DNA of 64,000 bases from assembly GCF_000014145.1 (NCBI RefSeq), contig NC_008255.1, forward strand, positions 1,117,501 through 1,181,500, given 5' to 3'. Shown one piece after another: positions 1-64,000 of the stretch. The notes under the pieces were generated by a model. The model was not told the origin of the DNA. It did no database searches and saw only the letters and a program-made list of their open reading frames with translations. How positions within the stretch are numbered: position 1 is the stretch's first letter; the number at the start of each line of letters is the position of its first letter. The stretch comes from Cytophaga hutchinsonii ATCC 33406. GTDB lineage: Bacteria > Bacteroidota > Bacteroidia > Cytophagales > Cytophagaceae. The position numbers and the translations under genes were made by a program.

Positions 1-261
1 TTCCATCTGATCTAAAAAATCATTTTCATGGATGTTGTTATAACTGCGGTCAAGCCAGTAGATGGAATCTCCGCGCACTTTTTTATCCGGTACAATATTG
101 CCGGAATTTCCTGTTCCGGCTGCATGCATCAGATTATCTGCGTGTATCTTTAATAAATGATTTCTAAGATGCAGGGATAATGTATTGCTTAAAAAATCTT
201 CGGCAATACCAACTCTTGTTTCAATATAGCTATTGATTAACGTTTCAAACGACGATTCCAT
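1..261 (-). CDS. 2OG-Fe(II) oxygenase-like protein (N-terminal part)
   Basis: An 87-codon open frame begins with ATG at the complement of 259-261 and runs off the left edge of the window, so only the N-terminal part is visible. It contains the stretch VRGDSIYWLDR (about residues 62-72) preceded by LHLRNHLL (30-37), a pattern I associate with the Bacteroidota 2OG-Fe(II) oxygenase (prolyl-4-hydroxylase-like) family. The iron-binding HxD...H motif would lie in the missing part, so the catalytic assignment is inference from the N-terminus only. No signal peptide is visible, so it is probably cytoplasmic. It is transcribed away from the next gene on the same strand with a gap of about 200 bases. 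Confidence 0.55.
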   Translation of the reverse strand, partial: MESSFETLINSYIETRVGIAEDFLSNTLSLHLRNHLLKIHADNLMHAAGTGNSGNIVPDKKVRGDSIYWLDRSYNNIHENDFLDQME

Positions 262-470
262 CCGGTTTTAAAGATAAGGGTTAAACACATATGCCTGATA
301 AATCATATGGTATATGCGTGTATTGCCCAAATCTGTTTAGTAACCTTGGGGAGAATAACAATCGGTTGGGTGCTCAGATAACTAAAGGTATGTTATTATT
401 TCTGATATGTCGCTATGCAGTATATTAAGTGGTGCATAGCGACATGTGATTGGTATCATGTGTTTTTATT

Positions 471-1013
471 TTAATATCCATCGAAGTATTTGTCACACAA
501 ATCTGTTTTTGTAATGTATACACCTTTCCATTTGCCATTGATCTCAAGCAAGCTTAGCTCGACATAATAGTAAGAATCCTTGTATTTAAACTTGATTTCG
601 ATGCCTAAAGCGGGTATGGCTAATTTTTTGTTTGTAAGTGTGTAATAGCTGTCGATATAGGTTACATCTTCTTTTTTTATACCATTTGCAGTTAAGAAGG
701 AAAGCCATTTGGAATTGAAATCGTCAGGAAGCGCTGTATTGGCTTTATGCATGAATGATGTAAATTCTTCCACAAATTCTTCTTTTGTCTCCGGAGCGAT
801 CAGCGAGTCGGCCTGTATTTTTTTCTTATACCATTCCAGATCCGGCACATCAATATCATACGTTGATGCAAATGCTGCTGAACTGGATGTTGTCAGCGAT
901 TTAAACACAGTCCGTGCAATTTCACCTGGTGATGGCGCGACCGGTATTTTAGTTGTGAAGGCGCTTGCACAAAAAAAGCAAACAGCTAAAAGGCAGGTAA
1001 GTGTTTTATTCAT
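471..1013 (-). CDS. Exported hypothetical protein
   Basis: A 180-residue protein with a clear signal peptide: MNK, then a hydrophobic core rich in L, A, V, C and F up to about residue 19 with an AFT-type cleavage region. I do not recognise the mature domain. It has a helical acidic/aromatic first half (about 30-100) and a likely beta-rich second half with repeated Tyr and Lys (about 115-175), somewhat like small periplasmic NTF2/cystatin-fold proteins, but this is only impression. It stands alone: 209 bases separate it from the gene on its left and a hairpin terminator lies on its right. Function unknown. Confidence 0.75.
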   Translation of the reverse strand: MNKTLTCLLAVCFFCASAFTTKIPVAPSPGEIARTVFKSLTTSSSAAFASTYDIDVPDLEWYKKKIQADSLIAPETKEEFVEEFTSFMHKANTALPDDFNSKWLSFLTANGIKKEDVTYIDSYYTLTNKKLAIPALGIEIKFKYKDSYYYVELSLLEINGKWKGVYITKTDLCDKYFDGY

Positions 1014-1075
1014 GGCATAAGTGTTTAGCGTTTATCTAAAATAAACATTATCCATTGAAAATCATATAAAACAGC

Positions 1076-1098
1076 AGAAGCCACATTGTGTGGCTTCT
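1076..1098 (-). terminator. Hairpin terminator after the suf/brx operon
   Basis: A 10-bp perfect stem (AGAAGCCACA pairing with TGTGGCTTCT) with a 3-base loop lies 29 bases past the end of the bacilliredoxin gene. On the minus strand it is followed by a T-rich stretch. It would end transcripts of the iron-sulfur operon. Confidence 0.6.
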
Positions 1099-1126
1099 AA
1101 AAGTATAATTAAATACGGGCTGAATA

Positions 1127-1534
1127 CTATAATTCGTCGTAAACCATTTTAAGGTGTGTTGCGATCATATCTGCAGAGCGACCTTCAATGTGGTGGCGTT
1201 CTACAAAATGTACCAGATTGCCATCTTTAAATACGGCAATAGCAGGAGAAGATGGAGGGTAAGGCAACGTATATTCACGTGCTTTGTTTACAGCTTCTTT
1301 ATCTACGCCAGCAAATACAGTTCCCAGATGTGCGGGTAATTTAGAATGTTCAAGTGATTTGCGAACACCTGGTCTTGCAGTACCTGCAGCGCAACCACAT
1401 ACAGAGTTAATTACAATCATAGATGTGCCTGGCTTTTTCATAAAAGCTTCAACAGCTTCGGGAGTTGTTAATTCAGTGAAACCTGCATTGGCAAGTTCTG
1501 CTTTCATTGGGGCTACTAATTGTTCCGGATACAT
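1127..1534 (-). CDS. Bacilliredoxin (BrxA/BrxB, YphP/YqiW family)
   Basis: A 135-residue thioredoxin-fold protein with the CGC motif at residues 46-48 followed by AAGTARPG, the hallmark of the YphP/YqiW (DUF1094) family. Characterised members in Bacillus remove bacillithiol from oxidised proteins; whether this organism makes bacillithiol cannot be told here. Length is close to the family norm. It is the last gene on the minus strand of the suf cluster, 156 bases after the DUF59 gene, with a repeat of the GCTTTAGGC type between them. The context suggests a role in thiol redox control near iron-sulfur assembly, but this is inference. Confidence 0.88.
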   Translation of the reverse strand: MYPEQLVAPMKAELANAGFTELTTPEAVEAFMKKPGTSMIVINSVCGCAAGTARPGVRKSLEHSKLPAHLGTVFAGVDKEAVNKAREYTLPYPPSSPAIAVFKDGNLVHFVERHHIEGRSADMIATHLKMVYDEL

Positions 1535-1690
1535 ATGTTTAACGATTAATGCAGAAGGCTTAAGGCCTAATGCTTTTCCTTTCGATTATTTATTTATCTT
1601 ACTTTAATTAAGTTTTATTAATGAGTAGAGATGAGATATGAATTAAGAAACGATAAGCCTTCAGCTTTTAGCTTTAGGCGTTCCGCCTTT

Positions 1691-2017
1691 CTACATAAAT
1701 CCTAACTCCAGCTTCGCTGCATCGCTCATCATTTCCTGGCTCCAGGTCGGATCAAACGTGATTTCTACAGTAACTTCGTTGACACCTTCAATTGCTTTGA
1801 TCTTGTTTTCAACTTCAGCCGGCATCGATTGTGCTGCCGGGCAGTTCGGTGAAGTCAAGGTCATCTGTACAAATATATTGTTGACAGGGAATACGCTTAC
1901 TTCGTATATTAAACCCAGTTCAAATATATTTACAGGGATCTCCGGATCATAAACTGTTTGAATTGCTTCTAACGCTTTATTCTTTAATTCTGCCTGATCT
2001 ATTTCTACTTCACTCAT
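1691..2017 (-). CDS. DUF59/MIP18 family iron-sulfur maturation protein (SufT-like)
   Basis: A 108-residue protein with the DUF59 signature YDPEIPVN (residues 23-30), the helix NIFELGLIY and a conserved Cys (C59) in TSPNCPAAQ. Family members (SufT, PaaD, MIP18) help deliver or mature Fe-S clusters. It starts 5 bases after sufE, so it is almost certainly co-transcribed with it. Bacteroidota suf operons often carry such a gene, and the short single-domain form here is usual. Confidence 0.9.
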   Translation of the reverse strand: MSEVEIDQAELKNKALEAIQTVYDPEIPVNIFELGLIYEVSVFPVNNIFVQMTLTSPNCPAAQSMPAEVENKIKAIEGVNEVTVEITFDPTWSQEMMSDAAKLELGFM

Positions 2018-2022
2018 AGTTA

Positions 2023-2448
2023 TTATACCGTTTTGCTTTGGTAAGCGATTGCATGCATTTTCATTTGTTTTACCATTGAGGCTAATCCGTTTGAGCGTGT
2101 CATAGACAAGTGCTGCTCCATGCCGATTTTATGTATAAAATACATATCACTTTTAGCAATATCTTCAGCAGGTTGTCCGCTTAATACTTTTAATAGGAGT
2201 GCAACCAAACCTTTTACAATGATAGCATCACTTTCGCCTTCGTAGTTAACTTTGCCATCTTTATAATTGCTCGTCATCCAAACCAACGACTGGCAACCTT
2301 TAATGATATTTTCCTCAACTTTATATTTCGGATCAATGCCCGGGAGTTTTTTCCCAAGGTCAATGATGTATGCGTATTTTTCATCCCACTCATCAAACAA
2401 ACCAAAGTCTTCAATGATCTGATCCTGAATTTCGTTAATTGTTGCCAT
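2023..2448 (-). CDS. sufE: SufE cysteine desulfuration protein
   Basis: A 141-residue SufE. It accepts persulfide sulfur from SufS and passes it to the SufBCD scaffold in the cytoplasm. The acceptor Cys is C52 in the family motif IIKGCQSLVW, and the C-terminal half carries the expected MKMHA stretch. It lies 3 bases after sufS and 5 bases before the DUF59 gene, so translation is probably coupled. Length is normal for the family. Confidence 0.95.
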   Translation of the reverse strand: MATINEIQDQIIEDFGLFDEWDEKYAYIIDLGKKLPGIDPKYKVEENIIKGCQSLVWMTSNYKDGKVNYEGESDAIIVKGLVALLLKVLSGQPAEDIAKSDMYFIHKIGMEQHLSMTRSNGLASMVKQMKMHAIAYQSKTV

Positions 2449-2451
2449 GTA

Positions 2452-3711
2452 TTATCTGAATAATTTTATTGCCTTGTAAATGGCAGCAATGAATTGGTCG
2501 ATTTCTTCCTTTGTATTATAAAATGCAAAAGAGGCGCGAGAAGTTCCCGTAACGCCCAATCTTCCCATTAACGGTTGTGTACAATGGTGACCGGTACGGA
2601 TCGCAACACCTTCTTGATCTAATATAATTCCTAAATCCTGGTGGTGTATGTCTGAAAATACAAACGACTGCACACTCACTTTATCTTTTGCTGTTCCGAT
2701 CAAACGGATACCTTCGATATCCTTCAATTTTGAGACTGCATAATCAAGCAGTTCATGTTCGTATGAACGAATAGCAGCCTTGCCAATAGAATTTATGTAA
2801 TCAATAGCAGCTTTCAAAGCTATCACATCCGCGATGTTTGGCGTACCTGCTTCAAACTTATAGGGAAGCTCATTGTAGGTGCAGCTCTCATACGTTACTT
2901 CGCTGATCATTTCGCCGCCGCCCTGATATGGAGGCATAGCTTCAAGGATCGCACGTTTACCATATAAGATACCTACACCGGTAGGTCCGTATAATTTATG
3001 CGCAGAGAATGCATAGAAATCTGCATCCAGATCCTGTACGTCAATATCTAAGTGAGAAACCGCCTGAGCACCGTCAATCAAGGTAATCGCGCCAACAGCA
3101 TGTGCTTTAGCAATCAGTTCTTTTATAGGATTGATGCTTCCAAGCGTATTGGAAACATGTGTACAGGCAAGCATTTTGGTTTTGGATGTAATGATTGTAT
3201 CGAATGCTTCGACAAGCAATTCACCTGCATCATTCATCGGTAATATTTTAACAACCGCTTTGGTGCGTTGTGCAAGCATGTGCCAGGGTACCATGTTTGA
3301 ATGGTGTTCCATTGCTGAAACAACAATCTCGTCACCGGCTTTAAGATTAGCCAATCCCCAGGTTGAAGCAACCAGGTTGATTCCTTCGGTTGTGCCGCGC
3401 GTGAAAATTACTTCTTCACGTTCCTTGGCATTGATGGATGTTTTTACTGCATCACGAGACGCTTCAAAAGCAGCAGTAGCACGTTCGGCAAGGGTATGAA
3501 TACCACGGTGAATATTCGCGTTGTCGTTTAAATAATACGCCGTAAGTGCTTCGACAACTTGTATGGGTTTTTGTGTAGTAGCAGCATTGTCAAAATACAC
3601 CAAAGGCTTACCATTCACCTCTTGATGTAAGATCGGGAAGTCTTCCCGGATACGGTCGATGTTTAATGTTCCATCGGCGGTTATAAGGTCGGTATTGATG
3701 GTGTCAATCAT
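2452..3711 (-). CDS. sufS: SufS group II cysteine desulfurase
   Basis: A 419-residue class V PLP enzyme that takes sulfur from cysteine for Fe-S assembly. Visible landmarks are the PLP lysine K239 in FSAHKLYGPTG, the substrate-pocket motif THVSNTLGS (about 184-192), and the catalytic Cys C377 in RTGHHCTQPLMGRLG, which marks the SufS type. It follows sufD after 159 bases of palindromic repeats (TCCGCCGCGGCGGA and ACTTAGTACTAAGT) and runs directly into sufE. Complete and normal in length. Confidence 0.96.
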   Translation of the reverse strand: MIDTINTDLITADGTLNIDRIREDFPILHQEVNGKPLVYFDNAATTQKPIQVVEALTAYYLNDNANIHRGIHTLAERATAAFEASRDAVKTSINAKEREEVIFTRGTTEGINLVASTWGLANLKAGDEIVVSAMEHHSNMVPWHMLAQRTKAVVKILPMNDAGELLVEAFDTIITSKTKMLACTHVSNTLGSINPIKELIAKAHAVGAITLIDGAQAVSHLDIDVQDLDADFYAFSAHKLYGPTGVGILYGKRAILEAMPPYQGGGEMISEVTYESCTYNELPYKFEAGTPNIADVIALKAAIDYINSIGKAAIRSYEHELLDYAVSKLKDIEGIRLIGTAKDKVSVQSFVFSDIHHQDLGIILDQEGVAIRTGHHCTQPLMGRLGVTGTSRASFAFYNTKEEIDQFIAAIYKAIKLFR

Positions 3712-3741
3712 TGGAGTACGGCGTATGTAGTACAGAGTCGG

Positions 3742-3769
3742 TCCGCCGCGGCGGAACTTAGTACTAAGT
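3742..3769. repeat. Two adjacent 14-bp palindromes between sufD and sufS
   Basis: TCCGCCGCGGCGGA (3742-3755) is immediately followed by ACTTAGTACTAAGT (3756-3769). Both are perfect palindromes. A variant of the second word recurs at 3853-3870. Related copies lie in other intergenic regions of this window (28611, 38897, 49227 for the first; 7701, 33098, 33197 for the second). In the suf transcript they could form hairpins between sufD and sufS. Confidence 0.75.
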
Positions 3770-3870
3770 AAATAATAAGCACAGTTGCTTACCTTAACAT
3801 TTATAAATAAAATAAAGATCCCGTTTGAAACAGAATCTTTATAAGAACATTTTGTACTATGTACTCAGTA

Positions 3871-5148
3871 CTATTTTAATCTTTCTTCAATTTCTTGCTC
3901 TAAGTACCCACGAAGTTCGTCGTGTTTTACTTTATCTAATACATCAAATGCAATGGCATGTACAAGCATTTTTTTTGCTTTATCTTCACCTACGCCACGT
4001 GCACGTAGGTAGAACATGGCTTCCGGATCTAATTGGCCGGTTGTTGCACCGTGCGAACATTTAACATCGTCTGCAAAGATTTCTAATTGCGGCTTTGTAT
4101 GTACAGAAGCTTCTTTAGAAAGTAATATGTTTTTATTCGATTGGAATGCATTTGTTTTCTGAGCGTCTTTACGCACCCAGATCTTACCATTGAATACACC
4201 CGTAGATTTTCCGTCCAGAATGCCTTTGTACAGCTCATTGCTGTAGCAATGCGGCATCGCATGGTCTACAAGCGTGTGGTTGTCTACATGCTGTGCACCT
4301 TTTTCAAGGTATAAGCCATTTAAATACGCTTCGCAGTATTCAGCACCCAATGTGATATTTAAGTTATTTCGAACCAAACCTCCATTTAATGTAATGGTGG
4401 TTGTATACGAATTACTTTTTCCTTCATGTACAATTTGTGAATTGTGAATGAAGTTGCTGTTATCAATATCGTTTTGAATTTTGTATTGTTCCAGGTATGC
4501 TTCTTTTTTCAGGATTGCATGCGTAAACGCATTCGTGAAAGCAGTATTTTTACCTAAGCTGCGGTTCAGTTCAACAACCGTTGCGGATGCCGCTTCTTCT
4601 ACAACAATTAAAACACTTGGCTGCGCAAATACATTTGCTGAACGAACGTCTGATAAATAAAAGCAGACAATTGGTTTTGTAATGTGTTGTTTTGCTTTTA
4701 CGTGAATCAATGTTCCGTCAGTAGCAAAGGCAACATTCAATGCAACCATACTGTCATTGTATGGAAGGTTTTTTCCGAAATAGTTTTTTACTACTTCCTG
4801 ATTGCTTGTTTGGAAAGGCTCAATTGTTACACCTGAAGCATCTATCGAAGATAGAGCAGGAGAGAAGATGCCATTTACGAAAATTACTTTGTAGCAGTCA
4901 ATCGGTAATGCTGTTAGCGCTTTGATGTCGTCTGCAGAAAATGTTGCTGCAGATTCAATTGCATACGTTTTGGCAATGGTGTTTTTTAAATTCGTGTATT
5001 TCCATTCCTCGTGCTTTGTAGTCGGGAAGCCCAATTCCTGGAAAGCACTGATTGCTTCTTTACGCGTATCAACTAATAGAGATGATGACGGCGTTTTTTC
5101 AAGCGTATTAAAATGCTGTATCAGCGATTCTTTTAATTCTGTAGTCAT
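3871..5148 (-). CDS. sufD: SufD, Fe-S scaffold complex subunit
   Basis: A 425-residue SufD with the typical beta-helix core ending in the motif CSHGATTGQLDPEAMFYLRARG near residues 363-384. It partners with SufB and SufC in the SufBC2D scaffold that builds clusters in the cytoplasm. It starts 15 bases after sufC. Length is typical. The match is unambiguous from the C-terminal motif and its place in the operon. Confidence 0.95.
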   Translation of the reverse strand: MTTELKESLIQHFNTLEKTPSSSLLVDTRKEAISAFQELGFPTTKHEEWKYTNLKNTIAKTYAIESAATFSADDIKALTALPIDCYKVIFVNGIFSPALSSIDASGVTIEPFQTSNQEVVKNYFGKNLPYNDSMVALNVAFATDGTLIHVKAKQHITKPIVCFYLSDVRSANVFAQPSVLIVVEEAASATVVELNRSLGKNTAFTNAFTHAILKKEAYLEQYKIQNDIDNSNFIHNSQIVHEGKSNSYTTTITLNGGLVRNNLNITLGAEYCEAYLNGLYLEKGAQHVDNHTLVDHAMPHCYSNELYKGILDGKSTGVFNGKIWVRKDAQKTNAFQSNKNILLSKEASVHTKPQLEIFADDVKCSHGATTGQLDPEAMFYLRARGVGEDKAKKMLVHAIAFDVLDKVKHDELRGYLEQEIEERLK

Positions 5149-5163
5149 TGTGTAAATGCGGTA

Positions 5164-5925
5164 TTAAACCGTTTGTGCATCTGCTTCAGCTTTGATCCAG
5201 TCGTAGCCTTTTTCTTCTAATTCCAATGCTAATTCCTTCGTGCCGGATTTAACAATACGTCCTTTGTATAATACGTGAACAAAATCAGGCACGATGTAGT
5301 CAAGTAAACGCTGATAGTGCGTTACAACGATTGTTGCATTGTTTGGAGTTTTTAATTTGTTAACGCCATTTGCAACAATACGTAAGGCATCAATATCCAA
5401 ACCCGAATCGGTTTCATCCAGTATCGCTAAAGATGGTTCAAGCATAGCCATCTGGAAGATCTCGTTACGTTTCTTTTCACCGCCTGAGAACCCTTCGTTC
5501 AAGGCACGTTTTAATAACGATTCATCGATTTCAACCAGTTTCATTTTTTCTTTCATCAGTTTCAAGAAAGAAACAGCATCCATTGTTTCCTGACCACGGT
5601 ACTCACGAATTTCGTTTACCGCCGTTTTCATGAAATTGATAGTGCTTACACCTGGAATCTCAATCGGGTATTGAAAAGCAAGAAACACACCTTCACGTGC
5701 ACGATCTTCAGGAGATAAATCCAATAGATCTTTGCCGTTTAGTGTAACGCTTCCGCTTGTAACTTCATAATCTGAACGGCCTGCTAAAACAGAAGCAAGC
5801 GTACTTTTACCGGAACCGTTTGGTCCCATTATAGCATGCACTTCACCCGCTTTCACTTCAAGGTTGATACCACGAAGGATTTCTTTTTCTTCAATGCGGG
5901 CGTGTAGATTTTTAATTGATAACAT
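5164..5925 (-). CDS. sufC: SufC, Fe-S assembly ATPase
   Basis: A 253-residue ABC-type ATPase of the SufC family. Walker A is GPNGSGKST (34-42), the signature is FSGGEKKRNE and Walker B is LAILDETDSGLD, the last with the SufC-typical DETDSGLD. It supplies ATP-driven movement to the SufB-SufD scaffold and is cytoplasmic, not a transporter. It lies between sufB (166-base gap containing GGCTTAAAGCC repeats) and sufD (15-base gap). Confidence 0.96.
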   Translation of the reverse strand: MLSIKNLHARIEEKEILRGINLEVKAGEVHAIMGPNGSGKSTLASVLAGRSDYEVTSGSVTLNGKDLLDLSPEDRAREGVFLAFQYPIEIPGVSTINFMKTAVNEIREYRGQETMDAVSFLKLMKEKMKLVEIDESLLKRALNEGFSGGEKKRNEIFQMAMLEPSLAILDETDSGLDIDALRIVANGVNKLKTPNNATIVVTHYQRLLDYIVPDFVHVLYKGRIVKSGTKELALELEEKGYDWIKAEADAQTV

Positions 5926-5935
5926 ATTTTTTTTG

Positions 5936-6094
5936 CTGAAGGCAAAAGGCTTAAAGCCTAAGGCTGTTCATTATTTTATTGTATGATTGAATTCTTAAGT
6001 TCTGCTATTAAATAATGGATGTAAATTAATAGCTAATGTTTGATTGCGAAACGAAAAAGCTTTAGGCTTTAAGCGTTTCGCCTTCGGCGTTTAT
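5936..6094. repeat. GCTTTAGGC/GCCTAAAGC word repeats between sufB and sufC
   Basis: The gap between sufB and sufC has repeat words at both ends: AAAGGCTTAAAGCC near 5946-5959 and GCTTTAGGCTTTAAGC near 6059-6074. The same words occur at 1550-1572, 1654-1690 and 37141-37270. They form inverted repeats that could fold in the transcript. No gene is visible between them. Confidence 0.6.
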
Positions 6095-7536
6095 CCTACA
6101 CTTCCTTCCAATGAGATCGCAAGAAGCTTTTGTGCTTCAACCGCAAACTCCATTGGTAACTGGTTTAATACTTCTTTGCAATATCCATTAACAATCAAGG
6201 CTACTGCTTTTTCTGTATCAATACCGCGTTGGTTGCAATAGAATATCTGGTCTTCCCCGATCTTCGAAGTAGTTGCTTCATGTTCAACGGTAGACGTATT
6301 GTTTTCAACTTCAATATAAGGGAAGGTGTGCGCACCGCACTGATCGCCCATCAACAGGGAATCACACTGCGAGTAGTTACGCGCGCCTTCTGCACGTTTC
6401 ATAACTTTTACTAATCCCCGGTAACTATTATGGCTATGGCCGGCAGAAATACCTTTCGATACAATTCGGCTCTTGGTGTTTTTGCCAATGTGAATCATTT
6501 TTGTTCCTGTATCTGCCTGCTGGTAATTATTTGTAACTGCAACAGAATAGAATTCACCGATAGAATGATCACCTTTAAGAATACAGCTTGGATATTTCCA
6601 GGTAACAGCAGAACCTGTTTCTACCTGTGTCCATGAAATCTTAGCGTAGTCGCCTGCGCAGATACCACGTTTTGTTACAAAGTTATAAATACCCCCTTTG
6701 CCGTTTTTATCACCCGGATACCAGTTCTGAACAGTAGAGTATTTGATCTCTGCTTTTTCCATGGCAACAAGTTCTACAACGGCAGCGTGCAATTGATTTT
6801 CATCACGCACGGGTGCTGTACACCCTTCCAGGTAACTCACATAAGCACCTTCGTCTGCAATAAGCAACGTGCGCTCAAACTGACCTGTATTGGCAGCGTT
6901 GATACGGAAGTAGGTAGATAGTTCCATCGGACTGCGAACACCTTTCGGAATGTAGCAGAACGAACCATCACTGAATACAGCAGAGTTTAACGCAGCATAG
7001 TAGTTGTCCGTTACCGGAACAACGCTGCCTAAATATTTACGAACCAATTCAGGGTGTTCCTGAACCGCTTCACTCATAGAGCAGAAAATAATTCCAAGCT
7101 CCGACAATTTTCCTTTGAAAGTAGTTGTGATCGATACACTGTCAATAACAGCATCAACCGCAACGCCTGTCATACGTTTTTGTTCATCCAACGAAATACC
7201 AAGCTTCTCGAACGTTGCACGTAGTTCCGGATCAATTTCATCCAGACTGTTCAATGTAACTTTAGGCTTTGGTGCAGAATAATAAATGATGTCCTGAAAA
7301 TCTATTTTAGGATATTTTACATTCGGCCATGTGGGCTCTTCCATTTTTAACCATTTACGAAAAGCATCCAACCGCCACTCAAGTAACCACTCAGGTTCAT
7401 TTTTCTTCGCGGATATGTAACGTACTGTATCTTCATTTAAACCTTTTGGTAAAGAATCGTTATCAATGTCTGTAACAAATCCCCATTTGTATTCCGATGA
7501 AGTTATTTCTTCCAGTATTTTATTACTATCGCTCAT
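6091..7536 (-). CDS. sufB: SufB, Fe-S scaffold complex subunit
   Basis: A 481-residue SufB, the scaffold subunit on which nascent clusters form. Landmarks are KTYIP-region equivalents [11 protein letters not shown], the central YLEGCTAP stretch, and the C-terminal [17 protein letters not shown]. It is the first gene of the operon sufB-sufC-sufD-sufS-sufE-DUF59-brx. An isolated -7-like element (TACTTTTG, complement of 7575-7582) lies about 40 bases upstream and may be part of the operon promoter, though no well-spaced -33 element is seen. Length is typical. Confidence 0.96.
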
Positions 7537-7700
7537 GTGTTTCTTTATTAGTTTAGACTAATTCCAACATATTACAAAAGTAGAACAAATTTGGTAACAA
7601 TGAGTTCTTTTAGGTACAATATTTATTGAAATTTAGAGGGATTAGGTACATCTTTAACCTCGTTTGCTGGTTTTTCAGACTGTTTAACTTATCGAAAAAA

Positions 7701-7718
7701 GTACTAAGTACTTAGTAC
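7701..7718. repeat. 18-bp perfect palindrome of the AGTACT family
   Basis: GTACTAAGTACTTAGTAC is its own reverse complement. It lies between the sufB upstream region and the Lrp-type gene, and matches words at 3756, 33098 and 33197. Role unknown; it could be a hairpin or a protein-binding site. Confidence 0.65.
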
Positions 7719-7779
7719 TAAGTGCCAAGACGACAAATATTTAACAGGATATTTAACCTGTCAAACCTGATGATTGCCG

Positions 7780-8247
7780 TTAATGCTCTAATACAAGTGT
7801 TCTATTAATCGACTCTTCCAGTGAGATGCTGGTTTCAGTACGCTGAATCCCATACACTTTTTGGATTTTATCGTGTAAGACTTCCCGCAAATGCTGTGTA
7901 TCTCGACAGATTATTTTCACGAACATGCTATAGTTCCCGGTTGTGTAATGCACATTTACTACTTCGGGTATTTTACGCAGGTCATCTACTGCTTTATCAT
8001 AGAATTCACTCTTATCCAGGTAAATGCCAAGAAATGCCGTGATGTCATACCCCAGCCGTGTATAATTGATTTCCAGATGAGAGCCTTTAACAATACCCAG
8101 ATCTTCCATCTTTTTCATCCGGACGTGTATGGTTCCTCCGGATACACCAATCTTTTTTGCGATTTCTGTGTAGGGAAGGGAAGCGTCTTCAATCAATTCA
8201 GTCAGAATTTTTAAATCAACACTATCAATTTCGGAATGAAGGGCCAT
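7780..8247 (-). CDS. Lrp/AsnC family transcriptional regulator
   Basis: A 155-residue Lrp/AsnC protein. The N-terminal winged helix-turn-helix spans about 8-58 (DLKILTELIEDASLPYTEIA then VSGGTIHVRMKKME), followed by the RAM ligand-binding/oligomerisation domain (about 70-145) with VNVHYTTGNYSMFVK. Such proteins sense amino acids and act as octamers on DNA. The ligand cannot be read from the sequence. It stands alone between the suf operon and the tRNA-like RNA gene and is transcribed leftwards. Confidence 0.92.
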   Translation of the reverse strand: MALHSEIDSVDLKILTELIEDASLPYTEIAKKIGVSGGTIHVRMKKMEDLGIVKGSHLEINYTRLGYDITAFLGIYLDKSEFYDKAVDDLRKIPEVVNVHYTTGNYSMFVKIICRDTQHLREVLHDKIQKVYGIQRTETSISLEESINRTLVLEH

Positions 8248-8332
8248 ATTTTCAGATGTAAATTATTAAAATAGTAATTTTATATCTAATTTATTGATAA
8301 AATGGCAAATATTAAAATATTTACTGATAATA

Positions 8333-8364
8333 TTTGCAATAAAAGAAGCAATCTATTACTTTTG
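8333..8364 (+). promoter_or_regulatory. Bacteroidota-type promoter for the tRNA-like RNA
   Basis: TTTG at 8333-8336, 20 bases, then TACTTTTG at 8357-8364, an exact match to the TAnnTTTG -7 consensus of Bacteroidota. Transcription would begin near 8371, about 20 bases before the predicted acceptor stem of the tRNA-like RNA. No other gene starts downstream on this strand. Confidence 0.7.
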
Positions 8365-8390
8365 TATTGTTGTCAGTCGGACAATTATAC

Positions 8391-8545
8391 TGTAGGGTGT
8401 TGAAATTGGCAGACATGCCCTCCTGTCTCGGGGGTGGAGAGTTCAAAATAAACGTAGTGTAAAGCACCAAAGCTAGGGTTGACCACTTATTGTTATGCAT
8501 TATGGCTAATTGCTCCGTGGGTTGGTTCGAATCCCCCTCCTACAG
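8391..8545 (+). ncRNA. tRNA-like RNA with an oversized variable region
   Basis: The ends pair as a 7-bp acceptor stem (TGTAGGG 8391-8397 with TCCTACA 8538-8544). T8 and G9 follow, then a D-arm that resembles tRNA-Leu (TTGAAATTGGCAGACAT, with GG at 8408-8409). A 5-bp stem CCCTC/GGGGG encloses a 7-base loop, CTGTCTC (8423-8429). A T-loop TTCGAAT sits at 8526-8532. Between the anticodon-like stem and the T arm there are about 85 bases instead of 4-20, closed by GGAG/CTCC (8436-8439/8512-8515). The formal anticodon would be GTC (Asp), which does not fit the Leu-like D-arm; position 37 is a pyrimidine; the T-stem has two mismatches; and CCA is not encoded. It has its own promoter and a strong terminator, so it is likely a real transcript, but not an ordinary tRNA. 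Confidence 0.55.
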
Positions 8546-8555
8546 CTATTAAGTA

Positions 8556-8592
8556 AAAAGGCCTTGTATCGAAAGATACAAGGCCTTTTTTG
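8556..8592 (+). terminator. Strong intrinsic terminator of the tRNA-like RNA
   Basis: A perfect 15-bp stem (AAAAGGCCTTGTATC with its complement), a GAAA tetraloop and a run of T. It begins 11 bases after the acceptor stem of the tRNA-like RNA and ends its transcript. The symmetric A/T tracts could also end the minus-strand... converging region, though no minus-strand gene ends here. Confidence 0.9.
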
Positions 8593-8652
8593 TTGTCAAT
8601 GCGTGTGTCGGTTATAGAATTTTTGATTCTATCATTGTTTTTTATGTTCCTT

Positions 8653-11208
8653 TTAATTAGATATAATAATCTTTTTGATCAGCACTTTTGAATCAGAGGT
8701 AAATTTGATCAGATAAATACCGGGTTTTAAATCTGAAACATCAAGTTGATTTTTCATTGCACTTATTTTTAACGTTTCTCCTTCAATAGTACTTATTACT
8801 ATTTCATCAAATAATTGATCTGTAGCAATAAAAATTTCTGTGTTTGCCGGATTGGGAAAAATAGAAATATGCTCGTCCTTATTATTTATATCTAAGTTGG
8901 ATGTAGCAATTTGTTTACTTATTAATACCGGTTTGTCAAATACCGTACAGTTGTTATCCTCCCAATCCAATCCGGCACCAACAGTGACACACGATGCTAT
9001 ATAATAGTATCCTTCTTCAAAAGTATTTTCATATACTTTTCCTGTGTACGAAATGGAGTACGTTCCTCCTGCAGAAATCAAATCAGAACGCATCGCTGAG
9101 TTGTAAAACTCAGGCACTGCATATCTAAATAACGGGTTTATGTAGCTGTATTTTTCTTTTTGAATATAAAGCGTATAGAACCACCAGGTACAATTACCTG
9201 TTCCTACATTTTTTACTTCGGCATTAAATTCAAAGTTCGTATTGTAATCCCAGTGATATGAAGAAAGACTGGTTTTTGAGTATGTTAAATCCGGCAATGG
9301 TGTATTATTAATATGAATAGGAATGGAAGCTACATTGTTAAGTTCATTTGTTTCGTAAATAAAATCTTTACAATCTGCTTTAATCAGGATGTAATAATTT
9401 CCTGTTGGAATTTGAAGCGGAATGGTACATTGAGCATAATCAAGCAATGTGGTATAAATCAATATGTCGTCACCTGAAAGATTCTGATCTTGTGAAATGT
9501 ATATTCCTGTAAGAGAACCAACTTCAAGCCCCGGCCCAATATTCGTTGTGTTATATTGAATTCTCGGTCTGTCTAAAACAGATAATGTACCGTTGTTTTG
9601 AAATGTAAACTTTGCATTAGTAATCGTAAGATCTGGTTTTACATAATTATCCGGCGGTATAAGGTTGTTAACTTTTATAATTGCAGTATTGTTCTTTTCA
9701 CTGATTTCTGTTACATCACCCATGTAATCAGCAATAATGATAACATACGCAGGCTCATTTAAATTTTTGGGTAACGGAAGTGTAAACTGTGCAGAATAGG
9801 CAGTTCCAGGCGCTAGTTCTGATACAGGATATATTCTGCTCACATCTGATATGTCAGGTATCGTATCGCTGGATATTAAAATAATGTTGTAGAACGATGA
9901 CGTAGTCACATTTCCATAATTGGTTACGGTTGAAAGAATTGTATAACCAGTTCCGGCAAAATGATCTGCAGGAGCTTTGTAACTTATTTTTAGATCCGGC
10001 AGCTGCAAGTCGTGACTGTATATACCAACTTCCATTTCATCCTCATTGTTGTTTTCAAAAATTTCTGCAAGGATTTTGCCAGGATCTGCGGATACGATAA
10101 GCGTATAATTTCCATCCGTCAGATTTGCAGGCACAACCACAGACACTGAAATGGTATCTCTGCTTAATATTGGAAAGCGTTTTGATATTGTTCCGGTTTT
10201 TAAATTCACTATATCACCATAAAGGCTCTTCACAGAAATGGAGTAGGTAACGGGACCTGTATAGATATTCCCTGAATAATTAGATAATACAAACGTTACG
10301 TTGGTTGGAGTTGCCTTGTCAAGTGTGGCTTTATCCTGAAGGATGTCTACCATAAAGTCAGGCAATCTGGAACAGGATAAATATTTTTTTGTAATGTTAT
10401 CGTAAAAGAAACGCATGCGCTGGAGTTGCTGTGGCGTAAATGTGTTTCTGCAATTTTGTGGTGCATAGGACATGAAGTTCGCCGGATTGGGATGATAAAC
10501 TGTACCGTTTGCATCTGTTTGGGAAGAAGTGTATTGGCAGGTCTGAGAAGATACCATGTTGTATAAGTTAGGATCTGCCGGTGTATCACAAATAAAATCG
10601 CCCGCAGTACTGCAATTGGAACCATTAACAAGTTCCTTTCCATACAGATCGTCATGCGTATGGTACAGATTGAAATAATGCCCCAGTTCATGAAGCAGCA
10701 CATCCTCATTATAACAGGGGTTTTGAATCACAATAAATCCATCGCCATCCCAACCCAAACTCGCATATCCACAGGCAGAGATCTGATTGATTTGTGCAAC
10801 AATAAATAAATCCACCGTGCGTGGATCGTTATAGGCATCTAGTAATTCCCACTGCTCGTCATAACTATCCAGATTTAACCACCTGTTATTTGGAATAAAA
10901 TCAATAGCTCCACAAAGTTGAAATTCAATTCCTATTGAGGCGAATACAAGATTGGCTTTTCCTATTTCTCTCATAATAGAAATGGAGTCAATATATGAAG
11001 CGGAACTTTCCGGAATAACAACATGTATTTTCAATGGTACGATGTCGTTTGCAGCTGAAGTTCTTAAATTTCTGCCTGAGCTATAATATCTCGAGATAGC
11101 ATCTGATGAGAGCTTTACAGTCTTTGACGTGTCAGTGTCAGAATAATTCTGAGAAAAAACGAATAATGGACTGCAGAAAAGAAACAAAAGTAAATAGATG
11201 TATTTCAT
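8653..11208 (-). CDS. Secreted M43-like metalloprotease with CARDB repeats and T9SS sorting domain
   Basis: About 851 residues. I take the ATG at 11208, the start of MKYIYLLLFLFCS, an evident signal peptide; an in-frame ATG 8 codons upstream is less likely. The zinc motif HELGHYFNLYH is near residue 172 and a Met-turn FMSYA follows, as in pappalysin-type (M43) metalloproteases. Four CARDB-like beta domains follow (openings such as LPDFMVDI, LPDLKISY, KPDLTITN and LPDLTYSK). The last 80 residues are a type IX secretion C-terminal domain (ISIFPNPANTEIFI...GIYLIKF...KKIIISN). The protein should be exported by Sec, then secreted or anchored at the cell surface by the T9SS. It stands alone, on the strand opposite to the tRNA-like RNA. 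Confidence 0.9.
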   Translation of the reverse strand: MKYIYLLLFLFCSPLFVFSQNYSDTDTSKTVKLSSDAISRYYSSGRNLRTSAANDIVPLKIHVVIPESSASYIDSISIMREIGKANLVFASIGIEFQLCGAIDFIPNNRWLNLDSYDEQWELLDAYNDPRTVDLFIVAQINQISACGYASLGWDGDGFIVIQNPCYNEDVLLHELGHYFNLYHTHDDLYGKELVNGSNCSTAGDFICDTPADPNLYNMVSSQTCQYTSSQTDANGTVYHPNPANFMSYAPQNCRNTFTPQQLQRMRFFYDNITKKYLSCSRLPDFMVDILQDKATLDKATPTNVTFVLSNYSGNIYTGPVTYSISVKSLYGDIVNLKTGTISKRFPILSRDTISVSVVVPANLTDGNYTLIVSADPGKILAEIFENNNEDEMEVGIYSHDLQLPDLKISYKAPADHFAGTGYTILSTVTNYGNVTTSSFYNIILISSDTIPDISDVSRIYPVSELAPGTAYSAQFTLPLPKNLNEPAYVIIIADYMGDVTEISEKNNTAIIKVNNLIPPDNYVKPDLTITNAKFTFQNNGTLSVLDRPRIQYNTTNIGPGLEVGSLTGIYISQDQNLSGDDILIYTTLLDYAQCTIPLQIPTGNYYILIKADCKDFIYETNELNNVASIPIHINNTPLPDLTYSKTSLSSYHWDYNTNFEFNAEVKNVGTGNCTWWFYTLYIQKEKYSYINPLFRYAVPEFYNSAMRSDLISAGGTYSISYTGKVYENTFEEGYYYIASCVTVGAGLDWEDNNCTVFDKPVLISKQIATSNLDINNKDEHISIFPNPANTEIFIATDQLFDEIVISTIEGETLKISAMKNQLDVSDLKPGIYLIKFTSDSKVLIKKIIISN

Positions 11209-11268
11209 ATGGGGTTGTGTAATTGACAACAAGTTTACAAAAAAACAATAGTTATTTATACAAATTAT

Positions 11269-12150
11269 TTAATTACCAGTGAACACCCGTACCCAATCTA
11301 CATACATGCTCCCTGTTTCAATCGTTGAAGGGGAAGGGTTATTAAAATAATCTCCGCCGACGGCAAGGTTTAAAGCAATGTTTTGATCTTTGCCAAACAT
11401 CTCATCAATGTAGTTACCCGGAGAGGCCGCATTTGTTAAGGTGCGGATTATTTTTCCATCCAGCATAAACGTAAGTTTTGTTTCTTCCCAGATCACTTCA
11501 TATACATGCCAATATAAGGTGAGATCTTTTGTTCCCGTATAATCTACGCCGCTTGTCCAGGGTACGTCGCTTTTACCGGCTGTTGCCCCGTAAAAATAAT
11601 TTGTTCCATATTGAAAAGGCAAGTGTCCTTTTGCTTCCATTACATCGATCTCCCCGTTGGTTGGCCAGGCATCACCATAACTCCAGAATGCAGGCCACAT
11701 GCCATACCCCGGCGCCAGCTTGATGCGTGCGGAAAGACGTATCTTAGGTGTTGAAGTGTTTGCGGAAATCGATGTTTTCGATTCTATCCGCGCTGACGTG
11801 AAATCAAATGTTTTTTGTGAATCGCTATATGGTTCTTTGTTGCCGGTTACCGTTTCTTTGATTGCGGTAATTGTTAATATGCCATTTTCAAGATGAATGT
11901 TTTTTGGATGGTTGGAATAGTATTGATATTCGTTGTTATACGCACCGCTTTGCCAGATATTCCAATTGCTGAGATCTGTACTGAAAGACTCTTCCAGTAC
12001 TTTGTTCCATCCGGCATTAATAACTGCAGTTTCGTTCATGTCATAATTCAGTGTGTCTGCGGCTTTAGAAACAGCGGGTGTATCAGTTGTTTTTTTACAG
12101 CCATTCAGCAAAAGAATTGCTGCACCTGCTGCAAGTAAGATTTTTTTCAT
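11269..12150 (-). CDS. GH16 family glycoside hydrolase, lipoprotein
   Basis: About 293 residues from the ATG at 12150, chosen because it starts a lipoprotein signal (MKKILLAAGAAILLLNGC, lipidated Cys C18). The open frame extends 41 codons further upstream without signal-peptide character. The GH16 catalytic motif is GEIDVME, with E167 as nucleophile, D169 and E172 as acid/base. WPAFW lies just before it, as in laminarinases and other beta-glucanases. It probably cleaves beta-1,3- or mixed-linked glucans at the outer membrane. The exact substrate cannot be told. It follows the Cys4 protein cluster on the same strand. Confidence 0.9.
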   Translation of the reverse strand: MKKILLAAGAAILLLNGCKKTTDTPAVSKAADTLNYDMNETAVINAGWNKVLEESFSTDLSNWNIWQSGAYNNEYQYYSNHPKNIHLENGILTITAIKETVTGNKEPYSDSQKTFDFTSARIESKTSISANTSTPKIRLSARIKLAPGYGMWPAFWSYGDAWPTNGEIDVMEAKGHLPFQYGTNYFYGATAGKSDVPWTSGVDYTGTKDLTLYWHVYEVIWEETKLTFMLDGKIIRTLTNAASPGNYIDEMFGKDQNIALNLAVGGDYFNNPSPSTIETGSMYVDWVRVFTGN

Positions 12151-12214
12151 AGATATGTAATATGAGTTGAAATGTGTGCGTATGCGGCCTGCAATTTTTC
12201 TGGTTATATAAAGT

Positions 12215-12424
12215 TCAGCATGCTTGTATCTGATCTGCATAATAGATACCGCATACGTTTCCGTTTGCAGCAAATACAGTGTTCAGATAAGGCTGATCTT
12301 TTCCTCTGAAATCATATACATAATTTTTCACAGCTGCCGCAAAAGCGCTTAACAGCATCACCTTGTAAGATATTGTATTCAACAGTACATAGATCGGGAT
12401 ATGGATATCTTTGAAACGTATCAT
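12215..12424 (-). pseudogene. Degenerate copy of the Cys4 membrane protein family
   Basis: This is the fourth copy of the tandem family to its right. The reading frame starts as MIRFKDIHIP like its neighbours. A one-base loss near 12390 then shifts the frame, and a one-base gain near 12325 (GAAAAATTATG where the intact copies have GAAAAATATG) restores it. In the correct frame the segment between would read CTVEYNILQGDAVKRFCGSCEK, the family's Cys motif. After ADQIQ the copy stops at 12215, so the membrane segment and the whole C-terminal domain are missing. The gene is therefore truncated and has two compensating frameshifts. It is probably not functional. Confidence 0.8.
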
Positions 12425-12429
12425 AGTTA

Positions 12430-13176
12430 TTACCAAAAATCAGAAGGGCAAACCAAACCCATTATTGCCGTTCGTTTTTTTAGAAAGATATGAATAAATT
12501 TAGTATGTCTTATTTTTATTATAATCTTATTGCAACCTGCAAAATTGAAATGATACGTCTTTTTTTGTTCGGTTGTGTAATAAGTCTTATTCGACATGTA
12601 TTTTCCTGAACGTGTTCTGTTTTTTGAAGTTGGAATGTTGTATCGCACTGTTGATACTACTACTTTAATTTTATCCAAAGGTTTTATGGAATCCGGCAAA
12701 TAAATACTATTCTGATTTTCTAATAAAAACGATTCCTCTAACGTGTCGTTTTTATAGATATCTACGGTAACCCGATACATGGCTTTGTCATTGCCTGTAT
12801 GTATGGTTTTTAATTCCGTGCTGTCTGTTGTTTGTTGCACAATTGTTTGCGGTTCTGTACGATGAGCTTTAGTATTATTACTCGTTAAGAATATTCTTAA
12901 AAATAAGGAAGTGGCGATTAGTTTTGATACAAAAGAAGAATAAAACGGGCGGTTTGTTTTTAGTGCAGGTGATGCTTGTATCTGGTCTGCATAATAGATG
13001 CCGCATGCCTTACCCGTTGCTGAAAAAACAGCATTCAGATAAGCCTGATCTTTTCCCCGGAAATCATAGACATATTTTTCACAGCTGCCGCAAAAACGTT
13101 TAATATCATCGCCGGGCAGCGTATCATACTCAACGGAGCAAGGTTTGGGAATGTGTATGTCTTTGAAACGGATCAT
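12430..13176 (-). CDS. Cys4-domain membrane protein, tandem paralogue 1
   Basis: About 248 residues from the ATG at 13176 (MIRFKDIHIP, the start shared by all copies; the frame opens 8 codons earlier). Residues 1-70 carry four conserved Cys (C13, C29, C32, C58) in PCSVEYD...KRFCGSCEKYVYDFRGK...CGIYY. This resembles the N-terminal Cys domain found in some Bacteroidota TonB-related and carboxypeptidase-regulatory-domain proteins and could bind a metal. A hydrophobic segment (about 84-100) follows, then a beta-rich tail with IYLPDSIKPLDKIKVVV. The topology suggests Cys domain inside and beta domain outside, but this is inference. Function unknown. Confidence 0.7.
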   Translation of the reverse strand: MIRFKDIHIPKPCSVEYDTLPGDDIKRFCGSCEKYVYDFRGKDQAYLNAVFSATGKACGIYYADQIQASPALKTNRPFYSSFVSKLIATSLFLRIFLTSNNTKAHRTEPQTIVQQTTDSTELKTIHTGNDKAMYRVTVDIYKNDTLEESFLLENQNSIYLPDSIKPLDKIKVVVSTVRYNIPTSKNRTRSGKYMSNKTYYTTEQKKTYHFNFAGCNKIIIKIRHTKFIHIFLKKRTAIMGLVCPSDFW

Positions 13177-13206
13177 ATGGGTGTAACGTATGTTAGCCAA
13201 AAAATC

Positions 13207-13899
13207 TTACCAGAAATTTCCAGGAACACCAGCTGTTCTTCGTCTTCTGAATATTCTGACCTGTTTTCGATTATTTATGTTAATGATAATTTCAGGAGTA
13301 TCTTTATATACAAAACGATATTTTTTTCTATGTGTTTTATATTTGCGTCCACTGGAGAAGTGCGTATTTTTCGTTTTAAAGACAATAACTAAAATATGAT
13401 CATCAGGCTGAATATTATCCGGCAGGAATATAAACCGTTCATGTGCGTCTATATTATGTTTATAAAGAATATTGTTAATGAATACGGTGAGTTCATATTT
13501 GTGAGAAACAGAAGTACGATTTTTAAAGACTACACGAATACTTCCGCTGTCACTGCTTATTTGCTCCGTTACGTGTACAAAAGGAGAGGCGGCTTGTGTA
13601 TCCTGACCGGAGAACAATGTTTTGATCAGAAGTAGCAGGCTTAAAAATTTACTGCTTAGTGAATAATAAAAAGGGTGTTGAATTTTTAGTAATGGTTTCT
13701 GAATCTGATCTTCATAATAGATGCCGCATACGTTTCCGTTTGCAGTAAATATATCGTTCAGATAACTCTGGTTTTTTCCTCTGAAATCATATACATATTT
13801 TTCACAGCTGCCGCAAAAGCGTTTAGTATTATCTCCGGGCAGCATATCATACTCCACAGAGCAAGGTTTTGGGATTTGTATGTCTTTGAAACGGATCAT
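13207..13899 (-). CDS. Cys4-domain membrane protein, tandem paralogue 2
   Basis: About 230 residues from the ATG at 13899 (MIRFKDIQIPKPCSVEYD). The layout is as in paralogue 1: a Cys4 N-terminal region ending in CGIYYEDQIQ, a hydrophobic stretch (LSLLLLIKTLFSG) and a C-terminal beta domain with FIFLPDNIQPDDHILVIVF. The tail is rich in Arg and Lys. It lies 31 bases from paralogue 1 and about 40 from paralogue 3. The N-terminal 70 residues are far more conserved among copies than the rest, which suggests selection on the Cys domain and diversification outside. Confidence 0.7.
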   Translation of the reverse strand: MIRFKDIQIPKPCSVEYDMLPGDNTKRFCGSCEKYVYDFRGKNQSYLNDIFTANGNVCGIYYEDQIQKPLLKIQHPFYYSLSSKFLSLLLLIKTLFSGQDTQAASPFVHVTEQISSDSGSIRVVFKNRTSVSHKYELTVFINNILYKHNIDAHERFIFLPDNIQPDDHILVIVFKTKNTHFSSGRKYKTHRKKYRFVYKDTPEIIININNRKQVRIFRRRRTAGVPGNFW

Positions 13900-13935
13900 A
13901 AAATTGTATATGTAATTTAGTTTATGCAGCAATTT

Positions 13936-14646
13936 TTAATAATCTCTATAATCTCCCACAACACTTCTGCGTTTGCCTCTGATCTGTCTTTTTTTGATCA
14001 ATGTAAAATGAAATTTATAATCTATTTCAACAACAATTTTATCTGCTTCTTTAAATGTAAATAAATACTCTTTGTGTTTTATAGAGTGCGATACATTGTG
14101 ATATCGCAGGGCTTTCTTTTTGTGTACTATAATTTTAATGCTGTCATCCGGAGATGTTGCATCGGGCATAAACAAATAACCATCATATACAGATATGTTC
14201 TTTTTGTATAAGACAGTGTTAATATAAATACTGATGGTATACGAGTTGTATTTTTTTGGCTTGTTTTTAAACTGTGCTTTGATTGCAGCTATACTATCCT
14301 GCTGTTCGTAATGTACAGGTGGGTAATATGTAGTTGAAGCATCTGTATGATGACTAGTTAAAAAAGTTTTGACGAAAAGAGCTATACTTACAGCTTTTGT
14401 TACGAGTGTATAATAAAATGGACGTTCTATACGTATGCTTGGTTTTTGTATTTGATCTTCATAATACACGCCACACACTTTTCCGTGAGTGTTGAATACC
14501 TTATTTAAATACGCTTCATTCTTCCCTCTGAAATCATATACATGCTCTTTACAATTACTGCAAAGGCGTTTCATTTCATCGCCGGGCAGCGCATCATAGT
14601 TCACAGAGCAAGGTTTGGGGATGTGTATGTCTTTATAACGGATCAT
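13936..14646 (-). CDS. Cys4-domain membrane protein, tandem paralogue 3
   Basis: A 236-residue copy starting MIRYKDIHIPKPCSVNYD, the upstream-most of the set and the one whose start is unambiguous. Cys are at 13, 29, 32 and 58. A hydrophobic segment (AVSIALFVKTFL) is followed by the beta domain with YLFMPDATSPDDSIKIIV and a strongly basic C-terminus (KKRQIRGKRR). The intact copies are spaced by 30-40 bases and are probably co-transcribed. I do not know a function for the family. Confidence 0.7.
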   Translation of the reverse strand: MIRYKDIHIPKPCSVNYDALPGDEMKRLCSNCKEHVYDFRGKNEAYLNKVFNTHGKVCGVYYEDQIQKPSIRIERPFYYTLVTKAVSIALFVKTFLTSHHTDASTTYYPPVHYEQQDSIAAIKAQFKNKPKKYNSYTISIYINTVLYKKNISVYDGYLFMPDATSPDDSIKIIVHKKKALRYHNVSHSIKHKEYLFTFKEADKIVVEIDYKFHFTLIKKRQIRGKRRSVVGDYRDY

Positions 14647-14777
14647 TTTGATGCTTTTAAAGCCATATATACGATTTTGGGGCAGGATAGTAACTTCTTT
14701 TTCGAATTAATTGACTTTCAGTGGATAAATGCTGAAATTATACGAGTTAATCAGAACCTTCCCCGCACATCAATTGT

Positions 14778-15464
14778 TTGAACATTATGGAACATTACAT
14801 CGAAGAATCTCAGCAACACACTTCCGAAGCTATTTCTGCCAAAGAGCTTCGTGATACATTTATCGAATATGTTTTGATGAATGGTAAACTTCCGCAATCT
14901 GTTTTTCAATTCATGAAAACATTGAACAGAAGGGAATCAGAATTTTATGAGCACTACAATTCTTTTCAGGCCTTAGAGAAAGATGTCTGGATGGGTATCT
15001 TTGAAGAAACTCTTTCCAAGCTCAAAAGTGAAGAAGTATACGAGTCGTATTCTGCAAGGGAAAAACTGCTTTCCTTCTATTACACCTGGATCGAAGTATT
15101 GAAAAATTACCGCAGCTATATTGTGCATACGTCTAAATTGAGCTTACGTCCGGATAACTGGATGAACTCGCCAATCAAGGCGTTCAGAGAGCCGTTTCTT
15201 GCGTATGCAAAGAGTCTTATCAATGAAGGCATTGATAAGAATGAAGTGGTGAAACGTCCGTATTTGTCAGATAACTACGATAAACTTGTATGGATGCAGC
15301 TGATGTTTGTGTTGAAATTCTGGATGGACGATGAGAGCCGTGGCTTTGAACGTACAGACGCAGCCATTGAAAAAGCAGTAAATCTTTCCTTTGATCTGAT
15401 GGGTAATTCGGTATTGGACTCTGTTGTTGACTTTGGAAAGTTCCTGTTTCAGAAGTATAATTGA
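14778..15464 (+). CDS. TetR-like transcriptional regulator (TetR_C-type C-terminal domain)
   Basis: A 228-residue, mostly helical protein. The N-terminal part (about 22-70) has the shape of a divergent TetR helix-turn-helix (LRDTFIEYVLMNGKLPQSVFQFMKTLN), and the remainder resembles the C-terminal ligand/dimer domain of a Bacteroidota TetR subgroup, with FWMDDES near residue 177. An alternative ATG is 3 codons in. It lies 177 bases upstream of the ABC1 kinase gene on the same strand, a pairing that suggests a shared function. Ligand unknown. Confidence 0.7.
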   Translation: MNIMEHYIEESQQHTSEAISAKELRDTFIEYVLMNGKLPQSVFQFMKTLNRRESEFYEHYNSFQALEKDVWMGIFEETLSKLKSEEVYESYSAREKLLSFYYTWIEVLKNYRSYIVHTSKLSLRPDNWMNSPIKAFREPFLAYAKSLINEGIDKNEVVKRPYLSDNYDKLVWMQLMFVLKFWMDDESRGFERTDAAIEKAVNLSFDLMGNSVLDSVVDFGKFLFQKYN

Positions 15465-15641
15465 GTTTTATTGACTTCATGAATTTTAGGATTAAAAAAT
15501 TAAGTGAATTACAATTGACATATTATATGTCAGCAGAATAATTAATTTATTCCTGATCAAATGAATTTCATCTGAAGCAAAAAATAGACAGCTCAGGATA
15601 ATCCCAATTACTGATTAATCCAATAAATCCTAATCCCAATT

Positions 15642-16958
15642 ATGAAAGAGCAAAATAATATTCCTACCAGTAAAGTTGAACGTGCAACCAAATTTGTACA
15701 GACAGGAGCAAAGATAGGAGGGAATTATATCAAGCATTATGCGAAGAAGGCTTTCAATCCGGAGTTGACAAAGGAACAGCTGCATGAAGATAATTCGAAA
15801 GATGTATATGAAACGCTTAGTCAGCTTAAAGGCAGTGCGCTGAAAGTAGCACAGATGCTGAGTCAGGATAAGAATATGCTTCCTCAGGCATATGTTGATA
15901 AATTCACAATGGCACAGTACAGTGCACCGCCTTTGTCATATCCATTAGTAGTTAAAACCTTTCAGAAATATTTTGGCAAGTCGCCTGAGTCGATGTTTGA
16001 TACCTTTGAACGTAATGCTTCTAATGCAGCATCCATCGGACAGGTTCATAAAGCAACCAAAGATGGTAAAGTTTTCGCCGTTAAAATTCAATATCCCGGT
16101 GTAGCCGAAAGCGTTTCATCTGATCTGAAGTTGGTAAAGCCATTCGCTCTTCGATTAATGAACATGAAGGAGAAGGATCTGGACATGTATATGGATGAAG
16201 TAGAATCTAAACTGATTGAGGAGACGGATTACGAACTTGAGTTGAGACGGTCGAACGAAATTTCAACGCAATGCGCACACATTACAGGTTTAGTCTTTCC
16301 TGCATATTACCCCGAATATTCAAGCAAACGTATCCTTACTATGGATTGGCTGGAAGGGTTACATATGAAAGAGTTTCTGGCAACAAATCCTTCGCAGGAA
16401 ATCCGGAATCAAATAGGGCAGCTGTTGTGGGATTTCTATGATTTCCAAATGCATCAGTTACGTACGGTACACGCAGACCCGCATCCGGGGAATTTTCTGA
16501 TGCGCAGCAATGGTTCACTTGGCGTTATTGACTTTGGATGTGTAAAAGAAATTCCCGAAGAATTTTATACCGAATATTTTAAACTGCTGAATAAAGAAGT
16601 AATAGAAGATAAAACGGAATTACTGAAAACCTTTGAACGATTGAATTTCTTTGATGCGGAAGATACTGCTTTGCAGCGTGAAATATTTTTTGATTTATTC
16701 TGTGAGATGACGCATTTGCTTGGCTTGCCGTTCTACAGCGAAACATTCGACTTCAGTGATGATTCCTATTTCAAAAGAATTTATGATTTTGGAGAGCACA
16801 TCAGCAACGTAAAAGAAATTAAAGATGCCCGCCAGGCACGTGGTTCGCGGCATGGTATTTATATTAATCGTACTTATTTCGGTTTGTATAATTTACTGAA
16901 TCAATTGGGTGCAAATGTGCGTACAAAGTCTTATGGTGAAGTAGCGATAGAGGTATAA
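15642..16958 (+). CDS. ABC1/AarF (UbiB) family atypical kinase
   Basis: A 438-residue ABC1 kinase. It shows the Lys motif LKGSALKVAQML (about 64-75), the Ala-rich loop NAASIGQVH in place of the usual glycine-rich loop, the catalytic stretch VHADPHPGNF (about residue 277) and the metal-binding VIDFGCVK. In other bacteria such proteins support ubiquinone or lipid-linked metabolism. Here the target is unknown. The TetR-like gene lies just upstream, and a terminator at 16986-17021 ends the unit. Confidence 0.9.
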   Translation: MKEQNNIPTSKVERATKFVQTGAKIGGNYIKHYAKKAFNPELTKEQLHEDNSKDVYETLSQLKGSALKVAQMLSQDKNMLPQAYVDKFTMAQYSAPPLSYPLVVKTFQKYFGKSPESMFDTFERNASNAASIGQVHKATKDGKVFAVKIQYPGVAESVSSDLKLVKPFALRLMNMKEKDLDMYMDEVESKLIEETDYELELRRSNEISTQCAHITGLVFPAYYPEYSSKRILTMDWLEGLHMKEFLATNPSQEIRNQIGQLLWDFYDFQMHQLRTVHADPHPGNFLMRSNGSLGVIDFGCVKEIPEEFYTEYFKLLNKEVIEDKTELLKTFERLNFFDAEDTALQREIFFDLFCEMTHLLGLPFYSETFDFSDDSYFKRIYDFGEHISNVKEIKDARQARGSRHGIYINRTYFGLYNLLNQLGANVRTKSYGEVAIEV

Positions 16959-16985
16959 CTGAAAAAGTAAACAATATTTAATAGT

Positions 16986-17021
16986 AATAAGTCCCGTTAA
17001 TGAAGCGGGACTTATTTTTTT
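16986..17021 (+). terminator. Intrinsic terminator after the ABC1 kinase gene
   Basis: An 11-bp stem (AATAAGTCCCG with CGGGACTTATT) with a 9-base loop and a run of T. It lies between the convergent ABC1 kinase gene and the small gene at 17025, and the A/T tracts on both sides could let it work in both directions. Confidence 0.9.
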
Positions 17022-17024
17022 GTC

Positions 17025-17345
17025 TTAGATAGCAGCAAGCAATCCAGTAAATGAATTTTTTAAGAACGAATTTTTATCGTCATTCATAAACTGTAGATAG
17101 GCTGTAATGGTATCTTTGCACGCACCATGTTCATTTGAAAAATGCTGTAGAATTTCAGGTGTGATTTCAGCAGGCTTTGATAAAAATAAGGAAAAGCAGA
17201 TGAATTGAATAAATTCATTTTCAATAACTGTATTGCTGCGTTTATGAATTTTTGCATAACGAAGTAATTCAAGATCCAGTTCATCCTGAAAATGTTCGTA
17301 AGCAGGCATGTCGTCGAGAGAAGCAGACACTTTTTTAATTATCAA
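17025..17345 (-). CDS. Hypothetical protein, 106 residues
   Basis: A small, probably all-helical protein with an acidic N-terminal part and aromatic-rich middle (NEFIQFICFSLFLSKPAEITPEILQHF). No signal peptide or known motif. It sits between the terminator at 16986-17021 and a stretch of AATTATGA repeats, on the same strand as the PhzF gene. I do not recognise it. It is supported by clean ends (a terminator after, a repeat before) and plausible composition. Confidence 0.5.
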   Translation of the reverse strand: MIIKKVSASLDDMPAYEHFQDELDLELLRYAKIHKRSNTVIENEFIQFICFSLFLSKPAEITPEILQHFSNEHGACKDTITAYLQFMNDDKNSFLKNSFTGLLAAI

Positions 17346-17440
17346 TTATGAGTTATAAATTATGAATTTCTCGCAGGAATAAATTCTGAAATTTACGTCT
17401 ATTGAAGTAAGTTATTTTTTTTTCATTCATAATTCATAAT

Positions 17441-18232
17441 TTATAACTCATAATTAATTACCCCTTTGGAATAAAGTTCTGCTTTGCCGCCGATAAATAC
17501 CCGGGTTCCGCCGTAGGTACAATGCAGGATACCGCCTCGTTTAGAGAGTTGTTTGGCAAACAGATTGTCTTTATTTAGTTTTTGCGCCCAGTACGGGATC
17601 AGCAAACAATGTGCTGATCCTGTAACAGGGTCTTCATCTATGCCGGATTGCGGTGCGAAAAACCGTGACACGAAATCGGCTGTATTTCCTTTTGCTGTAA
17701 TGATTACACCTATAGCAGCATCTAATTTTTTTAATACCTGGAGGTCGGGGTTAGCTTCTATAACTTCCTGTTCTGTTGCTACCTCAATTAAAATGAAACT
17801 TTTGCCCGTAGCAACGGCAACAGGGTTAAGTCCGAGGTCTGAACCATATGTTTTTGAAGCCGGCAATTCTTTAAATGTATCTGAAGGGAAATTTAATACG
17901 AGAATGTCTTTTTCTTTAATAACCTTTAGTTCGCCGCTCTTTGAACGAAAGCGGATCTCATTTTTCGGATAGTTTAATTCATTAAATAATATATGTGCAG
18001 CTGCTAATGTTGCATGCCCGCAAAGCGGTACTTCTACCTGCGGCGTAAACCAGCGGATCGTATATGTATCCTGATCTTTTACAAAGAATGCCGTTTCTGA
18101 AAGGTTATTCTGCGCTGCAACGGATTGCAGTAAACCGTCTGCCGGCCACGATTCAAGCGGGCAGACAGCAGCAGGGTTTCCGGTAAATGGTCCAAACGAA
18201 AAGGCATTAACAATATAGATCGGTAAAGACAT
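17441..18232 (-). CDS. PhzF family isomerase/epimerase
   Basis: A 263-residue PhzF-fold protein with the N-terminal family motif VNAFSFGPFTGNPAAVC (about 9-25), the catalytic Glu in NNLSETAFF (near residue 46), the repeat-half motif LCGHATLAAAH and the C-terminal DPVTGSAHC. Members act as isomerases on small metabolites; the substrate is not evident. Its stop codon lies inside an AATTATGAGTTATAA repeat. A 12-bp hairpin separates it from the small ORF upstream. Confidence 0.92.
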   Translation of the reverse strand: MSLPIYIVNAFSFGPFTGNPAAVCPLESWPADGLLQSVAAQNNLSETAFFVKDQDTYTIRWFTPQVEVPLCGHATLAAAHILFNELNYPKNEIRFRSKSGELKVIKEKDILVLNFPSDTFKELPASKTYGSDLGLNPVAVATGKSFILIEVATEQEVIEANPDLQVLKKLDAAIGVIITAKGNTADFVSRFFAPQSGIDEDPVTGSAHCLLIPYWAQKLNKDNLFAKQLSKRGGILHCTYGGTRVFIGGKAELYSKGVINYEL

Positions 18233-18278
18233 GTTGACGAATCAGGTGCGGGTGTTGGATGAATTTATAACGGATTTG

Positions 18279-18317
18279 AAACGTGTACTGTATGTGATGT
18301 GCATGCAGTACACGTTT
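18279..18317. terminator. 12-bp perfect hairpin upstream of the PhzF gene
   Basis: AAACGTGTACTG (18279-18290) pairs perfectly with CAGTACACGTTT (18306-18317) around a 15-base loop. It lies between the SAM-riboswitch-controlled small ORF and the PhzF gene. There is only a short T run on the minus side (GTTTC), so it may be a weak terminator or an mRNA-processing hairpin. Confidence 0.5.
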
Positions 18318-18332
18318 TGCATTACACTTGAA

Positions 18333-18572
18333 TTAGTTCAGAAATAAAACAGAACTATATAATGGATTCGATTTTTTTAAAGACCAGATAATTTTTTCTT
18401 CATAGATTGTCTGCTGGATGTCTGCCAGTGTTGTTGCAGGTTTAATCAGATTTGAAAGGTCTTCGTCAAATGCATTTGGTGTATAAACAGATTCCGCTTT
18501 TGAAAACGTTTCAGTATTACGGAATGTATTTTGAGCAAATGTCAATGTTTTATATTGAATCGTAGTTGTCAT
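18333..18572 (-). CDS. Small ORF downstream of a SAM riboswitch
   Basis: From ATG at 18572 (MTTTIQYKTLTFAQ) the product has 79 residues; the frame opens 26 codons earlier at 18650, but that part looks less protein-like. No motif or signal peptide is recognised. It is the first sizeable open frame behind a SAM-I riboswitch (18691-18803), so it should be controlled by S-adenosylmethionine. It could also be a remnant of a methionine gene, since none is present nearby. Function unknown. Confidence 0.45.
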   Translation of the reverse strand: MTTTIQYKTLTFAQNTFRNTETFSKAESVYTPNAFDEDLSNLIKPATTLADIQQTIYEEKIIWSLKKSNPLYSSVLFLN

Positions 18573-18665
18573 GGTAGTAAGCAATTGAGTGTTGATGAAA
18601 TGATTTAGAGGCGACATTAAATCTATGATTTCAGTCGGTGTTACTTTCAAAGAAAGCAGATTGAA

Positions 18666-18689
18666 TTAACAGCAGTTTCTTGTTTTCAT
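18666..18689 (-). CDS. Possible 7-codon leader ORF (MKTRNCC)
   Basis: ATG at 18687-18689 begins one base after the riboswitch's 3' helix and reads MKTRNCC then stop. Two adjacent Cys codons near the end would suit a cysteine-sensing leader peptide, but length and position could also be chance. Recorded because it lies exactly between the riboswitch and the first larger ORF. Confidence 0.25.
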   Translation of the reverse strand: MKTRNCC

Positions 18690-18690
18690 A

Positions 18691-18803
18691 GTCGTACTTT
18701 TTATAGTTCCACATGGGTAGGAATTAGCACCTTGCTTTGGTGGGCAGGTTGCCAGAAGTTCATAGAGCCTAATCTCTCCCTTCGTTCTGTATAATACACG
18801 ACC
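18691..18803 (-). promoter_or_regulatory. SAM-I (S-box) riboswitch
   Basis: Read on the minus strand, the region shows the S-box core: a P2 stem GAAG...CTTC enclosing GAGATTAGGCTC and TATGAA, then TGGCAACC, and then AAGGTGCTAATTCC, the family's most conserved word. The closing P1 helix pairs GTCGT..TTATA (5', 18789-18803) with TATAA..GTACGAC (3', 18691-18705). It lies behind a well-formed promoter and before a small ORF. The S-box family binds S-adenosylmethionine and usually turns off methionine or SAM synthesis genes. Confidence 0.9.
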
Positions 18804-18822
18804 CTCAATTGGGTAGGTGATA

Positions 18823-18853
18823 CAAATGTAGTTTAAATATTATAAATTGCAAA
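18823..18853 (-). promoter_or_regulatory. Bacteroidota-type promoter of the SAM-riboswitch transcript
   Basis: On the minus strand TTTG (complement of 18850-18853), 19 bases, TACATTTG (complement of 18823-18830), an exact TAnnTTTG match. Transcription would start near 18816, just before the riboswitch P1 helix at 18803. Confidence 0.8.
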
Positions 18854-18865
18854 TATTATTCTGAA

Positions 18866-18905
18866 ATAATTTAAATTATTAATTTATTCAGAATAATATT
18901 CTGTT
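18866..18905. repeat. AT-rich inverted repeat
   Basis: ATTCTGAAATAATTTAAATT and a near-complement ending in TTATTCAGAAT flank an AATTT core between the riboswitch promoter and the aminotransferase gene. It could be an A+T-rich upstream promoter element or an operator. Nothing else is seen in 18854-19069. Confidence 0.4.
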
Positions 18906-19069
18906 TTTGTTTAGTTGCAATTGCAATATTTGGAAAGTGATTACAGAGGTGAAATGAATGCCTGCAGAATGATCAACGTGCAGAATAAACTTTCTTTACA
19001 CTTTCAAGGCTAAACTATACGCAATCCCATAAAGTGTTCTTAAATTAGCAGGATTTTAATCAAATTAGA

Positions 19070-20374
19070 ATGAGGAATAAGATATTAAGTGATGGAGCAA
19101 AGGAGCTCAGCTACGAAATCAGGGAGATTGTAAAAAAGGCTGATCTGATCAATAAGAATGGTCAGTCAATCGTGTTTGAAAATATTGGAGATCCTATTCA
19201 AAAAAACAATGTCGTTCCGCAATGGATCAGAGAAACTATTTCTAATTTGACCTTAGATAATAAAAGCTATAGTTATTCTCCTTCCAAAGGAATTCTAAAA
19301 ACGCGTCAATTTTTAGCGGAGTTAAATAATAAAAAAGCAGGTGCTCAAATAACGGCCGATGATATTTTATTTTTCAATGGTCTGGGTGATGCGATTGCAA
19401 AAGTGTATCAGTTCATCAGCCGCAGTTCCCGTGTAATCGGGCCATCTCCGGCATATTCTACGCACTCTTCTGCTGAAGCAGCGCACGCAAGTCAGGATCC
19501 GATCACGTATAAATTAGATCCGAATAATCATTGGTATCCGGATCTGGATGATCTGTATAATAAAGTAAAATACAATCCGAACATTATCGGTATTCTGATT
19601 ATTAATCCCGATAACCCTACGGGGATGGTTTATCCGCTGGAAACATTGAAACGTATCGTTGAAATAGCACGGGAGTTTAATCTGTTTTTGCTGAGCGATG
19701 AAATTTATCTGAACATTACCTATAACGGTGCCCGTGCCTATTCTTTAGCCGAAGTTATTGAAGATGTGCCGGGTATTGCAATGAAAGGTATTTCAAAAGA
19801 ATTTCCATGGCCGGGCTCACGTTGCGGGTGGATGGAATATTATAACCGTGGAAAAGATCAGGATTTTGATAAATTCTGTTCTGCACTGGATAATGCCAAG
19901 ATGATTGAAGTATGTTCTACAACGCTTCCGCAGCTGGCTATTCCGGTGATCATGTCTGATCCGCGTTACCTGCCTTATCGGGAAGAGCTGAACAGCAAGA
20001 TCGGTAAACGCAGCAAGATTATAGCGGGTATACTTGGGCAGATTCCTGAGCTGATGTTTAATGAAACATACGGCGCGTTTTATAATACGATTGTATTTAA
20101 AGATGGTGTGTTGAATGATAAACAGACGTTGCCTATTGAGAACGCTGCAAACAAGGCGTTGGTAGAGAAGTGGATTAGTGAGCCGAATGTAGATCTGGAT
20201 AAACGTTTTGTATATTACCTGCTTGCAGCTAAAGGTATTTGTGTGGTTCCGATCTCTTCGTTCTGTTCGGATCTGAAAGGCTTTAGAGTAACATTGCTGG
20301 AAGAGAATGAAGAATTACTTGAACAGACATTTACAAGTATTCGGGACGCTATTAGATTGTATTTGAAAAGCTAA
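19070..20374 (+). CDS. PLP-dependent aminotransferase, class I/II
   Basis: A 434-residue fold-type I aminotransferase. Landmarks are NPDNPTG (about 185-191), SDEIYLNITY (about 211-220) and the PLP lysine in KGISKEFPWPGSRCGW (near residue 244). An Arg near the C-terminus in FRVTLLEE binds the substrate carboxylate. It resembles the alanine/aspartate aminotransferase group common in Bacteroidota. The exact substrate cannot be told. It is a single-gene unit closed by a 62-bp palindromic terminator shared with the histidine kinase gene. Confidence 0.88.
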   Translation: MRNKILSDGAKELSYEIREIVKKADLINKNGQSIVFENIGDPIQKNNVVPQWIRETISNLTLDNKSYSYSPSKGILKTRQFLAELNNKKAGAQITADDILFFNGLGDAIAKVYQFISRSSRVIGPSPAYSTHSSAEAAHASQDPITYKLDPNNHWYPDLDDLYNKVKYNPNIIGILIINPDNPTGMVYPLETLKRIVEIAREFNLFLLSDEIYLNITYNGARAYSLAEVIEDVPGIAMKGISKEFPWPGSRCGWMEYYNRGKDQDFDKFCSALDNAKMIEVCSTTLPQLAIPVIMSDPRYLPYREELNSKIGKRSKIIAGILGQIPELMFNETYGAFYNTIVFKDGVLNDKQTLPIENAANKALVEKWISEPNVDLDKRFVYYLLAAKGICVVPISSFCSDLKGFRVTLLEENEELLEQTFTSIRDAIRLYLKS

Positions 20375-20398
20375 AACTGTACCGATAAAGAAACGGTA

Positions 20399-20460
20399 TG
20401 CATTTTATATAAAAAATAGCCCATGACTTAAGTCATGGGCTATTTTTTATATAAAATGCA
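20399..20460. terminator. 62-bp perfect palindrome, bidirectional terminator
   Basis: The region is a perfect inverted repeat without a spacer, centred at 20429/20430 (GACTT|AAGTC). A GC-rich core (AGCCCATGACTT and complement) is flanked by T/A tracts (TATTTTTTATATAAAATGC). It lies between the convergent aminotransferase and histidine kinase genes and fits a two-way intrinsic terminator. Confidence 0.92.
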
Positions 20461-20468
20461 GTATATAT

Positions 20469-22559
20469 CTAACAAGGTATTTCAATAATAAATGTTGTGC
20501 CTACATGCAGTTCGCTTTCCGCACGGATTGTGCCTCCAAGCATTTCCACCTGACTTTTTGTAATATACAGGCCTAAACCTTTTCCTTCCACATGTACATG
20601 GAAGCGTTTATAAAAACCGAATAATTTATCACCCACTTTTGATACATCCATTCCGATTCCGTTGTCGGAGATATGGATGGTAAAAGAGTTTGCAGCTGCC
20701 GACGTTATTTGAATGTCTATTCGCAACAATCTTTCCGGGTGCTTGTATTTTTGTGCATTGGAAAACAGATTGTAAAAAATACTTTCATAAAAAGACTTAA
20801 TACCTGTTATTTCAAGGGCGGGATTAATATAAATATTTACACTCTTTCTCTTAATATCAAGCTGCTTTAAATTGTTTGCAATAATCGTATCAAAGTCAAT
20901 CAGCTCTTTTATTTTTTCCGTGTTTTTATTTGATAGAATTTTATTTAAATCCCGTAAAATTTCATCCATTCTATTGATAACAATAAGGCTTTTGTCAACA
21001 TAGATATGCTTGTCTGAAAGGTTCGTTTCCTGATTATATAATTCAAATAATCCTTTTAGTGTTGAGATTGGCCCGCGTAAATTATGGGAAGTAATATAAT
21101 TGAACTGCTGCAGCTGATTGTTGGTATTGTTTATCTCTTCGATTGATTTTTGCAGCTCCCACGTTTTTTGAGAAACCAGTTCATTCAGCTTTTCATTCAG
21201 ATTATTAAGTTCACTATTTGATCGCTTTAACTCCTCCGTACGGTTATATACAGTAGTTTCAAGGGTGTCATTCTGATTCGTTAACAGGAGCTCACGTTCT
21301 TTTAATACTTCAATCATTTTTTGCTGCGATTGAATATGTTTCAGTTTATACTGCTGGTATTTACCGGCCATGATCAGTGAAAAGATTCCACCCTGAATCA
21401 GCGTACCGACCTGTACATAATTATTCACAAAAGCAGTGCTCGGAATAATGTTTAAAGATGACAGGACAGCAAACATAATGGAACATAGATACAGTGACCA
21501 CGCCCATATGAAGTATGACGCATTTGCATTACCTTTTCGCCGGATACCAAGACCATATAAAATATAAATGATGATCTGTAAAAAAGCAGTCATTTGTAAT
21601 GTATATAAAGCCTGTGCATGCCAGCCGGCAAAACTCATCACGGCGATCAATATGAATATGGAGGTAAGTATCAGAAAGACAAATTTAATGCCGGGGTAAT
21701 ACGATTTGATGTCTAAAAAATGGTAGACAAATAATGGTGTTGTTACCGCACTTAAGGCATAGATAGCAATTTTATACATGTTTATCTGAGGATGCCCGGG
21801 CCAGAAATACGCAAAGAAGTATCCCTCCAGACACAGGTTCAAGGCAATAGTTCCGAATAAAAAAAGGGAGTAATAAATGAACGCTCTTTCTTTAGACCGG
21901 ATGAAGAAAAATAAGGCTACCATGCCCATTACAGCAATAACACCCCAATAGAAACCATTGAAATAATTTTTAAAAACAGAAGTGTGGATGTTTATCGTAT
22001 TTGTCCGGATATAAACAGGAAGTACCGTGTTATATATATCAATGGATTCAAGGAAATAAATCGTGTTAGGTTCAACAACGAAAGATGTTTGTTCCGGAAA
22101 TAAATTATCGGATGGGTAAGGTACACTCATACCTTTTTGCGCAATACGTTTTAATGAGTCATGCGCATATTTATAGAGTGTAATGGAATGGAAGTTACAG
22201 TTTTCAAGAATCAGTAAATGTGTTTCAGAAGATAGAAAGGTGTCGGTTTTAAAATATACCCATACAGGCTTTTCAACTGTACTGACACTGGAATATATTA
22301 GGGTGTGGTTTTTTTTGAAAAAAGCCTGCTTGGCCAGTTTTAAGGCGCTATCGGGCGTTATTGCAGCAGAGGCTGTATAGATATAGGTAAATTTACCGCC
22401 CGATTGTTTATTGTTTATGGGCATGGGAGTTATTGCAAACTCCCATGCAGAGGTTGTATCAGCGAAGCTGCAGATTGTAGACAGGTAAATAAAAAAAACA
22501 GAAAAGAGAACGAATGTTGACTTAAAAAATGCAGCTCTATATGAAGCGGGTTTAGTCAT
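20469..22559 (-). CDS. 7TMR-DISM sensor histidine kinase
   Basis: A 696-residue membrane sensor kinase. It has a signal peptide/first membrane segment (about 10-33), an extracytoplasmic 7TMR-DISMED2-like domain (about 40-185), seven membrane helices (about 200-395), a coiled coil (about 405-480), a HisKA-type dimer helix with the phospho-acceptor His in ITSHNLRGPI (near residue 490), and a HATPase domain with NAQKYKHPE (N box), DNGIGMD (G1) and GKGLGLYITK (G2). No response regulator is adjacent. Its start overlaps the stop of the bestrophin gene by 8 bases, so it belongs to the serine operon transcript. The ligand is unknown; in related proteins the outer domain is thought to bind carbohydrate-like molecules. 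Confidence 0.92.
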   Translation of the reverse strand: MTKPASYRAAFFKSTFVLFSVFFIYLSTICSFADTTSAWEFAITPMPINNKQSGGKFTYIYTASAAITPDSALKLAKQAFFKKNHTLIYSSVSTVEKPVWVYFKTDTFLSSETHLLILENCNFHSITLYKYAHDSLKRIAQKGMSVPYPSDNLFPEQTSFVVEPNTIYFLESIDIYNTVLPVYIRTNTINIHTSVFKNYFNGFYWGVIAVMGMVALFFFIRSKERAFIYYSLFLFGTIALNLCLEGYFFAYFWPGHPQINMYKIAIYALSAVTTPLFVYHFLDIKSYYPGIKFVFLILTSIFILIAVMSFAGWHAQALYTLQMTAFLQIIIYILYGLGIRRKGNANASYFIWAWSLYLCSIMFAVLSSLNIIPSTAFVNNYVQVGTLIQGGIFSLIMAGKYQQYKLKHIQSQQKMIEVLKERELLLTNQNDTLETTVYNRTEELKRSNSELNNLNEKLNELVSQKTWELQKSIEEINNTNNQLQQFNYITSHNLRGPISTLKGLFELYNQETNLSDKHIYVDKSLIVINRMDEILRDLNKILSNKNTEKIKELIDFDTIIANNLKQLDIKRKSVNIYINPALEITGIKSFYESIFYNLFSNAQKYKHPERLLRIDIQITSAAANSFTIHISDNGIGMDVSKVGDKLFGFYKRFHVHVEGKGLGLYITKSQVEMLGGTIRAESELHVGTTFIIEIPC

Positions 22560-23424
22560 GTGTTACGATTTCATCAATATTATTTTTGATATTCAGTGCA
22601 ATCTTATCCATTTCCAGGTCATTGAGATCATAGCCAAAAGGTTCTTCGATTTCTTCTGCGGTGATTACAATACTCATTAAAATATAATACAAAAGAATTA
22701 CAAGCGGAATACATAACCAGCCGATGTCATTTACTAAGCTGAACGGAAGAATGATCACATATAAATTAATTAAAAATTTCAATAAATACATATAAGCCAT
22801 GGGTATGGGTGTATTTTTGATGCGTTCACATTTGCCCAGAATGTCAATCAGTGCGTGTATTTTTTCAATTAATAAGCTTTGCTGAATGTCTGATATTAAA
22901 TTCCGTTTCCAGACATTTTCAATTTTATTTGTCATGATGTTTGCCAGTACAACGGGTTTGTGTTTGGCATTTTCAATCAGAAGTCTGTCTTCGGGTAAGA
23001 GTACATCAAGGGTTATTTTTTCTGTTTCGTTTCTTAAATGTGATTTCAGGTGAAATACAAAAGAGATAAGAAGATTTGTTACCTCTTTTCTTTCAGGTGT
23101 GTTAAAGGGTAGAAGACCGTTTAGCGTGATTGCTAAATTTCTGGAGGTATTAACAAGCGCACCGATTTCTTTACGCGCTTCCCACCATTTATCGTAAGCC
23201 GTGGAGTTCCTGAATACCAGTAAGAGACCAAGTGCCGCACCCATGTAACCGGGCAGCGCACCACTTATTGTCATATTTAATTTCTGATACTCTTCGTTGT
23301 GGTTGTGTAAATAGATTAAAAAAAGTGTAATGGTTGTTAATACAGCCATTCCCGGCAATAATCTTTTTACAATGGCACCTTTAAAAACAAGGGCAAGTTT
23401 TAAAGACTCTTTGTCTAATTTCAT
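22552..23424 (-). CDS. Bestrophin family (UPF0187) ion channel
   Basis: A 290-residue bestrophin-like membrane protein with a first membrane helix at about 18-42, and the family motif FRNSTAYDKWWEAR (about 70-83) followed by NLAI. A second pair of helices lies at about 212-250. Bacterial members form pentameric anion or cation channels in the inner membrane. It overlaps both neighbours (4 bases with the MaoC gene, 8 with the kinase gene). What it has to do with serine synthesis is unclear. Confidence 0.9.
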   Translation of the reverse strand: MKLDKESLKLALVFKGAIVKRLLPGMAVLTTITLFLIYLHNHNEEYQKLNMTISGALPGYMGAALGLLLVFRNSTAYDKWWEARKEIGALVNTSRNLAITLNGLLPFNTPERKEVTNLLISFVFHLKSHLRNETEKITLDVLLPEDRLLIENAKHKPVVLANIMTNKIENVWKRNLISDIQQSLLIEKIHALIDILGKCERIKNTPIPMAYMYLLKFLINLYVIILPFSLVNDIGWLCIPLVILLYYILMSIVITAEEIEEPFGYDLNDLEMDKIALNIKNNIDEIVTHD

Positions 23425-23834
23425 ATTTTTTCTTTGTGCATGATATGAGCATTGCCCAGTACATTAACCTTGCCCGATTCTTTGTCTACTATTTTTGTTT
23501 CAATAATAGCCGTATGTTTATCTGTATTGGTTTCAACAACCTTAAGCTGTGCTTCGTATTGAACATCCACATACATGGGACGTTTAAAATCAATTTCCTG
23601 CTTTAAATAAACAGTGCCTTCACCCGGAAAGTGCATGCCTAAAATTTTAGACAGGATACTTGCTCCTAAAATTCCATGAATAATCGGCTTTTTAAACATG
23701 GTAGTGGCGGCATATTCAGCATCTAAATGCAAAGGATTTTTATCACCTGAAAGCTCTGCAAATATACTTACCTGCTCTTGTGTATAAGAGAATACTTCTG
23801 AATATGAATCTCCGGCTTTTAACATATTAACCAA
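23421..23834 (-). CDS. MaoC-like (R)-specific enoyl-CoA hydratase
   Basis: A 137-residue hot-dog fold protein with the hydratase motif FAELSGDKNPLHLDAEYA (D31 and H36 expected as catalytic), followed by PIIHGILGASI. Similar proteins hydrate enoyl-CoA in fatty acid metabolism. It overlaps the serC stop by 8 bases if the ATG at 23834 is used; the next ATG (23825) would avoid the overlap. It is a separate activity placed inside the serine operon. Confidence 0.88.
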   Translation of the reverse strand: MVNMLKAGDSYSEVFSYTQEQVSIFAELSGDKNPLHLDAEYAATTMFKKPIIHGILGASILSKILGMHFPGEGTVYLKQEIDFKRPMYVDVQYEAQLKVVETNTDKHTAIIETKIVDKESGKVNVLGNAHIMHKEKI

Positions 23835-24912
23835 TTTTTTCTTTTAATGTCTGAACGAGTTTATGCACCTGTTCCAATGAATGAGCAGGGAAGTTAGCAA
23901 TGCGGATCTGCGTTTCTTTTTTAGAGCCATACCCGGCGCCAACAGCCATATCAAACGGTTCTAAAATTTTGTTGATCTCGCCCGGCAGCATTGTTGTGTT
24001 TGCAACGATCGTTGTCATAGAGCGTAATTTCGCATCTTCAACACCGAAGCTGAATACCTTGCTTGATTCAATGTATGTGTTGATTAATGCTGCTTTTTCT
24101 TCTGTCTGCTTACGAATACCATCTGCGCTGATCTGCAGCATGTCGCCGGTAACTTTTCCTAACAGGAAAATATTCATGGCGTTCGGTGTTTCAGGCGTTT
24201 GATTGACGCGTGCTTTCTCTAACATAGAAGGGATGGTATGGTACGTGCCGATAGATTTACGTTTCGCCAACAACGCTTTTGATTTTTCAATTACGCGGTC
24301 ATTTAATATCCATACACCTAAGCCTGCCGGCAAGCCAAAGCATTTCTGTACAGAGAAAAATACAGAATCAATTTTTGTCCAGTCGAATTTTGGATATGGA
24401 AGAGAAGATACCGCATCAACAAAAATCAAAGCGTCTTTATTTTTATCTCTAAATGTATTGATGTCTTCTACAGGCATCGATACACCGGAACTTGTTTCAT
24501 TGTGTGTTAAACAGATGATTTCAGCATCTGCAGGGACAGTAATATCAGCAGGGTAGAAGCCTTTGCCGAACGCAGCTTCTTCCTTGTATGCTTCACGGCC
24601 AAGTTCGCCGGCAAACTCGTAAAAACGTTTAGAAAAAGAACCGTTAACGCAATGGAAGCTTTTTTTCTCTACACAGTTCTGAATGATACGTTCCCAAATT
24701 TCCGTTGCGGAAGCAAGAAAAAGAACTTCATAGTTGGAAGGAAGTTCCAGTAATGTTTTAAGATTATCTGAAGCCGTTTTGTAGACTTCTTCAAACTTCT
24801 TGCTGCGATGAGAAATTACACCAATCTTTTCATCCAATGCCGTGATCATATGCTGACGAACGGTTGGGTATAATTCAGATGGACCGGGGGTGAAATATAT
24901 TTTATTGTTCAT
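23827..24912 (-). CDS. serC: Phosphoserine aminotransferase (class V)
   Basis: A 361-residue class V aminotransferase with PGPSELYPTV near the N-terminus, LTHNETSSGVSMP, DAVSSLPYP and the PLP lysine in FFSVQKCFGLPAGLG (about residue 190). Sequence features fit the alternative SerC group also seen in archaea. Its place right behind the serB-serA fusion supports a role in serine synthesis: 3-phosphohydroxypyruvate to phosphoserine. An alternative assignment is serine-glyoxylate or alanine-glyoxylate aminotransferase. The gene lies 138 bases behind the serBA gene. Confidence 0.85.
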   Translation of the reverse strand: MNNKIYFTPGPSELYPTVRQHMITALDEKIGVISHRSKKFEEVYKTASDNLKTLLELPSNYEVLFLASATEIWERIIQNCVEKKSFHCVNGSFSKRFYEFAGELGREAYKEEAAFGKGFYPADITVPADAEIICLTHNETSSGVSMPVEDINTFRDKNKDALIFVDAVSSLPYPKFDWTKIDSVFFSVQKCFGLPAGLGVWILNDRVIEKSKALLAKRKSIGTYHTIPSMLEKARVNQTPETPNAMNIFLLGKVTGDMLQISADGIRKQTEEKAALINTYIESSKVFSFGVEDAKLRSMTTIVANTTMLPGEINKILEPFDMAVGAGYGSKKETQIRIANFPAHSLEQVHKLVQTLKEKIG

Positions 24913-24918
24913 TTTTGT

Positions 24919-25050
24919 CAGTTACTAGTTGCCAGTTACTAGTTGCTAGATTCTTTCTTAACTAGTAACTGGCTTATTATTTTATTTTAAAAGTGTATTT
25001 AGAACTATTAGTTTATTGTCTAGAAACTGGAAACTAGTATCTAGTAACTA
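24919..25050. repeat. ACTAGTAACTGG repeats between serBA and serC
   Basis: The gap between the two serine genes is built from repeats of CCAGTTACTAGTTG and its inverse ACTAGTAACTGG. Their pairing gives a hairpin of CAGTTACTAGTT(GC) with AACTAGTAACTGG around an AT loop, and another set occurs near 25030-25050. Similar words occur at 37046-37080. They would form a stem in the transcript between the two genes. Confidence 0.6.
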
Positions 25051-26952
25051 TTAATAAAGCGTTCTGAAACGGATTGTTCCTGGAATTTCTTTTAATTCGT
25101 CCAGTACTTCTTTGTCGTAGATCTTAGCGATATCTGTAATTACATATCCAACCTGTTCGTTGGTTTTTAAATACTGTGCTAAAATATTGATGTTGTGTTT
25201 TGCAAACAGGTTATTGATCTTTGCCAAAATACCTGGTTGGTTTTCGTGCAGGTGCATGAAACGATGGCCTTCCTGTAATTCAGGTAACTGAATGTTCGGG
25301 AAGTTTACACTGTGTAATGTAGTACCGTTGTTGATGTAATCCGTAATTCTGTTTGGTACGAAATTCCCGATGTTTGATTGCGCTTCTTCCGTAGAACCAC
25401 CAATGTGCGGTGTAAGGATTACGTTTGGTAAGCCTCGTACGTCATTGATGAATTCTTCATCGTTATTTTTCGGTTCGTATTCGTATACATCCAGACCTGC
25501 ACCTAAGATTTTGCCACTCTTAAGATTTTCTGATAAGGCTTTAAGATCCGTTACAGGTCCGCGCGCCAAGTTTAAGAAAATAGAACCCTGTCTCATTTCA
25601 TTAAATTCTTTCGCGCCAAACATGCCTTTATTGCTTGCTCTACCGTCAACGTGTAATGAAACAACATCTACGGTATTTAATAATTCTTTCAGAGAGCTGC
25701 ATTTCTTTGCATTACCAAGAGAGAGTCTTTCAACGATATCATAATAATACACAACCATACCAAGTGATTCCGCGATGACAGAAAGCTGGGAACCAATATT
25801 GCCATAACCAACAAGACCTAATTTTTTACCTCTGATCTCAAAAGAGTTCTTAGCGGATTTGTCCCACTTACCAGCGTGCATCTGCATACTTTTCTCAAGT
25901 GTACGTCGGTAAAGCATGATGATCTCGCCAATAGCCAATTCAACCACGCTGCGTGTGTTGCTGAATGGTGCGTTGAATACTGCAACACCTTTCATTTGTG
26001 CTGCTTTTAAATCAATCTGGTTTGTGCCGATACAGAACGCACCGATTGCGATAAGTTTTGGAGCGTGCTCCAAAACTTTTGCTGTGATCGTTGTTTTAGA
26101 ACGGATACCAATGATGGAAACGTCTTTGATTTTTTCGATCAATTCATCTTCCTCTAATGCACTTGCAATTACTTCAACGGTATATCCTTCTTCGCTGAAT
26201 AATTTGAAAGCATCTGTGTGAATGTTTTCCAGCAACAAAACTTTGATGCGGTTCTTCGGATAAGAGATCGTCATCGGAAGTTTTTCCTGAAATAATATTT
26301 CGTCGAAGCTAGGCGCAATGCTGTCTGCTTTTGCAGTAACAGCAGCGCGGCTTACGTTTTCGGTGAATGCATAGAATTTAGAAGCAAGACCCGCACCTCT
26401 GATTTCGTAGTCCGTATAACCATCGCCGATCACGTGTACATCACCGGTTAAGCCAAGCTTCTCCATTAATTTGATCTTGCCTTTATCCTGGCTGAGCGGG
26501 TTGTTCGCGTCACAACCAATGATGTTGCCATCATTGTCGAACGTGAACGTATTTGCCATTACATGCTCTTCCTTAATACCGAATTCTGTTACGATCGGCA
26601 GAATGAATTCTTTAAAACCGGAAGAAACAATATAGATCTGGTCAGCGTAATCGCGGAAGAAATGCTTGTTACGTTTTACAGATTTAGAAACTTTAGAACG
26701 TAATAAATCAATCAACGGAGCAAGGTGCGATCTGTTGGCTTTAACCAGTTGTAATCTCTTAACAAGATTTTCACTGAAGGACCCTTTGCCTTCCATACCA
26801 AGATTTGTAAGGTCGATTATTTGCTGAATAATCTGCTGTTGATTTGGATTACCTGCTAATGAAATTGTAGCCAATTCATCTAACGCTTCAACTTGAGTAA
26901 ATGTACTGTCAAAGTCAATGACGAAATACGGAACCTTCTCGATTGTTTCCAT
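25051..26952 (-). CDS. Fused phosphoserine phosphatase-phosphoglycerate dehydrogenase
   Basis: About 633 residues from ATG at 26952 (METIEKVPYFVIDFDST); the frame opens 21 codons earlier. Residues about 8-220 are a HAD phosphatase of the SerB type: DFDSTFTQVEALDELA (motif I), SSGFKEF (motif II) and GDGYTDYEIRGAG (motif IV). Residues about 232-550 are D-3-phosphoglycerate dehydrogenase: GYGNIGSQL (NAD fold), the catalytic Arg in GSIFLNLARGPV, Glu in GLDVYEYEP and His in LTPHIGGST. An ACT domain (about 560-633) ends the protein. It would thus carry the first and last steps of serine synthesis in one chain, with serC as the next gene. A regulatory effect of serine through the ACT domain is likely from the family. 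Confidence 0.88.
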   Translation of the reverse strand: METIEKVPYFVIDFDSTFTQVEALDELATISLAGNPNQQQIIQQIIDLTNLGMEGKGSFSENLVKRLQLVKANRSHLAPLIDLLRSKVSKSVKRNKHFFRDYADQIYIVSSGFKEFILPIVTEFGIKEEHVMANTFTFDNDGNIIGCDANNPLSQDKGKIKLMEKLGLTGDVHVIGDGYTDYEIRGAGLASKFYAFTENVSRAAVTAKADSIAPSFDEILFQEKLPMTISYPKNRIKVLLLENIHTDAFKLFSEEGYTVEVIASALEEDELIEKIKDVSIIGIRSKTTITAKVLEHAPKLIAIGAFCIGTNQIDLKAAQMKGVAVFNAPFSNTRSVVELAIGEIIMLYRRTLEKSMQMHAGKWDKSAKNSFEIRGKKLGLVGYGNIGSQLSVIAESLGMVVYYYDIVERLSLGNAKKCSSLKELLNTVDVVSLHVDGRASNKGMFGAKEFNEMRQGSIFLNLARGPVTDLKALSENLKSGKILGAGLDVYEYEPKNNDEEFINDVRGLPNVILTPHIGGSTEEAQSNIGNFVPNRITDYINNGTTLHSVNFPNIQLPELQEGHRFMHLHENQPGILAKINNLFAKHNINILAQYLKTNEQVGYVITDIAKIYDKEVLDELKEIPGTIRFRTLY

Positions 26953-27211
26953 GCAATTGTGTATGCTTAAATTGTTCTTGTAATCACTATAGCCCTTCTC
27001 TCCAATGTCATTCAACGCTTTAGATAAGGAGGTGCAAATTTCCGCATTTTTTATCTAAAAACGAAGTTTTTGAGGGAAACACTTCGTGGCATGTTTTAAT
27101 AAAGGTATTGCTTAAATAGCTTTTAAAAAGGCCTTTTACATCGAAATAGCCAACTAATAACCTGTCTGCAACTAATGGATTAATACTTAAAAGGATTGGA
27201 AAGGTGTTTAT

Positions 27212-27444
27212 AGTGGATAACTTCAGCGCTAATTTGTGTGTATAAACGTTAGATGTTATGGATAAACTGTTGGTTTTAGGTGAACAAGCATGTGAATAAC
27301 TGAAAGATGAATGTTTTTCGCTTTAAAAGCTGTCTTTAAAATGAATGGTATTGTGGATAATGTGTGGGATAAAAGGTTGAAAACTGGTTTATATATGTGT
27401 GAATTGATGTATGGTTGTGTGGGTAAAGCACTAAAATAGATTTG
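27212..27444. other. Cluster of DnaA boxes, candidate replication origin
   Basis: Three perfect DnaA boxes (TGTGTATAA 27237-27245, TGTGAATAA 27291-27299, TGTGGATAA 27352-27360) and two with one mismatch (27212-27220, 27257-27265) lie in one orientation within 150 bases. The intergenic region (27016-27552, 537 bases) is non-coding, and its right side is A+T-rich (27480-27550), as an unwinding element would be. I see no dnaA gene here, but Bacteroidota origins are often away from dnaA. Function as oriC is inference from the box cluster. Confidence 0.7.
27414..27444 (+). promoter_or_regulatory. Bacteroidota-type promoter of the dienelactone hydrolase gene
   Basis: GTTG at 27414-27417, 19 bases, TAGATTTG at 27437-27444, matching TAnnTTTG. 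Transcription would start near 27451, leaving a 5' leader of about 100 bases before the ATG at 27553. It directly borders the DnaA-box cluster. Confidence 0.6.
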
Positions 27445-27552
27445 TAGATTTTAATCGGATGAATCGAATTCGTGAACGAGGTAAGAGTATGTTTTTAATA
27501 GATTCATTTTTCTGTATATTAATTAACGATTCAATACTTAAATCACTCAATC

Positions 27553-28410
27553 ATGAAAAAAATAATTACACTGCTGTTTTCGATTATGGCTATACAACCA
27601 CTTGTACAGGCCCAACAGCAAGCGAGTTGCTGTGCTGTTTCAAAAACAAGTCATACGGGCATGTCTGTATTCAGTTCAGACGCTGCTTTCCGCAGATCGC
27701 ATAAATCACCAAAAGCATTTACCTATACGGATGCCAAAGGAAGTATGATCCAGTTTGATGCTCCTGATGGAAAGAAGGCCAATGCCTATATGGTAAAAGC
27801 TTCATCGCCCAGTACCAAATATGTGTTCCTGATCCACGAATGGTGGGGCCTGAACGATTACATTAAAAAAGATGCAGATAAATTATATGCGGACCTGGGC
27901 GGTAACGTAAACATCATGGCGCTCGATCTATACGATGGTAAAGTAACAGCCAACCGCGACTCCGCCGCGGCCTACATGGGTGCTGCAAGTGCTACACGCA
28001 TCGGGTCTATTTTAAATGGTGCATTTATGTTTGCAGGTGATAAAGCAGAAATTATATCCATGGGCTGGTGCTTTGGCGGCGGCTGGGCGCTGCAGTCCTC
28101 TATTCTTGCGGGCAATAAGAGCAAAGGCACCATCATGTATTACGGCATGACGGAAAAAGATCCGGTGAAACTGGCCGGACTGAAAGGTGATGTGCTTGGG
28201 ATCTTTGGTTCAAAAGATAAGTGGATCAACCCGGAGATGGTTGCTGCATTTGATAAAGACCTGACTGCTGCCGGGAAAAAACATACAATAAAAAGTTTTG
28301 ACGCGGATCACGCATTCGCCAATCCAAGCAATCCGCAATTTAACAAAGCGTATACCGAAGAAGCGTGGGGCATGAGTGTGGCGTTTATTAAAAAGGCGTT
28401 TGGTTTGTAA
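27553..28410 (+). CDS. Dienelactone hydrolase family protein, exported
   Basis: A 285-residue alpha/beta hydrolase with a signal peptide (MKKIITLLFSIMAIQPLVQAQ). The catalytic Cys lies in MGWCFGGGWAL (near residue 176), with Asp in GIFGSKDKWINP and His in FDADHAFANP completing a dienelactone-hydrolase-type triad. A second Cys pair (SCCAVS) follows the signal peptide. It is probably periplasmic. Substrate unknown. Confidence 0.87.
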   Translation: MKKIITLLFSIMAIQPLVQAQQQASCCAVSKTSHTGMSVFSSDAAFRRSHKSPKAFTYTDAKGSMIQFDAPDGKKANAYMVKASSPSTKYVFLIHEWWGLNDYIKKDADKLYADLGGNVNIMALDLYDGKVTANRDSAAAYMGAASATRIGSILNGAFMFAGDKAEIISMGWCFGGGWALQSSILAGNKSKGTIMYYGMTEKDPVKLAGLKGDVLGIFGSKDKWINPEMVAAFDKDLTAAGKKHTIKSFDADHAFANPSNPQFNKAYTEEAWGMSVAFIKKAFGL

Positions 28411-28418
28411 TTATGAAT

Positions 28419-28480
28419 GCAGTCAAAGACTGCGGAATGATTGACACCAGTCCACGCTGCGCTAAGACTGGCGACAGATA
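28419..28480. repeat. Dispersed repeat with GCAGTCAAAGACTGC
   Basis: GCAGTCAAAGACTGC and the following GACACCAGTC...AGACTGGCG are shared with the region after gcvP (55446-55490). Both are palindrome-rich and lie just 3' of a gene, before a strong terminator. They look like a REP-like extragenic element. Confidence 0.6.
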
Positions 28481-28572
28481 GGGCTCATAAATGTGACGGC
28501 AATGAAACGCGCCCCATTTAAAGAAAGGTTACGCTTCATTGCTGTTTGGCTTTAGCCAACGGTTATAAATAA

Positions 28573-28603
28573 AAAAGCTCCGGGGGTAAACTCCGGAGCT
28601 TTT
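28573..28603. terminator. Bidirectional intrinsic terminator
   Basis: An 11-bp stem AAAAGCTCCGG with CCGGAGCTTTT and a 9-base loop, between the convergent hydrolase and phosphoglucomutase genes, with A and T tracts that allow it to act both ways. Confidence 0.9.
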
Positions 28604-28643
28604 CATTTATTTCGCCGCGGCGAATCATGATTTATAATTATGA

Positions 28644-30404
28644 TTACGCCAATTTCAAATCACTAATAAGCGTCTGAATCTTCGTATCTAATTTTTTATC
28701 TACCGCTGCGAATTCTGCTCTTGATGCCAACGGTTCGTTAACACTGAAATAGAATTTGATCTTCGGTTCTGTACCGGATGGGCGCGCAGATACTAATGTG
28801 CCGTCTGCCGTTTTGAACTGTAATACATTTTCCTGCGGCAATTCAATTTTCTTTGTAGTACCGTTGATAATGTTTGTTGCAAGCTGACTATCGTAATCGA
28901 ACATCCATTCAACCGGAGAACCGCTTAATGTTTTAGGAGGCGTAGCACGAAGCTCTTTCATCATGGTCTGGATTTCTTCCGCGCCGGATTTGCCTTTTTT
29001 TGTCAGGGAGATGAGGTGTTCTTTGTAGAAGCCATATTCCACGTACATATCCAGCAGCATGTCGTATAAGGATTTGCCCTGATCTTTCGCATACGCAACC
29101 ATTTCAGCAATGAACGCACATGATGCGATCGCATCTTTATCGCGTACGCTGTCGCCAATCAGGTACCCGTAGCTCTCTTCGCCACCGGCAATGAATTGTT
29201 CCTTGCCTTCAAGCTCTTTTATTTTAGCGGCAATGTATTTGAAACCGGTTAAGGTATTGTAATACTTCACGCCAAATTTGTTCGCGATCTTTTCGATCAG
29301 ATCCGTTGTTACAATGGTCTTAACAATGAATTCTTTTCCGGTGATTTTATTCGCATTCTTCCAGGCCTGCAGCATATACAGGATCAGTAAACTACCTGTC
29401 TGGTTACCGTTTAACAACTGGAATTCATTCTTATCATTTTTAATGGCAATGCCTACGCGATCCGCATCCGGATCGGTTGCCATTACAAGGTCTGCGTTCC
29501 ATTCGGTTGCCTGTTTCACAGCTAAGCTTAAAGCATCTTTTTCTTCCGGGTTTGGATATACTACGGTAGGGAAGTTGCCATCCGGAACAGCCTGTTCCTG
29601 CACTACGCGTACATTTTCAAAACCAAAACGTTTTAAAATCTCAGGAACCAGCACAATGCCTGTACCGTGGATGGGTGTATAAACGATTTTCATGTCCTTC
29701 TGACGTTTGATGGCGTCAGGTGAAACAGTAAGCTTTACAATTTCATTCAGATAAGCATTATCAACTTCTTCACCGATCTCTGTAATCAATGATTGGTCCG
29801 CATTAAAGTTTACATCGTCGATGCTGGAGATCTTCTGAACTTCTGTTATAATGTTTTTATCGTGCGGAGCAATTACCTGTGCCCCATCGTTCCAATAGGC
29901 TTTGTAACCATTATATTCTTTCGGGTTGTGTGAAGCGGTAAGCACTACACCTGTCTGGCAACCGAAATGACGGATAGCGAACGAAAGTTCCGGTGTAGAA
30001 CGCAGTGCTTTAAAGAAATATACCTGAATGCCGTTTGCTGCAAAAACTTCTGCCGTAGTACGGGCAAAAAAGTCTGAATTGTTTCTGCTGTCGTGTGCGA
30101 TGGCTGCTTTTAACGGTTGGCCGGGAAAATTCTTTTTTAAGTAATTACACAAACCTTGTGTTGCAGCCCCTATCGTATATTTGTTCATTCTGTTTGAACC
30201 AACACCCATAAGGCCTCGCAAACCACCTGTACCAAATTCAAGATCTTTATAGAAACATTCAATCAATTCGTCTTCTTTGCCCGCATCTACTAAAGATTGA
30301 ATTTCTTTTTTTGTATCTGCATCATAACTGCCGCTCAGCCATGTCTGGATTTTTTTCTTGGTTGCAACGTCTGCTTTTGGCAATTGTGTACTGATTTCGC
30401 TCAT
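28644..30404 (-). CDS. Phosphoglucomutase/phosphomannomutase (PgcA type)
   Basis: About 586 residues from ATG at 30404 (MSEISTQLPKADVATKKKIQ); the frame opens 37 codons earlier in hydrophobic non-protein-like sequence. The phosphoserine loop is TASHNPKEYNGYK, the metal loop DPDADRVG, the sugar loop GGEESYG and the phosphate-binding loop RPSGTEPKIKFY. It interconverts sugar-6- and sugar-1-phosphates (glucose and possibly mannose) in the cytoplasm. Length and motifs fit the long PgcA-type enzymes of Bacteroidota. It is a single-gene unit, convergent with the hydrolase. Confidence 0.93.
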   Translation of the reverse strand: MSEISTQLPKADVATKKKIQTWLSGSYDADTKKEIQSLVDAGKEDELIECFYKDLEFGTGGLRGLMGVGSNRMNKYTIGAATQGLCNYLKKNFPGQPLKAAIAHDSRNNSDFFARTTAEVFAANGIQVYFFKALRSTPELSFAIRHFGCQTGVVLTASHNPKEYNGYKAYWNDGAQVIAPHDKNIITEVQKISSIDDVNFNADQSLITEIGEEVDNAYLNEIVKLTVSPDAIKRQKDMKIVYTPIHGTGIVLVPEILKRFGFENVRVVQEQAVPDGNFPTVVYPNPEEKDALSLAVKQATEWNADLVMATDPDADRVGIAIKNDKNEFQLLNGNQTGSLLILYMLQAWKNANKITGKEFIVKTIVTTDLIEKIANKFGVKYYNTLTGFKYIAAKIKELEGKEQFIAGGEESYGYLIGDSVRDKDAIASCAFIAEMVAYAKDQGKSLYDMLLDMYVEYGFYKEHLISLTKKGKSGAEEIQTMMKELRATPPKTLSGSPVEWMFDYDSQLATNIINGTTKKIELPQENVLQFKTADGTLVSARPSGTEPKIKFYFSVNEPLASRAEFAAVDKKLDTKIQTLISDLKLA

Positions 30405-30574
30405 AACAATAAAATAAATAATAAATGGTACTAAAACTTCTACAATATAAATCGAATTATTATACGGTATTATTAAAATAACGTTTTTAGCGGACTTTTG
30501 AAAAAAAAAATCCACAAGGTTTCAAAAAAAGCAGGGATTCCCTTACCTTGGGACAAATTCTACACGCGATACCA

Positions 30575-31000
30575 ATGGATTTAAAACAATTAAATAAAGA
30601 TTTAGAAGCTATTGTTCTTAAAAAGAACGAATTGAATGCACTTACTTACGATCATAAAGATTATGATGATGTGGAGGAAGAATTGCACGATATGGAAGAC
30701 GATTTTCTGGATGCATATGGCGATGAACTGGAAGAAGTTCTTGATCAGGTGCATGTAAAAATTGATGCTGATAATGATGTATTGCTTCCGATCGCTTATG
30801 TAGGGGCATATTACAAACCGGTATCAAAAAATGCCGATGGAAGTCAGCTGTTTGAAATTGCAGCCGACCAGGGCGTATTGGTTGAAAGCGGAAAATTTAA
30901 AAATACAGATACCCGATTGATCTTTTTGCCGAATCCGGTACGGTTGATTTTAACAACAGGTAAAGATAAAAAAGTTGTAGTATGGGGAGAAGGTCAGTAA
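30575..31000 (+). CDS. Acidic hypothetical protein
   Basis: About 141 residues from ATG at 30575 (MDLKQLNKDL). The first half is an acidic helical region (EEELHDMEDDFLDAYGDELEEVL), the second half a small beta-rich domain ending in KKVVVWGEGQ. I do not recognise a family. A near-consensus promoter (TTTC, 20 bases, TACCTTGG) lies just upstream, and a terminator follows at 31024-31059, so it is a monocistronic unit. Confidence 0.7.
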   Translation: MDLKQLNKDLEAIVLKKNELNALTYDHKDYDDVEEELHDMEDDFLDAYGDELEEVLDQVHVKIDADNDVLLPIAYVGAYYKPVSKNADGSQLFEIAADQGVLVESGKFKNTDTRLIFLPNPVRLILTTGKDKKVVVWGEGQ

Positions 31001-31023
31001 CCCACCTGCTGTAACATGTTTAA

Positions 31024-31059
31024 AAGCCCTGCGAAAAAATTCCGCAGGGCTTACTTTTT
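31024..31059 (+). terminator. Intrinsic terminator
   Basis: A 10-bp stem (AAGCCCTGCG with CGCAGGGCTT) around a 9-base A/T-rich loop, followed by ACTTTTT. It ends the acidic hypothetical gene. Confidence 0.9.
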
Positions 31060-31065
31060 GCCGGG

Positions 31066-31410
31066 TCATGAGATTGGTTCTTCGTTTGACATACCCCATT
31101 GAAATCTTTCGGCGTGCTTTTTTCTGAATTCCGTAGACAGTTGTAGTTGTTGTCCCTGTCGTTCTGAGAATAATTTTTCCCAACATATCTCCCCTTCAAA
31201 TTTCTCTATAAATGCTTCTGAAAGTATTTGGCACGAACTTATTAGCTGCCAGATTACTTTATCTGCGTGTTTTTCTATAAATGTTTCTGAAAGTATTTGA
31301 TAAGAACTTATTGAAGGCCAGTATACTTTATTTTCGTGCTCTTCTATAAAAGCTTCCGTTAAGCCAGTTGAACGACTTTTTGCAATCCAATCAATTTCTA
31401 TTTTTTTCAT
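31066..31410 (-). CDS. Small protein of four degenerate FIEKH-type repeats
   Basis: A 114-residue protein built from about 23-residue repeats with the pattern (T/S)EAFIEKHxxKVxWxxISSxQILS. Copies start near residues 18, 41, 64 and 92; the last two are more diverged. Such motifs occur in repeat proteins of unknown function in bacteria and large viruses, but I cannot assign one. No signal peptide. It lies convergent to the acidic hypothetical gene. Confidence 0.6.
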   Translation of the reverse strand: MKKIEIDWIAKSRSTGLTEAFIEEHENKVYWPSISSYQILSETFIEKHADKVIWQLISSCQILSEAFIEKFEGEICWEKLFSERQGQQLQLSTEFRKKHAERFQWGMSNEEPIS

Positions 31411-31717
31411 ATTTAACTTTTTTGTTTTGCTGCTTCAGAATACTTTTCTGATCAGGTATAAAAAAATATAATTTTTCAGGCTGACATTATCAAACCATAT
31501 CTTCAAAAAAATATCTTAAATAATCGTTTTAAGGGTTGCCCTGGTAATAAAACGCTTTTAATCGGAAAAAAAGTTATTTTTTTTAATTCCGGATACAACA
31601 AAATTCATTTACGGTGTATAATATATGTGTTTGGTCAGGTGGCGGTGCACAGTCAACAGGTCGGACACAAATAGTAAAAAATAACAGATTATAAATGATG
31701 AAAAAAAACAAACGAAT
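31411..31717. other. Intergenic region without a recognised gene
   Basis: This 307-base stretch is A+T-rich. I see no RNA gene, terminator or repeat in it. A promoter for the gene at 31718 is likely here (GGTGTATAATATATG at about 31614), but none matches the TTTG-TAnnTTTG pattern well. Confidence 0.5.
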
Positions 31718-31993
31718 GTGATTACATGCTTTGAAGCCTGGACATCAATGATTGACCCAACAAATGGTATTGAGGATATTTATTTTCTATACCGTTCCGT
31801 TAATGAAATAACTGAATACGGAGGCATTCAAACAAAAACAAATGGAACAAAGTGGTTTGTCAGGTGCGATTATATTCATGATGATGTATTGATGCTTGCA
31901 TCAAAAAAGGCGTATAATGCTTTCCTTAAACTTTTAAACAGAAATTTTGGCAGGGAAGGTATGGGGGTAATAGCGACGTACGAGAGTGAATAA
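31718..31993 (+). CDS. Hypothetical protein with GTG start
   Basis: A 91-residue open frame starting at a GTG (31718). No ATG is available in frame upstream; a stop lies at 31682. The product (MITCFEAWTSMIDPTNGIEDIYFLY...) is a small alpha/beta protein without recognised motif. A good terminator follows it immediately, which supports expression. Confidence 0.55.
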   Translation: MITCFEAWTSMIDPTNGIEDIYFLYRSVNEITEYGGIQTKTNGTKWFVRCDYIHDDVLMLASKKAYNAFLKLLNRNFGREGMGVIATYESE

Positions 31994-32026
31994 TAAAAAG
32001 AGGTACATCATGTACCTCTTTTTATT
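31992..32026. terminator. Bidirectional intrinsic terminator
   Basis: A 16-bp stem AATAAAAAGAGGTACA with its complement, and a 3-base loop. The stem overlaps the stop codon of the preceding gene and its A/T arms suit termination from both the GTG-start gene and trpS. Confidence 0.9.
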
Positions 32027-32080
32027 ATTATTGATTTTTTAAAATTAGATAGGTGTCCTTTTAAAGCTCTGAATTCAATG

Positions 32081-33049
32081 TCAGTAACCGACCTTCTCTT
32101 TTACGTCTGCATATACCTTACTTCCTATAGCCCAGGCTTTTTCGGCACCTGCTTTTAATTTCGCATCTATTTCGTGGGTGTTGTTCATATAGTAGTTAAA
32201 CAACTCACGCTGCCTGGCATATTTATTCCACAATACATCAAACAGCGCCTGTTTGGCGTGGCCGTAGCCAAAACCACCTGCCTCATATTTAGCACGTATG
32301 TCTGCGATCTGATCTTCATTGGCTACCAGCGCATAGATTTTATATACGTTACAGGTATCCGGATCTTTTGGTTCATCCAGGCCCTTGCTGTCTGTTACAA
32401 TTGTTTTTACAACTTTCAGCAATTCTTTTTCAGGAAGAAAAATATCAATGTAGTTGTTGTATGACTTACTCATTTTCTGTCCGTCGATACCCGGTATGGT
32501 CATGATGTTTTCATCCACTTTCACTTTTGGCAGTATAAATGTTTCACCGTACTGGTTATTAAATGCGGTGGCAATATCACGTGTAATTTCAAGGTGTTGG
32601 ATCTGATCTTTACCAACAGGAACAATATCTGCATTGTACATCAATATGTCAGCGGCCATCAATACCGGATACACAAACAGGCCTGCATTTACATCGGATA
32701 ATCTGTTTGATTTATCTTTGAAGGAGTGTGCGTTGGCCAGCATCGGATAGGGCGTGAAGCAGTTTAATATCCAGGTAAGCTCACACACCTGCGGAATATC
32801 GGATTGTTTGTAGAAGATGTGTTTATCTGTATCAAAACCAAATGCCAGCCAGGCAGCAGCAACCGCGTATGTGTTTTGCTTGCGCAATGCACCATCTTTT
32901 AAACTCGTTAATGTGTGCAGGTCAGCAATGAAAAATAATGATTCGTTGCCTGGTGTATTGGAAAGTTCAATAGCAGGTAAGATTGCACCTAATACATTTC
33001 CTAAATGAGGTCTGCCGCTGCTTTGTATGCCTGTTAATATTCTGGCCAT
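32081..33049 (-). CDS. trpS: Tryptophanyl-tRNA synthetase
   Basis: A 322-residue class I aminoacyl-tRNA synthetase. The HIGH-type motif is PHLGNVLG (14-21) and the KMSKS loop GQKMSKSYNN (near residue 193). It charges tRNA-Trp in the cytoplasm. The family-typical GKDQIQHLE is present. A matching promoter lies 20-50 bases upstream on the minus strand. Length is normal. Confidence 0.96.
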   Translation of the reverse strand: MARILTGIQSSGRPHLGNVLGAILPAIELSNTPGNESLFFIADLHTLTSLKDGALRKQNTYAVAAAWLAFGFDTDKHIFYKQSDIPQVCELTWILNCFTPYPMLANAHSFKDKSNRLSDVNAGLFVYPVLMAADILMYNADIVPVGKDQIQHLEITRDIATAFNNQYGETFILPKVKVDENIMTIPGIDGQKMSKSYNNYIDIFLPEKELLKVVKTIVTDSKGLDEPKDPDTCNVYKIYALVANEDQIADIRAKYEAGGFGYGHAKQALFDVLWNKYARQRELFNYYMNNTHEIDAKLKAGAEKAWAIGSKVYADVKEKVGY

Positions 33050-33069
33050 GGTATGATTAAATTAGTTAA

Positions 33070-33101
33070 CAAAGGTATGCTTTTTGAGTATGAAGTACAA
33101 A
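33070..33101 (-). promoter_or_regulatory. Bacteroidota-type promoter of trpS
   Basis: On the minus strand TTTG (complement of 33098-33101), 20 bases, TACCTTTG (complement of 33070-33077). Transcription would start near 33063, 14 bases before the ATG. The -33 element lies inside an AGTACT repeat. Confidence 0.75.
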
Positions 33102-33224
33102 GTACAGAGTACTAAGTACTAAAATAATACGAATGCATATACTATTATTTTTAACACGGTAATAATAGACATCGTTTCATGCACACACTTAATACTTTGT
33201 ACTCTGTACTAAGTACTCAGTACC
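33098..33224. repeat. AGTACT word repeats between trpS and the DUF1573 gene
   Basis: GTACAGAGTACTAAGTACT (33102-33120) and TGTACTCTGTACTAAGTACT (33198-33217) face each other as an inverted pair about 80 bases apart. The same word occurs at 3756, 3853 and 7701. They could form a stem. Confidence 0.6.
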
Positions 33225-33235
33225 CAAACACTTCC

Positions 33236-33267
33236 CTTGGAAAGCCCGGCCTGGAATGTTATATTTG
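33236..33267 (+). promoter_or_regulatory. Bacteroidota-type promoter of the DUF1573 gene
   Basis: CTTG at 33236-33239, 20 bases, TATATTTG at 33260-33267. Transcription would start near 33274, a 12-base leader before ATG 33286. It rules out the longer frame start at 33256, which lies inside this promoter. Confidence 0.75.
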
Positions 33268-33285
33268 ACTATTAACGTTTACTTC

Positions 33286-34422
33286 ATGAAATTTATCAAT
33301 ACCATAACCGTACTTCTTTTCAGTCTGCTGGTTTCAATTTGTACGCATGCACAAAATCACAAAGAAATAGGGCATTTAGAATTTTCGGATACGCTCTATA
33401 ATTTTGGTCCTGTAAACGAATCACAAGGTGTATTGTCGCATAAGTTTTCATTTGTAAATCTTGGTCCGGAATATTTTGTGATCGAAGATGTTAATCCATC
33501 CTGCGGCTGCATTACACCGGATTATCCGACGGATACCATTCATGCAGGAGAAAAAGGTGAAGTTGTCATCTATGTAGATCTGGTGAATCACCCGGGCGTT
33601 TTTAAACAAAAAGTTGTCATAAAAGGAAATGCTTCCAAAGAGCCGATTAATTTATATGTAAGTGGTTATGTAACGCCTTCGCCCCAGCCGTTAGCGGATT
33701 GGGAACGTACGTCTTCCTTTAAATATAATACCATTTACCTGCAAAAGAACTACGCGAATTTTGGTGTGGTTTCAAATAAAAGCATTGTAAGTATGGAGAT
33801 ACCGGTATATAACTCGGGTACACAATCTGTAAATATACAACTGGATAAACTGAAACTTCCTTCGTATGCAAAAGTGAATTTGCTGCCGGTTAAAATTGAA
33901 TCGAACCAGCGTGGTGTACTGAAAATATTCTTTAATCCGAAAGAAGCCGGCATGCTGGGCTATTTTGCCGGGCAGGTGGAAGTAGTATTTCTTTCCGGTT
34001 CAACAGTTACAAAAGTTCCGGTAGTAGTAACGGCAACAATTAAAGAAGTATTTACTCCTGCAGAACAGGCTTCGGTTGTTGGTCCCAGAATACAACTGGA
34101 TAAAGGAGAAATTGATTTCGGAACGATAAAAACGGACGATAAACACACACGCGATATCACTGTGGTGAACATTGGTAAAAGTGACCTGCTGTTAAATTCT
34201 ATACGCACGTCTTGTTCCTGTGTAGAAGCATTTGCAGATAAAACTATATTAAAGCCGGGGGCATCAACAGTAATTAAAGTTGTATTTGATACACAAGACC
34301 GTACCGGCGCAGAAAATAAGATTGTAAGTGTGTTTACCAACGATGCAGCCAATTCCATTGTTACCGTTAAGGTAAGGGCTGTTGTTACAGAAGATGTGCC
34401 TGCTCCTGCTGGCGGACAATAA
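33286..34422 (+). CDS. DUF1573 protein, exported
   Basis: About 378 residues from ATG 33286, which starts a signal peptide (MKFINTITVLLFSLLVSICTHAQ). Two DUF1573 immunoglobulin-like domains carry the family motifs DVNPSCGCITPDYP (about residues 70-83) and IRTSCSCVEAF (about 306-316). A third beta domain lies between. Such proteins are periplasmic or cell-surface in Bacteroidota; function unknown. It is expressed from its own promoter. Confidence 0.87.
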   Translation: MKFINTITVLLFSLLVSICTHAQNHKEIGHLEFSDTLYNFGPVNESQGVLSHKFSFVNLGPEYFVIEDVNPSCGCITPDYPTDTIHAGEKGEVVIYVDLVNHPGVFKQKVVIKGNASKEPINLYVSGYVTPSPQPLADWERTSSFKYNTIYLQKNYANFGVVSNKSIVSMEIPVYNSGTQSVNIQLDKLKLPSYAKVNLLPVKIESNQRGVLKIFFNPKEAGMLGYFAGQVEVVFLSGSTVTKVPVVVTATIKEVFTPAEQASVVGPRIQLDKGEIDFGTIKTDDKHTRDITVVNIGKSDLLLNSIRTSCSCVEAFADKTILKPGASTVIKVVFDTQDRTGAENKIVSVFTNDAANSIVTVKVRAVVTEDVPAPAGGQ

Positions 34423-34615
34423 TACCCATTGCAGGTGCCTGGAATTTACGGTATAATTAAACCCATTTTTTAATTTAACGTAAGAGGAGAGTAGTATAAC
34501 TAAAAGCAACATAATTACAACAAGAATTATTATGTCTGTTTTATTCGTTCTGTTGATATTTGTTAAAGGAACGTTTTAAACAAAAGTTATTTATTTCAAT
34601 TAAATCAGCAGAGTT

Positions 34616-36247
34616 TTGAATTACTACCAACAACGCGCAGCACTTTTAGAGCATGCCACTCAGGTTGAATACGGTCTTATCGTTATCGGAGGCGGGGTAA
34701 CAGGCTGTGGTATCGCATTGGATGCACAGTCCAGAGGCATTCCAACCTTATTGATTGAGATGCATGATATTGCTTCGGGTACATCTTCACGTTCTACCAA
34801 ACTGATCCATGGCGGACTTCGCTACCTGAAGCAGCTGGAATTCGGATTGGTAAAAGAGACGGGTAGAGAGCGCGCTGTTGTACATCACCTGGCACCGCAT
34901 ATCACTATTCCTGAACCTATGTTATTGCCAATTATCAAAGGCGGTTCTATGCCTAAATGGATGGCTTCAATGGGTACATTAATCTACGATTTTTTAGCTG
35001 GTGTTAAGAAAAGCGAGCGCAGGAAAGTACTCAATAAAGCAGATACACTTGCTGCAGAGCCCTTATTATCGGGTTTAAATGTTACCGGCGGTATACGCTA
35101 CTATGAATACCGGACCGATGATGCCCGTTTGACTATGGCGCTTGCATGTACCGCAAAAGCGCAGGGTACAACGGTATTGACCTATACAAAAGTAGTGAAA
35201 CTGATGTACCAGGCAGGAGAGATCATTGGTGTAAAAGTAATTGACCGTTTTACAGATAAAGAATATATTTTAAAATCGGAAGAAGTGATCAATGCTGCCG
35301 GCCCCTGGGTCGACAGCATTGATGAGCAGGATGCGGATATCCGTAAAAATAAACTGGTACTTACAAAGGGCGTACACATTGTAGTGGATTTTAAAAAGTT
35401 TCCGATTCAGCAGGCCGTTTATTTTGATGTGGGAGACGGGCGTATGGTGTTTGCTATTCCAAGAGAAAAGAAAACGTACATCGGTACAACAGATACTAAA
35501 TACACCGGAGATTATAAAGAGCCGGGGATTGAAGAGGCAGATAAAACCTATTTGATCGGATGTATCCGGACAGCGTTTCCGGGTGTAACCTTGACGGTTG
35601 CTGATATAGAAAGTTATTGGTCGGGCTTACGTCCGCTGATCCGTCAGCGCGACAGTAAATCGCCTTCGGCTATTTCAAGAAAAGATGAAGTCTTTCAAAG
35701 CGCAACCGGTCTGTTAAGTATTGCCGGGGGGAAACTTACCGGCTATCGTAAAATGGCGGAACGTATTGTCGATATTGTTGCCGAACGCTTAAAACTTGCT
35801 TATGATATTGATACGTGCCAGACAGAGTTTCATTTATTAAGCGGCGGCGATATTGCTAAGCACGGCGGGCTAGACACATTTATTGCTGAGATGCTGCCTG
35901 TATTGAAAGCATTTGGTTTGGATACCAATACGGCAGCACGTATGATCCGCTTGTATGGAAGTAATATTCATTTGTATGAAGCCGAATTAAAACACATAGA
36001 TGAAAGGCTGGCTTCCATCAATCTTCCGGATTGGCAGAAAGCACAATTACAGTACACGATCAAACATGAGTTTGTTTGTAAACCTGCAGATTTTATTGTC
36101 CGCCGTACGGCAGACTTTTATTTCAGACGTGCTGAAGCCGAGCAGTATGCCTCGGAACTTATTAAAGCAATGCAGCTGCTGCTTGGCTGGACAGACCAGG
36201 AGTATGCGCTGTACAACGAAGAATGGCTGTTATTTCTCAAAAAATAA
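34616..36247 (+). CDS. glpD: Glycerol-3-phosphate dehydrogenase (FAD-dependent)
   Basis: A 543-residue FAD enzyme starting at a TTG codon (34616). The FAD-binding motif VIGGGVTGCGIALDAQSRG begins at residue 23, which matches the usual spacing from the start in GlpD, so the TTG start is credible and no better start exists. Further motifs: SRSTKLIHGGLRYL, TDARLTMAL, AAGPWVD. It oxidises glycerol-3-phosphate at the membrane and feeds electrons to the respiratory chain. The gene converges on the glycerophosphodiesterase gene, whose product makes its substrate, with 18 bases of overlap at their 3' ends. Confidence 0.94.
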   Translation: MNYYQQRAALLEHATQVEYGLIVIGGGVTGCGIALDAQSRGIPTLLIEMHDIASGTSSRSTKLIHGGLRYLKQLEFGLVKETGRERAVVHHLAPHITIPEPMLLPIIKGGSMPKWMASMGTLIYDFLAGVKKSERRKVLNKADTLAAEPLLSGLNVTGGIRYYEYRTDDARLTMALACTAKAQGTTVLTYTKVVKLMYQAGEIIGVKVIDRFTDKEYILKSEEVINAAGPWVDSIDEQDADIRKNKLVLTKGVHIVVDFKKFPIQQAVYFDVGDGRMVFAIPREKKTYIGTTDTKYTGDYKEPGIEEADKTYLIGCIRTAFPGVTLTVADIESYWSGLRPLIRQRDSKSPSAISRKDEVFQSATGLLSIAGGKLTGYRKMAERIVDIVAERLKLAYDIDTCQTEFHLLSGGDIAKHGGLDTFIAEMLPVLKAFGLDTNTAARMIRLYGSNIHLYEAELKHIDERLASINLPDWQKAQLQYTIKHEFVCKPADFIVRRTADFYFRRAEAEQYASELIKAMQLLLGWTDQEYALYNEEWLLFLKK

Positions 36248-37045
36248 ATCTGGATAATCGGTAATAATTCCGTCAACACCTAAGCTAATAAGGGTTTCAA
36301 TTTCTTCTTTTGTATTTACCGTCCAGGGAATAACGCGCATACCCAGTTTGTGCGCAGCGTCTATATCTTTTTTGGATACAAGAGTAACGTCCGGGCTATA
36401 TACAGCAGGAGTGAAGGATAATTTTTCGAGTTGTTTTTTTAATGTTCCTTTCGTTTCTACCAGATAGGATAATTTTATATCCGGATACTGACTGTGCATA
36501 TACTCTAAGGCACGTACATCAAATGACTGAAGAGTGAAGCGGTCTGTGATATGTGCTTTTTTTATTTCAGCAACAACAAGATCACAGAATAAGGCAATGT
36601 TCGGATGGTCAATGTTGTCGCCTTCAACGGTAGATTTTATTTCACCGTTATACTGAATTTTAGCGCTGAGTTTTTCAGCTGTTTCTATTAATTCTCTGAA
36701 TAGCGGCTTAACCGCCGGTACTTTTTTCTGACTTTTAAAACGCGGATGTGTTTTCATACCGACATCAATTTCTTTTATATCTGCATAATTCATCGCATAT
36801 AAATTGAAATTTTTCTCATTCGCTTCAGTAACATCTTCGCCGTCTACCATCATGGTTATTTCATGATGAAAAAAAGTATCATGCGATACAACCACTCGGT
36901 TATCTTTTGATATAACCAAATCAAACTCCAGCGTTGTTACGCCCAGTAATAAGGCTTTGGTGAAAGCAGCGATCGTATTTTCCGGTAACAAGCCACGGCA
37001 GCCCCTGTGGCCCTGTATGTCAAAAGAAGCGGGTACCTGAATCAT
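36230..37045 (-). CDS. Glycerophosphodiester phosphodiesterase
   Basis: A 271-residue GDPD-family TIM barrel. Catalytic motifs: GHRGCRGLLPENT (about 12-24, the HR and E), FDLVISKDNRVVVSHD (E/D and second His), plus the late WTVNTKEE. It splits glycerophosphodiesters to glycerol-3-phosphate and an alcohol. No signal peptide is visible, so it is probably cytoplasmic. The 3' end overlaps glpD by 18 bases in convergent orientation, so antisense effects between the two mRNAs are possible. Confidence 0.92.
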   Translation of the reverse strand: MIQVPASFDIQGHRGCRGLLPENTIAAFTKALLLGVTTLEFDLVISKDNRVVVSHDTFFHHEITMMVDGEDVTEANEKNFNLYAMNYADIKEIDVGMKTHPRFKSQKKVPAVKPLFRELIETAEKLSAKIQYNGEIKSTVEGDNIDHPNIALFCDLVVAEIKKAHITDRFTLQSFDVRALEYMHSQYPDIKLSYLVETKGTLKKQLEKLSFTPAVYSPDVTLVSKKDIDAAHKLGMRVIPWTVNTKEEIETLISLGVDGIITDYPDLFFEK

Positions 37046-37270
37046 TTGTACTAGTAATCAGTGGTCAGTAAATAGTAAGCAGTATGTGTTGTATTCGTAC
37101 GTGTACGGTTTTTAGTTGTTGCTATTTCAAGTATAATAAAAAAAGCGGAAAGCTTAAAGCAGAATGCCTAAAGCAGAAAGCTAATGAATGCCATGAATAA
37201 TAAAAGATTAAGAAAATTTCTAAAATAGAATATTTTGCGTTAGGCATTAAGCTTTTAGCCTTAGGCCTTA
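37046..37270. repeat. Intergenic word repeats (ACTAGT and GCTTTAGGC families)
   Basis: 37046-37080 contains TACTAGTAATCAGTGGTCAG-type words, and 37141-37270 contains GCTTAAAGC, GCCTAAAGC, TAGGCATTAAGCTTTTAGCC and TTAGGCCTTA in an inverted arrangement, also seen around the suf genes. No gene is visible between 37046 and 37477. Confidence 0.55.
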
Positions 37271-37319
37271 TAAAAAATAAACCCGGAGCAAGTGGCGGGG
37301 GGCCAACTAAACTCCGGGA
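37270..37319 (-). terminator. Minus-strand intrinsic terminator after the DEAD-box helicase gene
   Basis: CTCCGGG pairs with CCCGGAG (37312-37318/37282-37288), with an inner TGGC/GCCA helix, and the minus strand then reads TTTATTTTTTA. It lies about 160 bases past the helicase stop. Confidence 0.7.
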
Positions 37320-37477
37320 TCTTTCAACCAGCTATGGAATCTTAAATGTTTTTTATATTTTCAGAGGGATCGTATAAATCTGCTATGTAAATATAAGAAC
37401 GATTTTATCCTTAAGCATTACAAAGATAATGTATACAATTGTTAATTCCAATGCACGTTTCGAATTATTTTAATAAT

Positions 37478-38869
37478 TTATTTTTTTGGTTTTTTAGGAG
37501 CAATCGGTTTGCTTGGTTTAGCCTTTGGTTTATTTTTTCCTAAACGTATTTCTTTGGAAGGCTTGGCTTTAACTGATTTACCCGGCTTGTAGGCAGTTTG
37601 TTTCGCATCGCCTTTCAAATCACGTTTCTTTTCATGGAACGCACCTTTGTATGTGGGATCCTCTTTTTTCTTATAAAAGTCCAACTCACGTGCGAACTCC
37701 TGGCTTTCCTCGAAACCTGTTTCCGTAATTTCTACCGCGGCAGGTAGCTCTTCTACCGGAATCTGCATACGGATAATCTTTTCGATCTTTTCAATGTGAT
37801 ACATTTCTGCTTCCGTAGCAAATGTGATCGCAACGCCTGTATGATTAGCTCTGCCTGTACGCCCGATGCGGTGTATGTAATCGTCGTAAATGATCGGTAC
37901 ATCAAAATTGATCACATGGCTTACTTCATGCACATCAATACCTCTGGCTGCCACATCGGTAGCAACGAGTATTTTGATGGTGCCGTCTTTAAAATCATCC
38001 ATTGCATTGATGCGGCTGTTCTGATCTTTGTTTGCATGAATGATGCGGCAGGTATTGGTTGTTTTACGGATAATGAATTTATATATATCGTCTGCTGATT
38101 TTTTCGTTCGTACAAAAATAATGGCACGGGTTACGGATTCATCTTTTCGAATTAAATATTCTAATAAATGAATTTTAGTTTTAAAGTTGGGTACTTTGTA
38201 CAACTTCTGACTGATGAGTGTAGCTGGTGTCGCCTGCGGTGTAACCTCGATCTTCATTGGATATTCCAGAAACTCTTCGGTTAAACGTTCCACACGCTCA
38301 GACATGGTTGCCGAGAAAAGCAGGTTCTGTCTTTTCCGCGGAATAACTTCGAGCATCTTGCGCAGCTGCGGCATAAATCCCATGTCCATCATTTTATCGG
38401 CTTCATCCAGCACCATTGTTTTTACTTCCTTCAACACAATTTCTTCTTCCAGATACAGATCCAGAAAACGGCCTGGGGTAGCAACAATAATATCAACGCC
38501 TTTTTGTAAGTGTTCTTTTTGAAGTTTAGGACCTATGCCGCCATAGAGTGCAACAATGCGTAAGTCTGTATATTTTGCCAGCTGTTTCATGGCAATTTCA
38601 ATCTGCATCACCAGCTCGCGGGTTGGTCCGAAAATTACCGCTCTTGGATTATGTCCCTGTGCATATTTGATTTTCATCAGAATGGGCAGGGCATAGGCAG
38701 CCGTTTTACCGGTACCGGTTTGTGCCACACCGATGATGTCGTGGCCCGCCAGAATCTGCGGTATTGCTTTAGACTGAATTTCAGTAGGTTCAGTATAACC
38801 AGCTTCTTCAATAGCATTGAGAAGTTGTCTGTTTAATTTAAGTTCTTCGAAATTCAAGGGGTGTGTCAA
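37478..38869 (-). CDS. DEAD-box RNA helicase (RhlE-like)
   Basis: A 463-residue ATP-dependent RNA helicase. Q motif region EIQSKAIPQIL, motif I AQTGTGKT (49-56), Ib PTRELVMQI, II VLDEADKM, III FSATM, V VATDVAARGIDV, VI HRIGRTGRA. The last 90 residues are a basic Lys-rich tail (to KPIAPKKPKK), as in RhlE/CshA-type helicases that act in ribosome or RNA turnover at low temperature. Single-gene unit. The exact partner cannot be told. Confidence 0.95.
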   Translation of the reverse strand: MTHPLNFEELKLNRQLLNAIEEAGYTEPTEIQSKAIPQILAGHDIIGVAQTGTGKTAAYALPILMKIKYAQGHNPRAVIFGPTRELVMQIEIAMKQLAKYTDLRIVALYGGIGPKLQKEHLQKGVDIIVATPGRFLDLYLEEEIVLKEVKTMVLDEADKMMDMGFMPQLRKMLEVIPRKRQNLLFSATMSERVERLTEEFLEYPMKIEVTPQATPATLISQKLYKVPNFKTKIHLLEYLIRKDESVTRAIIFVRTKKSADDIYKFIIRKTTNTCRIIHANKDQNSRINAMDDFKDGTIKILVATDVAARGIDVHEVSHVINFDVPIIYDDYIHRIGRTGRANHTGVAITFATEAEMYHIEKIEKIIRMQIPVEELPAAVEITETGFEESQEFARELDFYKKKEDPTYKGAFHEKKRDLKGDAKQTAYKPGKSVKAKPSKEIRLGKNKPKAKPSKPIAPKKPKK

Positions 38870-38910
38870 TTATGAATTATAAATTATGAATTAAGATCCG
38901 CCGCGGCGGA
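38870..38910. repeat. AATTATGAATT words and a TCCGCCGCGGCGGA palindrome
   Basis: Right upstream of the helicase start lie AATTATGAATTATAAATTATG (38872-38890) and the 14-bp GC palindrome at 38897-38910. The same pair of elements, palindrome plus AATTATGA words, occurs at 28611-28640 and 49227-49275. Confidence 0.6.
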
Positions 38911-39053
38911 ATAAATTATTTAGTGTAATGTCGATTTTCCTTAATCAGATCAGCATGCGAGGATTGGGTTAATGGTTTATGTTGAAACCACAATAACATC
39001 ACCGAAGTGTACAGTAGATTTAGTAAATTGGACCCAAATTTAGATTATAAGAT

Positions 39054-40385
39054 ATGGGCAGTATTAAAATAAGTAATGCAAATATAGTAAATGAAGGTCA
39101 GATCTTTCAGGCAGATATATGGATTGAGGAGGGATTGATTAAGCAGATCGGCAAAATCACCGCTATTGCAGACCAAACGATAGATGCGTCAGGCAAATAT
39201 TTATTTCCCGGTGTAATAGATGACCAGGTACATTTCAGAGAACCAGGACTTACACATAAGGCAACGATTTATACAGAAGCCAAAGCAGCGGTTGCCGGAG
39301 GTGTTACAAGCTATATGGAAATGCCCAACACAAAACCTGCTGCCGTTACGCAGGAATTACTGGAGCAGAAATATGAAATAGCTGCGAAAACGAGTCTGGC
39401 GAATTACTCATTTTTTATGGGTACCACCAACAGCAATATTAATGAGCTGTTGAAAACAAATCCGGCAACTGTATGCGGAATTAAGATTTTTATGGGTTCA
39501 TCAACGGGTGATATGCTGGTTGATAATTCGGCTATGCTGGATGAAATTTTTTCTCAGGTAAAGATGCTGATTGCGATACACGCAGAAGAAGACCCGATTG
39601 TTAAAGCAAATACAGAAAAGTACAAAGCACTGTATGGCGATAAACTGAATGCAACACATCATCACCTGATCCGCAGCGAAGAGGCCTGTTACGCATCCTC
39701 TTCCAAGGCTGTGGCGCTGGCGAAAAAACATGGTACACGGTTACATATTCTGCATATATCAACGGCCAAAGAACTGGATCTGTTTACCAATACCATTCCG
39801 TTGGAAGAAAAGAAAATTACAGCGGAAGCATGTATTCATCATTTATGGTTTTCAAATGAAGATTATGCAACGAAGGGGAATTATATCAAATGGAACCCGG
39901 CGGTGAAAACTGTTGCTGACCGGGAAGCGATCTGGCAGGCGGTGCTGGATAACCGTATTGACGTGATTGCAACGGATCATGCGCCGCATACGATAGAAGA
40001 AAAAGAATTGCCGTATATAGACGCTCCATCCGGCGGGCCGCTGGTGCAGCACAGCCTGGTTGCGATGCTGGAAAAATATCATCAGGGAAAAATTTCGCTT
40101 GAACGTATCGCTGAAAAGATGTCGCACAACGTTGCGAAACTATTTCAGATTGAAAAAAGAGGCTTTATCCGCGAAGGATATTATGCCGATTTTGCTTTGG
40201 TAGATTTAAATAAACCGTGGATGGTTGAAAAAAAGAATATTATTTCGAAATGTGGCTGGTCACCATTTGAGGGCTATATTTTCAAATCCACCGTAACAGA
40301 CACCTTTGTTTCAGGAAATTGGGTGTTTCATGAAGGTACATTCAACGAAGAGGTGAAAGGTTCCAGGCTGACGTTTCAAAGATAA
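39054..40385 (+). CDS. pyrC: Dihydroorotase
   Basis: A 443-residue amidohydrolase of the class I dihydroorotase type. Metal ligands and substrate residues: DDQVHFREPG (56-65), AHAEEDPI, LHILHIST and ATDHAPHT. It closes carbamoyl aspartate to dihydroorotate in pyrimidine synthesis. The EMPNTKPA motif is family-typical. It stands in front of tRNA-His with a 78-base gap and its own upstream region. Confidence 0.93.
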   Translation: MGSIKISNANIVNEGQIFQADIWIEEGLIKQIGKITAIADQTIDASGKYLFPGVIDDQVHFREPGLTHKATIYTEAKAAVAGGVTSYMEMPNTKPAAVTQELLEQKYEIAAKTSLANYSFFMGTTNSNINELLKTNPATVCGIKIFMGSSTGDMLVDNSAMLDEIFSQVKMLIAIHAEEDPIVKANTEKYKALYGDKLNATHHHLIRSEEACYASSSKAVALAKKHGTRLHILHISTAKELDLFTNTIPLEEKKITAEACIHHLWFSNEDYATKGNYIKWNPAVKTVADREAIWQAVLDNRIDVIATDHAPHTIEEKELPYIDAPSGGPLVQHSLVAMLEKYHQGKISLERIAEKMSHNVAKLFQIEKRGFIREGYYADFALVDLNKPWMVEKKNIISKCGWSPFEGYIFKSTVTDTFVSGNWVFHEGTFNEEVKGSRLTFQR

Positions 40386-40398
40386 ATTATTCACAAGG

Positions 40399-40430
40399 CT
40401 TGTAATTCTATTTACAAAGTATTAGTTTTG
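40399..40430 (+). promoter_or_regulatory. Bacteroidota-type promoter of tRNA-His
   Basis: CTTG at 40399-40402, 20 bases, TAGTTTTG at 40423-40430, an exact match to TAnnTTTG. Start of transcription would be near 40437, giving a 27-base leader before the tRNA. Confidence 0.75.
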
Positions 40431-40464
40431 CAGACCTAAAAACAAACACTGTTTCAGGAACACG

Positions 40465-40541
40465 GTAGATGTAGCTCAGCTGGTTAGAGCATCGGTTTGT
40501 GGTACCGAGGGTCGTGGGTTCGAACCCCATCATTTACCCCA
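40465..40541 (+). tRNA. tRNA-His (GTG)
   Basis: A complete cloverleaf: acceptor GTAGATG with CATTTAC (one G-U pair), U8 A9, D-arm GCTCAGCTGGTTAGAGC, anticodon loop TTTGTGG, so anticodon GTG, T-arm GTGGGTTCGAACCCCAT. CCA is encoded (40539-40541). G at 40464 pairs with C73 as the -1 base required for His tRNA. The 3' end is the insertion site of the islet at 40516-42115. Confidence 0.95.
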
Positions 40542-40578
40542 AAGGTCTTTTGAGAAATCAGAAGACCTTTTCTTTTTT
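40541..40578 (+). terminator. tRNA-His terminator (attL copy)
   Basis: AAAGGTCTT pairs with AAGACCTTT, followed by TCTTTTTT. A second near-identical copy is at 42072-42107. Confidence 0.85.
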
Positions 40579-40755
40579 ATAAGCCAATGTTTTTTCTTTA
40601 TAAAGAAATTCCAAATCACAAAAAACAAATTCCAAAACGGATGTTACATACAGAATTGTACATTTATGTATTTCGTACTATTTCAATAATTATTAATGGC
40701 TGTCAAATTAAATTCTCTCTGTCTGGAATTTGTTTTTTTGTGATTTGGAATGTAG

Positions 40756-41400
40756 CTATTGTAGTTTAGCTGCTTCTTCAATATCCTCTTTAATAAATTC
40801 CCAATAGTTCCCTTTTAAACACACAGGGTCAAAATCAAGATCAGCTTTTGTAAAATTTACAATGTTTTGTTGAATCAGTGATTTGTCGTGTGTATATAAA
40901 TAACGTTGTTCGTGTAAATGGATCATGCCTTTAATCGTATGCTGATTCAGTAGTGCATGCAGATCCCAGAAGTCTTTTTTTCTGCCGCCCCTCTGTATAA
41001 CATCAATCTTCATGGCAATAATCTCTTCTATACTGGCCATTCGCAGGCCATCTGCTTCAACTGTATTCTGAAAAAAAGGATCCATCGAATAGTATACATC
41101 CAGCTTAACAGCATGTTCCAGATCTGTTCCAATCAGATAAGACTTTCCCATTCCTTTTTTATTGCCAAAGTCACCATGTACGAAACGGAATGTATTTATC
41201 AGAAATTTTTCAATACGTTCAAAATCTACAGAACTATATTCAGCATCTGTAAAAAGGTCAATATCTATTGACATTCTATGCCCTATGTGCAGGCTTAAAG
41301 CTGTTCCACCAACAAGGCGGAAATCTTTAAACTCATCAGCCTGCATGAGTTTAAAGAGGCAATCCTGTAACAGGCTAGTTACTGTATTCCAATAAAGCAT
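40756..41400 (-). CDS. AbiEii/AbiGii-type nucleotidyltransferase toxin
   Basis: A 214-residue nucleotidyltransferase-fold protein with GGTALSL (31-37) and MSIDIDLF (43-50), the catalytic GG...DxD motif of the AbiEii/AbiGii toxin family, and the later KIDVIQRGGRKKDFWDLHAL helix region. AbiE toxins block growth, for example after phage infection, by adding nucleotides to tRNA or other targets. It overlaps the antitoxin gene by one base (TAATG). It is the cargo of the islet in tRNA-His. Confidence 0.87.
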   Translation of the reverse strand: MLYWNTVTSLLQDCLFKLMQADEFKDFRLVGGTALSLHIGHRMSIDIDLFTDAEYSSVDFERIEKFLINTFRFVHGDFGNKKGMGKSYLIGTDLEHAVKLDVYYSMDPFFQNTVEADGLRMASIEEIIAMKIDVIQRGGRKKDFWDLHALLNQHTIKGMIHLHEQRYLYTHDKSLIQQNIVNFTKADLDFDPVCLKGNYWEFIKEDIEEAAKLQ

Positions 41401-41900
41401 TATTTATGATCAGTCATTAATGGTAAACTGTTGCCAGTGATTTCTGTGCTGCCGGTTACTGCTTTTATTTTATTTTTTCCATAAAATTTTAAAAGTTCAC
41501 CTTTTTCTTCATCATTTCCCCGTTCAAATACTCGTTTAATAACTGCTTGATACTGATTTTGCCAATCAATTTTAGCAATATCGGTATCCCAAAAAAGTAT
41601 TTTCCGGATAATGTTGAAGTCGGGATGATGTTGCCGGTTATTTTTTTTCTTCTCTGTTTCTATTTCATAATACGCCTGAAGAATGTGCATGGTCCCTTCC
41701 TCTAACCCGAATGCCTTGTCAATTTTTAAAGACAATGCAGCCGTCATTCCACGTTTACCTTTTGTGATATCATTAAGCGTTTGGGGATATTCGTTCAGGG
41801 AAAGTGCAAACGGACCTTTTTTTAGATTGCGTTTTTTTAACTCACGCTCCAATATTGCTCCCGGATGAATACCTTTATATTTTTCAAATGAAATTTTCAT
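41400..41900 (-). CDS. HTH antitoxin of an AbiEii-type module
   Basis: A 166-residue protein. The N-terminal HTH region (about 10-65; HPGAILERELKKR...QTLNDITKGKRGMT) resembles HigA/XRE-type antitoxins. The C-terminal part (about 90-140; FNIIRKILFWDTDIAKIDW...VFERGNDEEKGELLKFYG) is a motif I know from Bacteroidota partner proteins of AbiEii toxins (DUF6922-like). It precedes the toxin gene and probably autoregulates through the palindrome at 41907-41928. Confidence 0.8.
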   Translation of the reverse strand: MKISFEKYKGIHPGAILERELKKRNLKKGPFALSLNEYPQTLNDITKGKRGMTAALSLKIDKAFGLEEGTMHILQAYYEIETEKKKNNRQHHPDFNIIRKILFWDTDIAKIDWQNQYQAVIKRVFERGNDEEKGELLKFYGKNKIKAVTGSTEITGNSLPLMTDHK

Positions 41901-41906
41901 AATTAA

Positions 41907-41928
41907 ATATAAACATTTTTGTTTATAT
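41907..41928. promoter_or_regulatory. Putative operator of the antitoxin gene
   Basis: ATATAAAC and GTTTATAT form an 8-bp inverted repeat with a 6-base spacer, 7 bases upstream of the antitoxin start. The position suits autoregulation by the HTH protein. Confidence 0.5.
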
Positions 41929-41973
41929 ATTTAACATATATTTCAGCTAAAATGGTTCATTTTGTTTAAATAC

Positions 41974-42053
41974 ATGCGGTTTTAAGGGTTGAAACAAGGT
42001 GACGAGGGTTCGAATGCGGTTTTAAGGGTTGAAACAAGGTGACGAGGGTTCGA
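41974..42053. repeat. Two tandem 40-bp repeats ending in the tRNA-derived sequence
   Basis: ATGCGGTTTTAAGGGTTGAA and the next 20 bases (to GGGTTCGA) occur twice, at 41974-42013 and 42014-42053. The last bases of each copy (GGGTTCGA) match the T-arm of tRNA-His, so the repeat grows directly out of the right att copy. It looks like repeated integration or slipped duplication at the att site. Confidence 0.8.
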
Positions 42054-42356
42054 ACCCCCATCATTTACCCTAAAGGTCTTTTGAGAAATCAGAAGACCTT
42101 TTCTATTTTATAAGCTAAAAACAAAACGCTATAGCTTGATGAATTTTTACTTATATAAACATTTCAACACAAAGCTAAATAGATTATAAATACTTCCGTT
42201 TTTAGGGTTGAGCTTTAAAAAGTAAAAAGTACCATTGAATCCATGTTGCCCACCATTAGAATCATCTGAGGTTCTGTATTATTGTATTGTCATGAGGAAG
42301 CAATTGAACGTTTCTAAAAAGACAGAATTTGTTTCAAACGTAAACCCGTATCACTT

Positions 42357-42770
42357 ATGAATGCTATGATACAACGCCTTTGGGCACTTGTCCGGTTAAG
42401 ATGCCCGAAATGTTACCAGGAAAAGATGTTTACCTATAACAATATGTATAGCTGGAGAAAATCGGATGTGATGCCCGTTACCTGTAAATGCTGCGGACAG
42501 CCTTTTACACCTGAACCCGGATTTTATTATGGAGCGATGTATATGAGTTATGCCTTGTATGCAGCACTGTTTATTCCTGCATTTATTGCTACCATATTGA
42601 TGGATCTGTCTTATGAAGTGTTTTACATTTCATTTGTGTGCATTGCATTGCTGGTTTCTCCCTATATTTTCCGGTTGTCAAGAGCGGTATATCTGTACTT
42701 TTTTGTAGACCATGAAGAAATACATACTAAAATTGTACTCACAAAACAGCCGTTTGCCGGCCAGAAATAA
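42357..42770 (+). CDS. DUF983 membrane protein
   Basis: A 137-residue DUF983 protein: a zinc-ribbon-like N-terminus with CPKC (17-20) and CKCCGQPF (43-50), then two membrane helices (about 63-85 and 92-110). The family is found in many bacteria; function is unknown. A second ATG lies three codons in. It is closed by a strong terminator shared with the convergent pseudouridine synthase gene. Confidence 0.85.
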   Translation: MNAMIQRLWALVRLRCPKCYQEKMFTYNNMYSWRKSDVMPVTCKCCGQPFTPEPGFYYGAMYMSYALYAALFIPAFIATILMDLSYEVFYISFVCIALLVSPYIFRLSRAVYLYFFVDHEEIHTKIVLTKQPFAGQK

Positions 42771-42781
42771 AAAGCAGCAAG

Positions 42782-42817
42782 AGCTTCTGTAAGCATGCCC
42801 GCATGCTTACAGAAGCT
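42782..42817. terminator. 17-bp hairpin between convergent genes
   Basis: AGCTTCTGTAAGCATGC (42782-42798) pairs perfectly with its complement (42801-42817) around a 2-base loop. T-rich sequence follows on the minus strand. It ends DUF983 and the pseudouridine synthase genes. Confidence 0.85.
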
Positions 42818-42822
42818 GTAAT

Positions 42823-43428
42823 TTAAATGTTGTAATCAATATTCAGAAGGCTGAAAAACGTTTCTTCTTCAAATTCCTTTACTGCGCCGGGCTGCAGGTC
42901 GTGCAGTAACATATTTTCAATGGAAACCCGTATCAGACGCAGGCAACGGTGGTTCACAGCCAGTACCATTTTACGTACCTGGTGAAATTTTCCTTCTGTC
43001 AGCGTTAAAAGGAGCCAGGTATGCGGATAGTTTTCCCGTGTGTCGGCCGCATAGGAGTAAATAGCTTTTGCATCTGTTACAATGGATGCTTCACATGGAG
43101 AGGATATGTAATTTCCGCCTCCTTTAACACGTATTGAAATACCTGTTTGCAACTGCTTAAGAGTTTCTTCTGAAACCTTATTTTTAACAAGAACCAGATA
43201 CGTTCGGGTATGTTTTTTTGTTCCCTGAAAAAGCAGCCGTGTAACTTTTTTATTGGTGGTTAAAATTAATAAACCTTCCGATTCATTATCCAGCCTGCCA
43301 ACGGCGTGTGTGCCTTCCGGAAACGTAAAATCCAGATTCCCGAGTAGATTAACAGCGTCCGAGCTGATAAATTGCGAAACCATATTGAATGGTTTATTAA
43401 TGATAAAATAGCGGTTTTTAACACACAT
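42823..43428 (-). CDS. RsuA/RluB family pseudouridine synthase
   Basis: About 201 residues from ATG at 43428 (MCVKNRYFIINKPFNMVSQF); the frame opens 23 codons earlier with no family similarity. The catalytic Asp lies in HAVGRLDNESEGLLILT (near residue 50), the family core motif. KFHQVRKMVLAV is the second conserved stretch. It lacks an S4 domain, as RluE does. It makes pseudouridine in ribosomal RNA, most likely 23S. Confidence 0.9.
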   Translation of the reverse strand: MCVKNRYFIINKPFNMVSQFISSDAVNLLGNLDFTFPEGTHAVGRLDNESEGLLILTTNKKVTRLLFQGTKKHTRTYLVLVKNKVSEETLKQLQTGISIRVKGGGNYISSPCEASIVTDAKAIYSYAADTRENYPHTWLLLTLTEGKFHQVRKMVLAVNHRCLRLIRVSIENMLLHDLQPGAVKEFEEETFFSLLNIDYNI

Positions 43429-43643
43429 TACAGGACTTTTTATGCGATTAAATATACATATAAAGCGCCTTTTTAAACAAATATCGAAGAAAAGCATCTT
43501 TCAGCACAATGTGTAAAAGCATCCTGCGGAATACGCTTGTTCTGTTTTAAACTTATTGTATATTTAGATTTGAAATGGCTCTGTATCTGCAGCTTTTAAT
43601 TCCGGCATTGCAGGGTAATTATTTTAGTATAGACTTTTACTAT

Positions 43644-44054
43644 ATGAATTGGTATTTAGAAGCATTGAAAAAATATGCTGAATTTTCAGGAAGAGCAACC
43701 AGGCAGGAATACTGGATGTTTGTATTGTTTAATTTTGTTTTTTCTTCAGCCGCTTCTTTACTGGATGGATTTATCGGCTTAACGTATGGAGAAAATTACG
43801 GCACGTACGGATTGATTAATAGTATATACTCATTGGTTTTATTTATTCCCGGATTATCTGTAACCGTACGCAGGTTGCACGACACAACACGCTCCGGGTG
43901 GTTTATGTTGATTGCCCTCATTCCAATAATCGGCTGGATAAAGATTATTGTTGTATTGGCCAGCAGGGGAGTTGCAGGGCCTAATAAGTATGGTGCTGAT
44001 CCTCAGGGAAGCAACTCAGATGCTTTTTCTTCCGTATTAGACGGAAATATATAA
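43644..44054 (+). CDS. DUF805 membrane protein, first tandem copy
   Basis: About 136 residues from ATG 43644 (MNWYLEALKKYAEFSGRATRQEYW), chosen because it aligns with the start of the next gene; the frame opens 23 codons earlier. Three to four membrane helices (about 24-45, 55-78, 85-105). The conserved RRLHDTTRSGWF is the family motif. Function unknown. Lies 45 bases upstream of its paralogue. Confidence 0.85.
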   Translation: MNWYLEALKKYAEFSGRATRQEYWMFVLFNFVFSSAASLLDGFIGLTYGENYGTYGLINSIYSLVLFIPGLSVTVRRLHDTTRSGWFMLIALIPIIGWIKIIVVLASRGVAGPNKYGADPQGSNSDAFSSVLDGNI

Positions 44055-44099
44055 AATGTTTTTACACTAAATTTTTCTTAAACTTAAACAACAAAAATT

Positions 44100-44477
44100 A
44101 TGAATTGGTATTTAGCAGTATTAAAAAAGTATGCAGCATTTAACGGCAGAGCAAGAAGAAGTGAATATTGGTATTTCTTTTTATTCAGCATGATCATTTC
44201 AGTTGTACTGACAATTCTGGATAGCGTTCTAGGATTAAGCAGTTCAGGCAATGGTGTGTTAAGCAGCATCTATTCACTGGCAGTATTAGTGCCAAGTATT
44301 GCTGTAGGTGTACGTCGTATGCATGATGTAGGTAAAAGCGGTTGGTTTATACTGATACCTATCTACAATTTAATTTTAGCTTGCACAAACGGACAGGCTG
44401 GTCCGAATGAATATGGTCCGGATCCTAAAAATGCGGAAGCACCATCGTCTTCAAGTGTTTTAGATAGCAATATTTAA
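44100..44477 (+). CDS. DUF805 membrane protein, second tandem copy
   Basis: 125 residues, starts MNWYLAVLKKYAAFNGRARRSEYW and ends ...SSSVLDSNI, as its neighbour ends SSVLDGNI. The family motif is RRMHDVGKSGWF. The two copies are a recent duplication and probably form one operon, closed by the terminator at 44487-44517. Confidence 0.88.
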   Translation: MNWYLAVLKKYAAFNGRARRSEYWYFFLFSMIISVVLTILDSVLGLSSSGNGVLSSIYSLAVLVPSIAVGVRRMHDVGKSGWFILIPIYNLILACTNGQAGPNEYGPDPKNAEAPSSSSVLDSNI

Positions 44478-44486
44478 AAAAGAAAG

Positions 44487-44517
44487 CCTCCCGGTAAATG
44501 TGCCGGGAGGGTTTTTT
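44487..44517 (+). terminator. Intrinsic terminator after the DUF805 pair
   Basis: CCTCCCGG pairs with CCGGGAGG around an 8-base loop, followed by GTTTTTTATT. It lies between the DUF805 genes and the convergent TonB receptor gene. Confidence 0.9.
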
Positions 44518-44531
44518 ATTCACTTCATTTT

Positions 44532-46784
44532 TTAAAATAAAACACTGACATTTCCTTTTAAATAAAAAGGTGTGCCGGGTGTGAAATGAATTTCAGTTAC
44601 CGGTGTTGTTTCATTTTTCAATTGAGATTCGGTTGCAAATTGTGCTTCCCGCCATTTTTGATCGAAAATATTTTCAGCACTGATACCAAACTGCATCTGC
44701 TTCCATTGATAATTTACTACCGCATCCGTAATAAAATAACCGGAAGCAATAATTGTATTGTCTTCAACCGCGGCACGTTTTCCAAGATACCGGTATCTTA
44801 AGCCTGCGCTCCAGTTACGCTGCTTTACAGACAAACCACCGGTAGAGGTTACAGGCGGTGCCAGCGGTACATAGTTTTCGCCTTCCGGCAGCTCAATGTA
44901 CCTTGGTTTGGCAAGATTCAGATCTATATCCGCATACAGCCATTTCAAAACCTGATATCTCATACTCACATCAATGCCCATGCGTCTGGTGCTTCCGCTG
45001 GGTTCCAGCAAACCATCATCACCTACATATACATATTCCGATTCCAGATACATATACCAAAGGGCCGTGTTCACAAATAATTTAGCACCTATTTTCAGAT
45101 TGGTGCCCAGGTCTGCAGATTTGGCTCTTGGTAAACTTGATTGGTTTGTTTTGTATACAGAAACACGTGCATCGTTTGAATGAAATCCGTAACCGCCGCT
45201 AAGGTAGAGCTGTACAGCGTTTGTAAGTTTGTAGTATATGGTTGCCTTCGGGCTTAAAATTCCCTGCCCACGGCTTGCAGAGCTCGTATCATCGATGCTG
45301 CTTTTATATGAAAACAGGAAGTAGTCATACCGAATACCCACATTGAATGTGAAACGGGTTGAAAGCAAGAGGCTTGCATCTATAAAACCGTTCATGTTAT
45401 TTTCACGAACAGATCCTTTCTTTGTGTCATAGAGAAAACGCCTTTTTTCAACATGAGCAAGACCGATGTTTGTAATGTAGTCTCCGCGGTAACCAGCTCC
45501 AATATTCGTTTGTATTGTTTTCCCGGCAAGTGTATAGTTTCGTTTCAACGACGTATTATAGCCAAACATATTTCTGTTTTCATATTGATGAATTTCATCG
45601 CCATGCGTAGTATCATCTTTATAAAAGGTGAAATTTGAAAACAGCGTGAAGGTATACTTGCTCCAGAATACCTGGTTGGTCCATGTACCCAGGTTTCCTG
45701 CATCTGTTGTAAGCTGTACATTGGCATTTGAACGCGTTGTTTTACCTCCCTCTGAATCATCAATGGCACCAAACCAGCCAATGCTGCCGTTATCTATGGC
45801 CCGCTGCGGGATTTGCCCCGAAGCATCCCATCTGCTTGTAAAGGTAGAGATACTTGCCGTTAAGAAGGTATTGCGTGATAAGATGCCGTGATATTTTCCG
45901 AACACATTGAATCGGTTGAAATGCTGCGGACTTTCAAAAAAGCCTTTGGAATAGAACGCTTCTGAAGCCATGTAAGCACTGTGTTTTCGTTCAATGGTAT
46001 CTTTTGCAGGCAGCAGATTTAATAAGATCATTCCTCTGCTGGTATTGAAGCGTCCGGCTTCGAGTTTGATTTTATTTTCAGGGATGAAATTTTTTGTTTG
46101 CAGCCGAACAGCTCCGGCAGTGTTAAAGTCGCCGGTGCCTGTCTGGTAACAGCCTTTGTTGAACTGAATGTTATCAACCGTTTCAGGGATTACAAAATGC
46201 AGATCCGCATAGCCTTGTCCGTGTGCATGCGAAACCATATTCACCGGCATGTTGTCTACAGATACGGCAACGTCGGTGCCATGGTCTACATCAAAGCCTC
46301 TTAAAAAAAGCTGTTCGGCTTTACCGCCTCCGGCATGCTGCGCAATAAATAAACCCGGTACCAGCCGCAACAGATCCTGCGTGGTATTTACAGGCCGCAG
46401 TTTAAAATCGATGGAACTGATGGTTGTAAAGGCCACTTCCCTGCGTGCAGCGATTGGTATCTCGGGAATTTCAACTGTCGTTTCGTTGAGCGCATAGCTT
46501 GTATAAAGTGTTTCCGAAGGATTGAGGTATATGGTATCTGTCAGTGATTCATATCCCAGTGAATAGATGCGGATATAATACGTACCTGCCGGCAATGCCG
46601 TGAATTCAAACCTCCCTTCAACATCTGTATAAGCTATCTGATTGCTTCTATTCGTAAGCTGTACATAGCTATTGAGTATGGGTATGTGATTGTGTACCTG
46701 CTCTACCTTGCCTTTAATTACACCGCTTTGGGCATGTGCAAATAGATATAGAAATTGCAGCAGCACAATAAGAATAAATTTCAT
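44532..46784 (-). CDS. TonB-dependent receptor with carboxypeptidase-like N-terminal domain
   Basis: A 750-residue outer-membrane receptor. Signal peptide 1-18, carboxypeptidase-regulatory-like domain (about 20-100; VIKGKVEQVHNHIPILNSYV), plug domain (about 115-225; LRLVPGLFIAQ... and FDVDHGTDVAVSVDNMPVNM) and a beta-barrel to the C-terminal Phe. Substrate is not determined. The His-rich protein gene 101 bases upstream on the same strand suggests a metal (Zn, Cu, Ni or Co) is possible. Complete, with a short loop region. Confidence 0.9.
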   Translation of the reverse strand: MKFILIVLLQFLYLFAHAQSGVIKGKVEQVHNHIPILNSYVQLTNRSNQIAYTDVEGRFEFTALPAGTYYIRIYSLGYESLTDTIYLNPSETLYTSYALNETTVEIPEIPIAARREVAFTTISSIDFKLRPVNTTQDLLRLVPGLFIAQHAGGGKAEQLFLRGFDVDHGTDVAVSVDNMPVNMVSHAHGQGYADLHFVIPETVDNIQFNKGCYQTGTGDFNTAGAVRLQTKNFIPENKIKLEAGRFNTSRGMILLNLLPAKDTIERKHSAYMASEAFYSKGFFESPQHFNRFNVFGKYHGILSRNTFLTASISTFTSRWDASGQIPQRAIDNGSIGWFGAIDDSEGGKTTRSNANVQLTTDAGNLGTWTNQVFWSKYTFTLFSNFTFYKDDTTHGDEIHQYENRNMFGYNTSLKRNYTLAGKTIQTNIGAGYRGDYITNIGLAHVEKRRFLYDTKKGSVRENNMNGFIDASLLLSTRFTFNVGIRYDYFLFSYKSSIDDTSSASRGQGILSPKATIYYKLTNAVQLYLSGGYGFHSNDARVSVYKTNQSSLPRAKSADLGTNLKIGAKLFVNTALWYMYLESEYVYVGDDGLLEPSGSTRRMGIDVSMRYQVLKWLYADIDLNLAKPRYIELPEGENYVPLAPPVTSTGGLSVKQRNWSAGLRYRYLGKRAAVEDNTIIASGYFITDAVVNYQWKQMQFGISAENIFDQKWREAQFATESQLKNETTPVTEIHFTPGTPFYLKGNVSVLF

Positions 46785-46885
46785 ATCGTGATGGATTAAG
46801 CGTTAACAATCGGATCACTCAGAATACATAGTATATCTGCTCATCCTGAAAAGGAAAAGGTATCCGTAAAAACTGAAATGGCAAA

Positions 46886-47350
46886 CTACACCTGAGGCGG
46901 CTGCAACGGTGGACACAGCGCTCTGCTGGTAAAGGAATTCAGATACATTGAAAAATAGACGATTCTCTTATGTATACAGGTATGATAAAAAAGCATTTCG
47001 TTATCTGACTGAAAATAGAAATCAATTTTGATATCGGTTTGTATTTCTCCGGAAGGCGTGCTGCTTTCGCTGTCAGCTGTATCTGAATGTATGTGGTCCA
47101 TCACATCATGTACATGCGCTTGCGTACCGGCATTATGATCATGGTCGTGAACATGTGTATGTGTATGCTGGAGATAGGCATGAATCTTCAGCGGATCGAT
47201 ACGATGCGCGTGCTTACTGATCGCTTCGTGCCGGTGCCAGGGATTCGGAATGTAATGCAGCAACGTGTGCACAAAAGAGGCAGAGTCTTTTAATGCCAGA
47301 ACAAAAATACTGACAATGATAAGAAACGAAAGGGGGGAATACCTGTTCAA
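46886..47350 (-). CDS. His-rich exported or membrane-anchored protein
   Basis: A 154-residue protein with one hydrophobic N-terminal segment (SPLSFLIIVSIFVLALKDSA), then a His-rich stretch (HTHTHVHDHDHNAGTQAHVH at about 62-81 and VMDHIH after it) and a C-terminal part with CPPLQPP. About a fifth of the middle residues are His, which suggests metal binding outside the cytoplasm. It is upstream of, and probably co-transcribed with, the TonB receptor gene. No family recognised. Confidence 0.75.
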   Translation of the reverse strand: MNRYSPLSFLIIVSIFVLALKDSASFVHTLLHYIPNPWHRHEAISKHAHRIDPLKIHAYLQHTHTHVHDHDHNAGTQAHVHDVMDHIHSDTADSESSTPSGEIQTDIKIDFYFQSDNEMLFYHTCIHKRIVYFSMYLNSFTSRALCPPLQPPQV

Positions 47351-47576
47351 TGTTACCTTATTAACTTACGTATCATTAATTTAAAATCTTAATAGTACTT
47401 AAGTAATTTTAGTTAAAAAAGGTGTATTGTCAAATTGATTACGTAATAAATATTGGCAGATCCGGAATATTCCGGATTTAATACAAGGGAAGAAGTGAAA
47501 AATTCTAATGGAAGATTAACGGATTAAACAGAATTTTATGCAGATGAAAAAATGAGAGGACGTTTATCAGGGAGCG

Positions 47577-48050
47577 TTAAACATTCCCTTTTTGAATTTT
47601 TTCCAGTTCTATAACATCAATTAAATCTTTTGGTCGACCGGTTTGTTTTTTTGCTTCGATCAAATGATTTAATTGTAAAAAACGTATGGTTAAATCATAT
47701 AACAATGCTTCAGATGCCTGGTTATAACAATTTTCAAAAGCTTCTTGCGGAAAGCCTTTCAGATATGTCATTATATCAAGAGATAAGCCTGATTGTAATT
47801 GAATAGAAGACCAGCCTGGTACAAATTCCATTCTTTCAACGGCACTAAAATCAAGCCCTTCATTTTTTTCAAGTGCTGTACGCAGATTATTTCGATTTGC
47901 TGGCGTATCTTCAATCCAGATATCACAATCATCCGTAGTTCTGGAAAATCCATGCAAGTTCGTTGCAAAGCCTCCCACCATAATATACTTCACATTATAG
48001 TCATGAAGGTTCTTCCATAAATTAAGAATGCCTTCATCCAAAATATCCAT
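47577..48050 (-). CDS. Nucleotidyltransferase-fold protein
   Basis: A 157-residue protein with the nucleotidyltransferase motif MVGGFATNLHGFSRTTDDCDIW (about 24-45; GG and DxD) and a shortened C-terminal part ending in KKQTGRPKDLIDVIEL. It is like the small nucleotidyltransferase genes often paired with other small genes as toxin-antitoxin-like units. A 44-codon gene starts 6 bases upstream. Single-domain and small; function unknown, possibly RNA modification or toxin activity. Confidence 0.8.
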   Translation of the reverse strand: MDILDEGILNLWKNLHDYNVKYIMVGGFATNLHGFSRTTDDCDIWIEDTPANRNNLRTALEKNEGLDFSAVERMEFVPGWSSIQLQSGLSLDIMTYLKGFPQEAFENCYNQASEALLYDLTIRFLQLNHLIEAKKQTGRPKDLIDVIELEKIQKGNV

Positions 48051-48056
48051 AATGTA

Positions 48057-48191
48057 TTATTGTTTTTTATGTGTAATAACCGCTTTCTTTAACATATTGT
48101 CAATGCGGATTAACATCATCAATTTTTCAAAGCGTTGTTCATAGATATTTAACGGACGTTTGGCTGATTTTTTTGATGTCTCCATATGCAT
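48057..48191 (-). CDS. 44-residue basic small protein paired with the nucleotidyltransferase
   Basis: ATG at 48191 (or 48185) to TAA at 48057-48059: MHMETSKKSAKRPLNIYEQR then FEKLMMLIRIDNMLKKAVIT and HKKQ. It is amphipathic-helical and basic at both ends. It ends 6 bases before the nucleotidyltransferase start, so the two are almost certainly translated from one mRNA. The arrangement suits a small partner or antitoxin of the nucleotidyltransferase, as in MNT-type pairs, but no homologue can be checked here. Confidence 0.6.
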   Translation of the reverse strand: MHMETSKKSAKRPLNIYEQRFEKLMMLIRIDNMLKKAVITHKKQ

Positions 48192-48231
48192 GTATTGTTT
48201 ATATAAAGATAGAAAAAAAACACATTATCTG

Positions 48232-48933
48232 TTAGTTCTTTTTTAGTATAAACCCGACATTAAAACCCAACGCATGGGGAATAGCCGGGTAGGGGATCGC
48301 TTCTGTTTTCAGAATGGTAAAATACTTTTTCAGAAGAACCGCTAAGGCATCGTAATCAAAACCCTTGTGGCCGCAGTCTCTGCGCGCAACTTTGTCGAGT
48401 CTGCCAATAGAACCATATAAGAATTCTTTTAATGTATACGCTTCGGTTTGTGCTTTTTCCTGTGTAATGCTTTTTATAATATGCTTGAAAAATAATACCG
48501 GACCTTTTTCATTCGGCACACTGACCAGGCAATACTGTTTTGTTTTTTTGCTTAGCTGAACAATGTAAGCTTCCAGGTCTGCTGCCGGAATGTGTTCAAG
48601 TGTTTCAAGGCATACACTCACTTCATACATGCTGTCATCTGCGCTGAAATCAGCGGGTTTTTCACAGGTGTGAAAAGAATAATCCGGATGCATGCTCCAC
48701 TTTGTTTTGGCAATGTCCAGGCCGCCTTCCCAGTTGGCATCATAACCGGCATACGTAGCAGGTTTATTGCTTAAAAAATCAATCGTCTTGCCATCATAGC
48801 AGCCAAGTTCCAGCATCGAATACGAAGGCAGCTCCCAGCGTTTGATCCAGCTATTTACCCATAGATAACGTGCATAATGTAATTTGCTTCTGAAAGATTT
48901 TCCGTCAAATAACCGTTCGTTGTATGTAGCCAC
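48232..48933 (-). CDS. Class I SAM-dependent methyltransferase
   Basis: A 233-residue Rossmann methyltransferase starting at a GTG (48933); an ATG start is not available because the 7-mer tandem repeat begins 9 bases upstream. Motif I region MLELGCYDGKTIDFL (about 41-55), then VSVCLETLEHIPAADLEAYI (motif post-II/III). The substrate cannot be told; an unlinked methylation of a small molecule or polysaccharide is possible. Transcription start must lie in or beyond the tandem repeat. Confidence 0.82.
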   Translation of the reverse strand: MATYNERLFDGKSFRSKLHYARYLWVNSWIKRWELPSYSMLELGCYDGKTIDFLSNKPATYAGYDANWEGGLDIAKTKWSMHPDYSFHTCEKPADFSADDSMYEVSVCLETLEHIPAADLEAYIVQLSKKTKQYCLVSVPNEKGPVLFFKHIIKSITQEKAQTEAYTLKEFLYGSIGRLDKVARRDCGHKGFDYDALAVLLKKYFTILKTEAIPYPAIPHALGFNVGFILKKN

Positions 48934-48941
48934 GTATTAGT

Positions 48942-49153
48942 TTATGAATTATGAATTATGAATTATGAATTATGAATTATGAATTATGAATTATGAATTA
49001 TGAATTATGAATTATGAATTATGAATTATGAATTATGAATTATGAATTATGAATTATGAATTATGAATTATGAATTATGAATTATGAATTATGAATTATG
49101 AATTATGAATTATGAATTATGAATTATGAATTATGAATTATGAATTATGAATT
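48942..49153. repeat. Tandem array of about 30 perfect 7-bp repeats (TATGAAT)
   Basis: A 212-base run of a single 7-mer (equivalently ATTATGA or GAATTAT) with no mismatch, ending 9 bases from the GTG of the methyltransferase gene. On the minus strand each 21 bases contain a stop in every frame, so it is non-coding. Shorter runs of the same word occur at 17342-17461, 38872-38890 and 49246-49275. Copy-number change by slippage is expected. Confidence 0.95.
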
Positions 49154-49226
49154 TTTTATCTTGATGCATGTTTTCAGTCTTTACTGGTTTATTAAAGTGT
49201 AGCTAAAGACTGTTCAATGGTAAGTC

Positions 49227-49275
49227 TTCACCGCGGTGAATTTTAATTCGTCATTAATAATTAATAATTTTTAAT
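49227..49275. repeat. TTCACCGCGGTGAA palindrome with ATTAAT words
   Basis: A 14-bp palindrome (49227-49240) of the CCGCGG family, followed by AATTCGTCATTAATAATTAA. It lies just past the stop of lutB on its 3' side. Confidence 0.6.
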
Positions 49276-50645
49276 TATCTCCGTTCTTTCCACAACTGCT
49301 GGAAGGATTTCGGTGCTACGTGCAGATCTTCTCTGCGTTTGCTCCAGGAGTTTTTAAAGATAAAGCTTACCATGAAATTTTTAAGTCCGGCGCCAGGGAA
49401 ATTCAATAATTTCCTGTTCTTCATGGCACGTACCCAAAGCTTAAATCCAAAGCGTTCAGACTTGGCTGAAAGGCCTTCCTTAACGCTTTGATTTCTGTTC
49501 AATAACAGTAAGTTGTGAATATCAATCTTTACCGGACATACACTGGTACATGCCCCACACAAAGAACTGGCATAACTCAGGTGTTTGAATTTTTCCATGC
49601 CTTCCAGATGCGGTGTAATAACAGAGCCTATCGGCCCGCTGTAGGTACTTGCATAGGTATGTCCGCCGATGTTTCTATATACCGGGCAGATATTTAAACA
49701 GGCTCCGCAGCGTATACAGTTTAATGCCTGGCGTTTTTCGGGATCAACCATTAAGTTGGTTCTGCCATTGTCAAGCAATACTACATACATTTCTTCCGGA
49801 CCGTCACTTTCGCCTTGTCTGGCGGGGCCTATAAGAACGGTATTGTAAACGGTAACCTGTTGCCCGGTTCCGCTTTGTGCCAGCATGGGCCAGAATAAAC
49901 CTAAGTCTGTAAGAGAAGGAATCAGTTTTTCGATACCAACAATAGCAATATGTGTTTTCGGGAATGTAGTGGATAAGCGTGCGTTTCCTTCATTTTCAGT
50001 AATTGCAATGCCGCCTACATCCGCAATTAAAAAGTTAGCGCCCGATACACCTACTTCCGCATCCAGATACTTTTCGCGTAAGATACGGCGCGCTGTAAGC
50101 GTTAATTCCTGGGCATCTTCGGTATAGGGTATGCCTAATTTTTCTTCAAACAATTTAGAAATATCGTGGCGCGACATGTGCATGGCAGGTGTAACAATGT
50201 GATAGGGGCGTTGGCCGGCCAGTTGTACAATATATTCACCCAGATCTGTTTCAATGGATTCAATGCCGTTCTTTTCCAGATATGCATTAAAGTGAATTTC
50301 TTCCGTTGTCATGGTTTTAGATTTAACCACGCTACGTGTCTTTTTCTCTTTAAGAATTTTATGTATCTCTTTTAATGCTTCGGCTGCATCCTGTGCCCAG
50401 ATTACTTTACCGCCGTTGCGGGTAAAGTTTGTTTCAAATTCAATTAAATATTTGTCCAGGTTTTCGATCACCTGTGTTTTTAAATACGAAGCACGCTGTC
50501 TTCCCAATTCATGATTATCGAATTGAGAAAACCCTTTCGCAACAGCATCGTTGTAACGGCCAATATTGAAATTGATTTTACGACGGTGTTCCGGATCAAA
50601 GGTTTTGGAGTCTGCGTCTTGTAAGAAAGTTTCAGCGCTTTTCAT
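49275..50645 (-). CDS. lutB: LutB-type lactate utilization Fe-S protein
   Basis: A 456-residue LutB/LldF-like protein: a LUD (DUF162) domain (about 60-300) and two 4Fe-4S sets, CIRCGACLNICPVY (near residue 308) and CGACTSVCPVKI (near 360). LutABC oxidises L-lactate in the cytoplasm. Here lutA and lutC are not adjacent, so the complex must be encoded elsewhere or the protein works alone. It starts 4 bases after the M28 peptidase gene and is probably co-transcribed with it. Confidence 0.88.
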   Translation of the reverse strand: MKSAETFLQDADSKTFDPEHRRKINFNIGRYNDAVAKGFSQFDNHELGRQRASYLKTQVIENLDKYLIEFETNFTRNGGKVIWAQDAAEALKEIHKILKEKKTRSVVKSKTMTTEEIHFNAYLEKNGIESIETDLGEYIVQLAGQRPYHIVTPAMHMSRHDISKLFEEKLGIPYTEDAQELTLTARRILREKYLDAEVGVSGANFLIADVGGIAITENEGNARLSTTFPKTHIAIVGIEKLIPSLTDLGLFWPMLAQSGTGQQVTVYNTVLIGPARQGESDGPEEMYVVLLDNGRTNLMVDPEKRQALNCIRCGACLNICPVYRNIGGHTYASTYSGPIGSVITPHLEGMEKFKHLSYASSLCGACTSVCPVKIDIHNLLLLNRNQSVKEGLSAKSERFGFKLWVRAMKNRKLLNFPGAGLKNFMVSFIFKNSWSKRREDLHVAPKSFQQLWKERR

Positions 50646-50649
50646 AGTG

Positions 50650-52251
50650 TTATTCGGTGCGATCTACTACTAAACGGTGGTCCATGTTGGCAAGTTGCCA
50701 CGCAGTGAGAAATACAAGCTGTGTGATCTTTGCCATTTTGTCAAAACGGATTTTATCCACCGTATCGGTAGGTTTATGGTAATCGGCATGAATTCCCGAG
50801 AAATAGAAGATTACAGGAATGTTGTTCTTTGCAAAGTTATAATGATCTGAGCGATAATAAAAGCGGTTGGGGTCATCGAATGAATTATAGGTATAATCCA
50901 GTACAATTTTAGGCCCCTGCCAGCCGGTATTGGCGTTTTCGCTGAGCGTATGCAGTTCAGAAGAAAGCCTGTTATCTCCGATGATATATACATAGTTTTC
51001 ATCGATCACATTGGGGTGTGCGGCATCCACACGGCCGATCATATCAATATTCAGGTCTGCAACAGTGTTTTTAAGCGGGAATACAGGTTTATCTGTGTAA
51101 TATTCAGAACCCATAAGTCCGCGTTCTTCACCTGTTACCGGCATGAACAGAATGGTACGTGCCGGGCCATGGCCAAGGCTTTTAGCGATAGAAAATGCCT
51201 GGGCAATTTCCAGAAGAGCAACCGTACCGGAACCATCATCATCTGCTCCGTAGCAGATCTGTCCGTTCTCAATACCCAGGTGATCATAATGAGCGGTAAG
51301 TACAACAATCTCCTCCGGATATCTGGAACCTTCAATAACGGCCAATACATTTTCTGTTTCAACCGTACGTTCGGTTACACCAGCTTTAGCAATAACTTTA
51401 GCTGATTTGAACGGATATGGAGTATTAGTACCTGTACGGTTTTTTTTATACGATGCCAACGCATCCGGCGTGCTTTTCAGCATTTCCGCGGCCAGACTTG
51501 CGGGCACAAAAAATGCACTTGCTTTTTTCTTGTGTGTAAAGGCCATGGACGGTGCATTTAAATGATCTTTCAACGCTGCCAGTCTTGTTTCAAAATCCGT
51601 ATCTGTATTACCAACAATGATGAATACAGCTTTCGCACCTTTCTTATAGGCTAAGTCAGCTTTTGCCCGCCAGTCGTTTGCCCAGGTAGAACTTTGTTTT
51701 GTTTTTGTTACCAGGGATACCGAATCTTTGAATGGTTCTCCGGTAAAGATGATCACGCCTTTGTCTTTAACATCCAGGTTTGTATAGTCGCTGTAGTTTC
51801 TGGCTTCAATGCCATAGCCTGCACAAACAATTTTCATAGCTGTTGCTTCAGGCAATTGTACATCACCATAAGCATAAAAATCTTTTAAAAATTCTTTTTG
51901 TTTATTGCCGACTTTCAGCCATACCTCTTTCCATGTTTTTTCTACCAGGCTGAATTTCTGAAAATAGCTTTTATCTACAGCTGTTGGTACGGCAGGGCTA
52001 AGTCCAAATTCCTTGAATTTATCGGCAAGATAGAGTGCGGTACGTTTTTGTCCGGCTTCTCCGGTAGCGCGTCCTTCCATACTGTCTGATGCAACAATGT
52101 GCAGATAGGCAGACAGGTCGGCAGCCGTGATTGAGTTAAGAGCCGCTGTCTGGGCTTTCGCCATATCCGGTATCGGTTGGGCATACAGGGCAGAAATGCC
52201 GGAGAATACAAATGTCTGAAGTAGTAAATACTTCCTGAAGAATGTCGTCAT
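50650..52251 (-). CDS. M28 family metallopeptidase, exported
   Basis: A 533-residue protein with signal peptide (MTTFFRKYLLLQTFVFSGISALYAQ). Zinc ligands are visible: LTAHYDHLG (His), GADDDGSGTVALLE (bridging Asp), VTGEERGLMG (Glu), NIDMIGRVD (Asp) and GIHADYH (His) near the C-terminus. A PA-like insert (about 140-270) precedes the catalytic domain. It acts in the periplasm or at the surface as an aminopeptidase, substrate unknown. Operon with lutB is odd for a peptidase. Confidence 0.9.
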   Translation of the reverse strand: MTTFFRKYLLLQTFVFSGISALYAQPIPDMAKAQTAALNSITAADLSAYLHIVASDSMEGRATGEAGQKRTALYLADKFKEFGLSPAVPTAVDKSYFQKFSLVEKTWKEVWLKVGNKQKEFLKDFYAYGDVQLPEATAMKIVCAGYGIEARNYSDYTNLDVKDKGVIIFTGEPFKDSVSLVTKTKQSSTWANDWRAKADLAYKKGAKAVFIIVGNTDTDFETRLAALKDHLNAPSMAFTHKKKASAFFVPASLAAEMLKSTPDALASYKKNRTGTNTPYPFKSAKVIAKAGVTERTVETENVLAVIEGSRYPEEIVVLTAHYDHLGIENGQICYGADDDGSGTVALLEIAQAFSIAKSLGHGPARTILFMPVTGEERGLMGSEYYTDKPVFPLKNTVADLNIDMIGRVDAAHPNVIDENYVYIIGDNRLSSELHTLSENANTGWQGPKIVLDYTYNSFDDPNRFYYRSDHYNFAKNNIPVIFYFSGIHADYHKPTDTVDKIRFDKMAKITQLVFLTAWQLANMDHRLVVDRTE

Positions 52252-52326
52252 AGGGTAAATCTAGTTAAAAAAGAGCTTTTTTTATCCACAAGAACCGAAA
52301 CAAATCCTTCTTTCCAAAGCTTTCCG

Positions 52327-52334
52327 TAAATTTG
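52327..52334 (+). promoter_or_regulatory. Possible -7 element of gcvP
   Basis: TAAATTTG matches TAnnTTTG and lies 62 bases before the ATG of gcvP. No well-spaced TTTG is seen at -33, so only the -7 part is supported. Confidence 0.4.
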
Positions 52335-52395
52335 AATCTGTAACATTTCTCCCCGTTTATTTGTTAGGTCAGATAGACTACTATTCCACAGGATT

Positions 52396-55296
52396 ATGAA
52401 AATAGATTTAACCCAAAGAGGTTCCTTCCAGGAAAGACACATCGGTACGTCACTTTCAGAAAAAGAAACGATGCTGAAAGCTATCGGTGTCGGTTCGCTT
52501 GATCAGTTGATTGATGAAACTGTTCCGGCAAACATTCGCCTGGCAAACCCTCTGCAATTGCCGAAGGCATTGAGTGAAGAAGAATTTCTGGTTGAATTCA
52601 AAAAAGTTGTTTCTCAAAATGAAATTTTTAAAACATATATCGGTTTGGGGTATTACAATACCCTTACGCCAACGGTTATTCTTCGTAATATATTAGAAAA
52701 TCCGGGTTGGTATACCGCTTATACACCGTATCAGGCAGAGATTGCTCAAGGCCGTCTGGAAGCCCTGATCAATTACCAGACAATGGTTTGTGAATTAACA
52801 GGTATGGAGATTGCAAATGCTTCGTTGCTGGATGAAGCTACTGCAGCGGCTGAAGCAATGACGCTTATCTACAGTTTGCGTAAAGGAACGAAAAAGAATG
52901 CAACGGTTTTTGTTGTTTCAAAATATACCTTTCCTCAAACCATAGACGTATTGTTAACGCGTTCAGAACCGCTGGGCATTAAATTAGAGATGGTAGATCC
53001 TGCAACCGCAGACTTTACACGTACAGACATATTTGGCGCATTGGTACAGTCTCCGGATTGTAACGGAAATGTTGCGGATTATACAGCACTTATTTCAGCC
53101 GCTCATGCGAACGATACCTTAGTTGCATTCGGTTCGGATCTGTTGAGCCTGACACTTATTAAATCGCCGGGTGAAATGGGCGCAGATGTTGTGTTCGGTT
53201 CTTCACAGCGTTTTGGCGTGCCAATGGGTTTTGGTGGTCCGCATGCAGGTTTTTTTGCTACCAAGGAAGAATACAAACGCCAGCTGCCGGGCCGTATCAT
53301 CGGTGTGTCCATTGATGCAGAAGGCAAGAAAGCATATCGTATGTCTCTACAGACCCGCGAGCAGCATATCCGTAGAGAAAAAGCAACCTCAAACATTTGT
53401 ACTGCCCAGGTATTATTATCTGTAATTGCAGCTTCGTATGCTGTATACCACGGACCGGAAGGCCTGAAGCAGATCGCTAACCGTGTACATGGCTTTGCTG
53501 CAGCGTTAAGCGCAATTGTTACAGAATTTGGTTTTGAACAAACCAATGCAGCATTTTTTGATACGATTTCAATAAAAGCTCCGGGCAAAGGATTAGCTAT
53601 AAAATCTGCGGCAGAGAAACGTAAGATCAACCTGCGTTATGAAGGTGATTCAGTTTTTGTAGCGCTGGATGAGTCGGTTACTGTAGCAGATCTGGATCAG
53701 CTGATTGAAGTGTTTGCAGAAGCTGCAGATAAAAAAGTAGTAGCTATTGATATTTCAAATAAGTACCTGCGTGTTGAAGGTGCACTTTCAGGCGCGTTGC
53801 TGCGTACGTCTGCGTACATGACACACCCGGTATTCAATACGTACCATACAGAGCATGAAATGCTTCGTTATCTGAAGCATTTAGAAAACAAAGATCTTTC
53901 GTTAACGCATTCCATGATTTCATTGGGTTCTTGTACCATGAAGCTGAATGCAACAACTGAAATGATTCCGGTAACCTGGCCGGAAGTAGGGCAGATCCAT
54001 CCGTTTGTACCCGCTTCTCAGGTAAAAGGGTATCATCAGTTATTCAACAATATTGAATTGTGGTTGTCTGAGATCACAGGTTTTGCAGGCGTTTCTGTAC
54101 AGCCCAACTCAGGTGCTCAGGGTGAATATGCCGGTTTGTTAGTGATCCGCGCATACCATGAAAGCAGAGGCGATACACACCGTAATATTGCATTGATACC
54201 GACATCGGCGCACGGTACCAATCCCGCAAGTGCTGTAATGGCAGCTATGCAGGTAGTGCTTGTTAAATGCGATGACGCAGGCAATATTGATGTTGCCGAT
54301 CTGAAACTAAAAGCTGAACAGCACAGCAAAAACCTATCGTGTCTGATGGTTACGTATCCTTCTACACACGGTGTATTCGAAGAAAGTATCATAGAAATCT
54401 GTGAAGTAATTCACCGTCACGGCGGACAGGTTTATATGGATGGTGCAAACATGAATGCACAGGTTGGGTTAACCTCTCCGGGCAGCATCGGAGCGGACGT
54501 TTGTCACCTGAACTTACATAAAACCTTCTGCATCCCGCACGGCGGAGGTGGTCCGGGTGTTGGTCCGATTGGTGTGGCAGCGCATTTGACACCGTTCTTA
54601 CCGGGCCATGCTGTTGTAAAAGCAGGTGGTGAAAAAGCGATCTCGGCTGTTTCTGCAGCGCCATGGGGCAGTGCAAGCATCCTTCCGATCTCCTATGCAT
54701 ATATTGCTATGATGGGTAGTGAAGGACTAACGAATGCAACTAAAAATGCGATCTTAAACGCAAACTATATTAAATCCCGTTTAGAGAAATTCTATCCGAT
54801 TTTATATACCGGTACACACGGACATTGCGCACATGAATTTATTCTGGATTGCAGAGCCTTTAAAACAACTATCGGTATTGAAGTTGAAGATATTGCAAAA
54901 CGTTTGATGGATTATGGTTTCCACGCGCCGACCGTTTCATTCCCGGTAGCCGGAACATTAATGATTGAACCAACGGAAAGCGAATCTAAACATGAACTGG
55001 ATCGTTTCTGTGATGCGATGATTGCCATCCGTGCAGAAATTGCAGAAATTGAAAATGGTACAGCGGATAAACTGGATAATGTATTGAAACATGCACCGCA
55101 TACAGCAAGTGTTATTACTGCTGATGCCTGGACACGTTCATATTCTAGACAGAAAGCTGCGTATCCGTTGCCTTATTTAAAAACAACGAAGTTCTGGCCT
55201 TCTGTAAGCCGTATAGACAGTGCATACGGTGACCGTAACCTGTTTTGCAGCTGTATACCTACAGAGGAATTTGCAGAAGCGGAGCTGGCAAATTAA
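52396..55296 (+). CDS. gcvP: Glycine dehydrogenase (decarboxylating), P protein
   Basis: A 966-residue fused-type P protein with both halves. N-terminal half: [21 protein letters not shown] and the homologous [20 protein letters not shown]-terminal half: [30 protein letters not shown] and the PLP lysine in [18 protein letters not shown] (near residue 710). It decarboxylates glycine and hands the aminomethyl group to the H protein. No glycine riboswitch is seen upstream. Monocistronic, followed by repeats and a terminator. Confidence 0.96.
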
Positions 55297-55762
55297 AGAA
55301 TCAAGCGGCAAAAGGCACACGCATGCCCGCGCCCATATATTGTACCACCAAGGCGAAAGCCTTACTGGCCTATACTGGCTCAAGTCTTTAGCGAAGCGTG
55401 ACTGGTGCCGGGCATTTCACAGTCTTTCACTGTTTTACTCAACGTGCAGTCAAAGACTGTCAAATGATACACACCAGTCTGAAGACTGGCGCGAGAGATG
55501 TACCTTACATAACAAAGCTTGGGACAATGCCCCAAGCTTTGTTTCATATAAATCTCCGTCATACATTTTTTTGTATTAATTTAATATTTCACGCCATATC
55601 CAGATGATCGGCAGGATTTTAGTGCACATGCCGGCATAATTTTCATTTTAGTCGATAAAATAGGCTTATTCTAAGAATTTTGGATTTAATTCCGTGAATA
55701 ACTTACATAAAAGCACATTAAATTGTATTATTATGTTGGCGAAAAATTGTGCTTAAATAAGA
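55297..55762. other. Intergenic region with REP-like palindromes
   Basis: 466 bases without a gene. They hold a repeat shared with 28419-28480 (GCAGTCAAAGACTG and ACACCAGTCTGAAGACTGGCG at 55446-55493), inverted AGTCTTT words near 55382-55430, and a terminator at 55511-55543. The last 200 bases are A+T-rich and should hold the promoter of the operon at 55763, but no strong TTTG-TAnnTTTG match is seen. Confidence 0.6.
55511..55543 (+). terminator. Intrinsic terminator after gcvP
   Basis: AACAAAGCTTGGG pairs with CCCAAGCTTTGTT around a 7-base loop, followed by a short T-rich run. Confidence 0.75.
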
Positions 55763-58700
55763 ATGAAAAAGTTTTTTAAAAAGTATCTCAATAAACTTCT
55801 GGACATAGAGCAGGGAGAATTAAAGCCGGTTCTATTGTTGCTGTTCTTTTCATTTTTTTTAGGGATAAGTGTTGTAACGTACGACATTGGTTCCAGTACA
55901 ATGTTCCTGGAATTTTATGATCAGAACAGAATCTCAGAAGCCTTCTTAGTGTCAGGTTTATTAGGCGTTGTATCAACATTGATTTTCGCGTATTTTCAAA
56001 AACGTATTCCATTTTCAATCTTAGCACGCATCACACTAATATTAGTTTTAGTAACGATCATTGTTTTTACTTTTTTATTACAGCGCTTTCCCGATATTCA
56101 TAAATTACGTTATCTGGTTTTTGCCAGTCTGGGTAGTATTAATGCCTTAACATTATTGTGTTTTTACGGTATTATAGGCCGTGCATTTAATCTTAGAAAT
56201 GAAAAGCGGTTAACCGGTACCGTAGATCAGGGACAATTGTTCGCTACCGTAATTGCCTTTTTCGTTGTATTCCTTATTCCGGAATCGGTACCTGTGGTGG
56301 ATTATTTCTATTTCAGTGTGGGAGCAATGATTGTATCTTTTTCATTATACATCCTGTTTATCCGCCGCCATTCTACCGAAAAACTTCTTACGATTAATAA
56401 AGCAGAAGAACTGGAGGCGTCACCTGGTTTCAGACAGTTGTTCAGCAACAAATACATTCGGCTGCTGGCTCAGCTATCGCTGGTATCGGTTATTATTTTG
56501 CAATTCATGGAATTCTCGTTTTTCTCCGCAGGGCTTGAAGCCTATAAGGAAGTAAGTGCAGATGGCCGTGTATATGTGAATGATATTGATCTGGCAAAAT
56601 TCCTTGCCGGGTATGGTACGGTACTTACCTTGTTTAATATGATCTTTCAGCTGGTAGGTGCAGATCGTATTATCAATACCATAGGCGTAAAACTTTCACT
56701 GTTTATTCTTCCGGTTTTGCTGGGTATTTTCTCCATACTCACGGCGTTGGTAGGAGGTTTCTTCGGAGATACAAAATATGATGCCTTGCTCGGCATTAAT
56801 GAAACGTTTATCCTGTTTTTTATATTTGTTTGTTTAAGTAAGATCTTTTTACAGACGTGTATTGAATCGTTTGAAGAACCGATTTATAAAAACTTTTTCC
56901 TGCCGATCAATTCCAGGATCAGACACGATGTACAAACGAAAGTAGAAGGTGTTTTCCGTCAGTTTGCAGTTGTTGTCGCAGCAGGTTTCCTTATTCTGTT
57001 TGGGGTACTTTCTTTCAAACTGATTTACTTTAGTGTAGCACTTATTATTGCGGTGTGTATCTACACATATGTGATTGTAAAGCTATATACCGAATACCGT
57101 TCAACATTGCAGGATACACTTACGGCACAACGCGGCAGACAGGATTTTCGAGATGACAGCAATGATAAATCGGTGCAGGCTATTTTGTTGCAGGAATTGA
57201 AAACGGATAGCGGAACACGTATTATCACGACGCTTAAAATGACCGAGCGCCTTGATCCGGCATTGCTTGAAAAGTCGGTTCATCTGTATACAAACCATGC
57301 ATCAGAACGCGTGCGGAGATATGTATTCAATAAAATCGAAGAGTCTAAATTATTGTCGGCATCACATGAACTGAAGGAAATAATCCGTAAAAAAGAAATT
57401 CCGATCGAAACAAAAGCATTGGCAGAGCATGCCTTGTTAAATCTGAATGATGTTGAAAAAATGCTTACCTCGCCCGGACAGATTTTAAAACTCTCCCGCT
57501 CTAAAGATCCTGTTGATAAAGAGCTGGCGGTAAAACTGATCCGGAATAATTTTAACGAAGAAATGGCGCGCCAGCTCTTCGATTTACTCAGAGAATCTAA
57601 TCCGCGTGTACGAAAGTCTGCTTTGCTTACGGCAGGTACCATCAAGCTTACGCAATACTGGATGCTGCTGATTGAAAATTTATCGCTTCCGAGTTTTGCA
57701 AATTTTGCTTCAGCAGGATTGGAATACATTGGCGAAAAAGTTATACCTACACTTGATCTGGCGTTTTATAAAACAGGTCAAAACCTTCAGACCAAAATCC
57801 GGATCATTCAGGTATATTCAAAAATCGGCGGAGAACATGCCATTGAAGTATTGTGGAATAAGATCAATTATCCGGATCGTAAAGTCGTATCCGAAGCATT
57901 GCTTGCGCTTCGCAACCTCGCTTACATTGCTAAAGGCGATCGTGCCAGTAAGATCAAGCAGTTACTGATTCAGGAAATTGCTTTGTGCTCCTGGAAGATT
58001 GCTGCACTGGATGAAATAAAAGAACAGATAAATCCGACACCGTTGTATCAGGCATTACTGGAAGAGATTGAAGAAAATGATGAAAATATTTATATGTTGT
58101 TGTCTCTGATTTATCATCAGGGGTCTGTTAAACTGGTAGAAGAAAATATCAAAAGCCGAACGGTAGAAGGTGTACTCTATGCTATTGAATTGCTGGATGT
58201 GTTTGTGGATGATGAATTGAAACCCATGCTGGTTCCGCTTCTGGATCAGATTTCCTTGTCTGAAAAGATTCTGAAGCTTCAGGAATCTTTCCCGAGAGAG
58301 TCATACGATGAGATTACTATTTTATACCATCTCATTAACAAGGACTATAATGAGATAAACCGTTGGACAAAAGCCTGCGCGATTCATAAATTACTTTTAA
58401 TGAAAAAAGTAAAAGTAAACGATACACTTATCGCCAATCTTTTTAATCCGGATAAATTAATCCGCGAAGTTACCGCAAAGCTGATTCATACAAATGATCC
58501 GGATGCCTATCACGTGTTATGTCAACGTATTCCTGAAAGGCATAAAAAAGAACTGGATGCGTTAATCGTTTCTAGTAAGATGGTAAGCTGGAAAACGGAT
58601 ATGTTTGAAAAAGTTACGTTTCTGAAATCCATTCCTGTGTTCCTGAATATTTCCGGGGCATTACTCGCGTTGCTGGCGGATCACATTGAAGAAATGCATC

Positions 58701-59032
58701 ACAAAGCAGGAGAAGTGTTGTACAAGGATAGTCTGAATGGCGCAAACCCTGTATCAATTGTTTATTCCGGTATGATCTCCCTTTCGCACGCAGACGGATT
58801 AATAGAAGGTACTTACGGTTCTAAATATGTACTGGGAGATGAACTGATCCTGGATACAGATGTGATGAACTATACCGTAACAGCAACAGAAGATACGATC
58901 ATTTTCAAAATTGATAAGGACCGATTCTTTGATATTGTTTCCAGTCATTATGTATTATCAAGAGCAGTAATTCCTGCGCTGAATAATGAACTGGAAGAAG
59001 CATATATTAAAAACGAACTTGTAGTTAAATAA
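55763..59032 (+). CDS. Nucleotide-transporter-like membrane protein with HEAT repeats and cNMP-binding-like domain
   Basis: A 1089-residue protein. Residues about 20-440 contain some twelve membrane helices and resemble the ATP:ADP/NTP antiporter (Npt/Tlc) fold. Residues about 460-880 are alpha-helical with HEAT-like repeats (KSALLTAGTIKL, KVVSEALLALRNLAY and others). Residues about 950-1085 resemble a cyclic-nucleotide-binding beta-roll (HHKAGEVLYKDSLNG...SIVYSGMISL...YVLGDELILD). It heads an operon with the TIR and nSTAND genes (12-base gap). It may transport or sense nucleotides at the inner membrane. The assignment of the membrane part is from pattern recall, not a search. Confidence 0.75.
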   Translation: MKKFFKKYLNKLLDIEQGELKPVLLLLFFSFFLGISVVTYDIGSSTMFLEFYDQNRISEAFLVSGLLGVVSTLIFAYFQKRIPFSILARITLILVLVTIIVFTFLLQRFPDIHKLRYLVFASLGSINALTLLCFYGIIGRAFNLRNEKRLTGTVDQGQLFATVIAFFVVFLIPESVPVVDYFYFSVGAMIVSFSLYILFIRRHSTEKLLTINKAEELEASPGFRQLFSNKYIRLLAQLSLVSVIILQFMEFSFFSAGLEAYKEVSADGRVYVNDIDLAKFLAGYGTVLTLFNMIFQLVGADRIINTIGVKLSLFILPVLLGIFSILTALVGGFFGDTKYDALLGINETFILFFIFVCLSKIFLQTCIESFEEPIYKNFFLPINSRIRHDVQTKVEGVFRQFAVVVAAGFLILFGVLSFKLIYFSVALIIAVCIYTYVIVKLYTEYRSTLQDTLTAQRGRQDFRDDSNDKSVQAILLQELKTDSGTRIITTLKMTERLDPALLEKSVHLYTNHASERVRRYVFNKIEESKLLSASHELKEIIRKKEIPIETKALAEHALLNLNDVEKMLTSPGQILKLSRSKDPVDKELAVKLIRNNFNEEMARQLFDLLRESNPRVRKSALLTAGTIKLTQYWMLLIENLSLPSFANFASAGLEYIGEKVIPTLDLAFYKTGQNLQTKIRIIQVYSKIGGEHAIEVLWNKINYPDRKVVSEALLALRNLAYIAKGDRASKIKQLLIQEIALCSWKIAALDEIKEQINPTPLYQALLEEIEENDENIYMLLSLIYHQGSVKLVEENIKSRTVEGVLYAIELLDVFVDDELKPMLVPLLDQISLSEKILKLQESFPRESYDEITILYHLINKDYNEINRWTKACAIHKLLLMKKVKVNDTLIANLFNPDKLIREVTAKLIHTNDPDAYHVLCQRIPERHKKELDALIVSSKMVSWKTDMFEKVTFLKSIPVFLNISGALLALLADHIEEMHHKAGEVLYKDSLNGANPVSIVYSGMISLSHADGLIEGTYGSKYVLGDELILDTDVMNYTVTATEDTIIFKIDKDRFFDIVSSHYVLSRAVIPALNNELEEAYIKNELVVK

Positions 59033-59044
59033 AAGGCAAAACAA

Positions 59045-60550
59045 ATGGCTTTTGAATACGATATATTTTTAAGTTATACCTCAACGGATAATGAAAAGCT
59101 TCCGGGCTACGATGCCGGATGGGTAGATAATTTTAAAAAGTTTCTGGATACATTGATATCACAGCTGCTGCAGCATCATCCCAAAATCATCACGAGTCAG
59201 GAAATCACAGAACCAGGATTCAATCCGTTTGAAAAAGCGTGTGTTGTTATTTATCTGGTTTCTCCGGAATACATTGTTTCCGGAGAATTTATTAAAGAAG
59301 CGGAATACTTACAGTTGTTGATGAGTAATTCCAATAACATGCGTATTGATGGTAAACTCCGGATGTTTAAAGCTGCGAAGTCGTTTGTTGAGCCGGAAAA
59401 ATACCATCCTTTATTAAGAGAACTGGTGAGTTATGATCTGTTCATGTACGACCCGTTTACAGGTTTGATGAAAGAGTTTAATGCTTTTTTCGGGCAGGAT
59501 GCGGAGAAGACTTACTGGATGCGTCTGGTAGATTTAGCTTATGATATTTATAAAGTTATTTACTACAATCAATCACAGGCGATCAATGCAGATTTTAAAC
59601 AGAAGGCTACGGAAAGTATGCCCGATGAATGTATCTATCTGGCTGAAACAGGAAATGATTTACTGATTCAGAAAAATATTATCCGCCGCGAACTTGAGCG
59701 GCACGGATACCACGTATTGCCGGATAAAGTATTGTCTCCGCATGCTGTGGATACAAATGTTACGATTAAATCGGATCTGGATAAATGTAAATTGTCTATT
59801 CATTTAATAGGTGAATCATTTATCAGTGAAGAATTTGAAAACAGAGAGGAAGTGGAATTGATGAAACTGCAGAATCAGATTGCAGTGGAATACAGCAACA
59901 CAAAGAAAAACAGTATTCCATTCAGACGTTTGATCTGGATTCCACAAGAGCTTAGTTTTGCTGATGATAAGCAGCAGCTTCTTATGGAGTCGTTTATCAG
60001 CAATACAGAATCAATGAATGGCGCTGAAGTATTGAAAATACCTATTGAAGAATTTAAGTCTTTAATAAAAAGAGAGCTTGCCACAATCAAAGATGACAAG
60101 GGATATGGCTACTTTATTCCCGAGGCAGCGTTATCATCAGATTCAGGAAAAAATATCTATGTAATTGTTGACGCAATTGATATCAGCAAATGCCAGCCGG
60201 TTGTAAATCATTTGAAACAAAATGGTTTTGATGTATTGCTGCCGATGTTTGAAGGAGATATTATGGAAGTACGTGCCAGTCACCGCAACAATTTAAATGC
60301 CTGTGATTCCTGTCTGATCTTCAGTGATCAGGTTTCGGAACAGTGGGTGAAAAGTAAAGTGCTGGATATTTTGAAGGCACCTGGTTTTGGCAGAAAGAAA
60401 AACATGATCGGTAAAGCCATTTATTTATCTACAGATAAATTAATCGATTCTGAATACTATAAAAAATATAATTTCTCAATCATTCGAAGCAATGCGGGTA
60501 ATTTTGAGAAAGAAATTATTCAACCATTTCTGAAACAAATAACGGTATAA
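59045..60550 (+). CDS. Protein with three TIR-like domains
   Basis: A 501-residue soluble protein. TIR1 (about 1-165): YDIFLSYTSTDNEK, then the SPEYIVSGEFIKEAEYL helix, where the last-but-three Glu is at the place of the catalytic Glu of TIR NADases. TIR2 (about 190-345): ECIYLAETGNDL and CKLSIHLIGESFISEEFENRE, a type I know from TIR-STAND proteins. TIR3 (about 371-490): NIYVIVDAIDISKC and ACDSCLIFSDQVSEQWVKSK...LKAPGFGRKKN, which lacks the Glu and looks structural or binding. The gene ends 4 bases before the nSTAND gene and 12 bases after the transporter gene. NADase activity is inference. Confidence 0.82.
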   Translation: MAFEYDIFLSYTSTDNEKLPGYDAGWVDNFKKFLDTLISQLLQHHPKIITSQEITEPGFNPFEKACVVIYLVSPEYIVSGEFIKEAEYLQLLMSNSNNMRIDGKLRMFKAAKSFVEPEKYHPLLRELVSYDLFMYDPFTGLMKEFNAFFGQDAEKTYWMRLVDLAYDIYKVIYYNQSQAINADFKQKATESMPDECIYLAETGNDLLIQKNIIRRELERHGYHVLPDKVLSPHAVDTNVTIKSDLDKCKLSIHLIGESFISEEFENREEVELMKLQNQIAVEYSNTKKNSIPFRRLIWIPQELSFADDKQQLLMESFISNTESMNGAEVLKIPIEEFKSLIKRELATIKDDKGYGYFIPEAALSSDSGKNIYVIVDAIDISKCQPVVNHLKQNGFDVLLPMFEGDIMEVRASHRNNLNACDSCLIFSDQVSEQWVKSKVLDILKAPGFGRKKNMIGKAIYLSTDKLIDSEYYKKYNFSIIRSNAGNFEKEIIQPFLKQITV

Positions 60551-60554
60551 GAGT

Positions 60555-63500
60555 ATGAGCGATTATATACATCTTATCGATCAGGAACATATTGGACTGA
60601 CGCGTGCAATGCAAAATCCATTTCCCGGACTGCGTGCATTCAACGTTGATGAAAGTCATTTATTCTTCGGCAGGGAAGGACAAAGTGATGAAGTATTGGA
60701 TAAACTTTCAAAAAATAAATTTGTAGGTATTATCGGTGCATCCGGCAGCGGTAAATCTTCATTTATGTTCTGCGGAGTGATTCCGATCTTATACGGAGGT
60801 TTTCTTTCTCATGTGGGCCCTAACTGGCACGTCATCACCACACGTCCGGGCGGATGTCCCATTGACAATCTTTCTGAAGCCTTGCTGCAGAAAGATGCAG
60901 AATACCTGGTAGCAGATGCAGAAGATAAGCGATTGAAAAAAACGATTACTTCTACGTTATTAAAAAGTTCGTCGCTGGGTTTAATTGAAGCGGTAAGACA
61001 ACTGCATCTGGATAATGGGAATAACGTTTTGATTGTTGCCGATCAGTTTGAAGAACTGTTCCGTTTTAAACGCACAGAAGATACCAATACCACCAATGAA
61101 TCCTTGGCATACATTAATTTGCTGATGGAAGCGGTTAAAGATCTGAAATCGAATATTTACGTGGTAATCACCATGCGTTCGGATTTTATTGGCGACTGTG
61201 CACAGTTTCCTGAATTGACAAAATACATCAACGAGAGTCATTACCTGATTCCTCAGATGGTTCGAGAGCAGAAGCGTCTGGCCATTGAAGGACCGGTAGC
61301 GGTAGGTGGTGCGGAGATCTCTTCCCGCCTTGTACAGCAGCTGTTAAATGATCTGGGCGATAATCCCGACCAGCTGCCGATCATTCAGCACGCGTTAATG
61401 CGTACCTGGACATTCTGGGCAGAGAATCACGAGCCCGAAGAAATTCTGGACCTGAGACATTACGAAGCAATCGGTTCCATGTCGGGTGCTTTATCTCAAC
61501 ACGCGGATGAAGCATACGATGAACTTACCGAACAGCAGAAATTTTACTGCGAGATTTTATTTAAAACATTAACAGAGAAAGGTTCTGATTCGGCTGGTAT
61601 ACGCAGGCCCACAAAACTTTCCACTATTGCGAATGTTGCCGGCTGCAGTGAAGACGATATGGCGCATATCATTGATCACTTCCGTATAGAAGGCCGTTCG
61701 TTATTAATGCCTCCGGTGCATGTTGCATTGGCTTCAGATAGCATCATTGATATTTCACATGAAAGTCTCATGCGTATCTGGACCCGGTTGAAAAAATGGG
61801 TAGAAGAAGAAGGTGAATCTGCTCAGATGTATATTCGTTTGTCTGATGCGGCATCCAGTTATCAGATCGGAAAGGCAGGTTTATGGAGGCCACCCGATTT
61901 GCAGCTTGCATTAAACTGGAAACAGAAAAACAAACCTACATTGGTTTGGGCGCAGCGCTACGACTCTGCCTTTGAGCGTGCAATGGTATTTTTGGATACA
62001 AGTAATGAGGCACATGAAGAAGAGCAGCGTTTAAAAGAACTTGCACAAAAGCAAGCTTTAAAACGTGCCCGTATCATAGCGTTGGTTCTTGGTATCTTTA
62101 CCATCATGGCGCTTGGTTCACTGGTATTCTCTATTCTGAAAACCGTTGAAGCGAACAATCAGCGGATCGAGGCAGAAAAGCAAAAAGGGATCGCGTTGAC
62201 GCAGGAAGCTGAAGCTAAAAAGCAGACCGGTATTGCTGAGCAGCAAACACTGGAAGCGCAGAGGCAGAAAGATTTTGCGGTACTTGCTGCTGAAGAAGCA
62301 AAACATCAGCAAGGTATAGCGGAGAAAAACTTTAACGAAGCACAGAAGCAGCGGAACATCGCTGTAACCTATGCTACAGAAGCAACCAAACAGCAGAAGA
62401 TCGCCGAGATGCAGCGCGAGCTTGCAGTGAAAAATGAGAAGCAGGCGAAACAGGAAAAGCAACGTGCCGATAAACTTCGTTTGCTGTCTATTGCCCAGTC
62501 TATGGCAGTGAAATCTGTGCAGATGGAAGAGGATACGATGCGCAAAGCATTACTGGCTTTTCAGGCGTATGAATTCTATAAAGAAAATGGCGGAAATGTA
62601 AACCAGCATGAAATCTATGACGGTTTGTATTATGCGCTGAAAAATCTGAAAGTAAAAGATTACAATGCCCTGCATGCACATAAAGATGCCGTGCGGTCAA
62701 TTGCATATACAGCAGATGGCAAAGGCATGTACACAGCCGGAAGTGATGGTAAGATCTTCAGCTGGGATATGACTGCTGCAAATCCGAAACCAAAGACTGT
62801 ATACAATACCAATTATGCACTCGGAGCATTGTCTTTAAGTTCGAACGGTACCATGCTTGCCAGCGGCGGAGCATCACCGAATATTCGTATGGTTAATCTT
62901 ACGAAAGAAGGTGACGCACCTTTACTATTGAAAGGCCATAAAAAAACGGTATTGTACACAGCATTTTCACCGGACAATCAAACGCTGGTATCTGCCAGTG
63001 CAGACAGTACGGTAATGATCTGGAATCTTTCTTCCGGTGTACCGATAACCGTTTACAGAGACAGACATAATATCAAAGCAGTATCGCTGCACCCGAAAGG
63101 AAGAGTAATTGCGGTCGCCAATGATAAAGGCGAAACCATGATTATCTCCCTGTATAATGAATTTACACCCTATCTGATTGATAGAGGAACGACAGCAGAC
63201 TACAGCCTGCAATACAGCCACGATGGGGAGTTTCTTGCGATTGCCAATAATTCAGGCCTGATCAAGATCATGGATGTAGAAGGCAGAAGACTGGTTGTTG
63301 CATTACCCGGACATAAGGCACGCGTGAACGAAATGAAATTCAGTAAAGATGATTCCAAACTTGCTTCTGCAAGCTTTGATGGTACCATCCGCGTATGGGA
63401 TCTTTCTGAATTGAGTGAGCAGCCGTTGATCTTAAAAGATCACACGAACTGGGTATGGTCTATGACCTTTAATGCAGAAGGCGATAAGCTGATTGCCGGC

Positions 63501-63689
63501 TGCGGTGATAACCTGATCCGGATCTGGCCGACAAGCAGCAAGATCATGGCCGATCAGATGTGCGACCTGATCAAACGAAACATGACCGGTGCGGAATGGA
63601 AACGCTATGTAGCAAAAGATGGTGTACCGTATGAATTAACCTGTCCGGCTTTACCAAGCCAGGAAACCAATATGAATACAATTTACTAA
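60555..63689 (+). CDS. Membrane-anchored nSTAND1-type NTPase with coiled coil and WD40 propeller
   Basis: A 1044-residue protein. NTPase: NPFPGLRAFNVDESHLFFGR (21-40), Walker A GASGSGKSS (61-69), Walker B VADQFEELFRF (160-170), the nSTAND1 form. One membrane helix (about 507-527). A long coiled coil rich in Gln, Lys, Glu and Ala (about 530-650). A seven-repeat WD40 region (about 705-995) that would close one seven-bladed propeller, e.g. LVSASADSTVMIWNL and LASASFDGTIRVWDL. The NTPase lies before the helix, so one side is cytoplasmic and the propeller would lie across the membrane if topology is single-pass; orientation is not certain. STAND proteins act as ligand-triggered switches. Confidence 0.87.
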   Translation: MSDYIHLIDQEHIGLTRAMQNPFPGLRAFNVDESHLFFGREGQSDEVLDKLSKNKFVGIIGASGSGKSSFMFCGVIPILYGGFLSHVGPNWHVITTRPGGCPIDNLSEALLQKDAEYLVADAEDKRLKKTITSTLLKSSSLGLIEAVRQLHLDNGNNVLIVADQFEELFRFKRTEDTNTTNESLAYINLLMEAVKDLKSNIYVVITMRSDFIGDCAQFPELTKYINESHYLIPQMVREQKRLAIEGPVAVGGAEISSRLVQQLLNDLGDNPDQLPIIQHALMRTWTFWAENHEPEEILDLRHYEAIGSMSGALSQHADEAYDELTEQQKFYCEILFKTLTEKGSDSAGIRRPTKLSTIANVAGCSEDDMAHIIDHFRIEGRSLLMPPVHVALASDSIIDISHESLMRIWTRLKKWVEEEGESAQMYIRLSDAASSYQIGKAGLWRPPDLQLALNWKQKNKPTLVWAQRYDSAFERAMVFLDTSNEAHEEEQRLKELAQKQALKRARIIALVLGIFTIMALGSLVFSILKTVEANNQRIEAEKQKGIALTQEAEAKKQTGIAEQQTLEAQRQKDFAVLAAEEAKHQQGIAEKNFNEAQKQRNIAVTYATEATKQQKIAEMQRELAVKNEKQAKQEKQRADKLRLLSIAQSMAVKSVQMEEDTMRKALLAFQAYEFYKENGGNVNQHEIYDGLYYALKNLKVKDYNALHAHKDAVRSIAYTADGKGMYTAGSDGKIFSWDMTAANPKPKTVYNTNYALGALSLSSNGTMLASGGASPNIRMVNLTKEGDAPLLLKGHKKTVLYTAFSPDNQTLVSASADSTVMIWNLSSGVPITVYRDRHNIKAVSLHPKGRVIAVANDKGETMIISLYNEFTPYLIDRGTTADYSLQYSHDGEFLAIANNSGLIKIMDVEGRRLVVALPGHKARVNEMKFSKDDSKLASASFDGTIRVWDLSELSEQPLILKDHTNWVWSMTFNAEGDKLIAGCGDNLIRIWPTSSKIMADQMCDLIKRNMTGAEWKRYVAKDGVPYELTCPALPSQETNMNTIY

Positions 63690-63695
63690 GGAGAT

Positions 63696-64000
63696 ATGCA
63701 GATGAAAAAAAGATGCACTCCATTTATTTCAGCAATCAGTTTGTTTGTTGCATGCTTCGTGACTATAAGTCTACAGGCACAGAGCAGCAGCAGCAAAGAT
63801 TCTATCATTGAGAACCGCTGTGTACAGTTGTTGCGTGATGCGGAGAAAACGTATGAAGCCGGTCGTATCAATGAAATTGAAGATATGATATTGCCTTGTA
63901 TAGAAAGCGAAGGGCTCAGCAAATTTGAAAAATTACAAGGATACAGGCTGATTATTTTATCTAAGCTGTTCGACAATCAAGATGAAGCGGCAAATGAATA
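63696..64000 (+). CDS. Exported protein of the TIR/nSTAND operon (partial)
   Basis: ATG at 63696 or 63702 follows the nSTAND gene after 6 bases with a purine-rich AAGGAG just upstream. The first 25 residues form a signal peptide (MKKRCTPFISAISLFVACFV then SLQAQ). What follows is helical (VQLLRDAEKTYEAGRINEIE), like a tetratricopeptide-type solenoid. The gene continues past the window edge. It is probably periplasmic or outer-membrane associated and part of the same system. Confidence 0.75.
   Translation, partial: MQMKKRCTPFISAISLFVACFVTISLQAQSSSSKDSIIENRCVQLLRDAEKTYEAGRINEIEDMILPCIESEGLSKFEKLQGYRLIILSKLFDNQDEAANE

Follow-up and report, generated by a model that had tools for sequence, protein, structure and literature searches.

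A conserved six-gene operon of Cytophaga hutchinsonii that may form an envelope-spanning STAND signalling switch

Introduction

Transenvelope signalling of the TonB-receptor/FecR type employs an outer-membrane protein whose periplasmic N-domain signals inward, and the inner partner in these systems is an anti-sigma factor. The operon of Cytophaga hutchinsonii ATCC 33406 described here shares with them an outer-membrane protein and, as we propose for its fourth product, a periplasmic N-domain, whereas its inner partner would be a STAND ATPase on a long coil. STAND ATPase, WD40 and TIR parts are also common to this operon and to the bacterial STAND/TIR conflict systems, as presented in the sections consulted of two reports (PMC7159879, PMC10907252). 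Unlike the systems presented there, the operon encodes a coil and WD40 region that are predicted to be periplasmic, includes an outer-membrane barrel as a partner and has mostly lost the catalytic Glu of its first TIR domain. Fusion proteins that join a nucleotide transporter (NTT) to HEAT repeats and a cNBD have been reported, with their function called unknown (Major et al., 2017, PMC5381601), and the first protein of the operon has these three domains in identical order; the portion of that paper considered here names no STAND or TIR partner for the fusions, whereas the first gene lies in a conserved operon with both. Finally, relatives of the first four genes occur in or beside clusters for contractile injection systems of Bacteroidota (AlgoCIS, PMC8894135; PMC12210884), although the module is not described in the parts of those two reports that were available.

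We place at roughly 0.55 the probability that the six genes, designated g1 to g6, constitute one envelope-spanning signalling switch. The six-gene block, which is common to many gliding bacteria, appears to form a rod-like switch that runs from the surface to the interior. No description of this operon was found among the best-ranked matches in the open-licence literature. A preliminary description of the locus had envisaged a single system in which an envelope or nucleotide signal is sensed, a STAND switch is triggered and a TIR domain cleaves NAD or makes a signal; that reading is partly supported by the present analysis.

Layout of the operon

The analysed stretch, referred to here as the window, comprises 64,000 nucleotides (NC_008255.1, positions 1,117,501 to 1,181,500) of a genome that is a single contig of 4,433,218 bases. 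The open reading frames g1 to g4 are real and are separated by gaps of 12, 4 and 6 bases in the ORF list, which bears out the tight packing of four genes noted in the preliminary description. Extension of the sequence past position 64000, which had been recommended there, yielded the rest of g4 followed by g5 and g6, so that the operon runs on beyond the end of the window and contains six genes. Its features are as follows, in window numbering.

55511..55544, no strand assigned: inverted repeat with a T tail, terminator-like, between gcvP and g1 (read by eye)
55763..59032, + strand: g1, NTT-type membrane domain, HEAT-like repeats and cNMP-binding-like domain, 1089 aa
55775..57127, + strand: g1 NTT homology, residues 5-455
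58697..58948, + strand: g1 cNMP_binding domain without the cassette Arg, residues 979-1062
59045..60550, + strand: g2, three TIR-fold domains, 501 aa
59045..59557, + strand: g2 TIR1, residues 1-171
59621..60097, + strand: g2 domain 2, TIR/DUF4062-like, residues 193-351
60140..60547, + strand: g2 domain 3, TIR-like, residues 366-501 (W434 in 61/61, K438 in 58/61)
60555..63689, + strand: g3, nSTAND1 ATPase, single TM segment, heptad coil and WD40 propeller, 1044 aa
60618..61865, + strand: g3 nSTAND1 domain, residues 22-437
62076..62135, + strand: g3 transmembrane segment, about residues 508-527
62136..62489, + strand: g3 coiled coil, conserved Ala every seven residues, length in steps of seven
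62655..63539, + strand: g3 WD40 propeller, predicted periplasmic
63696..64000, continuing to 64790 outside the window, + strand: g4, outer-membrane 8-strand barrel with N-terminal helical domain, 364 aa
64780-66012, outside the window: g5, lipoprotein, 410 aa
66040-70617, outside the window: g6, giant protein with type IX secretion tail, 1525 aa
70645-70679, outside the window: terminator-like hairpin after g6 (read by eye)

A promoter scan returned 18 sites against a shuffle mean of 24.4, and thus no excess over shuffles.

Conservation of the gene order

With g2 as the query, a match was present in 23 of 59 relatives. A search of the phylum found g2 in 17 of 395 genomes and gave only four matches with E <1e-100, all from the order of the window genome; the order-level search was therefore used, in which 71 of 390 Cytophagales matched at E 0.001, a count that takes in weak partial matches. 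At 63 Cytophagales g2 loci, read from simple ORF calls as at most five same-strand ORFs downstream and two upstream, g3 follows in 57, g4 in 56 and g5 in 48, g1 precedes g2 in 50, and a gene of over 600 aa follows in 39. The exceptions comprise nine loci of family f18 without g1 beside g2 (g1 lies elsewhere in one such genome, G050), three lone g2 genes without g3 (L044, L085 and L088) and several g3-g4 loci from which g2 is missing.

A second set was composed of the best 80 g3 relatives among the matches listed, from genomes of named species, and it overlaps the first set, with apparently at least six contigs in common. Here, a g4-family gene is next after g3 in 68 of the 73 cases with a downstream gene, g2 lies directly upstream of g3 in 53/77, and g5 follows g4 in 52/65. 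The g3 relatives among the matches listed include Bacteroidales, Sediminibacterium, a Chitinophaga assembly, Acidobacteriota, a Nostocales cyanobacterium and Desulfobacter. At several loci a SpoIIE-type gene lies between g1 and g2 (Pfam-confirmed in L189). The gene order and the partner genes persist in different Cytophagales families and outside them; together with the carrier homology of g1 and the TIR fold of TIR1, described below, this bears out the single-system reading of the preliminary description.

A membrane STAND ATPase on a heptad-quantised coil

The third protein had been described as a membrane-anchored nSTAND1-type ATPase with a coiled coil and WD40 repeats, and this assignment is confirmed by Pfam matches to nSTAND1 (E 8.5e-95) and WD40. 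It belongs to the STAND NTPases and retains both the Walker A (GASGSGKSS) and Walker B (VADQFEE) motifs. A transmembrane segment is found at the same place in 55/55 g3 proteins of the operon, one of which has a second weak candidate, and the mean number of Lys and Arg residues around it is 6.2 before and 2.6 after the segment (55 proteins), which places the ATPase inside. Given one transmembrane segment and the positive-inside charge, the coil and the WD40 propeller should be periplasmic; this topology, a cytoplasmic ATPase with an external coil and propeller, is derived from hydropathy and charge.

The coil follows a length rule. With residues 476 and 643 of the window g3 as fixed anchors, the length between them is 154, 168, 175, 182, 189 or 196 residues in 77 of 78 proteins, all whole heptads, and the sole exception in this first set (L057) is a very long branch. 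In the second set the length is a multiple of seven in 71/75, with 161 also represented; three of the four exceptions are non-Bacteroidota proteins and the fourth lies on a short contig. Most other g3 spacers vary by single residues, unlike the coil.

Outer-membrane and surface partners

The fourth protein is not simply the solenoid-like exported protein that had been proposed: it combines a helical N-terminal domain with an 8-strand barrel of the outer membrane (Pfam OMP_b-brl_2, E 6.5e-17). In the predicted structure of g4 (pLDDT 91), five helices accompany the barrel, and the structural matches to OmpW, OmpA and a Legionella porin rank equally at Z about 18. The N-terminal domain occurs in 57/154 genomes. 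Among 31 further loci hand-picked from its matches, g3 lies directly before the gene in 16, one gene intervenes in 2 and g3 is not there in 13; in 5 of the 16 g3-adjacent loci the domain sits on a larger protein. A larger protein with this domain directly follows g3 in L058, L121, L122, L126, L133 and L134, and we take it to be of the TonB-receptor type. The conserved outer-membrane partner and the topology signals of g3 together support the envelope-sensing STAND switch that the preliminary description had suggested.

Downstream of g4, a lipobox-like start is present in 40/48 g5 proteins according to a simple rule. In the window genome g6 carries a Por_Secre_tail (E 6.8e-8) and is therefore a type IX cargo, and its PKD and Omp28 matches are below the cut-offs. 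The type IX tail is found in 22 of the 23 g6 proteins read, out of 39, with 11 confirmed by Pfam; these 11 include the 10/10 g6 relatives in which a scan matched Por_Secre_tail. Such adjacency of g4, g5 and g6, together with the frequency of the tail, would also be expected of a unit for the export and regulation of a giant surface protein, in which g4 and g5 aid type IX secretion or anchoring under the control of g1 to g3. We regard this alternative as unlikely, because the g1-g4 core occurs without g5 and g6 beside injection systems and is also found with the larger receptor-like g4.

The TIR-fold protein

In the window g2, the Pfam families TIR_2 and TIR score below cut-off, and among 21 g2 members TIR_2 is matched in 14 and DUF4062 in 12 (E 0.01). 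The AlphaFold model of g2 has a mean pLDDT of 77 and a whole-model pTM of 0.48. As a whole it gave mixed alpha/beta matches in Foldseek, and a comparison with VIA then told the domains apart. TIR1 has the TIR fold, with the TLR2 TIR domain as its best match (Z 13.0, rmsd 2.0 over 124 residues). Domain 2 best matches BcmB (Z 12.6) and resembles CMP hydrolases at similar Z, and domain 3 best matches the RRS1 TIR domain (Z 12.5), with similar Z values for a deoxyribosyltransferase, for response receivers and for Ras-like folds. Structure comparison thus supports the three TIR-like domains that had been recognised in this protein.

The preliminary description had stated that only the first TIR keeps a catalytic Glu, and this is borne out in part: TIR1 of the window protein carries Glu at the catalytic position but without Trp-Cys, and the matching site of domain 3 is Lys in 58/61 orthologs. 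The aligned TIR1 site is Glu in 9/61 orthologs and a gap in 11; its position is not certain, because a Glu lies two residues beyond it in 30/61. In a wider set of 112 TIR1 rows, in which some genomes are counted twice, the WCxxE motif is present in 8. SxWCxxE is kept in all five relatives outside Bacteroidota, WCxxE occurs in three of six g2 proteins that accompany the receptor-like type of g4, and the TIR1 Glu is found in 15 of the 101 remaining Bacteroidota relatives. The TIR fold of known NADases is accordingly present in TIR1, but a family-wide catalytic Glu is not. NAD cleavage by TIR1, as earlier proposed, may therefore be considered a weak model despite the Glu of the window copy.

These data bear on whether the operon is an intracellular phage-defence system, in which a membrane STAND protein would sense infection and the TIR protein deplete NAD. 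The co-occurrence of STAND and TIR parts, the Glu of the window TIR1, the intact motif outside Bacteroidota, the uncertainty of the aligned site and the presence or absence of the operon as a block at one site are all compatible with such a role. Against it stand the scarcity of the aligned Glu in Bacteroidota and the conservation of the outer-membrane and surface partners. Furthermore, the search of defence-system models called for in the preliminary description gave nothing strong: the best PADLOC match for g1 to g3 is at E 0.0016, and one weak match was obtained among the 21 g2 members, so that none of these proteins was assigned to a known anti-phage system. No match to g2 was found in phage and plasmid collections at E 1e-5. 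We therefore consider a defence role improbable.

The carrier-fold protein

Over its N-terminal part, g1 shows homology to ADP,ATP carriers of solved structure (E 8.6e-22 to 9j3n with a profile of 23 orthologs), and the relationship to nucleotide transporters that had been suspected is therefore upheld. Of the accessory domains named at the same time, the cNMP-binding domain is matched in Pfam (E 2.5e-7), whereas HEAT_2 remains below cut-off at 25 versus 27.7 bits. The Pfam family TLC exceeds its cut-off in one of 14 genomes scanned, in two g1 orthologs of G036, and the window genome gave no match to it.

The four charged residues for NTT transport, which we take to be K155, E245, E385 and K527, are not conserved as a set. 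The equivalents of K155 and K527 both fall in alignment gaps, that of E245 is Pro in 44/47 orthologs and Ser in the window protein, and that of E385 is acidic in 42/47; three of the four charges are thus not conserved. The phosphate-binding cassette of cNMP domains carries an Arg, which was not seen in the g1 family. Both results weaken the proposal that a nucleotide signal is received by g1. The homology to ADP,ATP carriers could also be taken to indicate an ordinary nucleotide uptake operon; this is very improbable in view of the missing transport charges and an operon without metabolic partners.

Link to contractile injection systems

Genes of the module lie inside or beside injector genes in G449/G496, G456, G491 and the second copy of G022, and in the genera labelled g7 (G008, G013, G016 and G018) and g40 (G474 and others). 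Sheath, gp19 tube, gp25, spike, Baseplate_J, CIS_tube and tape measure genes were recognised by Pfam in L099, L107 and L108, and the injector genes of other loci were labelled by BLAST to the genes of these three. In Sediminibacterium and in a Chitinophaga assembly, Pfam likewise recognises a tape measure gene close to the module. All ten g3 rows labelled as injector-linked belong to one clade of 14 (support 100) in a quick tree with a midpoint root only, in which L140 and others are long branches. CIS_tube is present in 14/14 genomes of that clade and in 7/51 other g3 genomes (Fisher 1.9e-9, calculated from related genomes that are not independent); three of those seven (G485, G520 and G589) have g4 and g1 in an injector locus.

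By contrast, co-occurrence of g2 with CIS_tube among 59 relatives is not striking (both in 7, g2 in 23 and CIS_tube in 15). The link is visible in the g3 clade and the gene neighbourhoods, not in g2/CIS_tube co-occurrence. In the small-genome family f21 (G039 and G054) CIS_tube is present and no g1 or g2 match was obtained; therefore, not all injectors need the module. Likewise, no module genes lie alongside the CIS clusters in the stretches from G007, G009, G029 and G048.

Because g3, g4 and g1 are found within or next to injector clusters in several families, the operon might be supposed to have once belonged to a contractile injection system and to have lost the injector. This history is quite improbable for C. 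hutchinsonii, because the window g3 falls outside the injector-linked clade of that midpoint-rooted quick tree and the window genome has neither a CIS_tube nor a gp19 tube match.

A model for an envelope-spanning switch

We favour one envelope-spanning STAND switch with a surface-facing end because of the gene order, the topology signals and the coil rule; the direction of signalling, the protein contacts and the output are inferred. In this model, the giant type IX cargo g6, the lipoprotein g5 and the g4 barrel would sense contact or a ligand at the surface, and the periplasmic helical domain of g4 may convey the state to the g3 WD40 propeller, which a rigid coil in heptad register would hold away from the inner membrane. 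The single transmembrane segment of g3 would then switch the cytoplasmic nSTAND1 ATPase, with the TIR-fold protein g2 as a putative assembly scaffold that relays the state and g1 as a probable inner-membrane partner. A SpoIIE-type phosphatase may join as an output in some lineages, and in others the module may be wired to a contractile injection system.

It is also tempting to speculate, at somewhat short of even odds, that these genes represent an undescribed class of machine in which a STAND ATPase reads the outer membrane via a heptad-quantised periplasmic coil and serves as a general trigger platform. Depending on the lineage, this platform would be coupled to giant surface proteins, phosphatase signalling, or the docking or firing of contractile injection systems. 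If so, NLR-like STAND switches in bacteria could read the cell surface across two membranes in addition to acting as internal alarms, and the module would supply candidates for the components that time the docking or firing of contractile injection systems in Bacteroidota. Both the heptad rule and the g3-g4 pairing lend themselves readily to direct testing.

Evolution of the operon

In G001, which belongs to the same genus, g1 and g2 are missing, and gcvP is followed, after about 220 bases, by the same two genes that lie downstream of the operon in the window genome. At this one site, therefore, the operon is either there or missing as a whole block; comparison of its flanks with the empty site in G001 gave matches of 11 bases or less, which do not place the junctions. 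Between G000 and G002, identity drops from the inside to the outside (86, 85, 83, 76, 55 and 47 percent from g1 to g6), a gradient that is not proof of sensing, since barrels and giant surface proteins are quick to diverge in any case. The drop recurs in many of the 26 pairs compared, but not in all, and the counter-cases include g4 or g5 as high as g2 and g6 above g5. Second copies were compared in five cases, and in these g1, g2 and, where measured, g3 are nearer to the copy of like type than to the copy in the same genome; the exceptions concern g4, which in copy 2 of G022 is slightly nearer to the same-genome copy (39 versus 37 percent) and in G456 ties between the two.

Variation among loci of related genomes

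In several lineages, the gene for the NTT-HEAT-cNBD membrane protein (g1) is separated from the gene for the three-TIR protein (g2) by a gene whose product, about 650-677 aa long, is a phosphatase of the HAMP-SpoIIE type (loci L037, L043, L049, L090, L189, and L217), a label that derives from Pfam for L189 only and from inspection by eye or position for L037, L043, L049, L090, and L217. In L100 and L103, the interval between g1 and g2 holds another, larger gene instead of this phosphatase. An open reading frame of 1584 aa (L055:5997-10751) seems to fuse g1 with another part. A variant locus of family f11 (L058, L122) comprises small genes, which we take to be STAS-like, anti-sigma-like, and GNAT-like, together with the nSTAND1-TM-coil-WD40 gene (g3), a gene for a larger protein of receptor-like appearance that bears the helical N-terminal domain of the outer-membrane barrel protein (g4), and g1.

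In Sediminibacterium, a protein with a TrkA_N domain (Pfam) is encoded immediately 5′ of g2 (L231:6509-8461), and its Pfam match to RyR falls below the cut-off. A cyanobacterial g2 (L242:8503-9999) adjoins g3 and retains SEWCxxE in TIR1, its first TIR domain.

A GH18-domain protein (assigned by Pfam in L108 and by BLAST in L099 and L138) and a small, exported-looking protein are both recurrent next to contractile injection system genes in these three loci. Contig C71 of genome G530 carries both a g4-type gene (L117) and a match to the injector tube family CIS_tube, with approximately 15 kb between them.
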